Below, piece after piece: positions 1-46,049 of a stretch of DNA of 46,049 nucleotides (its first letter is position 1; each line of letters starts with the position of its first letter). The DNA is taken from positions 1-46,049 of the forward strand of contig WGCU01000005.1 of the NCBI GenBank assembly GCA_015493635.1, in the 5' to 3' direction. The notes beneath the pieces are model-generated. The model saw nothing but the letters and a program-made list of their open reading frames with translations. It did not search any database and had not been told where the DNA came from. The translations under genes and the position numbers were made by a program. Source of the stretch: Spirochaetaceae bacterium (lineage in GTDB: Bacteria; Spirochaetota; Spirochaetia; B11-G9).

Positions 1-151
1 AGGGCACCTTTTTTGTGGGGTAAATATTACAAATTTTTGGCTTTTAGATGCTCTAAAGCCTCTTCAGGGCATTCTCTCGGGGTAAAATATTTTTGACCCC
101 TTTGTTATTTTCTCTCAGTATAGTAAGTTGGGGTACTTCGCAAAAAGCTCC
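1..151. other. Non-coding edge with an imperfect direct repeat
   Basis: No convincing gene lies in this edge stretch. It carries two similar AT-rich blocks, one from about 1 to 28 and one from about 66 to 92. Each begins AGGGCA, continues through a pyrimidine run and ends GGGGTAAATATT or GGGGTAAAATATT. The spacing of about 65 bases could mean a degenerate duplication or paired regulatory sites upstream of the OmpA-domain gene. The short open frame on the minus strand here has no protein-like features. Confidence 0.3.
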
Positions 152-179
152 TTGACTCTTCATACCCTGTAGATAGACT
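152..179 (+). promoter_or_regulatory. Candidate promoter of the OmpA-domain gene
   Basis: TTGACT at 152-157 is followed 16 bases later by TAGACT at 174-179. The GTG start at 187 is only 7 bases past the -10 hexamer and no Shine-Dalgarno is visible, so the transcript could be leaderless. Confidence 0.4.
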
Positions 180-186
180 ATAGATT

Positions 187-1074
187 GTGACCGTTGATGT
201 GGAAATAGAACACAAATACTTTCGTCATCTCCTTGAAATATCTCCCGGCGCCCGGGGGCATATTTCGTTGACAACGCTGATACCCCACCAGCACAGTGCT
301 GTTATAAAGCTTTTTTTGTCTGAAAACAGTGAACACACCTTTTTAAAGGAATACCTGCTCGATCTCTCACATACAGGGAAGGACAAACCTCTCATGGAAG
401 TGAGAGGAAACGTTGTCAAGAATATACTGGAACTCTCCATTGCTGTTGAAAATGAAGTGGTACGGGAAGATACGCTGAAAATACCGTATCCATGCAGACT
501 GAGCAAACGCGTACTGCTTTTTGCAGCTGGCGGTATTCTCCTGGCTGCACTCCTTTTTTTCGGATACAGGAAAATATCCCCGGAACCACAAACTCAAAAG
601 GGAGCACTAACTGAAAAACCAGCTCCTGCTCAACGGGGAGGACAGACCCCTGTGAAACCGGAAGAACAAAGCCATCTTCAACCAGAGGCACAGCCTCCTG
701 TTCAGTCAGAAACACAGCCTCCTGTAAAACAGGCTGCTGTTTCATTTAAAAAAATTATCTATTTTTATCCTGACAGCACCCGGATAAAGGAGGGAGAAGA
801 AAAAAAACTCCAGGAAGTTATATCTTTTCTTAAAAACCATTCCGGCGGGAAGATAACCATATCCGGATTCTGTGCTTTGTCCGGTACACAGAAAGGGCGG
901 CGGGAACTCTCAAAAAAACGTGCCGAAAAAATAGCCACCCTCCTGAAGAAAGGAAGGTGGTTACCGGAGGCAACGCTCCGGGTTAAATGGTTTGGAGCAC
1001 AAAATCCCGTAACAACCGATCCGGCACAAATTGACAAAAACAGGCGAGTGGAAATTAAAATAGTATCAAACTGA
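187..1074 (+). CDS. Membrane-anchored OmpA-family C-terminal domain protein
   Basis: This 295-residue protein probably anchors the envelope to peptidoglycan. Residues 1-105 form an unrecognised, presumably cytoplasmic N-domain. A hydrophobic segment near 108-126 (VLLFAAGGILLAALLFFGY) is the single membrane span. A Pro/Gln-rich linker with PPVQSETQPPVKQ-type repeats covers about 130-182, and an OmpA-like peptidoglycan-binding domain fills 185-295, ending in the typical NRRVEI motif. An in-frame TAG lies just before the GTG at 187, so the protein cannot start further upstream; a second GTG at 199 is possible. There is no Shine-Dalgarno. The gene converges on the KamA-family gene with a 2-base gap and no obvious terminator. 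The fold of the N-domain is not identified. Confidence 0.75.
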   Translation: MTVDVEIEHKYFRHLLEISPGARGHISLTTLIPHQHSAVIKLFLSENSEHTFLKEYLLDLSHTGKDKPLMEVRGNVVKNILELSIAVENEVVREDTLKIPYPCRLSKRVLLFAAGGILLAALLFFGYRKISPEPQTQKGALTEKPAPAQRGGQTPVKPEEQSHLQPEAQPPVQSETQPPVKQAAVSFKKIIYFYPDSTRIKEGEEKKLQEVISFLKNHSGGKITISGFCALSGTQKGRRELSKKRAEKIATLLKKGRWLPEATLRVKWFGAQNPVTTDPAQIDKNRRVEIKIVSN

Positions 1075-1076
1075 TT

Positions 1077-2129
1077 TCATACTTCAGGATAGAGAAAGGT
1101 ACGCCCGGAAGCATCTGTAAGTTCCCATCCCTTTTCCGTTTTCCCGGTTATGTACTGCTCAGTCAGGGGGACTTTCCCCCCCCCGCAGGGAAGATCGACA
1201 GCATAAACAGGCAAAGCAAGACCGGAAACCCGGCCCCTCAATTCCTTCATTAAACGGAGGCCTTCTCCCAGAGGAGCTCTTAAATGTGATGTACCGGGAG
1301 CAAGATCTCCCTGGAAAAGATAGTAGGGCTTTATACGGTTACGGACAAGGCAATGGAAAAGTATTTCGAGAGTATCCGCATTATCATTTATATTCTTTAA
1401 AAGCACTGCCTGATTAAGGACCGGAATACCCGCATCGATAAGTGCGCTTACCGCTTTCATACTCTCAGCAGTACATTCCCGGGGATGATTAAACTGGGTC
1501 ATGATGAACAATGGTTTGTATTCTGAAAGCATGGATACAAGAGCAGCATCAATACGTGAAGGCATAACAACAGGCATCCTCGTTCCAACTCTTAGAACAA
1601 GACCGCTCCGTACTGCTTTAAACCGAGCCAGATATCCCTCCAGAACCTTTGTATCAAGCATGAGGGGGTCACCACCTGAAAAGATGATTTCTGTAATCTC
1701 TGGATGGGAAGAAACATAGTTTACAGCAGCTTCGACTTCTGTATCCCCTGCCGGTCCTTCGTGCTGCCCGGTAAAATTCCGTCTAAAACAATGCCTGCAG
1801 TACATTGCACATGTATCAGTAGCAAGAAAAAGCGCTCTATCCCTGTACCGGTGAATAAGCCGGTCAGTCACTTTATAGGATGCTTCCCCGAGAGGGTCGG
1901 TACATTCAAAAGGTTTAACCGTAAACTCTTCTATACGGGGTATGGCCTGAAGACGGATGGGATCATTCTCGGAATCTTCGATGAGCGAAAGATAATAGAG
2001 AGGAACAGCACAGCGAAACGTATCTTGTTTAATGTGAAAATAATCTCTTTCCGCAGCAGAGAGCTGTATTTTCTCCTCAAGCTCTTCTACCGACCGGAGA
2101 GCTGATGCACAATCTTTTTTCCAACTCAT
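1077..2129 (-). CDS. KamA-family radical SAM aminomutase (lysine 2,3-aminomutase-like)
   Basis: A 350-residue radical SAM, PLP-dependent aminomutase. The [4Fe-4S] cluster cysteines are C107, C111 and C114 in TCAMYCRHCFRR. The PLP lysine is K319 in DLPCGGGK. Asp in FQGDLAPG and D312 in AVDLPCGGGK match the two aspartates that hold the substrate side-chain amine in lysine 2,3-aminomutase. The YxxxxDLxxG and VDxPxGGGK pattern looks closer to lysine 2,3-aminomutase than to EpmB, which modifies EF-P. The length of about 350 is nearer EpmB, so free-lysine versus EF-P substrate is unresolved. It is the last gene of the fliS-polA operon. The ATG follows the upstream TAG stop directly with no Shine-Dalgarno, so translation is probably coupled. 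Confidence 0.85.
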   Translation of the reverse strand: MSWKKDCASALRSVEELEEKIQLSAAERDYFHIKQDTFRCAVPLYYLSLIEDSENDPIRLQAIPRIEEFTVKPFECTDPLGEASYKVTDRLIHRYRDRALFLATDTCAMYCRHCFRRNFTGQHEGPAGDTEVEAAVNYVSSHPEITEIIFSGGDPLMLDTKVLEGYLARFKAVRSGLVLRVGTRMPVVMPSRIDAALVSMLSEYKPLFIMTQFNHPRECTAESMKAVSALIDAGIPVLNQAVLLKNINDNADTLEILFHCLVRNRIKPYYLFQGDLAPGTSHLRAPLGEGLRLMKELRGRVSGLALPVYAVDLPCGGGKVPLTEQYITGKTEKGWELTDASGRTFLYPEV

Positions 2130-2789
2130 CTAATTTCGGGAGATAACCTGGGAAATATAACTGTTTTTGAAGGTATTGATCTTTACTAACCAGTTCAGAA
2201 ACTTTTCAGCTTCCGCTTTTTTGGAATAGGGGCCGATACGAACACGGTAGTAATCTACACCGCCGATGGTTTTAATGGTTATTCTGCTCGTCAGCCCTTC
2301 TCCGGATAATGTGTCCCGTGCACTTTCTGCACTTGTTCTGCTTTTGTATGACCCCGCCTGTATCCAGTATTCCTTAACAGCTGTCTTTACCGGTCTGGAT
2401 ACTGCCTTATGTGTTTCTACAGCTTTAGAAGTTACCACTGCAGCAGGCTTTTGAGGAGCTGCTTTTATTACCGGTGCAGGAGAGACAGGTACTGTTTTCG
2501 GAGGAGCTGCAGCTTTCTTTCCATCAGTTTCTCCATATACAATGGTAAAATTTCTATCTGTCTGCTTACTTTTTTCTTCTTTCGGAGTAATACCCGGATA
2601 CTCTTTCGAATTCCGTACCCACTCAACAGGATCAAAACCGATAGCAGCTTTTCCTGCAGCCGGAACGGCAGTTTTTTCAGCTGTCTGAGTATCTTTTGAG
2701 GGATAGAGCCAGAGCAGCCCTGCTGCAAACACAATGCAAAGAAAAGCAGCAACTGATATGATTACCCATAATATTTTTTTTTGTTCCAT
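2130..2789 (-). CDS. SPOR-domain inner-membrane protein
   Basis: A 219-residue protein with a short cytoplasmic N-terminus and one membrane span at about 7-29 (WVIISVAAFLCIVFAAGLLWLY). A Pro/Lys/Ala/Val-rich periplasmic linker leads to a SPOR domain at about 140-215. The SPOR signature includes YWIQAGSYKS, then YYRVRIGPYSKKAEAEKFL. SPOR domains bind peptidoglycan with denuded glycan strands at division sites, so a cell-envelope or septal role is likely. It starts one base after the coaE stop and ends directly against the KamA-family gene, inside the same operon. The overall architecture resembles FtsN/DedD-type proteins, but there is no sequence basis for naming it as either. Confidence 0.85.
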   Translation of the reverse strand: MEQKKILWVIISVAAFLCIVFAAGLLWLYPSKDTQTAEKTAVPAAGKAAIGFDPVEWVRNSKEYPGITPKEEKSKQTDRNFTIVYGETDGKKAAAPPKTVPVSPAPVIKAAPQKPAAVVTSKAVETHKAVSRPVKTAVKEYWIQAGSYKSRTSAESARDTLSGEGLTSRITIKTIGGVDYYRVRIGPYSKKAEAEKFLNWLVKINTFKNSYISQVISRN

Positions 2790-2790
2790 T

Positions 2791-3378
2791 TTATTTTCTC
2801 TCTCCCAAAGCTGTTATTATCTTCACTACATCAGTTTCCAGGATATGTACAGAAGAACCGTTCCATATAGTATAACTATCGACAACTTCGTGATAGTATT
2901 TAGCATCCAGTTTCCTCTGTGCCGCCATTCTCTTTAGAATATGACATACTGAATGTGAATCTCTGACGAGAGCCCTCCCCATCCTCCGCAGGAACGGTGA
3001 CTCTACCCACAACACAGCATCACAAAGACGGTTAAGACCCATTTTATGAAGAATGGCCGCATTTATAACGATTGAGCAGTTTCCGCATTCCTGTATCTCT
3101 TTTTTGCAGAGATCAACCATCACGGGATGAATAATCGATTCGAGAGCGGCAAGAGCTTTTCTACTGTTAAAAACAATATCACCGAGTTTTTTCCTGTCAA
3201 TTTCTCCGTTGTTATCCAATATATCTTTCCCGAACAGAGAAACAACCTCTACTGTTTTTTCTTTCAGAGCTCTATATCCAAGCCGGTCAACATCAATTTC
3301 ATACCACCCATGAGATACAAAAATCCGGGAGACAGTATTTTTCCCTGAACAATACTTACCGGTTATTCCAAGAACCAC
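2791..3378 (-). CDS. coaE: Dephospho-CoA kinase
   Basis: The 195-residue product phosphorylates the ribose 3'-OH of dephospho-CoA, the last step of coenzyme A synthesis, in the cytoplasm. The P-loop is GITGKYCSGKNT at residues 4-15, a variant of the usual GLTGGIGSGKS. IDVDRLGYRAL corresponds to the family D-x-D region, and LESIIHPVM is the typical CoaE helix motif. Length matches the family (about 195-205). The start is GTG at 3378, directly after the polA TAA, so the gene is translationally coupled to polA. The coaE-polA pairing occurs in many bacteria. The unusual P-loop is the only oddity; the invariant GK is retained. Confidence 0.9.
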   Translation of the reverse strand: MVLGITGKYCSGKNTVSRIFVSHGWYEIDVDRLGYRALKEKTVEVVSLFGKDILDNNGEIDRKKLGDIVFNSRKALAALESIIHPVMVDLCKKEIQECGNCSIVINAAILHKMGLNRLCDAVLWVESPFLRRMGRALVRDSHSVCHILKRMAAQRKLDAKYYHEVVDSYTIWNGSSVHILETDVVKIITALGERK

Positions 3379-6078
3379 TTAATGAAGCTCTCCCCAGCTT
3401 TTTCCGCTTTCAATGGATACCTTCAACGGAACAGACAGAACTGCGGCACTCTCCATTTCCTCCTGTACCATTATCCGGACAGCTTTCAATTCTGATTCCG
3501 GTACCTCAAAAATCAATTCATCGTGCACCTGAAGAATCATTCCGGCTTTAACTTTTTCTTTTTCAAGACGCTTAACTGTCTTAATCATCGCTGTTTTTAC
3601 AATATCTGCTGCTGATCCCTGAATCACTGTATTTACAGCAATCCGTTCTGCTCCGGATTTTTCAGTTTTATTTCTGCTTGTTATTCCGTTTATTTTCCGC
3701 TCCCTGCCAAGGATTGTTTTCACTTTTCCTGTCTTTTCAGCTTTTTCTACCGTACTCTTTATAAAATCACGTATCCCGGCATACCGGTCAAAGTACGCTT
3801 CTATAAATCCGGAGGCTTCTTTCATGGGAAGTGACAATTCACGGGAAAGTCTGAAAGCGGACATACCGTACATAACCCCAAAGTTGATGGTTTTAGCTAT
3901 TCTCCGCTGGTCTTTCGTTACTTCCTCAGGTTTCAGACCGAATATAAGAGATCCCGTCATTCTATGCACATCAATACCCGTCTGGAACGCCTTTTTCAAC
4001 CCGGGATCTCCGGAAAGATGTGCAAGTACAACAAGTTCAATCTGTGAATAGTCCGCACTTAAAAGAAGCATCCCCTCTTCAGCAACAAAAGCTTCGCGGA
4101 TTCTCCTCCCTTCGGAAGAACGGATCGGTATATTCTGAAGGTTGGGATCTTTACTTGAAAGCCTTCCCGTCGCTGTTCCTGTTTGAAGAAAATGGGTATG
4201 AATCCGGCCTGTCTCAGGATTTACGAGGAGAGGGAGCGAGTCAACGTAGGTTGATTTAAGTTTAGAAAGGCTCCGGTGTTGCAAAACCATTTCAGGAACA
4301 ATATCCTCTCTGGAAAGAATTTCAAGAACTTTAATGTCAGTGGAGAACCCTGTTTTTGTTTTTTTAACAGGTTTTAATTTTCTGTCTTTAAAAAGTACTT
4401 CCTGAAGCTGCTTTGTAGAGTTGATATTAAACTCCCGCCCGCATTCAGTAAAAATGTTCCGCTCTATTAACTGCAGATCCCTCTCAAGCTGCATTCCATA
4501 GACTACAAGCTTCCTCGGAAGCAGTTTGATCCCTTTATACTCCATATCACCGAGAATCTTTACAAGAGGCATTTCAGTTTCATAAACCAGCTTCTCAAGT
4601 CCTCTTTCATGAAGGTCTTTTGAAAAGTTTTCATAAAAACGGTAGGTTATGTCAGCATCTTCCGCAGCATACTCTCCGGCAGTTTCAAGAGCGATATCAC
4701 AGAACAACTTTCCTTTCGGCACAATATCGTGGTATGTAATTGTTTTATAGCCGAATTTCCGTTCCGCGAGGGCATCCATCCCATACATGGGAGCAGATGA
4801 ATCAAGGACCCATGCTGCAATCATGGTATCAAAAACAAGATTATCCGCACGAACTCCCCATCTTTTAAGGATCTTGTAATCATATTTAAAATTATGCCCT
4901 ATCATCTTTAAACCTGTATCCGTTACAAGCTGCTGAATAAAAGGGCGGAGTTCAGCGGACGAAAAGTATGTTTTCCCTCCTGCGTTAAGAGGGATATAAC
5001 ATCCGGTACCTGCTGCGGTGGAAAGGGAAAAGCCTACCGGATCTCCAAGCATCGCATTGAGATTGTTCGTTTCTATATCGAGAGCAAACCAGATGTTCTC
5101 TCTTATTCTGCGGACCCATCTGTCCAGCCCGGCAGTATCGGTTACAATCTCATAGGTTCCTCTTTCCCACGAAGAAGTTTTTACTGAAAGAGAGGCAGAA
5201 CCGGCGGTAATACCTGAAATTTTTTCCAACCCGGAAAGCAGCCCTTTCGATCCGAGGCGGTCAAGCAGTGGAGCCGCTCCTGCCATTGCCTTTCTGTTCA
5301 GCATAAAATCTCCAAACCGGTATTCTCCCGCGATGCCGAAAGCAAGAGAAACAAGTTTTCTGCTCAACAGTGCGTCTTCTTTGGAGACGGTTAGTTTTTC
5401 TTGTGTTTTTACCGGGCATTCATTCAGATGATCATATATCCCGCTGAGAGAGCCGAAAGAACGCAGCAGGTTTACTGCCGTTTTTGGACCTATCCCCTTA
5501 ACACCGGGAATATTATCCGCTGAGTCTCCAATAAGGGCAAGATAATCCATAATTTGATCCGGATGTACACCAAATCGGTCCTCAACCCCCGCTGGTCCAA
5601 TATCAAAATAGGAACCTTTCTCATACCTCAGCATATGAATGGAATCGTCAACTACCTGCATAAGATCTTTATCTGAAGAAACGATAAAAACATCACACGT
5701 TTCTCCGGCAATATTTTTTGCAATATCCGCCATTAAATCATCCGCTTCATAACGGTCTTTACTCACCTGGACAATACCCATGGCTTCAAGAATGGACGTT
5801 AACAGCGGTATCTGTTCATGCAGCTCGTCAGGGGCCCGTTCGCGTGTTCCCTTGTAGGCCGGATAGAGCTCATGCCTGAATGTCGGAACCCTTGAATCAA
5901 GAACAACCGCCAGCCCATCAGGGTTATATTTTTCAAGAAGTGAAAAAAGGGTTTTAAGGAAACCGTACACGGCAGAAATATTTTCTCCCTCTGCACTGCG
6001 GATAGGGCTTTTTATAAATGCCCAGTACGATCGATAGATAAGACTGTAGCCGTCTATAAGAAATAGTTTTTTTTTCAT
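3379..6078 (-). CDS. polA: DNA polymerase I
   Basis: An 899-residue replication and repair polymerase with all three domains. The 5'-3' exonuclease (FEN-like) domain spans about 1-290, with DSADNIPGVKGIGPKTA for the helix-hairpin DNA-binding element. The 3'-5' exonuclease spans about 310-500 and looks active: DIETN (Exo I), GHNFKYDYK (Exo II) and YAAEDAD (Exo III) keep the metal-binding acids, unlike Taq or many Firmicute enzymes. The polymerase has motif A ADYSQIEL (D676), motif B with K729 and F733 in RRIAKTINFG, and motif C QVHDE (H852, D853). Its ATG overlaps the TGA of the upstream FlgN-like gene as ATGA, so the two are translationally coupled. Confidence 0.97.
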   Translation of the reverse strand: MKKKLFLIDGYSLIYRSYWAFIKSPIRSAEGENISAVYGFLKTLFSLLEKYNPDGLAVVLDSRVPTFRHELYPAYKGTRERAPDELHEQIPLLTSILEAMGIVQVSKDRYEADDLMADIAKNIAGETCDVFIVSSDKDLMQVVDDSIHMLRYEKGSYFDIGPAGVEDRFGVHPDQIMDYLALIGDSADNIPGVKGIGPKTAVNLLRSFGSLSGIYDHLNECPVKTQEKLTVSKEDALLSRKLVSLAFGIAGEYRFGDFMLNRKAMAGAAPLLDRLGSKGLLSGLEKISGITAGSASLSVKTSSWERGTYEIVTDTAGLDRWVRRIRENIWFALDIETNNLNAMLGDPVGFSLSTAAGTGCYIPLNAGGKTYFSSAELRPFIQQLVTDTGLKMIGHNFKYDYKILKRWGVRADNLVFDTMIAAWVLDSSAPMYGMDALAERKFGYKTITYHDIVPKGKLFCDIALETAGEYAAEDADITYRFYENFSKDLHERGLEKLVYETEMPLVKILGDMEYKGIKLLPRKLVVYGMQLERDLQLIERNIFTECGREFNINSTKQLQEVLFKDRKLKPVKKTKTGFSTDIKVLEILSREDIVPEMVLQHRSLSKLKSTYVDSLPLLVNPETGRIHTHFLQTGTATGRLSSKDPNLQNIPIRSSEGRRIREAFVAEEGMLLLSADYSQIELVVLAHLSGDPGLKKAFQTGIDVHRMTGSLIFGLKPEEVTKDQRRIAKTINFGVMYGMSAFRLSRELSLPMKEASGFIEAYFDRYAGIRDFIKSTVEKAEKTGKVKTILGRERKINGITSRNKTEKSGAERIAVNTVIQGSAADIVKTAMIKTVKRLEKEKVKAGMILQVHDELIFEVPESELKAVRIMVQEEMESAAVLSVPLKVSIESGKSWGELH

Positions 6079-6470
6079 CGTGTTATATCAATGTACTCCG
6101 GTAAGGATGATCCATTATACTGTGAATGCCCCTTGGTTAAAAGCAGTATGGAAGAAAGCTGTTTCTTAATACTTTTAACAGAAACCTGCAAAGCATCCAT
6201 ATTCGCATGCTGGAGCATCGAGATATTCTCATAAAGGGCTTGAAACGGATAGTTTTCAACTACTGCGTAAGCGATGCGGTTATCCAAAGCAGAGATAACC
6301 GTTTCCAGAGAGCATAGATGATCAGTTTCCTCCCTGATAAAACGGGCATAAAACACAACATCTTCAGTATTTCCTTCTTCTATGGCAGCGGCCTGCAGGA
6401 GCAGCGCCTGATAAAGCTTCTTGAGAACAGTGTATTTCTTTTGATAATTTTTCCGCCGGAGGTTCAGCAT
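6075..6470 (-). CDS. Small helical protein, FlgN-like flagellar chaperone candidate
   Basis: A 131-residue, largely helical protein with charged residues spread along its helices, no signal peptide and no membrane span. It sits 5 bases after fliS and overlaps polA by 4 bases. Size, helical pattern and the position after fliS suggest a FlgN/FliT-type export chaperone for hook-associated or flagellin-type substrates. I see no diagnostic motif, so the call rests on context and general composition. ATG at 6470 is the first in-frame start. A second ATG two bases upstream of it is in another frame. Confidence 0.5.
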   Translation of the reverse strand: MLNLRRKNYQKKYTVLKKLYQALLLQAAAIEEGNTEDVVFYARFIREETDHLCSLETVISALDNRIAYAVVENYPFQALYENISMLQHANMDALQVSVKSIKKQLSSILLLTKGHSQYNGSSLPEYIDITR

Positions 6471-6475
6471 GGCAT

Positions 6476-6898
6476 CTACCCTGCTATATTTATTCCGCCT
6501 GAAGTTCTCCCTTTTACAGATGTCTTGGTAATAACCTGCTGCCAGGCATCTCTGAGATCCGCAACATACGTATGTACTTTTTTTAAAATACCCACATCTT
6601 TTTTAACATTTGCCTCCATGAGCTGTTTATTAAAAAACATATAGAGACTGAACAGATTGCCCGCAATTTCTCCACCTTTCTCAAAATCAAGAGAAACCAT
6701 GAGTTCAGTTATGAGGTCCTGTGTCTTGATAATGGCATTACTCACAGAATCCAGCCTGGGATCGCCGCTCTCGAGTATCTCAATTGCATAATTCAGCTGC
6801 CTGACAGCTTCATCATAGATAAGTATAATGAGCTTTCCACCGCTGGCAGTCTTAATATGAGTTTCTTTGTATGCGTTTAATCTGTTGATCGTACTCAC
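6476..6898 (-). CDS. fliS: Flagellar secretion chaperone FliS
   Basis: A 140-residue FliS that binds the flagellin C-terminus in the cytoplasm, preventing premature polymerisation before export. The N-terminus NRLNAYKETHIKTASGGKLIILIYDEAVRQL is split here as the Y-x-x-T-x-x-x-T-A-s-x-x-k-L-I-x-x-L-Y-D-x-A pattern typical of FliS. The helical core and length agree with the family. The start is GTG at 6898, preceded by GGAGG with 7 bases of spacing. It is the first gene of a tight run fliS, FlgN-like, polA, coaE, SPOR, KamA on the minus strand, which ties flagellar export to DNA and CoA functions in one transcript. Confidence 0.9.
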   Translation of the reverse strand: MSTINRLNAYKETHIKTASGGKLIILIYDEAVRQLNYAIEILESGDPRLDSVSNAIIKTQDLITELMVSLDFEKGGEIAGNLFSLYMFFNKQLMEANVKKDVGILKKVHTYVADLRDAWQQVITKTSVKGRTSGGINIAG

Positions 6899-6971
6899 CT
6901 CTTTCCCTCCACACAGGATAATTCAAATCTATAAACATATATCACAGAATTCAAGTAAAAAATTTTATTTA

Positions 6972-9239
6972 TCATTTTGCATGCTCCATTAGCGTCGTTA
7001 CCGGAACAATACGGTATCCACGGGTAATAAGTCCGTTGATAAGAAGATCGAGATCCTGAAACAGATAATCCTTTCGCCCTTTTGCCACCTCTCCAATCCT
7101 GACAGGTATAATAGAACCAGGTTTCTTCTGTTTTATTATGTTCTCAATAATATCCCGGGCTGATCTATAAAGGCCAGAGGATGAACAGTCTCCATAAGGA
7201 ACCCAGTCAAGGGGGTCAATGTCCCTGCCGATATACTGGTAATTCATTTCACCGGCAGCTTTTATAATAGCACTGTTTACATAATAATAGGGTGCATGCC
7301 AAAGCAGGGCAAGCTCTTTCCCCGTCAAAGCAAAATAATCATCTTCATTCCGTCCCAGACCCTGTTTGATAAAATCATCGTCTATCTTGTACCGCGCATC
7401 AGTCATGTTGAAATAGGTGGAAAAAAGAGACCCAATTTCATGACCGGACTTACTCAGTTCTCTGACAGCATCTGGATTTCTCCGTATAAATTCCCCATTG
7501 AGAAAAAACGTTGCTTTGATACCGTATTCAGAAAGCGTGGTAAGAATTTCGGTAAGCCCCTCAACAGAATCTATACCGTTAAAAACAAGAGAAACTTCCC
7601 GCCTTCTGATTCTGGAGCCATGGGTAAAAATATTCCATGACACAGACTCATTTTCCGTTGGGAAAGGTTCAAAAACCTGTGCAGGAGCAGGAAAAAGAGG
7701 TTTCGTCCCGTACCCTTTTATATTCCGGACCATGATAAGATTTTTATAACTTCCTATACTGTTTGTTTCAAAGTAAACCCTGTAATCCCCTGACACAACA
7801 CTCGTCTCAGCCGGTTCTACCGATGGTACGGCCTTCCAGCTGCCGTCTTTCCGGAGATATTCCTTTCCCGCAAGCTTTGAAAAAACAGTTCCGTCTTTTG
7901 TGAATCCATATTCACCAACCTGAGAAAGCAGCACCGTTTTTTCCGTTCCTTTTTCAAGATCCACTAAAACAGTGCTGTAGGCCCCGGCAACTATCAGCTC
8001 ATCGGAACTCCGCCATAGAATATGGAGCGGACGAATCTGTTTTATGGTTTTTACTGTTTTCCAGTCTACGTAATTTTTCAATTCAACCCGGTCCGTATAG
8101 AGCAGAGCTATTTCCCCTCCGTCAGAGGAGACAGAAACATCCAGTACTCCAGAATCTGCCGTCTGTGTAAACAAAAGCTGGTTATTCTGCGTTATAAGAT
8201 TTATCCTGAACAGAGAGGAATAACGCTCTCCATTGTGAATCCCTACTGCAAACACCGTTATCAGATCTTCATTTGACCAGATAATCCTCTTTACCCGGGT
8301 ATTCCGCGGCAGATAGAGGTACGGAAGTGAAGTAATGGTACCGATAGAGAGATAATCATCGTTTCTGAGGAAATACAGGAAAAGATTCCGGCCTCCCTTA
8401 TCAAGAAGAATCTTTCTCCCGTCAGGGGAAATAGTAAAACTGTCAAAATTAGAATCAAACGTAAAGGGTATTTTACCTATAATATCGCCCATTTCCAGGA
8501 TTCCCCGATAGAGGGCACGGGTAAAAAACTCCGCGGTAAGTATTTTATAGACTCTCGACATCTTTACATAGTAAAGATCATTCCGCGAGGACCAGTTTAC
8601 ACTCTTGATTGAACCGGTACCGATGGATCGGAGCTTTTCTGCGATAACCCTGGAACCGGTAAGCTGATCAATCGAATAGTAATAGAGCATCCCTTTTTTT
8701 ACAAAAATAAAGAACCTTGAATCCGGCGACCACTTGGCTACAGCAGTATCAAATGATATTCCGACATCCTTTGAAATAACGGTCTCTTTCTTCTCTTTTA
8801 CATTAAAAAGAACGAGATCCCCGTATGAAACATTTTTTTTATGATAGTAGAGCAGGTACTGACCGTCGGGAGAGGCATCAATATTCCTGATTTTCCCGTT
8901 TTGAATCTCACTGCCGCTGATAAATGAGGGAAAATCATGAACCGCCTTCATGGATTTCAATTGTTCATCAGATCTGAAAATACCGTACCGGTTCTGTATC
9001 TGAAGTACAGCCCCATTCTCGAGAAGAACAGCCCGTTCAGGGAAAAAAGTCAGCTGGTGAAGTTTATGAGTCTTCACATCTCCGGAGAACAAGGTACGGT
9101 ACAAGCCATAATGGAGTCCGTTCGTTTCCGCTGAAAACAAAAGCTGATTTGTTTCAGAGAGATTAAGACCGCTGAATACCACATCTGCCGGCAGGCGGTA
9201 CGCTGCAAGACATAAAAATATTATGAGTAACCGTTTCAT
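6972..9239 (-). CDS. Secreted beta-propeller protein with degenerate NodB (polysaccharide deacetylase) domain
   Basis: A 755-residue exported protein. Residues 1-18 (MKRLLIIFLCLAAYRLPA) are a signal peptide. Residues 20-530 contain repeated blade-like motifs such as SPDGQYLLYY, SPDSRFFIFV, SPDGRKILLD and SSDGGEIALLY, a WD40/TolB-like propeller. Residues 545-755 have the NodB fold order. The catalytic motifs are broken: LVFNGID (551-557) replaces LTFDDG, GHEIGSLFSTYFNM lacks the second-motif histidines, and LLWHAPYY replaces the R-x-PY motif. Metal-dependent deacetylation therefore looks lost and a glycan-binding or structural role is more likely. It follows the PhoH-like gene after 51 bases. 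The start region carries a 10-bp tandem duplication. Confidence 0.8.
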   Translation of the reverse strand: MKRLLIIFLCLAAYRLPADVVFSGLNLSETNQLLFSAETNGLHYGLYRTLFSGDVKTHKLHQLTFFPERAVLLENGAVLQIQNRYGIFRSDEQLKSMKAVHDFPSFISGSEIQNGKIRNIDASPDGQYLLYYHKKNVSYGDLVLFNVKEKKETVISKDVGISFDTAVAKWSPDSRFFIFVKKGMLYYYSIDQLTGSRVIAEKLRSIGTGSIKSVNWSSRNDLYYVKMSRVYKILTAEFFTRALYRGILEMGDIIGKIPFTFDSNFDSFTISPDGRKILLDKGGRNLFLYFLRNDDYLSIGTITSLPYLYLPRNTRVKRIIWSNEDLITVFAVGIHNGERYSSLFRINLITQNNQLLFTQTADSGVLDVSVSSDGGEIALLYTDRVELKNYVDWKTVKTIKQIRPLHILWRSSDELIVAGAYSTVLVDLEKGTEKTVLLSQVGEYGFTKDGTVFSKLAGKEYLRKDGSWKAVPSVEPAETSVVSGDYRVYFETNSIGSYKNLIMVRNIKGYGTKPLFPAPAQVFEPFPTENESVSWNIFTHGSRIRRREVSLVFNGIDSVEGLTEILTTLSEYGIKATFFLNGEFIRRNPDAVRELSKSGHEIGSLFSTYFNMTDARYKIDDDFIKQGLGRNEDDYFALTGKELALLWHAPYYYVNSAIIKAAGEMNYQYIGRDIDPLDWVPYGDCSSSGLYRSARDIIENIIKQKKPGSIIPVRIGEVAKGRKDYLFQDLDLLINGLITRGYRIVPVTTLMEHAK

Positions 9240-9249
9240 ACCGTTTCAT
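9230..9249 (-). repeat. 10-bp tandem duplication of a start codon region
   Basis: On the minus strand ATGAAACGGT occurs twice in a row, at 9249-9240 and 9239-9230. Only the second ATG is in frame with the propeller protein; the first opens a frame of about 28 codons. No good Shine-Dalgarno lies ahead of either copy. This is a recent slip duplication or a start-site decoy. Confidence 0.7.
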
Positions 9250-9290
9250 TGTCGGCAGAAACTCTGAAAGAGTTCACAAAAAGATTTATT
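9240..9290 (-). other. Intercistronic gap with short hairpin
   Basis: AACTC-TGAAA-GAGTT, around 9260-9276, is a perfect 5-bp stem with a 5-base loop and no T-run after it on either strand. It may slow ribosomes or RNases between the PhoH-like and propeller genes, but it is not a convincing terminator. Confidence 0.35.
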
Positions 9291-10595
9291 TTATAACAGC
9301 TCTGCCGCCAGCTCCGCTAACCGGCTCCGTTCCGATTTATCAAGAAGCACATGCCCATAGAGATCCTGCCCCTTAAACGCTTCTACAAGATAGGTTAACC
9401 CGTTCGAATTGGAATCAAGGTAGGGGCTGTCAATTTGATACGGATCACCGGTAAGAATGATTTTTGTACCTTTCCCGGCCCTGCTGACGACCGTTTTAAT
9501 TTCATTGGGAGAAAGATTTTGTACTTCATCTATAATAATGTATTCCTTAGGCAGAGAGCGGCCCCGTATATAGGTTAACGCTTCAATTTCAATTTTCTCC
9601 GAATCAAGAAGCGCAGCTTTATCCCGCATACCAGGATACTTGTGTACCGAGAGAATGTACTCAAGATTATCAAATATCGGCTGCATCCAGTGACTGAGTT
9701 TTTCCTCTTTGTCCCCCGGCAGATACCCTATATCCTTCCCGAAAGGGACTACCGGCCGGGATACGAGGACCCGTGAATAGATATCTTCATGAAACACATG
9801 GTACAGACCAGCTGCAACAGCAAGCAGTGTTTTCCCTGTTCCGGCTTTTCCCACAAGGGTAACCAGAGAGATTGAATCATCAAGGAGAAGATCAAGAGCC
9901 ATCCGCTGTTCCATGTTAAGAGGTTTTACCCCGCTGACTGCCGTCCTCAGATCTTCAACAAGGTTAAGCTGCCCAGCATCTGCATCATAACGCGCGAGAA
10001 CGCGTTCTTCACTGTCTTTGGTCAGTAAAACCGCAAATTCATTGGGATACAGTTCATCTTTCCACGGAACAGTTCCTATGCCGGTAATATCTTTCAGGGT
10101 TTCGGCGGAGATATCAATTTCGCGGTAACCGGTATACAAATCCGAAATATTAATTTTCTGTTTCTCATAATCAACCGCTCTTAGGCCCAGAGATTGTGCT
10201 TTTACCCTTGCGTTTATATCCTTTGAAACAAAAAAGACCCTTTTCCCCTCATGCTGCAGATCAAGGGCGGTTTGAATAATCTGATTATCAATTTTACTCC
10301 GGGTTAACCCGTCCGCCATCTCTGACCTCCGGTACGAAACGGCAACCTTGAGAATGGAGCCGTTTTCCATTTTTACACCGGTATTCAAATTTCCATGTTT
10401 TGCAGCTTCATCTATAAACCGAATGGCGTGACGGGCATTTCTTCCCCGTTCATCAGAGAATGTTTTCAGTTTATCCAGTTCTTCCAGAACACCCAAGGGT
10501 ATGACAACTTCATTATCCCTGAATGACAGGATCGCATCCGCTTTATGAATAAAAACATTTGTATCGATAACAAAACTTTTTACCGCGTTATTCAT
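9291..10595 (-). CDS. PIN-PhoH family ATPase (YlaK-like)
   Basis: A 434-residue cytoplasmic protein of the PhoH2-type architecture: an N-terminal PIN ribonuclease domain (about 7-140) fused to a PhoH ATPase (about 215-434). PIN acids are visible in VIDTNVFIH and in LEELDKLK. The ATPase has Walker A in GKAGTGKTLLA and Walker B in YIIIDEVQNLSPNEIKT, then the family motif ILTGDPYQIDSP. Such proteins are proposed RNA helicase/RNases, and the PIN domain is related to VapC toxins. It sits 12 bases after the ODP-GGDEF gene and is probably cotranscribed with it. The PIN acids look intact, so nuclease activity is plausible. Confidence 0.9.
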   Translation of the reverse strand: MNNAVKSFVIDTNVFIHKADAILSFRDNEVVIPLGVLEELDKLKTFSDERGRNARHAIRFIDEAAKHGNLNTGVKMENGSILKVAVSYRRSEMADGLTRSKIDNQIIQTALDLQHEGKRVFFVSKDINARVKAQSLGLRAVDYEKQKINISDLYTGYREIDISAETLKDITGIGTVPWKDELYPNEFAVLLTKDSEERVLARYDADAGQLNLVEDLRTAVSGVKPLNMEQRMALDLLLDDSISLVTLVGKAGTGKTLLAVAAGLYHVFHEDIYSRVLVSRPVVPFGKDIGYLPGDKEEKLSHWMQPIFDNLEYILSVHKYPGMRDKAALLDSEKIEIEALTYIRGRSLPKEYIIIDEVQNLSPNEIKTVVSRAGKGTKIILTGDPYQIDSPYLDSNSNGLTYLVEAFKGQDLYGHVLLDKSERSRLAELAAELL

Positions 10596-10607
10596 ATTCC
10601 CTCCGTA

Positions 10608-12377
10608 TCATTCAATTTTAGTGTCAATAATAATCCGGTTTCTGCCCCCTGCTTTTGCCAGATAGAGAGCTCTGTCCGCCCGTTCTATAAATATTTCCAG
10701 AGGTTCCGTCTGCCTGCGGTACGCAATACCTCCGCTTATTGTTACCCTGAGACCGGGAATACCCCTGCCGAAGGAGAGTGCTTCCACCTGATGCCGGATC
10801 CTTTCCGCTACATTTGCAGCTATTTCATGTTCAGGAGCGACAATAAAAGAAAGAAACTCCTCCCCCCCGTACCGGACATTGATATCTTCATCACGGGTAT
10901 TCTTTAAAATAACATCCGCTATAGCGGTCAGGACATTGTTTCCCCTGCCGTGGCCGTAGGTATCATTCACCTTTTTAAAATAATCAATATCAAACATAAC
11001 AGCGGCAAAAGAAGCGGATTCGTCTCTGTCATGTATTTTCATCAAACGGGAGACCGCTTCCTCCATGTAGAGTCTTGTATAGAGACCGGTTAAAGAATCG
11101 CGGATAGCCTGTTCATAGAACCGCTGCTTATCCATTTTCATATTGCGGAGTATTATCTCCCGCTCCACCGCCACACTCAGGGGAAGAGCAATCTGCTCAA
11201 TAACCTCTTCAAGTTCTTCTTCCATAACGATCTCTTCTTTCAGCTCCAGTATGGAAAGGGAAATAACCCGCTTTGTCTCTGTGGAAAAAAGGGGAAGCAG
11301 GAGGAGTTTCTTTTCCAGAATGTAATATTGCGAACCGTAGAGGTCTCTCCACTTTTTTCTGCTTAACCCTATCAAACTCATGTTGAGCAGGGTATTTTGT
11401 ATTCCCTGATCCTGAATGACATTGTCATTACTCAGATCTATAACTGCTCCGCTGTGATCCCTGACAAAAAATTTCAAATCCACTGCCGGAAGCAGTTTTT
11501 GAATACTTTCCTGCAGGGCTTTCCGGATCTCCATAAAGTCCCGCTTTAAAACCAATATCTCAAGTGAGTTTTTCAGCAGCCTGTTAAGTTCGGAAATACG
11601 GTATACGTTCGTTGTACTCCTGGCCATGAGAAAGATACCGCACTCCAGTTCTTTCAGCTTGTTTATCATGTACGAAACAAGCTTCTCCGGTATTATTGAC
11701 CCGTGCTGGGGGGCAATACCGCTGAGACTAAGCTTTTCAAACTTTTTAACAGAATGCTTCAAAATCTCTTTTGAAGGCATATAATGTTCATGAAAAAGTC
11801 TCATGGATTCAAAGTAATGCTTATCCTGAGCAACCAGTGACCAGCCGGTAGTAAACCCTCCGAAAATATCACTGGAAAAGAGAATTTTACTTTTTTTATC
11901 GTAGGTGGTAAAAGCTCCCGGAAAGTGAAGATAGGGGGTAAATATAAACTGCAGTTCATGATGCGGGAGCGAAAGTTTCCATTCCATCTCCTCAACACAC
12001 TGTAGAGGAAGTTTCAATTCGTAGTGTTTCAGCAGCGCATTGGTACGCCAATGGCTCATAATTACCGCATCAGTCCTTGTAACCATCTCATCCATCTGGA
12101 TAAGGGCTCCCGTAATATCAGGATCCTGATGATGAGCAATAAAATACTTGATATGTGAAAAGGGTATAATCTCTTCTATCTTCTGTAAAGTCCAGGGAAA
12201 CGTAAGTTTTGATCCGGGATCAACAAGAACAGAGCTGTCTCCATCCTCAATAAGATAGACATGGCACTGAAAGGGATCATCCGGAAGGTAATGCCCCACC
12301 CACCAGATTGAATCATCAAGCTGTACAGCGTGGTTGAAGTCCAGTTTCTCATTAGCAACGTTTTTAAGATATTTCAT
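10608..12377 (-). CDS. ODP (diiron oxygen-sensor) - GAF-like - GGDEF diguanylate cyclase
   Basis: A 589-residue cytoplasmic signalling enzyme with no membrane span. Residues 15-240 form a flavodiiron-type metallo-beta-lactamase domain with diiron ligands H83, D85 and D87 (HHQDPDITG), H151 (LHFPGAF), D170 (LFSSDIFG) and H225 (APQHGS). No flavodoxin domain follows, which matches the ODP class, known as an Fe/O2 sensor in treponemal chemotaxis. Residues about 265-410 look GAF-like. The GGDEF domain (420-585) has FDID, an active-site GGEEF at 504-508 and an intact inhibitory I-site RDED at 495-498 five residues before it. It should make c-di-GMP in response to oxygen or iron. The residue aligned with the last histidine of the first canonical motif is Ile88. 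Confidence 0.88.
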   Translation of the reverse strand: MKYLKNVANEKLDFNHAVQLDDSIWWVGHYLPDDPFQCHVYLIEDGDSSVLVDPGSKLTFPWTLQKIEEIIPFSHIKYFIAHHQDPDITGALIQMDEMVTRTDAVIMSHWRTNALLKHYELKLPLQCVEEMEWKLSLPHHELQFIFTPYLHFPGAFTTYDKKSKILFSSDIFGGFTTGWSLVAQDKHYFESMRLFHEHYMPSKEILKHSVKKFEKLSLSGIAPQHGSIIPEKLVSYMINKLKELECGIFLMARSTTNVYRISELNRLLKNSLEILVLKRDFMEIRKALQESIQKLLPAVDLKFFVRDHSGAVIDLSNDNVIQDQGIQNTLLNMSLIGLSRKKWRDLYGSQYYILEKKLLLLPLFSTETKRVISLSILELKEEIVMEEELEEVIEQIALPLSVAVEREIILRNMKMDKQRFYEQAIRDSLTGLYTRLYMEEAVSRLMKIHDRDESASFAAVMFDIDYFKKVNDTYGHGRGNNVLTAIADVILKNTRDEDINVRYGGEEFLSFIVAPEHEIAANVAERIRHQVEALSFGRGIPGLRVTISGGIAYRRQTEPLEIFIERADRALYLAKAGGRNRIIIDTKIE

Positions 12378-12403
12378 CGCTTCTCCTTACAGCTTACAGA
12401 AAG

Positions 12404-12432
12404 AGTGTAAAAAATAAAAACTCTTCTGTCAA
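12404..12432 (-). promoter_or_regulatory. Sigma-70-type promoter of the ODP-GGDEF gene
   Basis: On the minus strand TTGACA (12432-12427) is followed after 17 bases by TACACT (12409-12404). Transcription would begin near 12397. This leaves a leader of about 20 bases that contains AAGGAG before the ATG at 12377. Confidence 0.65.
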
Positions 12433-12461
12433 ATTTAATGGATCAAAAGGATTAAAAAAGA

Positions 12462-12467
12462 TAGAAT
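12462..12467 (+). promoter_or_regulatory. Candidate -10 of a leaderless transcript
   Basis: TAGAAT ends 6 bases before the ATG at 12474. The -35 is poor (TGGATC) and there is no Shine-Dalgarno, so transcription and translation may start at the same base. Confidence 0.35.
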
Positions 12468-12473
12468 ACCGGT

Positions 12474-15440
12474 ATGAAATTGCAGGACCTGAATTACTAT
12501 TACAATAAACTGAAGTTTGGAGAGGATAATTTTCATGATTTAATGAATTTCAGAATTAAAAAGATACTGCTTATTTCAACCTTCTACGATGCGTATATAT
12601 TTGAACATGACGCAAAACTTTCCAACCAGATTGTCGGCGAATACCACTCTCTCAACCTGACCACAGTCCCCCGGATTATTATTGCTCCCACAGGTAAAGA
12701 CGCACTTGAAAAAATGGAACAGGAACCCTTTGATCTTGTTATCACCACCATGAGAATCGGCGAAATCTCTCCTTTTGATCTCAGCCGGAAAATTCATGAG
12801 ACGTATCCCGGTCTTCCGGTACTCCTGCTGTTAACGGTAAAAACAGACATTACCCTTGTTGCAAGAAACCAGGATAAAATAGATACTTTTGAAGAAGTCT
12901 TTCTCTGGAACGGTAATCCGAGACTTTTTCTTGCCATGATTAAATACGTGGAGGACAAGCGGAACGTGTCCTACGATACTGAAAACGGATTTGTCAAGGT
13001 TATACTTCTGGTAGAGGACTCCATCACTTTTTCTTCCATATATCTTCCCCTGTTCTACGGTGAGATTATGGAACAAACCCAGCGTCTTATTTCTGAAGAG
13101 CAGAATGACAGCAAGAAATATTACCGCATGAGGACCCGTCCAAAGGTCCTCCTGGTAAGAACCTTCGAAGAGGCTATCGAAACAATTAATCAGTACAAAG
13201 ACCATCTCATGGGAATAATATCCGATATCGAATATACCCATCATGGAGAAATAGATACTGATGCAGGATTTAAACTGATTGAGTATCTGCGTGATACCGG
13301 ACTCGATACACCGGTTATGCTTCAATCCTCCGATATATCGAAGCAGGAACGGGCAAATGCAGCGGGAGTTAATTTTCTGCATAAAAAATCTACGGTTCTG
13401 CTCAATGAAATCAGCCGGTTTATCTACCGGAATCTGGGATTCGGTAGTTTCATATTCAGAACACCGGACGGGAAAGAGCTGGGAAAGGCACGGCACCTTA
13501 AGGATTTCGTTTCCATTCTTCATGAAATTCCCGCTGAAGCTCTTATCTACCACAGTAAAAATGATCACTTTTCTTCCTGGCTCACCGCGCATGGTGAGTT
13601 TGAAGTAGCGCGGAGACTTAAACCGGTAAAAGTTTCAGATTTTAAAACTATCGAAGACCACAAAGCCTTCCTCATCAAGGTTTTCAAGGATGTTAAAGAG
13701 CAGAGGAACAGGGGCAAGATTGTTGATTTTGACAAAGAAAGCCTTGATCAGGAAGATGTTGTCATCCGGATTGGAAGCGGATCCCTGGGAGGGAAAGGAA
13801 GAGGCCTTGCATTTTTCAACGCTCTTCTTTCTATTATGGATATAGACAGATATTATGACAATGCAAGAATCCGTATACCGAAAACAACAATTATCGCAAC
13901 AGAAACCTTCGATCTCTTTCTTGATGAGAATGATCTGATTGATATACACCTGGGGAAAACGGATGAAGAGATTAAAAAAGCATTTCTGACAGGAGAGCTT
14001 ACTGATCAGGTAAAAGCTCAGCTGCGTGATTTCATTGCTTCATGCAGCCAGCCCATAGCTGTACGGTCTTCAGGGCTGCTGGAAGATTCCCAGTCGCAGC
14101 CCTTTGCGGGAGTATACGCTACTTACATGCTGCCCAACGATAACACCGATAGTGAGATCCGGTATAAACAATTAACTAATGCGGTAAAGCTTGTTTTCGC
14201 GTCAGTCTTTCTGCATGAAGCGGTTACCTACATTGAAACATTAAACTACGGCATTGAAGAAGAAAAAATGGCAGTAATCATTCAGGAACTAGTAGGTGAA
14301 TCTCACGGAGAATATTTCTACCCTCATTTTGCAGGAGTGGCACAGTCCTATAATTACTATCCCATTTCCCACATGAAGCATTCCGACGGTTCAGCTTCCC
14401 TTGCTGTCGGCCTGGGGCAGGCTATCGTTGGAGGAGGCAGGAACTACATGTTCTGTCCGGCTCATCCTGAAATACTGTATGGCTCCGTGGAAGACCACCT
14501 TAAAAATTCCCAGACTGACTTCTATGCACTCGATATGGGAGAATCAAACAGTAATCTCATGAAAGGAGAGGAAGCAACCCTTGCAAAACTGCCCCTGAAA
14601 ATTGCGGAGGAACATAAAACACTAACCCATCTTGCATCTGTCTGGGATTATCAGAATGAAAGAATTGTTGACGGATTATCAATACCCGGTCCAAGAATTG
14701 TAAACTTTGCCAATATTTTAAAGTATGATTATTTTCCTCTTTCAAAAATACTGCGCCAAATTCTTGATATTTCCGAACAAGCCCTCGGTATTCCCGTTGA
14801 AATAGAATTCGCCGTTGACCTTACCAAAAACAAAGACAAGGGAAAAGTACCGACATTCTATCTGCTGCAGGTACGTCCTCTTTCGGTAAATGTCGAGGAA
14901 ATGGATATAGATTTTGATACAATAAACAAAGAGGATATAATCCTTTACTCTCAGCAATCTTTGGGGAACGGGACAATAAATACACTTGAAGATATTGTCT
15001 ACATTGATCCGGCAGTCTTTGATAATACAAAAACTATTGAGATGCAGAAAGAAATTGAGGCTATTAACAACCAGTTTAAGGCAGAAGAGAAAGAGTACAT
15101 CCTTATCGGACCGGGAAGATGGGGTTCTCGGGACAGATTTTTAGGTATTCCCGTCCATTGGGGGCAGATTAACCGGGCCCGGATCATTGTGGAAACAGGC
15201 TTGAAGGATTTTGATGTTGAACCATCCCAGGGATCACATTTTTTCCATAATCTTATAGCCATGAATGTCGGATACTTTAATATCCCTTTTCATAATGCGG
15301 GTAATTCCTTTCTGAACCAGGAGTATCTCACACGATGTGATGTCATTTCCCGCGGCCGCTACTTTACCCGGATAAAAACACACAAACCGGTAACGGTACG
15401 GATGGACGGGAAAAACGGAAAAGCATTAATAGTTGCATGA
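12474..15440 (+). CDS. Double-receiver protein with PEP synthase-type ATP-grasp domain
   Basis: A 988-residue cytoplasmic protein. Residues about 28-150 are a receiver-like domain in which the phospho-acceptor position reads DLVITTM, without aspartate. Residues about 178-325 are a second receiver that keeps LLVEDS, the aspartate in IISDIEY and the lysine of FLHKKS, so it may be phosphorylated. From about 435 the protein matches the PEP synthase/PPDK nucleotide-binding domain: GSGSLGGKGRGLAF and AVRSSGLLEDSQSQPFAGVY. There is no phosphohistidine swivelling domain and no PEP-binding barrel, so it cannot be a complete PEP synthase. This large family is known from Bacteroidetes and other phyla without an assigned function; phospho-transfer controlled by the receiver is an inference. 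It is transcribed divergently from the c-di-GMP gene. Confidence 0.8.
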   Translation: MKLQDLNYYYNKLKFGEDNFHDLMNFRIKKILLISTFYDAYIFEHDAKLSNQIVGEYHSLNLTTVPRIIIAPTGKDALEKMEQEPFDLVITTMRIGEISPFDLSRKIHETYPGLPVLLLLTVKTDITLVARNQDKIDTFEEVFLWNGNPRLFLAMIKYVEDKRNVSYDTENGFVKVILLVEDSITFSSIYLPLFYGEIMEQTQRLISEEQNDSKKYYRMRTRPKVLLVRTFEEAIETINQYKDHLMGIISDIEYTHHGEIDTDAGFKLIEYLRDTGLDTPVMLQSSDISKQERANAAGVNFLHKKSTVLLNEISRFIYRNLGFGSFIFRTPDGKELGKARHLKDFVSILHEIPAEALIYHSKNDHFSSWLTAHGEFEVARRLKPVKVSDFKTIEDHKAFLIKVFKDVKEQRNRGKIVDFDKESLDQEDVVIRIGSGSLGGKGRGLAFFNALLSIMDIDRYYDNARIRIPKTTIIATETFDLFLDENDLIDIHLGKTDEEIKKAFLTGELTDQVKAQLRDFIASCSQPIAVRSSGLLEDSQSQPFAGVYATYMLPNDNTDSEIRYKQLTNAVKLVFASVFLHEAVTYIETLNYGIEEEKMAVIIQELVGESHGEYFYPHFAGVAQSYNYYPISHMKHSDGSASLAVGLGQAIVGGGRNYMFCPAHPEILYGSVEDHLKNSQTDFYALDMGESNSNLMKGEEATLAKLPLKIAEEHKTLTHLASVWDYQNERIVDGLSIPGPRIVNFANILKYDYFPLSKILRQILDISEQALGIPVEIEFAVDLTKNKDKGKVPTFYLLQVRPLSVNVEEMDIDFDTINKEDIILYSQQSLGNGTINTLEDIVYIDPAVFDNTKTIEMQKEIEAINNQFKAEEKEYILIGPGRWGSRDRFLGIPVHWGQINRARIIVETGLKDFDVEPSQGSHFFHNLIAMNVGYFNIPFHNAGNSFLNQEYLTRCDVISRGRYFTRIKTHKPVTVRMDGKNGKALIVA

Positions 15441-16931
<1,491 letters not shown>

Positions 16932-16941
16932 ATTTTTATAC

Positions 16942-16971
16942 AGCCGCTCTTTAAACGGGCGGCTTTTTTTA
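16942..16971 (+). terminator. Rho-independent terminator of gdhA
   Basis: AGCCGCTC (16942-16949) pairs with GGGCGGCT (16957-16964), including one G-T wobble, around a 7-base loop. A run of T follows directly. It lies 10 bases after the gdhA stop. Confidence 0.9.
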
Positions 16972-17044
16972 TTCTCAAACGGAGTGAGTGGAGCGGAACA
17001 ACTTGTTGATTCCGTTCCCAAGCGAGTGCAGAGAACGAAAGGTT
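16972..17044. other. Convergent spacer with inverted repeat
   Basis: Between the gdhA terminator and the end of the minus-strand hydrolase, CAAC-TT-GTTG is flanked by GGAA and TTCC with one bulged A (about 16995-17014). It could fold as a terminator stem for the hydrolase mRNA but lacks a clear T-run. Confidence 0.3.
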
Positions 17045-18202
17045 TCAATATCCCGGGGGATGCGTAAGCCATCTTTGGAACCAGGAAAAAGCCTCTTCCT
17101 GCATTGCCCTGTCGAATTTGTGCTTTCCGGGATAAAAGGAACAGCGGTACCGCTCCGAAACACCGGCCTTTGTATATACCTCACGCAGCATGCTGTCCGC
17201 ATTCTTCATCCCTTCCAGGGTGTAGAGAGGGTCTTCCAGATTATTCAAAACCAGCACCGGGAGAGGGACCCGAAGACCGAGAATCTCGGGAAAATCCAGT
17301 TTACCCGGTAATCCGGGTACAAAGGCCATCCATGTATGGGTCCACGCAGAATAGAGAGAGAAATCTCTCCATGTAGTCATAAATCCGGCACATACCGCAC
17401 ATTTTATCCTTTCATCCAGTCCGCCGAGAAAGACGGTCCTCATCCCGCCTCCGGAAAGTCCGCCGCATCCGAGACGCTCAGCGTCTACATCATCCCGTGA
17501 CGATAGTATATCAAGAGCGGCCCGGTCTTCCATAAGGGTTACACCAGGCCAGGTAGTACCTGCACAGAAAAGAGACTTTGCCATATCGTGCTCATGGTTG
17601 AAAGCCCATTCGTTATATCGTTCAATTTCTTCATCAGTAACAGGCTCCTTTACCGATGCGTCCCGCTGAACTTCCTGTAAAACCTTATCTATATGTACTC
17701 TGCGGCTGGCAAAAGGGAAGGTATCGTGTACAAGAACCGCAAACCCCTTTTTTGCCGCTTCATTTGCCCAGCAGAGACCATCGTAATAATCCCGGTGATG
17801 CTTTTGCATAAGTCCGGAAGGTTCATCCATCCCCCGGGCAATCTTTTTATACCCCCAGAATTTTTTCCCTCCGTGATCATGAAGGGCAAGAATCCCGGGC
17901 AGTTTCCCTCTGCTGCCGGCAGGCTTTAGAAAGAGTGCTTCTGTTTTTGACCCATAGGGCAGCTGCCACTCGAGTTCTTCAACCTCCAGACCGTCCCACT
18001 GATACTGTTCTTTAGAAACCGGCTTAACAGTTCCGGTGTACAGTACTGCAGGAGGAGCAACATGCTCCATCACTTTACCGACAGCTTCCTGTTTCCATTC
18101 TTCCAGAGCAGTATACTTCACATTTCTAAACGAGAGAGCCCCGGAATCTCTCTGTATTAATCTGCCAATCAGCTCACCGTATTCACCTGTTATGGATTTC
18201 AT
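17045..18202 (-). CDS. Alpha/beta-hydrolase (acetyl-xylan esterase/dienelactone hydrolase-like)
   Basis: A 385-residue cytoplasmic alpha/beta-hydrolase. The oxyanion region LALHDHGG is near residue 105. The nucleophile serine is in GLSGGG, the acid in LNNLEDPLY and the histidine in PGKHKF close to the C-terminus. Length and an N-terminal extension of about 80 residues resemble the large acetyl-xylan-esterase-like family. There is no signal peptide, so it acts on an imported substrate, probably removing an acyl group from a sugar or sugar phosphate. Its ATG overlaps the GatC-like stop as ATGA, so the two are translationally coupled. That pairing suggests the hydrolase processes what the permease brings in. 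The exact ester is unknown. Confidence 0.75.
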   Translation of the reverse strand: MKSITGEYGELIGRLIQRDSGALSFRNVKYTALEEWKQEAVGKVMEHVAPPAVLYTGTVKPVSKEQYQWDGLEVEELEWQLPYGSKTEALFLKPAGSRGKLPGILALHDHGGKKFWGYKKIARGMDEPSGLMQKHHRDYYDGLCWANEAAKKGFAVLVHDTFPFASRRVHIDKVLQEVQRDASVKEPVTDEEIERYNEWAFNHEHDMAKSLFCAGTTWPGVTLMEDRAALDILSSRDDVDAERLGCGGLSGGGMRTVFLGGLDERIKCAVCAGFMTTWRDFSLYSAWTHTWMAFVPGLPGKLDFPEILGLRVPLPVLVLNNLEDPLYTLEGMKNADSMLREVYTKAGVSERYRCSFYPGKHKFDRAMQEEAFSWFQRWLTHPPGY

Positions 18203-19542
18203 CTCTCCCTTCTGTCCGCTTTTGCCCGGCGGTAGCTCAGATACATCATCCCCAGAATTACCGGGATAATTCCTATGGCTACAAGGTTCCCCTGAAACAG
18301 GTTCAGCAGGTAAAATCTCACATGGTTTCCCCCGTCAGTAAAGGCGGTAATCTGCTCTCCCGCTCCGAAAGACATACCGCTCGCGGCGGATAGTTTCGTT
18401 ATCAGACCAGCCATACGGGTTGAAATGAGCAAAAATGTCGCGACAACAGGGATTCCGGTAACAACACTTCTAATAACATTCCCTCTGCTTATAAGGACGG
18501 TTACCGACATAATGGATATCAGATTCGGCAGATCTCCGAGAGGGAGGACCCTGTTCCCCGGAATAATGAGTGCGATTATAAGGGCAACAGGCATCAGGAT
18601 AAGGCCGGTTATCATGACAGATCTATTGTTCATGAGAACCTCAGGATTAACCGCAACGTACAGCTCTTTTTTCTTCGGGAAACGCTGCCCGATCCATACC
18701 TTTAACTGCCGGGAAATAGGACCGATGCCCTTGCCTATCAGCTCTCCGCACTGGGGAAGCAGAAACATAACCGCAGCAAGCTGGATACTCACTTCCAGTA
18801 TCTTTTTTACCGAATACCCGGCAGCCAGACCGAGTAAAGCTCCGATAATAACACCGATAATCATAGGCTCCGACAACAGCCCTATTTTACCGCCGCTTTT
18901 TCCGGGATTGTAGGAGAGCCTGTTGAACCATGGTATTCTGTCATACAGATAATCCATAGTTACGGAAAAGGGAACAAGACCGACGACTGAAACAGGAGAG
19001 ATGGTAACACCATCCATCCCTTCCTCCCTTTCAACATGGGGAGCGGTCCAGTCAGCTGTCTTTATATTATAAACCGTTATAACAATAACCGCGCAGATAC
19101 CAAGAATAAAATTATCGGTTACACTCAAAACGAAGGCACCCATAAGTACCAGATGCCAGAAGTTCCACATATCTATATAAATTGTCTTCGTTGTGTTTGT
19201 CGCAATCATGATGATATTAATTGCGATGATAAGGGGAATGGATATCGGAGCAATGGGAGAACTCCAGGTAATGGCAGCAAGAGGCGGCCACCCGACATCA
19301 AGCACCGGGAAATCAAGCCCCCGGACCACGGTAATAGCCTGCACCGCTGGTTTTATCGTGTCCACAAAATAGGAAAACACTATAAAAATACCCGCAAATC
19401 CCACTGCAAGTTTCAAGGCAGACAGAAACGCCTCTGAAATTTTCATTCTCACAATAAAGGCAATTATCAACATAAAGAGGGGAAGCATGACGTATGGTTT
19501 AAAGCTAAAAAAGATATCCAGAAAATGTTTGAATGTATCCAT
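18199..19542 (-). CDS. PTS galactitol-type IIC permease (orphan)
   Basis: A 447-residue integral membrane protein with about ten to twelve hydrophobic segments that resembles EIIC of the galactitol (GAT) PTS family. Supporting segments include SPIAPISIPLIIAINIIMI, DMWNFWHLVLMGAF, LPQCGELIGKGIGPISRQL and the C-terminal FTDGGNHVRFYLLN. GAT-type systems normally need separate IIA and IIB proteins; none is encoded in this window. It may borrow unlinked partners or work as a non-phosphorylating carrier. TATACT on the minus strand (19554-19549) lies 6 bases before the ATG without a Shine-Dalgarno, so the mRNA may be leaderless. It is the first gene of a two-gene operon with the hydrolase. Confidence 0.82.
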   Translation of the reverse strand: MDTFKHFLDIFFSFKPYVMLPLFMLIIAFIVRMKISEAFLSALKLAVGFAGIFIVFSYFVDTIKPAVQAITVVRGLDFPVLDVGWPPLAAITWSSPIAPISIPLIIAINIIMIATNTTKTIYIDMWNFWHLVLMGAFVLSVTDNFILGICAVIVITVYNIKTADWTAPHVEREEGMDGVTISPVSVVGLVPFSVTMDYLYDRIPWFNRLSYNPGKSGGKIGLLSEPMIIGVIIGALLGLAAGYSVKKILEVSIQLAAVMFLLPQCGELIGKGIGPISRQLKVWIGQRFPKKKELYVAVNPEVLMNNRSVMITGLILMPVALIIALIIPGNRVLPLGDLPNLISIMSVTVLISRGNVIRSVVTGIPVVATFLLISTRMAGLITKLSAASGMSFGAGEQITAFTDGGNHVRFYLLNLFQGNLVAIGIIPVILGMMYLSYRRAKADRRER

Positions 19543-19548
19543 GTAACC

Positions 19549-19570
19549 AGTATACTATATGTTGTACACT
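19549..19570. promoter_or_regulatory. Divergent operator/promoter, inverted repeat AGTATAC-8-GTACACT
   Basis: AGTATAC (19549-19555) and GTACACT (19564-19570) are imperfect inverted arms (6 of 7 pairs) separated by 8 bases. The repeat contains the candidate -10 of the GatC-like gene. It sits in the 45-bp space between divergent genes and could control both. Confidence 0.5.
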
Positions 19571-19587
19571 GTAGATAAGGGGATACC

Positions 19588-20553
19588 ATGAAAACAGTTA
19601 ATTGGGGATTGATCGGCTGCGGAGACATAGCACGAAAAAGTGTTGTTCCGGCACTGCAGGATGCGGATAATTCAAAGCTCATTACCGTAACGCGCTCAGA
19701 TGCATCTAAAGCGGAGAGCTTCGCGAAGGAATTTGGTATAGGAAAGTGGACAGCATCATGGCAGGAACTGGTTACTGACAAAGACATTAACAGTGTGTAC
19801 GTTGCGACACCTGTCTACCTTCATGCTAAGCAGACCATTAAAGCGGCAGAAAATGGAAAGCATGTTCTCTGCGAGAAACCGATGGCACTTAACAGTGCTG
19901 ATTGTACAAAAATGATAGATGCCTGTAAAGCAAACGGTGTCAAACTCGGAATTGCCTACTACCGTCATCTCTTTTCACCGGTCAACCGGATAAAGGAGAT
20001 TATCGCTTCCGGTGAGATAGGTAAGGTCGTCCATATACAGGCAAATAATTTTGAAAATTTCAATCTTCCCGCCGGTGCTCCCCGCTACTGGTTCCTGCAG
20101 AAAGAACGGGCAGGAGGCGGACCCATGATGGACATGGGTTGCCACAGAATAGAAATTTTTACAAATATTCTCGGACCGGTAAAAAGCACTTCTTCATTTC
20201 TCAGTAACATAGTATTCGACCGGGAGGTTGAAGATACCGCAACAGCACATTTCATCTTTGAAAGCGAAGCGACCGGGCTCCTTGTCTCAGCTCATGCAAT
20301 AGAAGAGCCCAAAGATACCCTGGATATCTACGGCAGCCTCGGTTCCATTCATGCTCCGGTGCTTGATGAAGGTACACTGCACATCACCACAGCAGGCGGA
20401 ACACGTACGGAATCACATCCGAATCATTCCAATTTCCATCTGCCCCTCGTTGAAGACTTTGTACAGGCTGTCCTTGAAGAGAGGGAACCTTCAGTCAACG
20501 GTGAAGCCGGACGCGCAGTAAACAGGATTCTTGACACGATCTACGGGAAATAG
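19588..20553 (+). CDS. Gfo/Idh/MocA-family sugar oxidoreductase
   Basis: A 321-residue NAD(P)-dependent oxidoreductase. The Rossmann motif GLIGCGDIARKSV starts at residue 7. HVLCEKPMALN carries the active-site EKP lysine near residue 97, and MMDMGCHRIEIF supplies the aspartate/histidine pair of the C-terminal barrel. Members oxidise or reduce ring hydroxyls of sugars and inositols. AAGGGG precedes the ATG. It is transcribed alone, divergent from the GatC-hydrolase pair and convergent with the PIG-L end of the ABC operon. It is one of four such enzymes in the island. Its specific substrate cannot be read from sequence. Confidence 0.88.
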   Translation: MKTVNWGLIGCGDIARKSVVPALQDADNSKLITVTRSDASKAESFAKEFGIGKWTASWQELVTDKDINSVYVATPVYLHAKQTIKAAENGKHVLCEKPMALNSADCTKMIDACKANGVKLGIAYYRHLFSPVNRIKEIIASGEIGKVVHIQANNFENFNLPAGAPRYWFLQKERAGGGPMMDMGCHRIEIFTNILGPVKSTSSFLSNIVFDREVEDTATAHFIFESEATGLLVSAHAIEEPKDTLDIYGSLGSIHAPVLDEGTLHITTAGGTRTESHPNHSNFHLPLVEDFVQAVLEEREPSVNGEAGRAVNRILDTIYGK

Positions 20554-20573
20554 TATCCCGTATTACGCTGCTT

Positions 20574-21326
20574 TTATACATTCAGCATATCTTCAAGAGG
20601 GGTTATTTCCCGGGAGGAAAAACCAAGGTGTGAATGTCTCCTCCAGCCTTCCGCGTACCTGCAGCATTCTGAATTCTGTCCCATCTCAGCACTCATATCC
20701 TCCATCGTTTTCAGATAAGAGTTGATCCCCTGACTTTTATCGAGCCATTCTTTCTGGCTTTTATGGAACCCCAGCATCTTAACTTTGTTATCCATAACAC
20801 CTTCAATGTCTACACAGAAGTCCGGTTCGATCCGCCGCCGCATTCCGTCTGTTAATCCGTAGGGCATAGCATGATACACAGCCATTTCACCGGTGACAGC
20901 AGGCCGGTCAGGTATTGAGGGATAGTTCGGCATTCCCCTGCAGAACGCAGCGGTAACGCCGATCCTGCAGGTATTCATGTGGTCTTCCATGTATTCATCC
21001 GGTGAAGGGAGGAGAAGGATATCAGGGTTGACCTCCCGTATAACGGAAAGGGTTTTCTGAATAAGTTCAGGGGTGTAAAAAACGGTAAGATCATCTACGA
21101 TACTTTCATGAAATTCAGCACCGAGAAAGGCTGCCGCGTTTTCAGCTTCCTTCTTCCGCACGGTGATGGCTTCCTCTTTTGAATATTCGGCACTTCCATA
21201 ACACCCGTTTGCCAGATTCATGTAGTGCAGTTCACACCCTGCTTCCTTCAGACGGAACAGGGTCCCTGCCATCATAAACTCAATATCATCAGGATGGCAG
21301 TGAAGCGCAAAAACTTTCTTCCCCAT
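20574..21326 (-). CDS. PIG-L/LmbE-family zinc N-deacetylase
   Basis: A 250-residue cytoplasmic zinc amidase. The family motif HPDD lies at residues 11-14 in LHCHPDDIEF, and a third zinc ligand is the histidine in EYMEDHMNT near 113. The family removes N-acetyl groups from GlcNAc-type conjugates, as in mycothiol, bacillithiol, GPI-anchor or chitooligosaccharide metabolism. A strong AGGGGAGGG precedes the ATG. It is the last gene of the nine-gene ABC operon and directly follows a NagB-like gene. A deacetylation step feeding an amino-sugar deaminase-like protein is the natural reading. The substrate is probably a small N-acetyl sugar imported by the transporter. Confidence 0.88.
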   Translation of the reverse strand: MGKKVFALHCHPDDIEFMMAGTLFRLKEAGCELHYMNLANGCYGSAEYSKEEAITVRKKEAENAAAFLGAEFHESIVDDLTVFYTPELIQKTLSVIREVNPDILLLPSPDEYMEDHMNTCRIGVTAAFCRGMPNYPSIPDRPAVTGEMAVYHAMPYGLTDGMRRRIEPDFCVDIEGVMDNKVKMLGFHKSQKEWLDKSQGINSYLKTMEDMSAEMGQNSECCRYAEGWRRHSHLGFSSREITPLEDMLNV

Positions 21327-21337
21327 TTCGCCCTCCC

Positions 21338-22267
21338 CTAATGCATCTCTGCTTCCGTTGTGCCTATACCGCTCCGTAAGAAATGGAAGTGAACATCTGG
21401 GTGATCGGCAAGAAGGGACATGGGAACAGAACTGTCCGGGATCTTCTTGGAAATCATGAGGGCGGTCAAACGCATCCCAAAGGGATTATCATGCCACCCG
21501 GGATGCCAGATAGAGACCTTCCCCGCTTTCCAGGTCTCTTTCGGCCCGACGGTCAATGCCTGAGAGGGGATGGCAGAAACAACTCCGCCGCCGGAGGTCC
21601 GTGCATTCTGAATTATCGTCATGGGGTGCAGATCCACGATCCGTGCCCCCTGGGTTCTGTACTCTTCGGGAGAGGGAGGGGTATCCATGTATTTCCCTTC
21701 TCTTTTCGGAGGGTCGTTAAACGCCCAGTGCTTTACTTCTCCCTGCCCCCCCTGCATAACAAGACACCGGGCACTGTCAAAGGAAGCGGAGTACTCGTCA
21801 ATCTTCTCATGATTCAGGAAATGGATATTCTCCGGCGGCATCCTCAACCGCTTGTCAATCCGCGAAAAACACAGATCCATGTCCGCTTTGGCAAAACTCA
21901 ACGGATTGTCCGGAGACATGGTTGCACCATTGAGGTACCATTCATCCATTCCCCAAAAATGGGCATTTTTCAGATTTATTTCCAGATCGTTAACCATTTC
22001 CGCAACAATCGGGAGCTGCTCTGTCGGACCGATGGGACCGCAGATACCTGCCGGCTCGTTATCCGTCGCCTTTAACCAGGAAACAATATATTCCATGGCT
22101 TCCGCGGCAAAGAATTCTTCTCTTGTATCATAGAAGGAGATTTTGAATCCCGGACGCTCAAGCCCTTGAAGAGCCTCCGGGGTGAGTTTTGCCGCGTCAT
22201 TCAATATTTCATCATCCAGTGTCGTATAGTCCCACCAACCGGGAGCTACCTTACTTATCTTTCTCAT
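21338..22267 (-). CDS. NagB-superfamily protein with altered catalytic triad
   Basis: A 309-residue protein of the glucosamine-6-phosphate deaminase/6-phosphogluconolactonase superfamily. The phosphate loop GPIGPTEQL is at 77-85. D108 in FWGMDEWYL matches the proton-abstracting Asp72 of E. coli NagB. The C-terminal [11 protein letters not shown] motif is conserved. The loop that reads GVGNDGHIAFNEP in NagB is [13 protein letters not shown] here: His180 is kept, Asp141 becomes Val178 and Glu148 becomes Asp185. It is also about 40 residues longer than NagB. Ring opening or deamination may follow a changed mechanism or substrate. The gene overlaps the upstream TIM-barrel gene by 4 bases and precedes the PIG-L deacetylase. 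Confidence 0.75.
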
Positions 22268-23115
22268 TTCATCAACTCCTTTAAAAAATGCAGTCCATCC
22301 ATAACATCTTTTACCCGGTTATCTCCGGCTTCCCGCTCAATGGTCAGGTATCCTGAATACCCAATGGATTCGAGGGACGCCAAATACCGGGTAAAGTTGA
22401 CATCCCCCTTTCCAAGAGGAAGCTCAAGAAAAAAACTATCAATATCAACTGCATCAGGATTCCCCTCGGCAAAAGCATTGTAGATCGTAACCGGATCACA
22501 GGGCCGGGTCATCCGCCCGTCCTTTGCATGGGTATGGACGATAAAATCCTTTAAAATTGATACAGCAGAAACAGGATCCTCCCCCTGAACCATAACAAGA
22601 TTTGCCGGATCAAAGTTCACTCTCAGATTCCGTTCGCCGCTTTCAATAATAAAATCCCTGAGAACAGCAGCCTTCTCCGGTCCTGTCTCAACAGCAATAA
22701 AAATCTCCCTCTCCTCCGCATGCCGGCATATTCTGTGAAGCGCGCTCAGCATAATATCCCGCTTCTCTGTATCTGTCCCGGAAACAACACCGATATGGGT
22801 TGTAATAACAGGGGTTTCAAGCTCTGATGCAAAATCAATAATTTCCAGCATTTTTTCTATCTTTCCGCTGTTTTCCTCCTGCCTTTCAAAGCCGTGGCCT
22901 CCGGTATCTCCGCAGAGGGAAGCAATCTCAAGCCCGTATCCTGTAATCTTTTCCCGCAAGCCTTTTGCTGCTGTATACTGCAGCTCCAGTACCGACATGG
23001 CATGAGACACAGCGTACATCTGAATACCGTCCGCCCCGGACTCTGCAGCCACAGCAAGGGCCTTGTCCAGATCCAGCTGCAGACTGTCCAGGAGAACACC
23101 CGTTTTAAACTTCAT
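22264..23115 (-). CDS. Sugar phosphate isomerase/epimerase (xylose isomerase-like TIM barrel)
   Basis: A 283-residue AP-endonuclease-2/xylose-isomerase-like TIM barrel. The metal ligands expected for the family are visible in order: Glu in FIAVETGPE, Asp in VNFDPANLV, His in VHTHAKDG and Glu in LTIEREAG. Members isomerise or epimerise keto sugars, and some cleave 3-keto-glycosides made by Gfo/Idh partners. It overlaps the Gfo/Idh gene upstream by 11 bases and the NagB-like gene downstream by 4, so all three are translationally linked. This pairing with an oxidoreductase supports an oxidise-then-rearrange sequence. Confidence 0.85.
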
Positions 23116-24088
23116 TTTCTACCCTCCTGTTAATTTCATCTATCAAATACGCAGATTCAAGAGCATCCTTCATGGTTACGAGAGGTTTTATAAATTTATG
23201 CGAATAGGCGATAAAATCTACCAGCTGGTCTTTTATCTGATTGTTCTTGTATCCGGAGATTTGTTTTGAAAGTTCCATGTACCGGTCTATGTCAATCTTT
23301 TTTCCGATAAGATCCCCTGTCAGGGAACCACGTTCAAAATCTATGACAACGACCCGCCTCTTGATGCTTGAAAGCCATGAAGAAACGATTGTTCCCCGTA
23401 CTCCGTTTCGGTGAACGGTGGACAGTGTACATTCCATTATCTCATTACCGGTCCGTTTTACCTGTATACCGGTTATTCTGAATTTACCAAGAATACAGTG
23501 TACAAGATCCAGATCATGAACCAGTTTATCGGTAATAAGTGAATCCTTTACCCTCTCTGGCCGTGGACTTTCCCTCAAAAAACGGTACCGCTGTACCTTT
23601 CCGTACACTTTGTACGTTACCGCTTCCGCGGCATCAAGGGTAACAGGATTATAGCGTTCAACATGTCCGGGCATTATTTTTATCCGGTACTTCCGTGCAA
23701 GCAGCATAAGCTCCTTTACCTCTTTTGCCGTTTCGCACACCGGCTTTTCTATAAGAAGGGAGAGCCGGTGCCGGATAAGCTCCAGAGCTACACTGAAATG
23801 CGTTTTAATGGGAGTTGCAATAACAGCACAGTCTATCTCAAGATCATCCCGGCTGAAGAGTTCCTCGAGAGAGGTGAGGTACCAGATATCCTCTTCAGCA
23901 TCATGACGGGATGATGAAAATACCGGATCAACAATAGCCCTCAGTCTGAACCCCTTAAGCATACCGGGAAGATCATACTTGTAGTAGCTTTCCATTTTGC
24001 CCTGACTGTACAGTTCAAAAGAGGCATTTTTGTATATCTTTCCCATGTAGCCGTACCCGATAATGGCGAGGTTTGTCCTGCTGTTCAT
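23105..24088 (-). CDS. Gfo/Idh/MocA-family oxidoreductase
   Basis: A 327-residue dehydrogenase with Rossmann motif AIIGYGYMGKIY, the catalytic EKP in LLIEKPVCET, and HVERYNPV in the position where family members carry a substrate-binding helix. HDLDLVHCILG provides the second active-site histidine/aspartate. It diverges strongly from the other three Gfo/Idh proteins in the island, with an insertion near residues 28-45. It lies 7 bases downstream of one TIM-barrel isomerase and overlaps another. The GHVERYNP pattern is also seen in oxidoreductases that handle UDP-amino sugars, so an amino-sugar substrate is possible but not proven. Confidence 0.85.
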   Translation of the reverse strand: MNSRTNLAIIGYGYMGKIYKNASFELYSQGKMESYYKYDLPGMLKGFRLRAIVDPVFSSSRHDAEEDIWYLTSLEELFSRDDLEIDCAVIATPIKTHFSVALELIRHRLSLLIEKPVCETAKEVKELMLLARKYRIKIMPGHVERYNPVTLDAAEAVTYKVYGKVQRYRFLRESPRPERVKDSLITDKLVHDLDLVHCILGKFRITGIQVKRTGNEIMECTLSTVHRNGVRGTIVSSWLSSIKRRVVVIDFERGSLTGDLIGKKIDIDRYMELSKQISGYKNNQIKDQLVDFIAYSHKFIKPLVTMKDALESAYLIDEINRRVENEV

Positions 24089-24095
24089 TGGGGGA

Positions 24096-24965
24096 TTATT
24101 TCAAAAGTTCTTTCAATGTACCGGCAGTTCTTTCCGCAAGCTCCATATCCGGCAGTACAAGATCAGGAAGCCGTGAAAAGGGGATCATCTCCGCGGTAAC
24201 GGGCCCTGAATAGCTGATCTTTGTCAGCCCTTCCAAAACAGCAGCAAAGTTTACATCTCCCGACAGAAGATCATCTCCGAAACCATGAAGCGTCCCTCCG
24301 CAGTCATCACACTTGAAATTCTTAAAATGAACAGCCTTGATTCTATCACCCAGAATTTCAATCCAGTGCTCAGGATATCCGTTTAAAACAGCATTACCCA
24401 CATCAAAATAGATTCCAATATAATCGGAACCGAATTGATCAAGGTAGATTTTAAACTCTACAGGTGAAAGGAGAAACTTGTTCCATACGTTTTCAAGACA
24501 GATGGTTACCCCGAACCGCTCCGCAAAGGGCAGAACGGTTCGTATGGATTCTGTCGAATTATCCCAAACTGTCTGATAAGGAATTACCGGACGGGATTCA
24601 TCCCATGCAACATCCACAGCTCCCGGAACAACGAGGATTCTATCTACCCCCAGCCAGGAAGCAGCTTTTATGTATTTTTCGGTAAAAGCAACAGCTTCCT
24701 TTCGCTCCGCAGGGTCATCTGACCCCAGCGAACATCCCCAGTAAAATCCTGCTGCCAGGGTTTTTAGACCCACTCCCTTTTTATCTGCGTATTCAGCTAT
24801 GCTGCTGCATTCTTTTTCGGTAATATCTTCTTTTAAACAATCGCCAAAAGTAAGCTCAACACCATCAAGCCCCATCCGGGACGCATCATCTATTGCCTGA
24901 AAAGGACTTTTTTCCCCTTCAAATCCTCCAAGAACCCAGTAGTTTATGGCTTTATAGAAACCCAC
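24096..24965 (-). CDS. Sugar phosphate isomerase/epimerase (L-ribulose/hexulose epimerase-like)
   Basis: A 289-residue TIM-barrel protein. Metal ligands are Glu in ICLENVWNKF, Asp in IYFDVGNAV, His in KAVHFKNF and Glu in VTAEMIPF. The arrangement resembles UlaE/SgbU-type L-ribulose-5-phosphate 3-epimerases and D-psicose/tagatose 3-epimerases. It is the second isomerase in the operon and is flanked on both sides by Gfo/Idh genes. Two dehydrogenase-isomerase pairs in one operon suggest two sequential redox rearrangements or two substrates. Confidence 0.85.
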   Translation of the reverse strand: MGFYKAINYWVLGGFEGEKSPFQAIDDASRMGLDGVELTFGDCLKEDITEKECSSIAEYADKKGVGLKTLAAGFYWGCSLGSDDPAERKEAVAFTEKYIKAASWLGVDRILVVPGAVDVAWDESRPVIPYQTVWDNSTESIRTVLPFAERFGVTICLENVWNKFLLSPVEFKIYLDQFGSDYIGIYFDVGNAVLNGYPEHWIEILGDRIKAVHFKNFKCDDCGGTLHGFGDDLLSGDVNFAAVLEGLTKISYSGPVTAEMIPFSRLPDLVLPDMELAERTAGTLKELLK

Positions 24966-24987
24966 TTTCCCCTCCTGCTATTCTCTC

Positions 24988-26040
24988 TTAGTATGCTACG
25001 GTTACCCTTCGATTTTCTGCAATCGACCGTTCTTCAGCCTCGATAATGGCCATGGAATCCCTTATTTCCTCTGTTGTCAGATACTTATCCGGCTTCTTCC
25101 CTTCCAGTATGGATGAAAGGAAATAGTCAATCTCAACATGCCACCCGGTAGGGAGCTGCCCGCTGCCAGGTTTCGGCTCTTCGATCAGTCCATCCTCCCA
25201 CATAATCTTGTATCCGGACTCTGAAAGCCTTACCGTTCCTTTTTCGCAGACAATCTGAAAACTCATTTCAAAGGGGGTCGTTTTCGCACTTTCCCATCCC
25301 CCTTCAGCCACAACAAGAGAATCGTCTCCAAAATCATACCGGGTAAAGACGTGATCAATACCGTTATCAGACCGGAATCCTTTCATTCCGAAGGAGGTAA
25401 CCGCTTCCGGTCTTCCAAAAAAATATCGGACAAGATCAGTATCATGAAGATGAAGATCCAGCAGCGCACCACCGCTTAAATCAGACTTCATAAACCAGTT
25501 TTCCCAGGCATTTCCGTCTATACTCGGCGAGACCCGTTTAAAGGTGGCGCTAATCATTTTACCCAGCTTCCCGGAGCGGTACAGCTCAAACGCGTGCCGG
25601 TACTCTGGCCAGTAACGCACACACAGACCAGTAGAAAAAAACGAAGAACTTTTTTCAGCTGCTTCGGTAATCCGCTTTGCCTCCTTAAAAGTCCGGCCGA
25701 CCGGTTTTTCACACAGGACATGTTTACCCGCTTCCAGTGCCGCGAGAACATACTTCTCATGGAGGTATGTAGGAACACAGATATCAACCATTTCAACATC
25801 GGGATCAGCGATGAGATCCATGGCATCACTATAGGTTTTAATACCCTCTAAATTCACAGGTTTTGAATTATCTCCACCCCCGATATTACCGACGATGCTG
25901 CTCCAGTCACCGGAGCGTTTTTGTTCATTCACATCAGCGACAGCAGTAATTTCCGACTTTCCAAGCTGCCGGTGGATACCAAAATGGGTCGAGCCCATAA
26001 ATCCAAGACCAACAATACCAACCTTCACTTTACCGTTCAT
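24988..26040 (-). CDS. Gfo/Idh/MocA-family oxidoreductase
   Basis: A 350-residue NAD(P)-dependent oxidoreductase with GIVGLGFMGSTH at the N-terminus, the EKP motif in HVLCEKPVGRT and LLDLHLHDTDLVRY for the conserved aspartate/histidine pair. A loop with SWEN-like WENWFMKSDLSGG is typical of the myo-inositol/glucose dehydrogenase branch. It lies directly downstream of the ABC permeases (23 bases), so it probably acts first on the imported sugar. Confidence 0.88.
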   Translation of the reverse strand: MNGKVKVGIVGLGFMGSTHFGIHRQLGKSEITAVADVNEQKRSGDWSSIVGNIGGGDNSKPVNLEGIKTYSDAMDLIADPDVEMVDICVPTYLHEKYVLAALEAGKHVLCEKPVGRTFKEAKRITEAAEKSSSFFSTGLCVRYWPEYRHAFELYRSGKLGKMISATFKRVSPSIDGNAWENWFMKSDLSGGALLDLHLHDTDLVRYFFGRPEAVTSFGMKGFRSDNGIDHVFTRYDFGDDSLVVAEGGWESAKTTPFEMSFQIVCEKGTVRLSESGYKIMWEDGLIEEPKPGSGQLPTGWHVEIDYFLSSILEGKKPDKYLTTEEIRDSMAIIEAEERSIAENRRVTVAY

Positions 26041-26063
26041 AATTTCATCTCCGTATTATCCCG

Positions 26064-26912
26064 TTACTCTTTAACAGCTCCGCCTGCAAGGCCGGAAACA
26101 AGTTGTTTTTCCACCAGAAAGAAAAGAATAAGCACCGGAAGAATTGCAAGAAACGCGGCAGCAAGCAGCTGTCCCCAGTTTACAGCAAACCGTCCGACAA
26201 ACTGATACAGTCCGATCGTCAGAGGATATTTGCTTCCAGTCTGCAAAAAAGTCAGGGAAAAAATAAAATCATTCCATCCGTAGATAAAAGTATAAATTAT
26301 CGTCGTAACCAGTCCCGGTGCCGCAATAGGAAGAATAACCCGCCAGAGTGCACCGACACGGGTACAGCCGTCTATCCGGGCCGCATCCTCTATCCCCTTG
26401 GGAATACCGGAAAAGTAACCGTTGAGCATCCATATTACAAAAGGAGTGGTAAAAACCGCATCAGCAATAATAACACTCAGATACGTATCAATGAAGTGAA
26501 TCTTTATGACAATCTTGAACAGGCTGATAACGACAACAACAGGCGAAAACATCTGGGTTACCAAAAACGCGTAGAGAATAAACTTTTTACCCGGGAAATG
26601 CAGCCGTGCGACAGCATACCCCGCAGGAACACTGATCAGAGTATTAAGAACAACAGTACCGAGAGCAATGATGAGGCTGCTCTTGAAGTAAGTAGCAAGG
26701 GGGATGGTATCCCATACCTTGAAAAAGTTCTTAAAGGTTGGATCTTTTGGAAACCAGTACGGAGGAATATGGTAAATCTCATTTGGTGATTTGAACATTG
26801 ATACAAGCATCACAAAAAAGGGGAAGAGCATGATGACAAGCAGTATTAACGTTACGAATACTGCAAATAACTGCACTATTGCAGTCCGTGTTTTGTTGGA
26901 CAGTTCCACCAT
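26064..26912 (-). CDS. Carbohydrate ABC transporter permease (MalG-type, CUT1)
   Basis: A 282-residue inner-membrane permease with six predicted spans. The EAA loop reads EDAARIDGCTRVGALWRVILP and is followed by GWNDFIFSLTF, a typical MalG-side sequence. It shares one base with the upstream permease gene as TAATG, so the two subunits are made together. No ATPase gene is present; CUT1 systems often share an MsmX-type ATPase encoded elsewhere. The N-terminus could be the ATG or the adjacent GTG. Confidence 0.92.
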   Translation of the reverse strand: MVELSNKTRTAIVQLFAVFVTLILLVIMLFPFFVMLVSMFKSPNEIYHIPPYWFPKDPTFKNFFKVWDTIPLATYFKSSLIIALGTVVLNTLISVPAGYAVARLHFPGKKFILYAFLVTQMFSPVVVVISLFKIVIKIHFIDTYLSVIIADAVFTTPFVIWMLNGYFSGIPKGIEDAARIDGCTRVGALWRVILPIAAPGLVTTIIYTFIYGWNDFIFSLTFLQTGSKYPLTIGLYQFVGRFAVNWGQLLAAAFLAILPVLILFFLVEKQLVSGLAGGAVKE

Positions 26913-27823
26913 TACATCTCCTCCTTTTTAAAATAGATACGTGAATAGATGATACTCACCGTGGAAAGAATTAAAAAGGTGAACACAGAAAGTGCCGATG
27001 CTTTCTGCCATTTGAGCCATTCAAAACTATTCTGGTATACATAGGTGATGAGTATATTTGTCGCTCCCGCGGGACCGCCCTGGGTTAAAATGTAAATCGT
27101 ATTAAAATCGTTGAAGGTCCAGAGGCTTGAAAGAAGGGTAGCAATTAATAAAATTGCACTTATACCCGGAAGCGTGACATAACGGAACCGCTGGTATCGT
27201 GTTGCACCGTCAATTTTTGCTGCTTCATAGAGGGTTTGAGGTACTGCCTGCATGGCTGCCAGAAAGACAAGAGCCATAAAGGGAATTCCAATCCAGATAT
27301 CAACCCAGAGACAGGCCATAAAGGCTGTCCCTCCCTGCCCCAGCCATACCGGCGGATTGCTCATAAGTCCTGTGATTTTTAGCGTATGATTCAAAAGCCC
27401 GAATTCACTATGCAGGACCCATCTCCACAGCATAACGCTTATGGGAATGGAACTTGCCCAAGGGATGATAAACAGCAGCCGTGCAATCTTCCGCCCTTTA
27501 TATTTGACATTTAAAAGCAGCGCTATCGCAATACCAAAGATTGTTTTTGCCAAGACCGCTGTAACTGTCCACAAAAGAGATCTGCCGATAACAATCCAGA
27601 TGTCTTTTGAAGATAGCAGGTCCGCATAGATACTGAATCCCGCAAAATCCTTTATTCTCGACAGTTTGTCAGTTTTAAACAAGGATATGACAAACACATA
27701 AAAAATAGGATAAACCATAAATATTATCATCAAAAGAACTGCCGGAGCAAGAAGTGCATACGCAAGCGTCGCCTCACCTCCCAGCCCTTTCCGTCTCACC
27801 GTTAAAACAGAATCACTCATCAA
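26912..27823 (-). CDS. Carbohydrate ABC transporter permease (MalF/UgpA-type, CUT1)
   Basis: A 303-residue permease with six predicted spans and the EAA loop YEAAKIDGATRYQRFRYVTLP, followed by WTFNDFNTIYILTQGGP as in the MalF/UgpA group. It forms the channel with the MalG-type partner encoded next. It follows the binding-protein gene after a 77-base gap that holds a strong hairpin. The organisation binding protein, permease, permease is standard for CUT1 importers of oligosaccharides and glycosides. Confidence 0.92.
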   Translation of the reverse strand: MMSDSVLTVRRKGLGGEATLAYALLAPAVLLMIIFMVYPIFYVFVISLFKTDKLSRIKDFAGFSIYADLLSSKDIWIVIGRSLLWTVTAVLAKTIFGIAIALLLNVKYKGRKIARLLFIIPWASSIPISVMLWRWVLHSEFGLLNHTLKITGLMSNPPVWLGQGGTAFMACLWVDIWIGIPFMALVFLAAMQAVPQTLYEAAKIDGATRYQRFRYVTLPGISAILLIATLLSSLWTFNDFNTIYILTQGGPAGATNILITYVYQNSFEWLKWQKASALSVFTFLILSTVSIIYSRIYFKKEEM

Positions 27824-27847
27824 TACTCTCCGTTATCTTTTTACTAA

Positions 27848-27874
27848 AAGGGGAGAAGTTATCCTTCTCCCCTT
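27848..27874 (-). terminator. Intercistronic stem-loop between binding protein and permease genes
   Basis: AAGGGGAGAAG (27848-27858) and CTTCTCCCCTT (27864-27874) form a perfect 11-bp stem with a 5-base loop. On the minus strand only a short T-run follows. It probably acts as a partial terminator or 3' stabiliser that makes binding protein more abundant than permease. Confidence 0.75.
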
Positions 27875-27900
27875 ACAATATTCTCTACAAAAAATTACTT

Positions 27901-29139
27901 CTATTTTCCCCGTGCCTTGTCAACTGCAGCAGCTGCCCAGTCAAGAGCATCCTTGGCCGACATCTGATGAAGATAAGCTTTCTGGGTAGCATCCATGATG
28001 ATACTTGAAGCTTCCGCCCAACCTGTTACTAAAGGCCAGCCTTTTGCATGCAGATTGGCTTCTGCCATTGCTTTATACATAGGGGTCTGAAACTCAGGGC
28101 GTTTTGACGCGCTGATTGTTACAGGGGGAAATCCCATCTGCTTATCAAGAGGAGCTTTCCACTTATCCTGATAGAGAAAGTCAATGAACTTTCCAATTCC
28201 TTCGAGGTTCTTACCGTCTTTGTACAGAGCAATAGAGTCTGTTACAATAAGAGGAGCAGGTTTGTTTCCCGCAAAAGGAGGTATCTGGGCATATTTAATC
28301 TTCCATGAGGGGCTAACTTTATTATATTCAGTATCGGCCCATGCACCAATCATGACGTACGCTGCTTTCCCTGCAAAAAAGATAGGCTGAGCCTGTTTTC
28401 TGTCCTGTGACAGGAATCCTTTTTGAACAACCTTGTCAGTATCAATAAGTTTCAGCATAAAATTAAGAGCTTTTACTCCTGCAGCAGAGTTCACTGTACA
28501 TTTACCGTTGGCATCAAAGAAATTCCCTCCAGCAGCATAGAAATAATAGACAAAGTCACTTAATTCGGTATGTTTTGCACCTGGCATGATAAGTCCGTAA
28601 TTACCGTTCTTTGTCGCGGCAATGGCGTCTTTCTCCAGGTCTTCCATGGTTGCAGGAACTTTATCGCTGAGGGAGGTGTTGATTGCCATAAAACGTGAGC
28701 CGGCAGCAAAAGGAATTCCCCACAAGGTTCCGTTTATCTTTGCTTCCATTGCACCGGGGGCAATGTTGTCAAAAGTAGATTGTGATACATACTTCTTAGG
28801 CTGAACAACCGCACCAAGATCCATAAACTCTAAAAGCCATCTCGTTCCGATAACTGACGCATCGGGAGGAGTTCCCGCAGCAAGAGCTGTGGTCAGTTTA
28901 TCATGCAGCGCGTTCCAGTCTACAATGACAAGATCCATCTTGTACTGAGGATATTTCGCCTCAAAAGCAGACGCTATCTGTTTTACAAAGTCATGATCGA
29001 TACCTTCGTAGTCTGCCAGCCAGAAAGTAACGGTGCTCTTTGCCGGTCCGCTCTTCTCTTTCTGCCCGTTGGCAAAAAGTGATGTTGACGTTACGCTTAA
29101 AATGACAATAAGCGCAAAGACGATAAGAATTTTTTTCAT
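27901..29139 (-). CDS. Extracellular sugar-binding protein of the CUT1 ABC transporter
   Basis: A 412-residue family 1 solute-binding protein. Residues 1-22 form a signal peptide (MKKILIVFALIVILSVTSTS, then LFA) cleaved before NGQKEKSG. There is no lipobox cysteine, so the protein is probably free in the periplasm or bound to the permease. The mature part has the usual fold start TVTFWLADYEG, then WGIPFAAGSRFMAIN and a run of aromatics for sugar stacking. The frame is open 15 codons further, but AGGAGG just before ATG 29139 and the signal peptide fix this start. It is the first gene of the nine-gene operon. Confidence 0.92.
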   Translation of the reverse strand: MKKILIVFALIVILSVTSTSLFANGQKEKSGPAKSTVTFWLADYEGIDHDFVKQIASAFEAKYPQYKMDLVIVDWNALHDKLTTALAAGTPPDASVIGTRWLLEFMDLGAVVQPKKYVSQSTFDNIAPGAMEAKINGTLWGIPFAAGSRFMAINTSLSDKVPATMEDLEKDAIAATKNGNYGLIMPGAKHTELSDFVYYFYAAGGNFFDANGKCTVNSAAGVKALNFMLKLIDTDKVVQKGFLSQDRKQAQPIFFAGKAAYVMIGAWADTEYNKVSPSWKIKYAQIPPFAGNKPAPLIVTDSIALYKDGKNLEGIGKFIDFLYQDKWKAPLDKQMGFPPVTISASKRPEFQTPMYKAMAEANLHAKGWPLVTGWAEASSIIMDATQKAYLHQMSAKDALDWAAAAVDKARGK

Positions 29140-29169
29140 TTCTTCCTCCTGGAAATTTTGAATGTTCCC

Positions 29170-29188
29170 AAACGTGTAACACACGTTT
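29170..29188. promoter_or_regulatory. Perfect 19-bp palindrome (operator candidate)
   Basis: AAACGTGT-AAC-ACACGTTT is a perfect inverted repeat, with 8-bp arms and a 3-base spacer, in the leader of the ABC operon. It may be a roadblock operator or fold as an RNA hairpin 30 bases before the start codon. Confidence 0.65.
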
Positions 29189-29192
29189 TAAC

Positions 29193-29208
29193 GGTACTGT
29201 ATTGTACC
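29193..29208. promoter_or_regulatory. Inverted repeat overlapping the ABC-operon -10
   Basis: GGTAC-TGTATT-GTACC has perfect 5-bp arms and covers the -10 hexamer, so a bound repressor would block RNA polymerase. It resembles the GTAC-containing repeat at 19549-19570. Confidence 0.5.
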
Positions 29209-29296
29209 ATTGAAAGTTTGAGAAATATTTGTTTGTTTTTACATTTAATGTATTTATTTATACACACTAGCTATAGAAATGAAAGGTGTCAAAACC

Positions 29297-30445
29297 TCAG
29301 GCAATAACACTGTCACTCCAGAGCATTTTCAGAAACTGGTCAGCAGGCAGAATATCAATATCATCAAACTTTGCCTGGCGGTTTCCTCTGTAAATTCCGT
29401 AACAGTGAACAATGTTCGGTGATAATTCTGTCTGAATCCTTTTCAAACCCCTGTTGTACTGTTTCCGCCATTCATAGGACGCTTTCATTTCAACAGCTAC
29501 ATACCCTTTTTTTGTTTCACAAAGGAGATCTACTTCCACGCCGTCATAATTACGCCAGAAGGAGAGCTTGTAGTGCAGTTTTTTATATGCAATATAGGCG
29601 CGTATTTCATTGAACAGCATATTTTCAAAGAGAGGACCAAGCTCTTCCTGAGTCGGCGGGTATGGCAGCCTTCCGGTAAGGGCTCTAGCAACCCCTGTAT
29701 CAAACAGATAGAATTTGGGATGAGAGATCTGTTTTGTTGATCTCTTCAGTTTCCATGCAGGTATCCAGTATCCAATGAGAGTGTCTACCAGGATTTCAAA
29801 ATAGTTCTGCACAGTTATCCGGTTGACTGCAGCCTCTCTCGAAATATTTGATATGTTTGTCACCTGCCCATTTTGTCTTGAGGCAATTTCAAGAAAGCGA
29901 AGAAAAGAACCAACATTTCTTGTAAGTGCTTCAGCACGTATCTCTTCTTTAAGATATGTTTCGGTATAGGTTAAAAGAAAGTCTTCGGGATCCTGAGCTG
30001 TAACAGCTAACGGCAGTGTGCCATAGATAAGAGTTCTTTCTAAATTGAAATCATGCTGCATTTCAGCTGAAGTCAGCGGAAACATATGAGTGACTATTGC
30101 ACGGCCGGCTAATAGATTTACCCCTGTTCGTTTGAGTTTTCTGGCACTTGAGCCACAAAGAACAAAGCGTAAACCATGAGATTCAATCAGCCTGTGTACT
30201 TCGTTAAGAAGAGAAGGAACTCTCTGAACTTCATCAAGTATTACCCAGCTTCCCGGCTTTAGAAGATGAAGTTCGTTAAACAGATACTCCGGGTTGCGTT
30301 CGAGGCGCAAGGATTCCCGGGAGTTCAGTAAATCATAAAAAACAGCATCTTTAAAATGATGTCGAAGCCAGGTGGATTTACCTGTTCCCCTTGCACCGAA
30401 TAGAAGTATGGATTTTTCCGGTACTTTTAGTAATCTTGTATACAT
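29297..30445 (-). CDS. AAA ATPase with DUF4143 nuclease-like C-terminus
   Basis: A 382-residue protein of the widespread AAA_14-DUF4143 family. Walker A is GARGTGKST near residue 17 and Walker B is VILDEVQRVP. The LCGSSARKLKR sensor motif follows. The C-terminal DUF4143 domain contains LFENMLFNEIRAY and a restriction-endonuclease-like NYDGVEVDLLCETKKGYVAVEMKAS with acids and a lysine in the D-(x)n-E-x-K order. Function is unknown; it is often patchily distributed. The frame runs to 30577, but the P-loop spacing and the promoter TTGACA-17-AATTAT, 7 bases before ATG 30445, favour this start. It is unrelated by function to the sugar genes around it and may be a transferred insertion. Confidence 0.8.
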   Translation of the reverse strand: MYTRLLKVPEKSILLFGARGTGKSTWLRHHFKDAVFYDLLNSRESLRLERNPEYLFNELHLLKPGSWVILDEVQRVPSLLNEVHRLIESHGLRFVLCGSSARKLKRTGVNLLAGRAIVTHMFPLTSAEMQHDFNLERTLIYGTLPLAVTAQDPEDFLLTYTETYLKEEIRAEALTRNVGSFLRFLEIASRQNGQVTNISNISREAAVNRITVQNYFEILVDTLIGYWIPAWKLKRSTKQISHPKFYLFDTGVARALTGRLPYPPTQEELGPLFENMLFNEIRAYIAYKKLHYKLSFWRNYDGVEVDLLCETKKGYVAVEMKASYEWRKQYNRGLKRIQTELSPNIVHCYGIYRGNRQAKFDDIDILPADQFLKMLWSDSVIA

Positions 30446-30452
30446 AGTTATC

Positions 30453-30481
30453 ATAATTACCGGAAAAATGACAACTGTCAA
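30453..30481 (-). promoter_or_regulatory. Candidate promoter of the DUF4143 ATPase gene
   Basis: TTGACA (30481-30476) and AATTAT (30458-30453) are separated by 17 bases on the minus strand. The ATG at 30445 lies 7 bases after the -10 with no Shine-Dalgarno, so the mRNA is probably leaderless. Confidence 0.5.
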
Positions 30482-30621
30482 GTAAAAATACATGGATATG
30501 AGGGAAGAATCCTTTTTTATCTCAAATCGCTGCAGGGGATGCTGGTACCATGTCCCGACACCTTCACTGCCTCTCAATCCCCAGCTTCTTTTATTTTTTT
30601 TATTTATCAGTAAAACTGGTG

Positions 30622-30627
30622 TATACT
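30622..30627 (+). promoter_or_regulatory. -10 element of the AraC-type regulator gene
   Basis: TATACT lies 7 bases before the ATG at 30635. The -35 position reads TTTATT. There is no Shine-Dalgarno, again pointing to a leaderless transcript. Confidence 0.4.
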
Positions 30628-30634
30628 CATATCC

Positions 30635-31519
30635 ATGAATTACATCGGACGTGAATTAAAAAGGGAATTCATCATAGATAAAATATTCTCAATCCACTAC
30701 TTCGAGTTTGTAAAAGACTATACCTTTAAAGGAGAACAGCATAATTTCTGGGAGTTTGTATACATAGATAAAGGAGCAATTCTCGCAACGGCAGGAGAAA
30801 AAACACACACCCTTATAAAGGGAGATATCATTTTCCACAAACCAATGGAGTTCCACGATCTGAACGCGGACGGCCATATAGCACCCAACATAGTTATTAT
30901 GTCCTTTTCCAGCAGCAGTCCCGGTATGAGATGGTTTGAAAACAGAATCATGCGTATCGGGAATGAAGAGAAGAACCTTATGGCACGGATTCTGCATGAA
31001 GCTGGAGGCGCATTTTCATCACGCCTCGATGATCCCTGGCTTCCGGCCCTTGAAAGAAACAAGAATCAGGTATACGGGTCCGAACATCTTATACAGCTTT
31101 ATCTTGAACAGATTCTTATCGGCCTTGTCCGCCGGGAAATGCATATCGGTACGGTAAACGAACCTGAGTCCCCTTTGAAAGAAAAAACCAGCAGGGATGC
31201 CTTCAACAAGGTTATTGTCTTTTTTGAAAATCATCTAACAGAGATGCCGAACCTTAAAACGGTCTGCAGAGCAACAGGATACAGCTGCACGTACCTGGAA
31301 AATGTATTCAAGGAAAAAACCGGCAGAAGTGTTATGGAATACTATAAAATATCCAAACTGGAAAAAGCAAAGGAGCTAATCAGGGAGGGTAACTATACCT
31401 TTACCGAAATTGCAGCTCTGTTAAACTATTCATCGGTACATTACTTTTCAAGAATATTTAAGCGATATCTGGGAATGACTCCGACAGAGTATTCCTCTTC
31501 GGTTAAATTAAAACTATAG
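30635..31519 (+). CDS. AraC-family transcriptional regulator
   Basis: A 294-residue regulator. Residues 1-110 form a cupin-type sugar-sensing domain (FWEFVYIDKGAILATAG, then HKPMEFHDLNADG). The C-terminal 100 residues hold the double helix-turn-helix: the first around LKTVCRATGYSCTYLENVFKEKTG, given here as positions about 208-231, and the second in FTEIAALLNYSSVHYFSRIF. The final MTPTEYSS is the family end motif. It lies 21 bases upstream of the sulfatase gene on the same strand and probably activates that gene and the neighbouring ABC operon, whose promoter lacks a -35. Confidence 0.9.
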   Translation: MNYIGRELKREFIIDKIFSIHYFEFVKDYTFKGEQHNFWEFVYIDKGAILATAGEKTHTLIKGDIIFHKPMEFHDLNADGHIAPNIVIMSFSSSSPGMRWFENRIMRIGNEEKNLMARILHEAGGAFSSRLDDPWLPALERNKNQVYGSEHLIQLYLEQILIGLVRREMHIGTVNEPESPLKEKTSRDAFNKVIVFFENHLTEMPNLKTVCRATGYSCTYLENVFKEKTGRSVMEYYKISKLEKAKELIREGNYTFTEIAALLNYSSVHYFSRIFKRYLGMTPTEYSSSVKLKL

Positions 31520-31540
31520 TAGACGACAAGGAGAATCCTG

Positions 31541-33016
31541 ATGTCTGAGAAAAAAAACATCATATACATAATGGTAGACCAGCAGCGTTTTGACATGCTT
31601 GGTGCCTACGGAAACAAAATTGTAAACACACCGCATATTGATGCGTTAAGAAGAGACGGGATACTCTTTACCAATGCTTTTACCCCGACAGCTATCTGCG
31701 GCCCCGCCCGGACATCCGTCTTTACCGGAAGAGTCCCCACTTCCCACGGCGTTATACGAAACGCGGAAGAGAATGTTTTCGGCAGAGCGAAAGCGGATCC
31801 CCTGCCGGATATTCCTGTTCTTACCGGTTATTTACAGGGGTATGAGAAAATATACCTCGGTAAATGGCATATTGCAGAATCAAAACTTCCGAAGGATTAC
31901 GGGTTTTCAGGGCATAACTTTGCCCACTATGGTTTCCCCGGATCAGGATATTATAAAAATCTTGTTTTCAACCAGGGGCCGGGAAAAGAAAATGAATACC
32001 GTGACTGGATGGAAAGAAAGGGCTTTGCCGTTCCCGAGGTAAGCGACCCCTTTTTCGGTAATAATCCAAACCTTCAGGTACAGGAACTGAGGGCAAAACT
32101 CAACTGCCCCGTGGAAGCAACCATTCCGTACTACCTCGCAGATGAAGCGATACAGCATACTGCCGGAGCCGTATCTTCAGGCAGCCCCTTCTTTCTCTGG
32201 CTGAATTTCTGGGGTCCCCACTCCCCATGCATGGTGCCGGAGCCCTACTACTCAATGTATGATCCCCTGAAAATTCCTGAAGACCCTGCTTTCAACGAAC
32301 ATTTCCAGAACAAGCCGGTTCATCAGAAACACGTTTCACAGATGTGGGGATTGTACAATCTGCCGTGGATGGAATGGCAGAAAATTATTGCCCGTTATTA
32401 CGGGTACATTACCCTGATCGATGAACAGATTGGAAGATATCTTGACTACTTAAAAGAGCAGAACCTGTATGACAGCAGTCTCATTGTATTTACCGCTGAC
32501 CATGGAGACGCCATGGGATCAAACCGCCTTATTGAGAAAGGGGAGTTTATGTATGATACTTCCTATAAAATTCCCATGATCATCAAACCGGCAGATTCTT
32601 TCAGGAAGGGAGAAACCTGTGATGAGTTTGTATACCTGCACGATCTTTTCCCGACAGCGGTAAAAACAGCAGGGGAAGTACCGCCGCAGCTTGACCAGGC
32701 AAAAAGTCTTGCCCCGTTACTGAACGGGGAAACAGCATCCACCGGCAGAACGTACGTATACGCCCAGTTTACCGCGCATTTTACCGATTTTCATCAGCGG
32801 ATGATACGGACCAGGGATCACAAGTTCATATTCAACAGTCCTGCCGAGGGAGAACTCTACGATCTGAAAAAAGATCCCCATGAGATGCATAACCTTATTG
32901 ATGACCCTGCCTATAGGGCAGTTAAAAAAAATCTTACCACGCTTCTTCTCCAAGAGATGAAACAGCTGAACGATCCTGCATTACGATGGTTCTCCCGTAT
33001 CAGGGATGTGTACTGA
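31541..33016 (+). CDS. Cytoplasmic type I sulfatase (Cys-type)
   Basis: A 491-residue sulfatase of the formylglycine family. D13 and Q14 of VDQQR start the metal site. C53 in ICGPARTSVFTGR gives the C-x-P-x-R maturation motif (C53, P55, R57), and LGKWHIAE and FTADHGD complete the active site. C53 must be converted to formylglycine, by an anSME radical SAM enzyme under anaerobic conditions; none is encoded here. There is no signal peptide, so it desulfates an imported substrate in the cytoplasm. AAGGAG precedes the ATG. It is cotranscribed with the AraC-type regulator and its last 17 bases overlap the convergent URO-D-like gene. Confidence 0.92.
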   Translation: MSEKKNIIYIMVDQQRFDMLGAYGNKIVNTPHIDALRRDGILFTNAFTPTAICGPARTSVFTGRVPTSHGVIRNAEENVFGRAKADPLPDIPVLTGYLQGYEKIYLGKWHIAESKLPKDYGFSGHNFAHYGFPGSGYYKNLVFNQGPGKENEYRDWMERKGFAVPEVSDPFFGNNPNLQVQELRAKLNCPVEATIPYYLADEAIQHTAGAVSSGSPFFLWLNFWGPHSPCMVPEPYYSMYDPLKIPEDPAFNEHFQNKPVHQKHVSQMWGLYNLPWMEWQKIIARYYGYITLIDEQIGRYLDYLKEQNLYDSSLIVFTADHGDAMGSNRLIEKGEFMYDTSYKIPMIIKPADSFRKGETCDEFVYLHDLFPTAVKTAGEVPPQLDQAKSLAPLLNGETASTGRTYVYAQFTAHFTDFHQRMIRTRDHKFIFNSPAEGELYDLKKDPHEMHNLIDDPAYRAVKKNLTTLLLQEMKQLNDPALRWFSRIRDVY

Positions 33017-34199
33017 CCTCATCATATACCCCCAGCTTTTCAGACAGGGGGGTAAGAAGCTCCAGTTTCCAGGGCTCGGTCCGGGGAGCAACCGAGCAGG
33101 CTGTACTGAGAATATAACCGCCCCCTGGTTTACCGATGGTAATACGGTTCACCGCATGGGCTGTAACCTCTTCCTTCGTTTTAAAGTTCAGGAACTCTAC
33201 CGCGTTCATGTTCCCTTTTACAAAAACTCTTCCGTCCAGTTCTTTCAAAGCATCCGCAAGATTGGTATTACCCAGAGGAGGAGGATCCAGGGTATCGATG
33301 CCCATGGTTCCCGTTTCCACCATCAAATCCAGACGGTCACCGATTGATCCGCAGGTATGGGTATAAACAACAGTGCCTGTTTCTTTAACCGCCTCTGTTA
33401 CCCTCTTTTCATAGGGCATGACAAACGCTTTGTACATGTCCCGGGAGAGAAAGGGTCCTCCTGCAAAGGCGGAGGAGATAAGGACCGCGTCCACCCCATG
33501 ATTCCCGACAGCTTTACCATGAGCAACAACAACATCTGTAAGATATTCAAGAAGAGAATGAGCACGGTCAGGATCAATCATCAAACTCATAAGGGCCTTC
33601 TCGTACCCGAGAAGTTCTATAAAATGGGTAAAGGGGGAATAGATCTCCCCGTGAACTGCAGTCTTGCCCTTAACTTGTTCCGTTACGAGATCAATTGTTT
33701 TAAAAAAATAATCCGGTATCTCTCCGGGAAGAAAAGAACCGCAGATGTCCGGCAAGTACGGCATGTGATAGATATTCCAGAAATATCCGCGAATCTGATT
33801 AATCTCATCAAGTTTCTTTAGATCGAGGTTCTGCAGATCCGCCCGTTCAAGAGGCTCCTTACCTGACAGAAAATGCTGGGCATTATCATCAGGAGGTATG
33901 TACGTTATCTCTCCGTTCTTCCACTCCAGGACCTCATCATCTCCATCCTTACCAATGGAAACAACAGCATCAAGAATTCCATCCGGCATACCCCACATAT
34001 TAACAAGAATCCCGTCAAAGCGGTAACGCTGCTGGAGCTGTACAAGGGCTTCTGCAAATCCCTCACTGGTAAACCATATTCTGTGCCGCGGAATATCAGT
34101 ATTAAGAAAATAATGTCCCAGGGCGAGCTGACACATAACAGGGACCCTGTCAGGAAACTTATGAGCCATGGCAAGATTTATCCGCTCCCGTCCAGTCAT
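33000..34199 (-). CDS. URO-D-superfamily methyltransferase-like protein
   Basis: A 399-residue TIM-barrel protein of the uroporphyrinogen decarboxylase superfamily. The RQAGRY substrate motif of true HemE is absent. Instead THTCGS (H-x-C) and a distal STACSVAP supply the His/Cys/Cys zinc ligands of MtaA/MtbA-type corrinoid methyltransferases. Homologues without methanogenic partners are common in sugar clusters and have no assigned reaction. It is the last gene of the second operon, with AAGGAGG 10 bases before its ATG. A methyl-group or C1 role for a methylated sugar is an inference. Confidence 0.8.
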   Translation of the reverse strand: MTGRERINLAMAHKFPDRVPVMCQLALGHYFLNTDIPRHRIWFTSEGFAEALVQLQQRYRFDGILVNMWGMPDGILDAVVSIGKDGDDEVLEWKNGEITYIPPDDNAQHFLSGKEPLERADLQNLDLKKLDEINQIRGYFWNIYHMPYLPDICGSFLPGEIPDYFFKTIDLVTEQVKGKTAVHGEIYSPFTHFIELLGYEKALMSLMIDPDRAHSLLEYLTDVVVAHGKAVGNHGVDAVLISSAFAGGPFLSRDMYKAFVMPYEKRVTEAVKETGTVVYTHTCGSIGDRLDLMVETGTMGIDTLDPPPLGNTNLADALKELDGRVFVKGNMNAVEFLNFKTKEEVTAHAVNRITIGKPGGGYILSTACSVAPRTEPWKLELLTPLSEKLGVYDEVSTHP

Positions 34200-34238
34200 T
34201 CAGGTACCGCCTCCTTCCATTGTAACAATTTAGGACAA

Positions 34239-34904
34239 CTATTCAACCACCGGCACTAAAAACTCCATCCTGCCGAAAAACTCAGGCCGGTGAAAATCAG
34301 GGTTTTGAGTACCTATCGGATTCCAGGATAAGAAATGGGGGACGGGAAGTTCGTCACCGCATTTGTAAACATTCCCGGTAAAGATCTTTCCTCCGGGATT
34401 GGTGAACTTCTCTTCCTTAAAAATGGAAAATGGAATGGCAGCCGTCAGTTCCCAAGGCTCTTCCGTTTGTCTGGCTTCGATACGTTCGGTACCCAGTGTT
34501 GAAGAGGTACGGATGGAAGAGACGTCTTCTTCTCTCAAGAGTTCACGACCCTCCCGCTGTTTCCCGTATCCCGCATGTACCGTTCCAATACAGTTAAACT
34601 CAAAGTTATAGTAGAACCCATTCCCGGAAGAGATAAAAAACTCAACACAGCTGTCTTTATACACAGAATCGTTAATCTGTGTGTATTCAGCCCTTATGAA
34701 TTTCTCTTTTACTCTGTATTTTAAAACAAGCTCATCTTTAGTGTAACCGCCTGAAACCTGTACCTCCGGTTTGTACGGATACGCCGGCCAGTTCACGCTG
34801 CCAAGTATCATTTCTGTTCCCTTTTCTTCGAGAATACCAGACACTTCCCTGAGATCAGGGAAACGGTGTGTGAAATGTAAAAAAGGAAAATTAATTTTTT
34901 TCAT
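34239..34904 (-). CDS. CBM9-like carbohydrate-binding protein
   Basis: A 221-residue beta-sandwich protein resembling the family 9 carbohydrate-binding (DOMON-like) modules. Supporting segments are VNWPAYPYKPEVQV, DSCVEFFISSGNGFYYNFEFNC split around its centre, and the end motif FLSWNPIGTQNPDFHRPEFFGRMEF. There is no signal peptide and no catalytic domain attached, so the module would be cytoplasmic. It overlaps mtlD by 14 bases with GAGGGAT as its ribosome-binding site. Homologues of this stand-alone type occur in polysaccharide-utilisation clusters. Its role inside the cell is unknown. Confidence 0.75.
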   Translation of the reverse strand: MKKINFPFLHFTHRFPDLREVSGILEEKGTEMILGSVNWPAYPYKPEVQVSGGYTKDELVLKYRVKEKFIRAEYTQINDSVYKDSCVEFFISSGNGFYYNFEFNCIGTVHAGYGKQREGRELLREEDVSSIRTSSTLGTERIEARQTEEPWELTAAIPFSIFKEEKFTNPGGKIFTGNVYKCGDELPVPHFLSWNPIGTQNPDFHRPEFFGRMEFLVPVVE

Positions 34905-36066
34905 GATTATCCCTCAGTTGCTGTATCAATGTATCATCCGCTTCAGGGTCCAGCCCGCAGATATCCAGGAGAACACTCTTGAATCCTGCTTTTTTATATT
35001 CTGCAAAAAATTCATTGTCTCTGTAAAACGGTTTGCCGGTTTGGTCTACCGCTTTGAAATGGAATGCTGCTTCAAAAACATTTAAAATTTCTTCATAGGG
35101 AACACCGTGCTTCATGCACAGTCTTACGGCTCCAAGTATTCTATCTTCCCGTCCCAGCTTCCGGTGCAGATCCCGGCCGACCCTGAAAACAGTATCGCCC
35201 AACGCTTTATTCTGAAATCTGGCAAGAAGATCTTCTCTATGTTCCCGGAGGCCTTTTTCTGTAAAATCTTCCGGATATTCCTTCAACAGGGCCGTAGATG
35301 CTTCCGTCATTACTTTTCGAACCATCTCTCTAAGAGAGCCGTCTTCCAGCACATCCGGGATGGTTTTTCTGCCGGGATGTTTATAAAATCCAAGATACGC
35401 CGATGCTGCATGTCCAAGGTTATGAATAAACAGTTTACGGTCTACCCAGGCAGCTATGTTCTCCACAGCTTTAATCTCCGGAAACCCGGGGACACTGTTC
35501 CTGAATCCCTTTTTATCCAGAATAAGCGTGTTATACTCCTCCGCGTACAGCACAAGGGGATCCTTCTTAAGGTCCTCCTGTTTCATGATGGGAACCATCT
35601 TGCCGATACTGGTCTCAACCAACCCGGCTTCATTCCCCGTTAACCCGTTTTCTTTCATAATCCGTTTAAAATAGTCTGCGCCGCCGCGTATATTTTCCGC
35701 GATAATAATATCCAGAGGGACAGAAGTATGTTTTAGCCTCTCTTTAACCCCTTTTGCCAGCAGCGGGACAACCTTCGGAAGTGCTCCCTGCCCTACTGCT
35801 GTTGCACATACATCGCAGGAAACAAGGCTGCTGATAATTTTGTCTTCTTCGGAACTGTGGAGTGCGGTAATATTCTTGATAAGGAGCTCTCTCTCTGCCG
35901 TGTTATTCTTTTTAATAAGTATCCGGTACTCTTTCTTCGCGTTGAGCTCTTTGACCAATGCAGGATCGGCATCAATAAAAACAACATGCAGTCCGTTGGA
36001 AGAAAAAATGCTGCCTATAAAGGATCTCCCTATATTACCAGCTCCGAAAATTACCGCTTTACCCAA
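34891..36066 (-). CDS. mtlD: Mannitol-1-phosphate 5-dehydrogenase family protein
   Basis: A 391-residue long-chain polyol dehydrogenase. The N-terminal NAD motif is VIFGAGNIGRSFIG. The active-site segments AENIRGGADYF, ETSIGKMVPIM, DRKLFIHNLGHAASAYLG and KHPGRK (with the catalytic lysine region) are all present. It interconverts a hexitol 1-phosphate and a ketose 6-phosphate, typically mannitol-1-phosphate and fructose-6-phosphate. The start is TTG 36066, preceded by AGGAG at the right spacing, and overlaps the PfkB gene end by 8 bases. No mannitol PTS is nearby, so the polyol phosphate may come from this pathway instead. Confidence 0.9.
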   Translation of the reverse strand: MGKAVIFGAGNIGRSFIGSIFSSNGLHVVFIDADPALVKELNAKKEYRILIKKNNTAERELLIKNITALHSSEEDKIISSLVSCDVCATAVGQGALPKVVPLLAKGVKERLKHTSVPLDIIIAENIRGGADYFKRIMKENGLTGNEAGLVETSIGKMVPIMKQEDLKKDPLVLYAEEYNTLILDKKGFRNSVPGFPEIKAVENIAAWVDRKLFIHNLGHAASAYLGFYKHPGRKTIPDVLEDGSLREMVRKVMTEASTALLKEYPEDFTEKGLREHREDLLARFQNKALGDTVFRVGRDLHRKLGREDRILGAVRLCMKHGVPYEEILNVFEAAFHFKAVDQTGKPFYRDNEFFAEYKKAGFKSVLLDICGLDPEADDTLIQQLRDNHEKN

Positions 36067-37249
36067 AATTTTCTCCTGTCTGTTTTTTGAACACTGCCAA
36101 CAACTGCTCTATTTTCCCTCTTTTCTCTCCGGGAGTTTTTTCATAGTAGACTCCCTCCTCATAGAGACTCGTAAACCCGCCTGAAACTATTCCCCATGAA
36201 ACTGCCTGCTTAAGGGAAGGCTTATTCCTGCCGTTTTCCATCTGCTGAATTACCGAGGCGTACACCCCTCCTGCGAAATTATCACCGCAGCCGGTGGTAT
36301 CAGCCATAATATCCGGGGGGAGTTTTCTCCGCTCTTCATCAACAGCACGGGAAACAGGCATGGTGCAGGTCCCTTTTTCCATAAAAAAAGTGCCATTGGA
36401 AACACATGCAACATCCTGCGGCCCATGCGTTATTATAACAGATCCAACTCCCTTGGAGGAGAAAAAATCCAGGGCATCTTCTTTTGATATTTGTCCAGAA
36501 ATCCTGAGAGCTTCCTCGTTATCAGTAATAAGGAGGTCAATCATCCGGTAATAACGGTCAGTTTTCACCAGAGTCCAGCACCTGTCAGGGTGAAGTTTCT
36601 CATTCCTAAAATCATACACTGTATTGACAAAGGTACGACAGCCGGACATATGCCCTCTTTCCAGCAGCATACTCAGGTCGTCATGAATTCCGGTGGTTAG
36701 AGCCGTGCCGCCGAATACAAGAACATCTGCATCAAAGAATGAAAGGGGAAGATCTTTTCCCGTCATTGTACCTGCTGTTCCGGGAGAAGTGATAAAACTC
36801 CGTTCTCCAACCTGATTGTAACCCGGGTCTATAAGGACATCAGTAAAGGGAGTCTGTCCTTCTCTTACAAGATACCCGCTTGTGTCTATGCTGAAAGAAT
36901 TAATCTTTTCTGCCAGATACCTGCCATTTTCATCATCTCCTCTCGTTCCAAAATACCTTATGGATATTTTTTCTTTTCCAAGCATCTGCATAACATGAAT
37001 CAGGGTAACGATTGACGGCCCCCCGACATTCTTTTTCGGAGTACTGTTTTTTCCTGTCATCTCTTCTATAATATCCCGGTACGGTTTTCCGCCGAGTTTT
37101 TCAAGATCTTCCTTAAAAATCAGTCCGCCTGTTATTATTCCCCGGCCGTTATTATTCTCTGCAGACCAATTTCGGTATTCCTGCGAGTTAAAATCAACGG
37201 GAGAATAAAGATTATCAACAAGCGCGCTGCCGATACCGTTTATCTTCAT
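36059..37249 (-). CDS. PfkB-family carbohydrate kinase
   Basis: A 396-residue ribokinase-family kinase, longer than most members. The C-terminal signature DTTGCGDNFAGG contains the catalytic aspartate and the anion hole. The N-terminal NVGGPSIVT replaces the usual GGNxxN substrate motif. It phosphorylates a sugar, amino sugar or keto-deoxy acid in the cytoplasm. The ATG at 37249 is preceded by AGGTGG and lies 35 bases inside the DsdA-like gene, so translation is coupled. Together with MtlD downstream it suggests a phosphorylated hexitol or ketose branch. Confidence 0.88.
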   Translation of the reverse strand: MKINGIGSALVDNLYSPVDFNSQEYRNWSAENNNGRGIITGGLIFKEDLEKLGGKPYRDIIEEMTGKNSTPKKNVGGPSIVTLIHVMQMLGKEKISIRYFGTRGDDENGRYLAEKINSFSIDTSGYLVREGQTPFTDVLIDPGYNQVGERSFITSPGTAGTMTGKDLPLSFFDADVLVFGGTALTTGIHDDLSMLLERGHMSGCRTFVNTVYDFRNEKLHPDRCWTLVKTDRYYRMIDLLITDNEEALRISGQISKEDALDFFSSKGVGSVIITHGPQDVACVSNGTFFMEKGTCTMPVSRAVDEERRKLPPDIMADTTGCGDNFAGGVYASVIQQMENGRNKPSLKQAVSWGIVSGGFTSLYEEGVYYEKTPGEKRGKIEQLLAVFKKQTGENFG

Positions 37250-38531
37250 GTTCCACCTGCTTTACCGCGTTTGTAATTCGCGGTGAATTCCTCATCCGGT
37301 TCCATGGATCCTCCGGTTGTCCAGATAATATGCGTACCCTTTTTTTATTCCGCAGGGAAGGAAGGATCATTGGAATACCGGCAACCCCCGCCGCGGCGGA
37401 GGGTTCTATTTTAATCCCCTCTGAATCAAAAAGAAGGGCAAGATACCGGTAGAAATCCGGTTCTTGAACGGTAAAAGCTCCGTCCAGAATAGTACCCATT
37501 ATCCTGCTTACAAACCCGGAGGGTCTTCCGACTGCAAGGCCGTCCGCGCAGGTAGCTCCGGAAAGGCCGATTTGGCCAATCGAGATATCTGAGTACATAC
37601 CAGTTACCAGCCCGAGCGTCATGGCCGGAGCTGCTGCCGGTTCCGCAATAAAACAGTGAACTGCTTCGCCGAAAAGAGATTTTAAGCCAAAGATAATTCC
37701 TCCGGGGGCTCCACCAACACCACAGGGCAGGTATACAAAAAGGGGATTGTTGTTCGATACGTCTCTGTTAAGGCTTTCCAGCTGAGATGCAAGCCGGAGG
37801 GCGGCAACACTGTAACCAAGAAACAGATCGGGAGAGTTTTCATCATCAATAAAATTTATCTTCGGATTATACTCCGCTTCTTTTCTTGCATGGGCACACG
37901 CCGCGGAGTAATCTGATTTATATACCCTGACATCAGCACCAAGTCCGCTGAGCTTCTCCTTCTTCCACTCCTTTGCATCGGAAGACATGTGTACCGATAC
38001 CCTAAATCCGAAAGCCCGGCCGGCAATACCAATACTCAAACCGAGATTCCCTGTACTGCCCACCGAGATAGTATAGGAGGAAAAAATTTTCCGGGCGCGG
38101 GCTGAAAGGGAAAATCTCCGGTCCTCATCAAAAAAACCTTCTTCCACAGCAATCGAATCAACGATTTTTAGAACGGCAAATATCCCCCCCCGTGCTTTAA
38201 TCGAACCTGAAACAGGCAGCGCGTGATCCGCTTTAATAAAAAGCTGTCCGGAAGAAAGGCAAGGAGCGGAAGGATATAACTTCTTAGCTGCAGCTTCAAC
38301 TTTAAGAAGTGGAGATTCAATAATGCCTCCGGATACTGCTAGTTCCGGAAACAGAGTCTGCAAAACAGGCGCGTAACTCTTGAGTACTTTTTCAGCTTCA
38401 AGCATATCCTCCAAACAGAAAGGAATCTGTGTCCGTACGTCATCAATCGGTTTTTTATCCGGATTTATCCAGAGAAAAGGCACCTGGTTTTTAAGGTTAT
38501 CAAAACTTGAAGCTGTCATTTCCATCCTCAT
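37215..38531 (-). CDS. D-serine dehydratase-like PLP enzyme
   Basis: A 438-residue fold-type II PLP enzyme that follows D-serine ammonia-lyase (DsdA, 442 residues in E. coli) throughout. The PLP lysine is K112 in PVSGSIKARGGIF. VGSTGNLGLSIGIAGRAFGF and the glycine loop PCGVGGAPGG for the cofactor phosphate are conserved. It would release ammonia and pyruvate from D-serine. In this operon an amino-sugar acid or other beta-hydroxy amino compound is an alternative substrate. It overlaps the NagA-like gene by 32 bases and the kinase gene by 35. Confidence 0.85.
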   Translation of the reverse strand: MRMEMTASSFDNLKNQVPFLWINPDKKPIDDVRTQIPFCLEDMLEAEKVLKSYAPVLQTLFPELAVSGGIIESPLLKVEAAAKKLYPSAPCLSSGQLFIKADHALPVSGSIKARGGIFAVLKIVDSIAVEEGFFDEDRRFSLSARARKIFSSYTISVGSTGNLGLSIGIAGRAFGFRVSVHMSSDAKEWKKEKLSGLGADVRVYKSDYSAACAHARKEAEYNPKINFIDDENSPDLFLGYSVAALRLASQLESLNRDVSNNNPLFVYLPCGVGGAPGGIIFGLKSLFGEAVHCFIAEPAAAPAMTLGLVTGMYSDISIGQIGLSGATCADGLAVGRPSGFVSRIMGTILDGAFTVQEPDFYRYLALLFDSEGIKIEPSAAAGVAGIPMILPSLRNKKRVRILSGQPEDPWNRMRNSPRITNAVKQVEHEDKRYRQRAC

Positions 38532-39648
38532 ATACCGCCTCTATATTCAAAGAGGGATCCCCTTCGACATATCTGAATACAACGACGTTTTTTCCCAGCC
38601 TCTCTTCCAGGGATAACATCCGGGAGGGGTTCACCGTGCACAGTTTTACCGCATCAGGGACAGAACAGCTGGAGGCTTTTATAAAACGTGCAATATCCCG
38701 GTCAAGCAGATGCCCCGCTCCTGCCAGATAGGGAGTCCCCGCAAGGCCGACATGACCGTCAGAGTGAACGTCCACCTTGATTTTGTCCCAGGTGTAACGG
38801 CCTGGTGCGGAACCCCCAGCCGGGGAAACATCACTTGTAAGGATAAGTTTGTCACTTCCTTTGGTTCTGTAGAAGGTTTTTATAACCGCGTCAGGGAGAT
38901 GGAAGCCGTCGGATATGATACTGGCATAGAGGTTGTCATCAGCCAGCTGTTCCCAGAGATAGTTGCGCAGCCGGGGAAGCTCCGCGTGGGAACCGTTTCC
39001 CAGATGTGTTGAGAGGGAGGCTCCTGCTTTCACCGCTTTTTTAATAACTTCCGGTGCAGCTGCAGAATGGCCTACTGCCGCGGTAACACCGGCAGCCGTA
39101 ATTTTCTTTATAAAATCCAGTGCACCCCGCCGTTCCGGTGCCAGAGTCACAATCTTAATTCTGCCGCCGGAAGCTTCCTGCCACGTTAGAAACTCTTCAA
39201 AATCAGGGTCCCGTATGTACGTGGCATCATGGGCTCCCCGGGGGCCGTCAATTTCCGAGATGTACGGTCCCTCTATATGGAATCCGGGTACTGCGTATTC
39301 CATGTCAGGATTTTCATCCAGCATGGAGGCAAGAATTTTCAGATTCTGTACAATACGTTCCCGGGGGGCGGTTATAATAGTAGGAAGATGTCTTGTGGTC
39401 CCTGCCTTACCGAGAGCCTCAATCACAGCCGAAAGATGGTCTCCCTTTAACGTATCAGAACTGTAATCCAGCCCTTTGTATCCGTTTACCTGGATGTCAA
39501 AGAATCCAGGACTTATCCAGGGATAATCCCCGCTTCCTGTAATAACTTCTGTATCTGTTACCATACAGGCAGAGAGTGACACGTCGAGTAATTCAGATGT
39601 GATGACAGATCTTCCGATTAAATGAATATTTTCCATAAGTTTTCCCAC
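38500..39648 (-). CDS. N-acetylglucosamine-6-phosphate deacetylase-like amidohydrolase
   Basis: A 382-residue amidohydrolase closely collinear with E. coli NagA (382). SPGFFDIQVNG matches the NagA form, which also lacks the usual HxH pair. Metal and catalytic residues are E126 (FHIEGPYI), H194 (VGHSAAAP), H215 (STHLGNGS) and D273 (LTSDVSPAGG), at almost the same numbers as in NagA. The NagA THLYNAM loop reads THLGNGS, hinting at a changed substrate pocket. The start is GTG 39648 or ATG 39636; neither has a strong Shine-Dalgarno. It removes an N-acetyl group from an amino-sugar phosphate before the deaminating enzymes encoded with it. Confidence 0.88.
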   Translation of the reverse strand: MGKLMENIHLIGRSVITSELLDVSLSACMVTDTEVITGSGDYPWISPGFFDIQVNGYKGLDYSSDTLKGDHLSAVIEALGKAGTTRHLPTIITAPRERIVQNLKILASMLDENPDMEYAVPGFHIEGPYISEIDGPRGAHDATYIRDPDFEEFLTWQEASGGRIKIVTLAPERRGALDFIKKITAAGVTAAVGHSAAAPEVIKKAVKAGASLSTHLGNGSHAELPRLRNYLWEQLADDNLYASIISDGFHLPDAVIKTFYRTKGSDKLILTSDVSPAGGSAPGRYTWDKIKVDVHSDGHVGLAGTPYLAGAGHLLDRDIARFIKASSCSVPDAVKLCTVNPSRMLSLEERLGKNVVVFRYVEGDPSLNIEAVYEDGNDSFKF

Positions 39649-39685
39649 TTATTCCCATTGTCGTTCTGTAATTTAAAGATACTGT

Positions 39686-39698
39686 TTCCATCATGGAA
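39686..39698. promoter_or_regulatory. Short palindrome ahead of the NagA-like gene
   Basis: TTCCAT-C-ATGGAA is a perfect 6-bp inverted repeat in the 63-base gap between the aminotransferase and NagA-like genes. It could be an internal operator; no clear -10/-35 pair accompanies it. Confidence 0.35.
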
Positions 39699-39711
39699 CC
39701 CAAACGGAGAA

Positions 39712-41085
39712 CTATCCCTTCCCCAGCACTTCTTCACACGCTTCGGCAAGGACTTCCAGCCCTTCATCCAGGGCCTCCTTCGTGATCGTTAACGGAGGTG
39801 CAATCTTGATACACTCTCCGGCAATCCCCACAGGAGCAAACATCAAAAGCCCTTTTTGAAAGCATTTTTCATTTATCTTTACCGCAGTCCGGGAGTCAGG
39901 CTCCTTTGTTCCCGCCCTCACTACCTGAATACCGGCAACAAGGCCCTTCCCGTGAAGACATCCAAGTCTGTCAGAATACCTGTCCACAATCTTCTGTAGA
40001 CCGGGAAGAAGTACCTCCCCCATTTTCCGGCTGTTTTCCACCAGATGTTCTTTTTCTATCAGTTTAAGATTCTCTACTGCCGCAATCACCGGCAGGGGAC
40101 TTCCCGAATGGGTTGAGGTCATTGATCCGGGCGCGTAAAGATCCATAATCTTTTTCCGCCCTATTACCGCGGAGAGGGGGAGAGATGAGGTTATCCCCTT
40201 GCCGCAGGTAATTAAATCCGGCTCCACACCGTAGTGTTCGAAAGTGAACATCTTTCCCGTTCGTCCGAATCCCGCCTGCACCTCATCATAAATAGAGATA
40301 ATATCGTATTCCCTGCAGAAGTCCTGCAGTTTCTGCGCATACTCCACCGGAAGAAAGTCGGGGCCGACCCCCTGGTAAGACTCTGTTATTATTCCCGCTA
40401 TTTCATTTCCGCTGATCCCCTGCTCCCTGATGCTTTTTAAAAAGAGATCGAAGCTGGTATCTTCATTCTTATAACCGTCGGGAAAAGGCACCTGAATAAA
40501 GGTTTTCCCCTCTCCTACTATCCATGTTTTCAGCTTGTCCATTCCCCCTGCCAGCTGGGAGCCGAGGGTTCTGCCGTGAAAAGCATTTTTAAACGAAACA
40601 ATAAAGCGTTTTTCTTTACCGTGTTTCTCAAGAGCGTAGGTCCGTGCAAGTTTTATGGCATTCTCCACCGCTTCGCTGCCTGTACTTAATAAAAATACCG
40701 AGTAGTCATCCGGTTGGGGAGCAAGCTGTACAAGCATACTGGTAAGTTCGGCTCTTTTTTCGTGTACAAACACGTAGGTTGCAAGGAGGGGTTTATCTAC
40801 CGCTTTCTTAAGGGCTTCCCGTACCTCTTTTCTTCCGTGGCCCGAGTTTGCAATCAAGACCCCAGACGACCAGTCCAGCCATCTGTTGCCCCACTTGTCC
40901 TCTACCGTAAATCCTTCGGCGCGGTCCCAGATAACCGGCGGCTGCCCCATCATGCTCCGTGGTTCCGACCGGGACAGTTTTTCGAAAATCTCCAACGATT
41001 CCGGTACCGGAAGTTTTGTATGTATCTTTCTGTATTTTGTTTCCACCTGCGGAACGTCCACCGGTGTAAGATCGTACTGTGCCAT
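39712..41085 (-). CDS. Class III PLP aminotransferase (GABA/ornithine aminotransferase-like)
   Basis: A 457-residue aminotransferase. The cofactor phosphate site is in LLSTGSEAVENAIKLA, the ring-stacking FHG occurs in NAFHGRTLGS, the acid is in SIYDEVQAGFGRTG and the Schiff-base lysine is in LITCGKGITSS. THSGSPLPVIAA follows as usual. Class III enzymes move omega-amino or ketone amino groups, sometimes on amino-sugar intermediates. GAGGAGG precedes the ATG. The gene follows the Gfo/Idh gene by 20 bases, so a keto product of that enzyme could be its amino acceptor, or its amine a donor to 2-oxoglutarate. Confidence 0.9.
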   Translation of the reverse strand: MAQYDLTPVDVPQVETKYRKIHTKLPVPESLEIFEKLSRSEPRSMMGQPPVIWDRAEGFTVEDKWGNRWLDWSSGVLIANSGHGRKEVREALKKAVDKPLLATYVFVHEKRAELTSMLVQLAPQPDDYSVFLLSTGSEAVENAIKLARTYALEKHGKEKRFIVSFKNAFHGRTLGSQLAGGMDKLKTWIVGEGKTFIQVPFPDGYKNEDTSFDLFLKSIREQGISGNEIAGIITESYQGVGPDFLPVEYAQKLQDFCREYDIISIYDEVQAGFGRTGKMFTFEHYGVEPDLITCGKGITSSLPLSAVIGRKKIMDLYAPGSMTSTHSGSPLPVIAAVENLKLIEKEHLVENSRKMGEVLLPGLQKIVDRYSDRLGCLHGKGLVAGIQVVRAGTKEPDSRTAVKINEKCFQKGLLMFAPVGIAGECIKIAPPLTITKEALDEGLEVLAEACEEVLGKG

Positions 41086-41105
41086 TATTTTTTCCTCCTC
41101 TTTTT

Positions 41106-42347
41106 CTATTCTATGTGCGGGGTGCCTTTGTAGAGTATCCTTACCGTTTCTCCGTCATTTTCAATGGATTTACGGGCTGCTTCCACTACCAGCTCGTTTA
41201 TGTAACTATTACCGGGAGTCGCGATAATCCCCTTTTTGTCTATGTTTTCAATCTTTTGCTGCCGGGCTTTTACGTCATCCGCATTTTCAAGATTCTCTAT
41301 TCCGTACATTGCTCCTATGTTCGCAGCTATCGAATCAAAACCGTATCCGACAGCCTTGGCACCATCTCCTTCCCAGGGAACAAGACGGAAAAAGTCCGGA
41401 TTGATAAAGTTAAATCGGCTCCCGCCGACACCTATATTCTCAATATAGCTATGAGTTACCCCACGGAACTGATCGTTATGCTTTATCATGCCACTGCAGT
41501 CTTGTCCTTCACAGTAGAGAACCATTCCCTGGTCATTGCTGCCTGCTCCCTCATCGGGATACCCCAGACCGTTGGTAACGGTAAGAAGCGCTCCGTTCTC
41601 GAAACGAACCCTTCCGTTTGCCCACATATATCCTTCGTTACCGTTGGGAAAACGTCCCTTGACCCCGGCAACCGATAGTTCCACCGGTTTCAGCCCGGTT
41701 ATGTAATAAACAAGATCTACGTAATGGCAGCCTACGTAGGTGAAGGGATCTGTTTTATCGGTGGTAAACCAGTTCTGGAAATTGGAGTGCCGGTACAGAT
41801 AAGGTTCTATCAGTTTTGCCTCACCCATCCTGAATTCTCCGAACTCGCCGGCCCGGTACCGCTTCCTTGCCTCGAGAGACCGCCTGTCAAAGCGTTTATG
41901 GTACTCCACCCCGACAAACAGTCCTTTGGAAAAGGCCCTTTCCTGTATCTCTTCCGCCTGAGCATAACTCAGAACGAGGGGTTTGACCGAAAGAACATGC
42001 TGACCCGCCTTAAGTGCTTCGGAAACCACCTGATAATGGAGCTGATCGGGCATCGCCACCACCACAGCCTGCCGGGGCTTCATACCGGCAAGAACCTCCT
42101 TATAAAGGTCGGGGAAGCTGCTGCCCGGACTCTTATCCAGTGACGGATGGGGGGTAAACTCCTGTTCCGGAAAGGCTTCCGCAATGGCTTTATTTTCCTT
42201 CAGGGCTTTAAGCGGCGGATTGTTCAGGGCGCATACATCAATCTTCCCTGCAATCCCGGCACGCTGCAGCTGATATATCGAAGGAAGAATGAGATCGTTC
42301 GTTATCATCCCGCCGCCAACAATGGTTACATCGATGGGTTTAGGCAT
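41106..42347 (-). CDS. Gfo/Idh/MocA-family oxidoreductase, first gene of the second operon
   Basis: A 413-residue oxidoreductase, longer than the other three here. The dinucleotide motif is VTIVGGGMITNDL. The EKP motif is altered to VKP (HVLSVKPLVLS), keeping the catalytic lysine but not the glutamate. TYVGCHYVDLVYYITG gives the His/Asp pair. ATG 42347 is preferred over the ATG two codons earlier because AGGAGT lies 7 bases before it. It heads the operon that continues to the URO-D-like gene, transcribed from a strong promoter divergent from the ROK regulator. Confidence 0.87.
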   Translation of the reverse strand: MPKPIDVTIVGGGMITNDLILPSIYQLQRAGIAGKIDVCALNNPPLKALKENKAIAEAFPEQEFTPHPSLDKSPGSSFPDLYKEVLAGMKPRQAVVVAMPDQLHYQVVSEALKAGQHVLSVKPLVLSYAQAEEIQERAFSKGLFVGVEYHKRFDRRSLEARKRYRAGEFGEFRMGEAKLIEPYLYRHSNFQNWFTTDKTDPFTYVGCHYVDLVYYITGLKPVELSVAGVKGRFPNGNEGYMWANGRVRFENGALLTVTNGLGYPDEGAGSNDQGMVLYCEGQDCSGMIKHNDQFRGVTHSYIENIGVGGSRFNFINPDFFRLVPWEGDGAKAVGYGFDSIAANIGAMYGIENLENADDVKARQQKIENIDKKGIIATPGNSYINELVVEAARKSIENDGETVRILYKGTPHIE

Positions 42348-42374
42348 ACACATTACTCCTTTAATGAAATTTCA

Positions 42375-42386
42375 AAGTATTTACTT
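42375..42386. promoter_or_regulatory. ROK-type operator candidate AAGTA-TT-TACTT
   Basis: A perfect 5-bp inverted repeat in the divergent region. It overlaps the -35 of the ROK gene and lies just downstream of the start site of the opposite operon, so one bound repressor could close both promoters. Confidence 0.5.
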
Positions 42387-42408
42387 CAATACCATACTAT
42401 GTTATTAT
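42380..42408 (+). promoter_or_regulatory. Promoter of the ROK regulator gene
   Basis: TTTACT (42380-42385) and TATTAT (42403-42408) are 17 bases apart. Transcription would begin near 42415, ahead of the AAGGAG at 42434. Confidence 0.5.
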
Positions 42409-42435
42409 ATAAACCTGTTTATACTGTTATGTCAA
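42404..42435 (-). promoter_or_regulatory. Promoter of the Gfo/Idh-NagA-MtlD operon
   Basis: On the minus strand TTGACA (42435-42430) is followed after 18 bases by TATATAAT (42411-42404). It faces the ROK promoter and overlaps it, so the two transcripts compete. Confidence 0.6.
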
Positions 42436-42446
42436 GGAGAAATCAG

Positions 42447-43649
42447 TTGCTGCACCTGAATATTCACACTATTCACGAAAAAGGTACGTACCGGGTCAAA
42501 GATAAAGAGAAAGCCCTGATATTCCATACGTTATGGCTCAACGAAGCACATTCCCGGAAAGCTCTCGCGGAAAAACTCAGGTTCCGGCCTATTACTGTTT
42601 CCATAATAATCCGGGAACTCCTGGAAGATGACCTCATTCATGAAACCTCCATAACAGATACATCAAAAAAAGGAAGGAAAGAACGGGACTTGTCAATTAA
42701 CTACGAAAGGTTTACCGCCATATCAATAGGAGTCGTATCGAGGGAAATCTCCGGAACACTTGTAGATCTTGGAGGCAGCATTCTGGAGACAAAATCGGTC
42801 TTTATGCCGGAGGACTCTGATAATACAGCATTGCTCAGCACTATAAATAAAATACTCAGATTTTTAAGAAAAAAGATTCCCCGGACATCAGAATTTACCG
42901 GAATAAGCCTCTCCCTGCCGGGAACGGTAAATACCAGGGAAAAGAGATGGGTCAGTTCATCACGCTGGCCCAATTTGAAAGATCTTTCCCTTGCTCATCT
43001 GGATCTGCACCCTTCTGTCCCTGTTGTTCTTCACCGGTTTCTTGATCCTGAACTGAAGTTTCTCCTTTCCACAGGAAAAACCGGAGAAACAGAAAATGCC
43101 ATTCTTTTCCATTGGGGGTATGGAATCGGTTCCGCAGCAGCCGTCAACGGTACCATACTTACATCCTCCCTCGGCCGGTTTGGAGAAGTCGGACATTGGA
43201 ACATTGATCCGGAATCACTGAAGGAATGCAGATGCGGTTCCCGGGGATGCCTGGAAACAACAGCTGCCCTCTGGTCTATTCTTCCGGAGATTAAAGAGGA
43301 GTACCCGGAAGCCCCTGAGGATGAATCAGAATTCTCTGATTTTTTTATGGAAAATAATCTAGAAGATTTACCGGTTATACAGAAAGCCCTTGAAACAACA
43401 GCTATAAGCCTGGCAAACCTATGCAAAATCTTCTATCCCGACAAAATATTCCTCAAAGGGCCTTTTTTTAAAAGTAAAACCCTCCTTGAAAATCTCAAAC
43501 TCCTTTTTGACAGAGAGCTGTCTGAATACAACAGCAATAAACATCTTTTTGAAGTTATTCAGGATACCGAGGGCTCAGTGGAAGGGAGTGTCTATCCTCT
43601 ATTCAGAAATGCCCTGCGGCCCTTGATGAGGACACGGGGGAATGTTTAA
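42447..43649 (+). CDS. ROK-family transcriptional repressor
   Basis: A 400-residue ROK repressor. Residues about 20-75 form a winged helix-turn-helix (SRKALAEKLRFRPITVSIIIRELLEDDLI, cited by position). The sugar-binding half keeps the ROK zinc site CRCGSRGCLET and GEVGHWNI. The ATP-binding DxGGT is lost (VSREISGTLVDLGG), so it is a regulator, not a kinase. The frame stays open to 42147, but AAGGAG at 42434-42439 lies 7 bases before TTG 42447, the likely start; ATG 42429 has no ribosome-binding site. It is divergent from the NagA-like/MtlD operon, whose amino-sugar intermediates are the probable inducers. Confidence 0.87.
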   Translation: MLHLNIHTIHEKGTYRVKDKEKALIFHTLWLNEAHSRKALAEKLRFRPITVSIIIRELLEDDLIHETSITDTSKKGRKERDLSINYERFTAISIGVVSREISGTLVDLGGSILETKSVFMPEDSDNTALLSTINKILRFLRKKIPRTSEFTGISLSLPGTVNTREKRWVSSSRWPNLKDLSLAHLDLHPSVPVVLHRFLDPELKFLLSTGKTGETENAILFHWGYGIGSAAAVNGTILTSSLGRFGEVGHWNIDPESLKECRCGSRGCLETTAALWSILPEIKEEYPEAPEDESEFSDFFMENNLEDLPVIQKALETTAISLANLCKIFYPDKIFLKGPFFKSKTLLENLKLLFDRELSEYNSNKHLFEVIQDTEGSVEGSVYPLFRNALRPLMRTRGNV

Positions 43650-43846
43650 TACAGAGGAACATAGTACGATAGTAAATTACATTTCGTAAAATTGTTCTAC
43701 AAAATGAAGGAGAGGGCCGCAGTAATGGGCGATATTAGCAATCTCATTGAACTGGATCTAACGGTATTACCCCTTACTATTTAATATCCACAAGAGGTGC
43801 AAAAACTCCCGACTTTCTTATTCCTTTTCAGGGTGGACCTTTTCTC
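43650..43846 (+). other. Intergenic stretch with inverted repeat and possible small ORF
   Basis: CATTTCGTA (43680-43688) and TACAAAATG (43698-43706) pair in 8 of 9 positions around a 9-base spacer. From 43704 a 26-codon frame (ATG to TAA 43784) runs with a GGAG inside it and an inner ATG at 43725. I cannot assign it and it may be a chance frame. No terminator for the ROK gene is obvious. Confidence 0.3.
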
Positions 43847-43875
43847 TTGACGGATGGAATAATTACCACTACAAT
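43847..43875 (+). promoter_or_regulatory. Sigma-70-type promoter of the HAD-dehydrogenase pair
   Basis: TTGACG (43847-43852) and TACAAT (43870-43875) are exactly 17 bases apart. A start near 43882 gives a 31-base leader with AAAGGAA before ATG 43913. Confidence 0.75.
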
Positions 43876-43912
43876 TTTTTCAGGTTCCCAGTACGCAACG
43901 AAAGGAAAAAAA

Positions 43913-44812
43913 ATGAAGTACTCAGCAGAATCCCTCATAGCCCTGAAACCGGAAAAAGCTTTTTTTATCGGAATAGATTCCGACGGATGCGCCTTTGATA
44001 CCATGGAAATCAAACACAAGGAGTGTTTTTGCCCGGCATTTATCAATCACTTTGAACTTCAGGCTGTTTCGAAGTACGCACGAGAAACCTGGGAATTTGT
44101 AAATCTCTACTCCAGAACACGGGGGACAAACAGATTCAAGGCGCTTAAAAAATCTCTCGAACTCCTGAAAGAAAGAAACGCAGTAAAGACCAGAAAGGTT
44201 GTTATTCCTGAAATGAAAAGTCTTGCCCGGTGGATAGCAACTGAAACAAAGCTGGGCAACCCCTCTTTGAAAACTGCTTATGAGAAAACAGGCGATCCTG
44301 AGCTTGGCTTACTCTACCGATGGTCAATAGATGTCAACAATACTGTCGAAAAGATCGTAAGGAATGTTGCACCCTTCCCCTATGTCAGAGAAAGTCTTGA
44401 AAAAATCCGCGATACTGCAGATGCTGTTGTTGTCTCACAATCTACCGTTGAAGCACTGAACAGGGAATGGACTGAGCATGAAATTGACAGGTTTGTAAAC
44501 TTTATAGCCGGACAGGAAATAGGGACAAAGACTGAACATATCCGGTTTGCTGCCGGAAACAAGTACGAACCGGATAAGATACTTATGATCGGTGATGCTC
44601 CCGGGGATCTGAAAGCAGCTAAAGATAACGGAGCCCTTTACTTCCCGATAGTCCCCGGTCAGGAAGAAAAATCATGGGAAAGGTTTTATTCTGAAGGTCT
44701 CGAACATTTTATTTCAGGAAACTTTGCGGGAGACTATGAAAGCAGTCTTATCGAAAACTTTTTTACACATCTACCGGAAAATCCCCCATGGAGGAAGTAT
44801 GGAAAAATATAA
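43913..44812 (+). CDS. HAD-superfamily phosphatase
   Basis: A 299-residue haloacid-dehalogenase-type hydrolase. Motif I is GIDSDGCAFDT with nucleophile D22 and acid D24. The helical cap spans about 40-165. Motif IV is MIGDAPGDLKAAKDNGA. It likely removes phosphate from a sugar phosphate or related metabolite. The frame extends to 43847 but that part overlaps the promoter, and AAAGGAA precedes ATG 43913. It overlaps the hydroxyacid dehydrogenase gene by 14 bases. Confidence 0.85.
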   Translation: MKYSAESLIALKPEKAFFIGIDSDGCAFDTMEIKHKECFCPAFINHFELQAVSKYARETWEFVNLYSRTRGTNRFKALKKSLELLKERNAVKTRKVVIPEMKSLARWIATETKLGNPSLKTAYEKTGDPELGLLYRWSIDVNNTVEKIVRNVAPFPYVRESLEKIRDTADAVVVSQSTVEALNREWTEHEIDRFVNFIAGQEIGTKTEHIRFAAGNKYEPDKILMIGDAPGDLKAAKDNGALYFPIVPGQEEKSWERFYSEGLEHFISGNFAGDYESSLIENFFTHLPENPPWRKYGKI

Positions 44813-45770
44813 AATTGTTGTTACGGATAACCGGTACAGCAATTATCTGGAAGAAAATACTGTCTTTAAAGAACTGGGAGTCAAAGTCCAAATCCACGAC
44901 TTTGCAGGACCCGCCGAGGCGGTAGAAGTTCTCAAAGACGCAGATGCTGTCCTTGTTAATCTTTTTTCCATGACAAAGGATATTATTAACGCCATGGACA
45001 GATGTAAAATTATTTCCCGGTATGGTGTAGGATACGACAATGTTGATGTTGACGCTGCTACACAGAAAGGGATCTGGGTAGCACGGGTTCCCGATTACTC
45101 CATTGAGGAGGTTTCCGATCATGCCCTTGCCCTTCTTTTAAGCAGTGTGAGAAAAATAGCCTATAAAGACAGAATGATCCGTTCAGGCAGATGGAACCTG
45201 CACAAAGACTGGCCCTCATACAGAATAGCCGGCAAAACCCTCGGTATTATCGGATTTGGTGCTATCGGGCAAAAGTTCTCCGTAAAAATATCAGGTCTGG
45301 GACTTAAAAAAGTACTTGTCCATGACCCTTACATAAAACCGGAAGATATTGAAACCTTTGGCTGTATCCCGGCATCTCTCAATGAACTTGTGAAAGATGC
45401 AGACTATATCTCCATCCACGCACCTTTGACAGAAAAAACCACCGAATTGATAGATAGAAAAGCATTCATTGACATGAAAAGCAGCTGCATACTCATCAAC
45501 ACCTCCCGGGGCCCTCTCGTCAACGAACAGGATCTTTTTACCGCGCTTAAGGAAGGTCAGATTGCCGCCGCGGGAATTGATGTCTGCGAGGTAGAACCAC
45601 TTCCCGAAAACAGCCCCCTACGTACATTGGACAACATTACGTTAACTGATCATGCGGGGTGGTACTCGGAAGAATCAGTTGTTGAGCTTAAAACAAAAGC
45701 AGCACAGAACATTCTGCAGGTTCTTAAAGGGAACCCACCTGTCTATCCGGTAAATAAACCACTTACCTGA
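44799..45770 (+). CDS. D-isomer-specific 2-hydroxyacid dehydrogenase (SerA/CtBP-like)
   Basis: A 323-residue NAD-dependent dehydrogenase. The NAD motif is GIIGFGAIGQKF near residue 150. The catalytic arginine is in NTSRGPLVNE, the glutamate in CEVEPLPE and the histidine in DHAGWYSEE. It has no ACT domain and is shorter than housekeeping SerA, so it is more likely to reduce a 2-keto acid from this sugar pathway than to make serine. GGAGGAAGT precedes ATG 44799, inside the HAD gene end; the two are coupled. Its last 8 bases overlap the convergent AlaX-like remnant. Confidence 0.88.
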   Translation: MEKYKIVVTDNRYSNYLEENTVFKELGVKVQIHDFAGPAEAVEVLKDADAVLVNLFSMTKDIINAMDRCKIISRYGVGYDNVDVDAATQKGIWVARVPDYSIEEVSDHALALLLSSVRKIAYKDRMIRSGRWNLHKDWPSYRIAGKTLGIIGFGAIGQKFSVKISGLGLKKVLVHDPYIKPEDIETFGCIPASLNELVKDADYISIHAPLTEKTTELIDRKAFIDMKSSCILINTSRGPLVNEQDLFTALKEGQIAAAGIDVCEVEPLPENSPLRTLDNITLTDHAGWYSEESVVELKTKAAQNILQVLKGNPPVYPVNKPLT

Positions 45771-45903
45771 TAGAGTCTTTAAACTCCCTAAAAAATTCAG
45801 GGACTCCCGCAGGGGTTTCCCCTACACCCTGATAAAAAGGAGCCCTGCCTCCCCCCTTTCCCGCAATGGGAGCAAGCAGACGGTCTTTGATACCGGCAAA
45901 AGT
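45763..45903 (-). pseudogene. 3' remnant of an AlaX-like alanyl-tRNA editing gene
   Basis: From about 45903 down to a TAA at 45763-45765 the minus strand reads a protein-like tail of about 46 residues: TFAGIKDRLLAPIAGKGG, then GRAPFYQGVGETPAGVPEFF, then REFKDSIR. The GKGGGRAPFYQG motif is the DHHA1-type glycine-rich end of AlaX/AlaRS editing proteins. Upstream the frame runs directly into the end hairpin of an IS200/IS605 element and then a TAG at 45943-45945, so the gene is cut by the insertion. The 5' part would lie beyond the window. Truncated tRNA editing could be tolerated if another AlaRS or AlaX copy exists. Confidence 0.65.
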
Positions 45904-45909
45904 CAACAA

Positions 45910-45928
45910 CCACCCCCAGAGGAGGTGG
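45910..45928 (-). repeat. Subterminal hairpin of the IS200/IS605 element
   Basis: On the minus strand CCACCTCC-TCT-GGGGGTGG forms an 8-bp stem with one T-G wobble and a 3-base loop. TnpA of this family recognises such an imperfect hairpin as single-stranded DNA near the right end. Confidence 0.6.
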
Positions 45929-45942
45929 CTTGCGGCGGGCCT

Positions 45943-46049
45943 CTAAAAGAGGCCAAATTCTCTCTGCTGACTCTCTTCGAGCCGCTCATTCTCTTCCTGA
46001 TATTTAACATATCTCCTTATTTTATCTTCATCCAAGCCTATTGTACTTA
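45943..46049 (-). CDS. tnpA: IS200/IS605 transposase TnpA, C-terminal fragment (runs off the window)
   Basis: The last 35 codons are visible, ending at TAG 45943-45945. The residues read STIGLDEDKIRRYVKYQEE, then NERLEESQQREFGLF. The helix G-L-D-E-x-K-I-R-x-Y-V-x-x-Q-E is the characteristic C-terminal helix of the Y1 HUH transposase, which carries out strand transfer of single-stranded DNA. The catalytic tyrosine and HUH motif lie outside the window, so activity cannot be judged. Confidence 0.75.
   Translation of the reverse strand, partial: STIGLDEDKIRRYVKYQEENERLEESQQREFGLF

Follow-up and report, generated by a model that had tools for sequence, protein, structure and literature searches.

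In the chemotaxis of Treponema denticola, oxygen is sensed by an ODP (PMC7666581), in agreement with what the earlier note on this DNA had stated about the class. Its metal site has been described as the motif H-x-D-x-D plus a Gln before the last His, and in the ODP of Thermotoga this Gln has been reported in place of the His which is missing with respect to flavodiiron proteins (PMC7785958). Fusions of ODPs with signal transduction domains were reported by Muok et al. in 2019, as far as that paper is cited in PMC7319448, so that the idea of a portable ODP sensor has a precedent. A diiron sensor with a different fold is found in Bhr-DGC from V. cholerae, which is ten times more active in the diferrous than in the diferric state (PMC9388753); the redox control of this enzyme provides a precedent for the control of a cyclase by a diiron site. 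A census of c-di-GMP sensors published in 2022 includes protoglobin, PAS-heme, hemerythrin, flavin and disulfide sensors for oxygen and redox; the terms "ODP" and "lactamase" are absent from its main text (PMC8846402). We also searched the literature for ODP together with GGDEF and found nothing relevant, leaving aside the partner list of Muok et al. 2019. The use of ODP with c-di-GMP appears not to have been catalogued.

We have studied the window, by which we mean the whole stretch of 46,049 nt analysed, from a Spirochaetaceae bacterium. Exactly one intact open reading frame is found at positions 10608..12377 of the minus strand. It starts with ATG and codes for a protein of 589 aa, which we call ODP-DGC; it is formed by a diiron ODP domain, a middle region and a GGDEF domain, as it is apparent from the reading frame, the Pfam matches and an alignment of seven orthologues. 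Residues 36–226 (11700..12272, minus strand) match PF19583 in a Pfam scan with 206.9 bits and an E value of 3.4e-61. The curated cut-off is 27.2 bits, which flavodiiron proteins also pass; it is the ligand pattern which tells an ODP apart. A whole-genome search places the domain at the same position. When the N-terminal 260 residues are compared with the PDB, the top matches are 6qrq (E 1.8e-26) and 6qnm (E 1e-20), two deposited oxygen-binding diiron proteins, while flavodiiron proteins rank below them (best E 3e-9). Residues 424–581 (10635..11108, minus strand) match GGDEF with 128.3 bits and an E value of 3e-37, likewise well beyond the Pfam cut-off; they contain an RxxD I-site (495–498) and a GGEEF signature (504–508). 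Flavodoxin, hemerythrin and PAS families were not found in the Pfam scan of this protein. An architecture with an ODP sensor and an intact diguanylate cyclase is strongly supported by these matches. The earlier note had described an ODP domain joined to a diguanylate cyclase in one protein, with no flavodoxin domain and with an intact GGEEF and I-site, and it was right in these three points.

The metal site can be followed residue by residue. The motif H83-Q-D85-P-D87 lies at 12117..12131, the predicted ligands H151 and D170 at 11925..11927 and 11868..11870, and the pair Q224-H225, an ODP-specific Gln and the last His ligand, at 11703..11708, all of them on the minus strand. H151 and D170 were aligned with the ODPs of known crystal structure, and the motif was compared with flavodiiron proteins and with other ODPs. 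All seven residues, H83, D85, D87, H151, D170, Q224 and H225, are invariant in the seven orthologues, which have 45–59% identity. The six ligands named in the earlier note (all but Q224, which it had overlooked) are thus present, and it was also correct that one flavodiiron ligand is absent: it is the His after D87, replaced by I88 in this protein. We aligned 34 domains: the pattern H-x-D-x-D, H, D and Q-H is common to 32 of 32 ODPs, and the other two sequences, flavodiiron proteins from the genome of the window, carry Glu at position 85, His at 88 and Ser at 224. The flavodiiron ligand pattern H-x-E-x-D-H is absent from ODP-DGC. Judged by its residues, the site is of the ODP type and not a defective flavodiiron site, since it shares H-x-D-x-D and Q224-H225 with the ODPs and flavodiiron proteins differ from it at positions 85, 88 and 224. 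The presence of the diiron ligand set is strongly supported by the alignment. These residues would form a non-heme diiron site in the N-terminal ODP, with Q224 replacing the flavodiiron His. We place the site by alignment only, since single-sequence AlphaFold runs on the whole protein and on the ODP domain alone gave a pLDDT of 32 and no usable fold. At the other end of the protein, the upstream metal Asp of the GGDEF domain (D463), the I-site residues R495 and D498, five residues before GGEEF, and the active-site signature G504–F508 are also invariant in the seven orthologues.

We propose, with a probability of roughly 0.62, that ODP-DGC is a soluble, single-chain diguanylate cyclase which responds to oxygen or Fe(II) through its diiron sensor. 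The site would bind O2 or react with it and pass to a long-lived oxidised or peroxo state, rather than to oxidase turnover, because it has no flavodoxin partner for quick re-reduction. It could also lose or gain iron, depending on the Fe(II) supply. The change at the site would travel along the middle region, through the helix at its C-terminal end, and would alter the geometry of the GGDEF dimer; the cyclase is expected to require this dimer for c-di-GMP synthesis and to be inhibited by its product at the RxxD I-site. If the protein behaves like the hemerythrin cyclase Bhr-DGC, the reduced (diferrous) form would be the active one, and O2 would lower c-di-GMP and favour movement. This sign is a guess, which we place only slightly above an even chance. 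Binding of iron, response to O2, coupling to the cyclase, its sign and the link with motility are all features which we infer for this protein. The direct oxygen-to-motility switch of the earlier note is a reasonable proposal.

The same site might control the same cyclase in response to another signal: Fe(II) or iron status, NO, peroxide or the general redox state. We think that this is unlikely, but it deserves attention. Both NO and O2 react with flavodiiron sites, and NO reductases are found among the PDB matches of the N-terminal domain. The ODP is also named an Fe[II] and oxygen sensor in the title of the paper from 2019, as cited in PMC7319448. The sequence does not separate such forms of sensing from the sensing of O2, but the best-studied ODP acts as an oxygen sensor, which argues for O2 as the signal in ODP-DGC.

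The middle region (residues 250–420, 11118..11630 of the minus strand) had been described as a GAF-like domain in the earlier note, a description which must be weakened. Residues 250–420 have no relevant match in Pfam or in the PDB, even at E 10. We compared the region by hhalign with a profile built from 30 GAF domains of five genomes: the score is 20.4, with a probability of 4.5%, against 16.0 for the best of 30 column shuffles, and the match covers only the C-terminal half of GAF. A GAF-like nature of the region is possible on this weak profile similarity. If it is accepted, the domain directly before GGDEF would occupy the usual position of a sensor; the signal might then come from it, and the ODP might bind another metal or be a structural or dimerisation module. 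This is quite improbable in our opinion: the ODP ligands are all kept across the orthologues, whereas conservation along the protein is lowest in the middle region, with 24–44% identity to the window protein and 14 invariant columns.

Flavodiiron proteins act as O2/NO reductases. The homology of the ODP half with these oxidases and NO reductases could therefore be taken to mean that it is a catalytic scavenger of O2 or NO, with the GGDEF domain merely as a tether of little regulatory meaning. Against this, the protein has no flavodoxin or other electron-donor domain and keeps its GGDEF active site and I-site intact, and two complete flavodiiron proteins are encoded separately in the genome. 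We thus find the scavenger highly improbable, and a regulated cyclase is the reading which we maintain.

The genome is a draft with 101 contigs, but a chance join, a frame artefact or an assembly artefact of two neighbouring genes is already refuted by orthologues which have the whole architecture, full-length and without stops, in five further genomes (45–59% identity). The fusion is found in six of the eight genomes of its own family, which cover all three genera, and it is present in all four genomes of the family which are over 90% complete and have low contamination. Two genomes of a second family in the same class also have it, with 45–46% identity. In a maximum-likelihood tree of ODP domains the cyclase fusions group in a single clade (100/100), to which no other architecture belongs. 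The ODP-GGDEF fusion is real and is inherited as a unit. Two orthologous loci of draft genomes have internal stops, which could reflect decay or errors of assembly.

The fusion is not widespread: when 393 genomes were drawn evenly from the phylum, the window's own genome was the only one with a full-length match. Outside this draw, a search of other contigs gave a single match, to GGDEF only, in an Arcobacter MAG. Among viral contigs no related loci were found.

The surroundings of the gene are partly conserved. Ahead of its start there is a divergent intergenic region of 96 bp (12378..12473). It contains the ribosome-binding site AAGGAG and, at 12432–12404, a promoter-like TTGACA-17-TACACT, which is only suggestive because chance alone would give such matches in the region. 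On the plus strand follow the gene of a response-regulator-like protein of 988 aa with a PPDK_N ATP-binding domain identified by Pfam (12474..15440) and that of GdhA, an NADP-glutamate dehydrogenase (15531–16931). The divergent arrangement of these two genes with respect to ODP-DGC is kept across the family. On the other side, only 12 bp downstream of ODP-DGC, an open reading frame with Pfam matches codes for a PIN-PhoH protein (9291..10595, minus strand). It is probably co-transcribed with ODP-DGC, and the same order of the two genes is found in a second locus (L028).

The earlier note had placed the gene next to a flagellar gene run, which we reject: Pfam scans of the genes in the window gave a single flagellar gene, fliS (6476–6898), at 3.7 kb from ODP-DGC. 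It lies in a housekeeping block with polA, coaE and the genes of a polysaccharide deacetylase and a SPOR protein. In three genomes of a sister genus of the same family, a chemoreceptor-like gene follows ODP-DGC; the two of these neighbours which were scanned both have an MCP signalling domain. The genome of the window gives 16 GGDEF, 3 EAL, 3 PilZ and four flagellin matches, so that c-di-GMP has competing sources as well as erasers (EAL) and receivers (PilZ). One PilZ gene lies close to three of the flagellin matches on a single contig of the same genome (C53, 57209–69704); it is a possible c-di-GMP receiver for motility.

ODP domains are also coupled to other partners. In one family of the same phylum we have found both ODP-SpoIIE-TPR proteins, with a SpoIIE-type phosphatase and TPR repeats (five loci), and fusions of ODP with a class III adenylate/guanylate cyclase (L074:2542–4206 and L075:2433–4211). 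Nine other loci of the phylum have an ODP followed by a GGDEF domain which has lost its signature and by a REC domain; from their sequence these proteins are probably non-catalytic relays. Stand-alone ODPs are also present, one of them adjoining a short MCP (L001) and another a gene for an Hpt-HATPase (CheA-like) kinase (L015, G042:C61).

A separate group, which we call Cys4-ODP, has a conserved insert with four cysteines, CxxC...C...CP, similar to iron-sulphur or zinc sites. In two other families its gene is located directly upstream of a PAS-GGDEF gene and overlaps it (L022:1474–2436 with 417–1487, and L121:1480–2286 with 2286–3368). Cys4-ODP genes are also found beside GGDEF genes in plasmids of Fusobacteria bacterium ZRK30 (CP102406.1, CP102407.1 and CP102408.1), where the GGDEF genes which follow look frame-broken. 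ODP was thus joined with a diguanylate cyclase on at least two occasions: within one chain in the clade of fusions, and as an operon in the Cys4-ODP/PAS-GGDEF arrangement.

We somewhat favour the idea that ODP is a general plug-in sensor of O2 or Fe(II), which has been joined separately to GGDEF, class III cyclase, SpoIIE and degenerate GGDEF-REC; in that case no c-di-GMP synthase governed by a diiron sensor with the metallo-beta-lactamase fold would have been described before ODP-DGC. A real coupling would give low-oxygen bacteria a route free of heme and flavin by which O2 or ferrous iron sets c-di-GMP, and its sensor would have a fold that is not related to those of the oxygen sensors known in the c-di-GMP network. 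The fusions and neighbours of ODP (cyclase, class III cyclase, phosphatase, kinase and chemoreceptor) also offer a panel in which one diiron domain is connected to different outputs.

The comparison with known systems can be summarized as follows. Flavodiiron proteins such as ROO, FprA and flavorubredoxin share with ODP-DGC the metallo-beta-lactamase diiron core, but they have a flavodoxin domain, Glu at 85, His at 88 and Ser before the last His. The ODPs of Treponema denticola (TDE2498) and Thermotoga maritima (6qrq/6qwo, 6qnm/6r9n) are closer: they also belong to PF19583, with the same ligands and no flavodoxin. However they are stand-alone proteins which act via a chemoreceptor, whereas ODP-DGC has the sensor and the diguanylate cyclase in one chain. 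In this respect it resembles the fused ODPs of Muok et al. 2019, at least as these are cited, in which ODP is a sensor module joined to a signalling output. Among the cyclases, DgcO/DosC and PdeO/DosP (globin-coupled and PAS-heme) have in common with ODP-DGC the control of c-di-GMP by O2, which is reported for them (PMC8846402) and proposed here for ODP-DGC; they differ in the use of heme and in their folds. Bhr-DGC of Vibrio cholerae, a hemerythrin-GGDEF protein, also has a non-heme diiron sensor N-terminal to GGDEF, and its redox control has been measured (PMC9388753). Its sensor has the four-helix fold of hemerythrin, whereas ODP-DGC has no hemerythrin match and its ODP belongs to the metallo-beta-lactamase fold.
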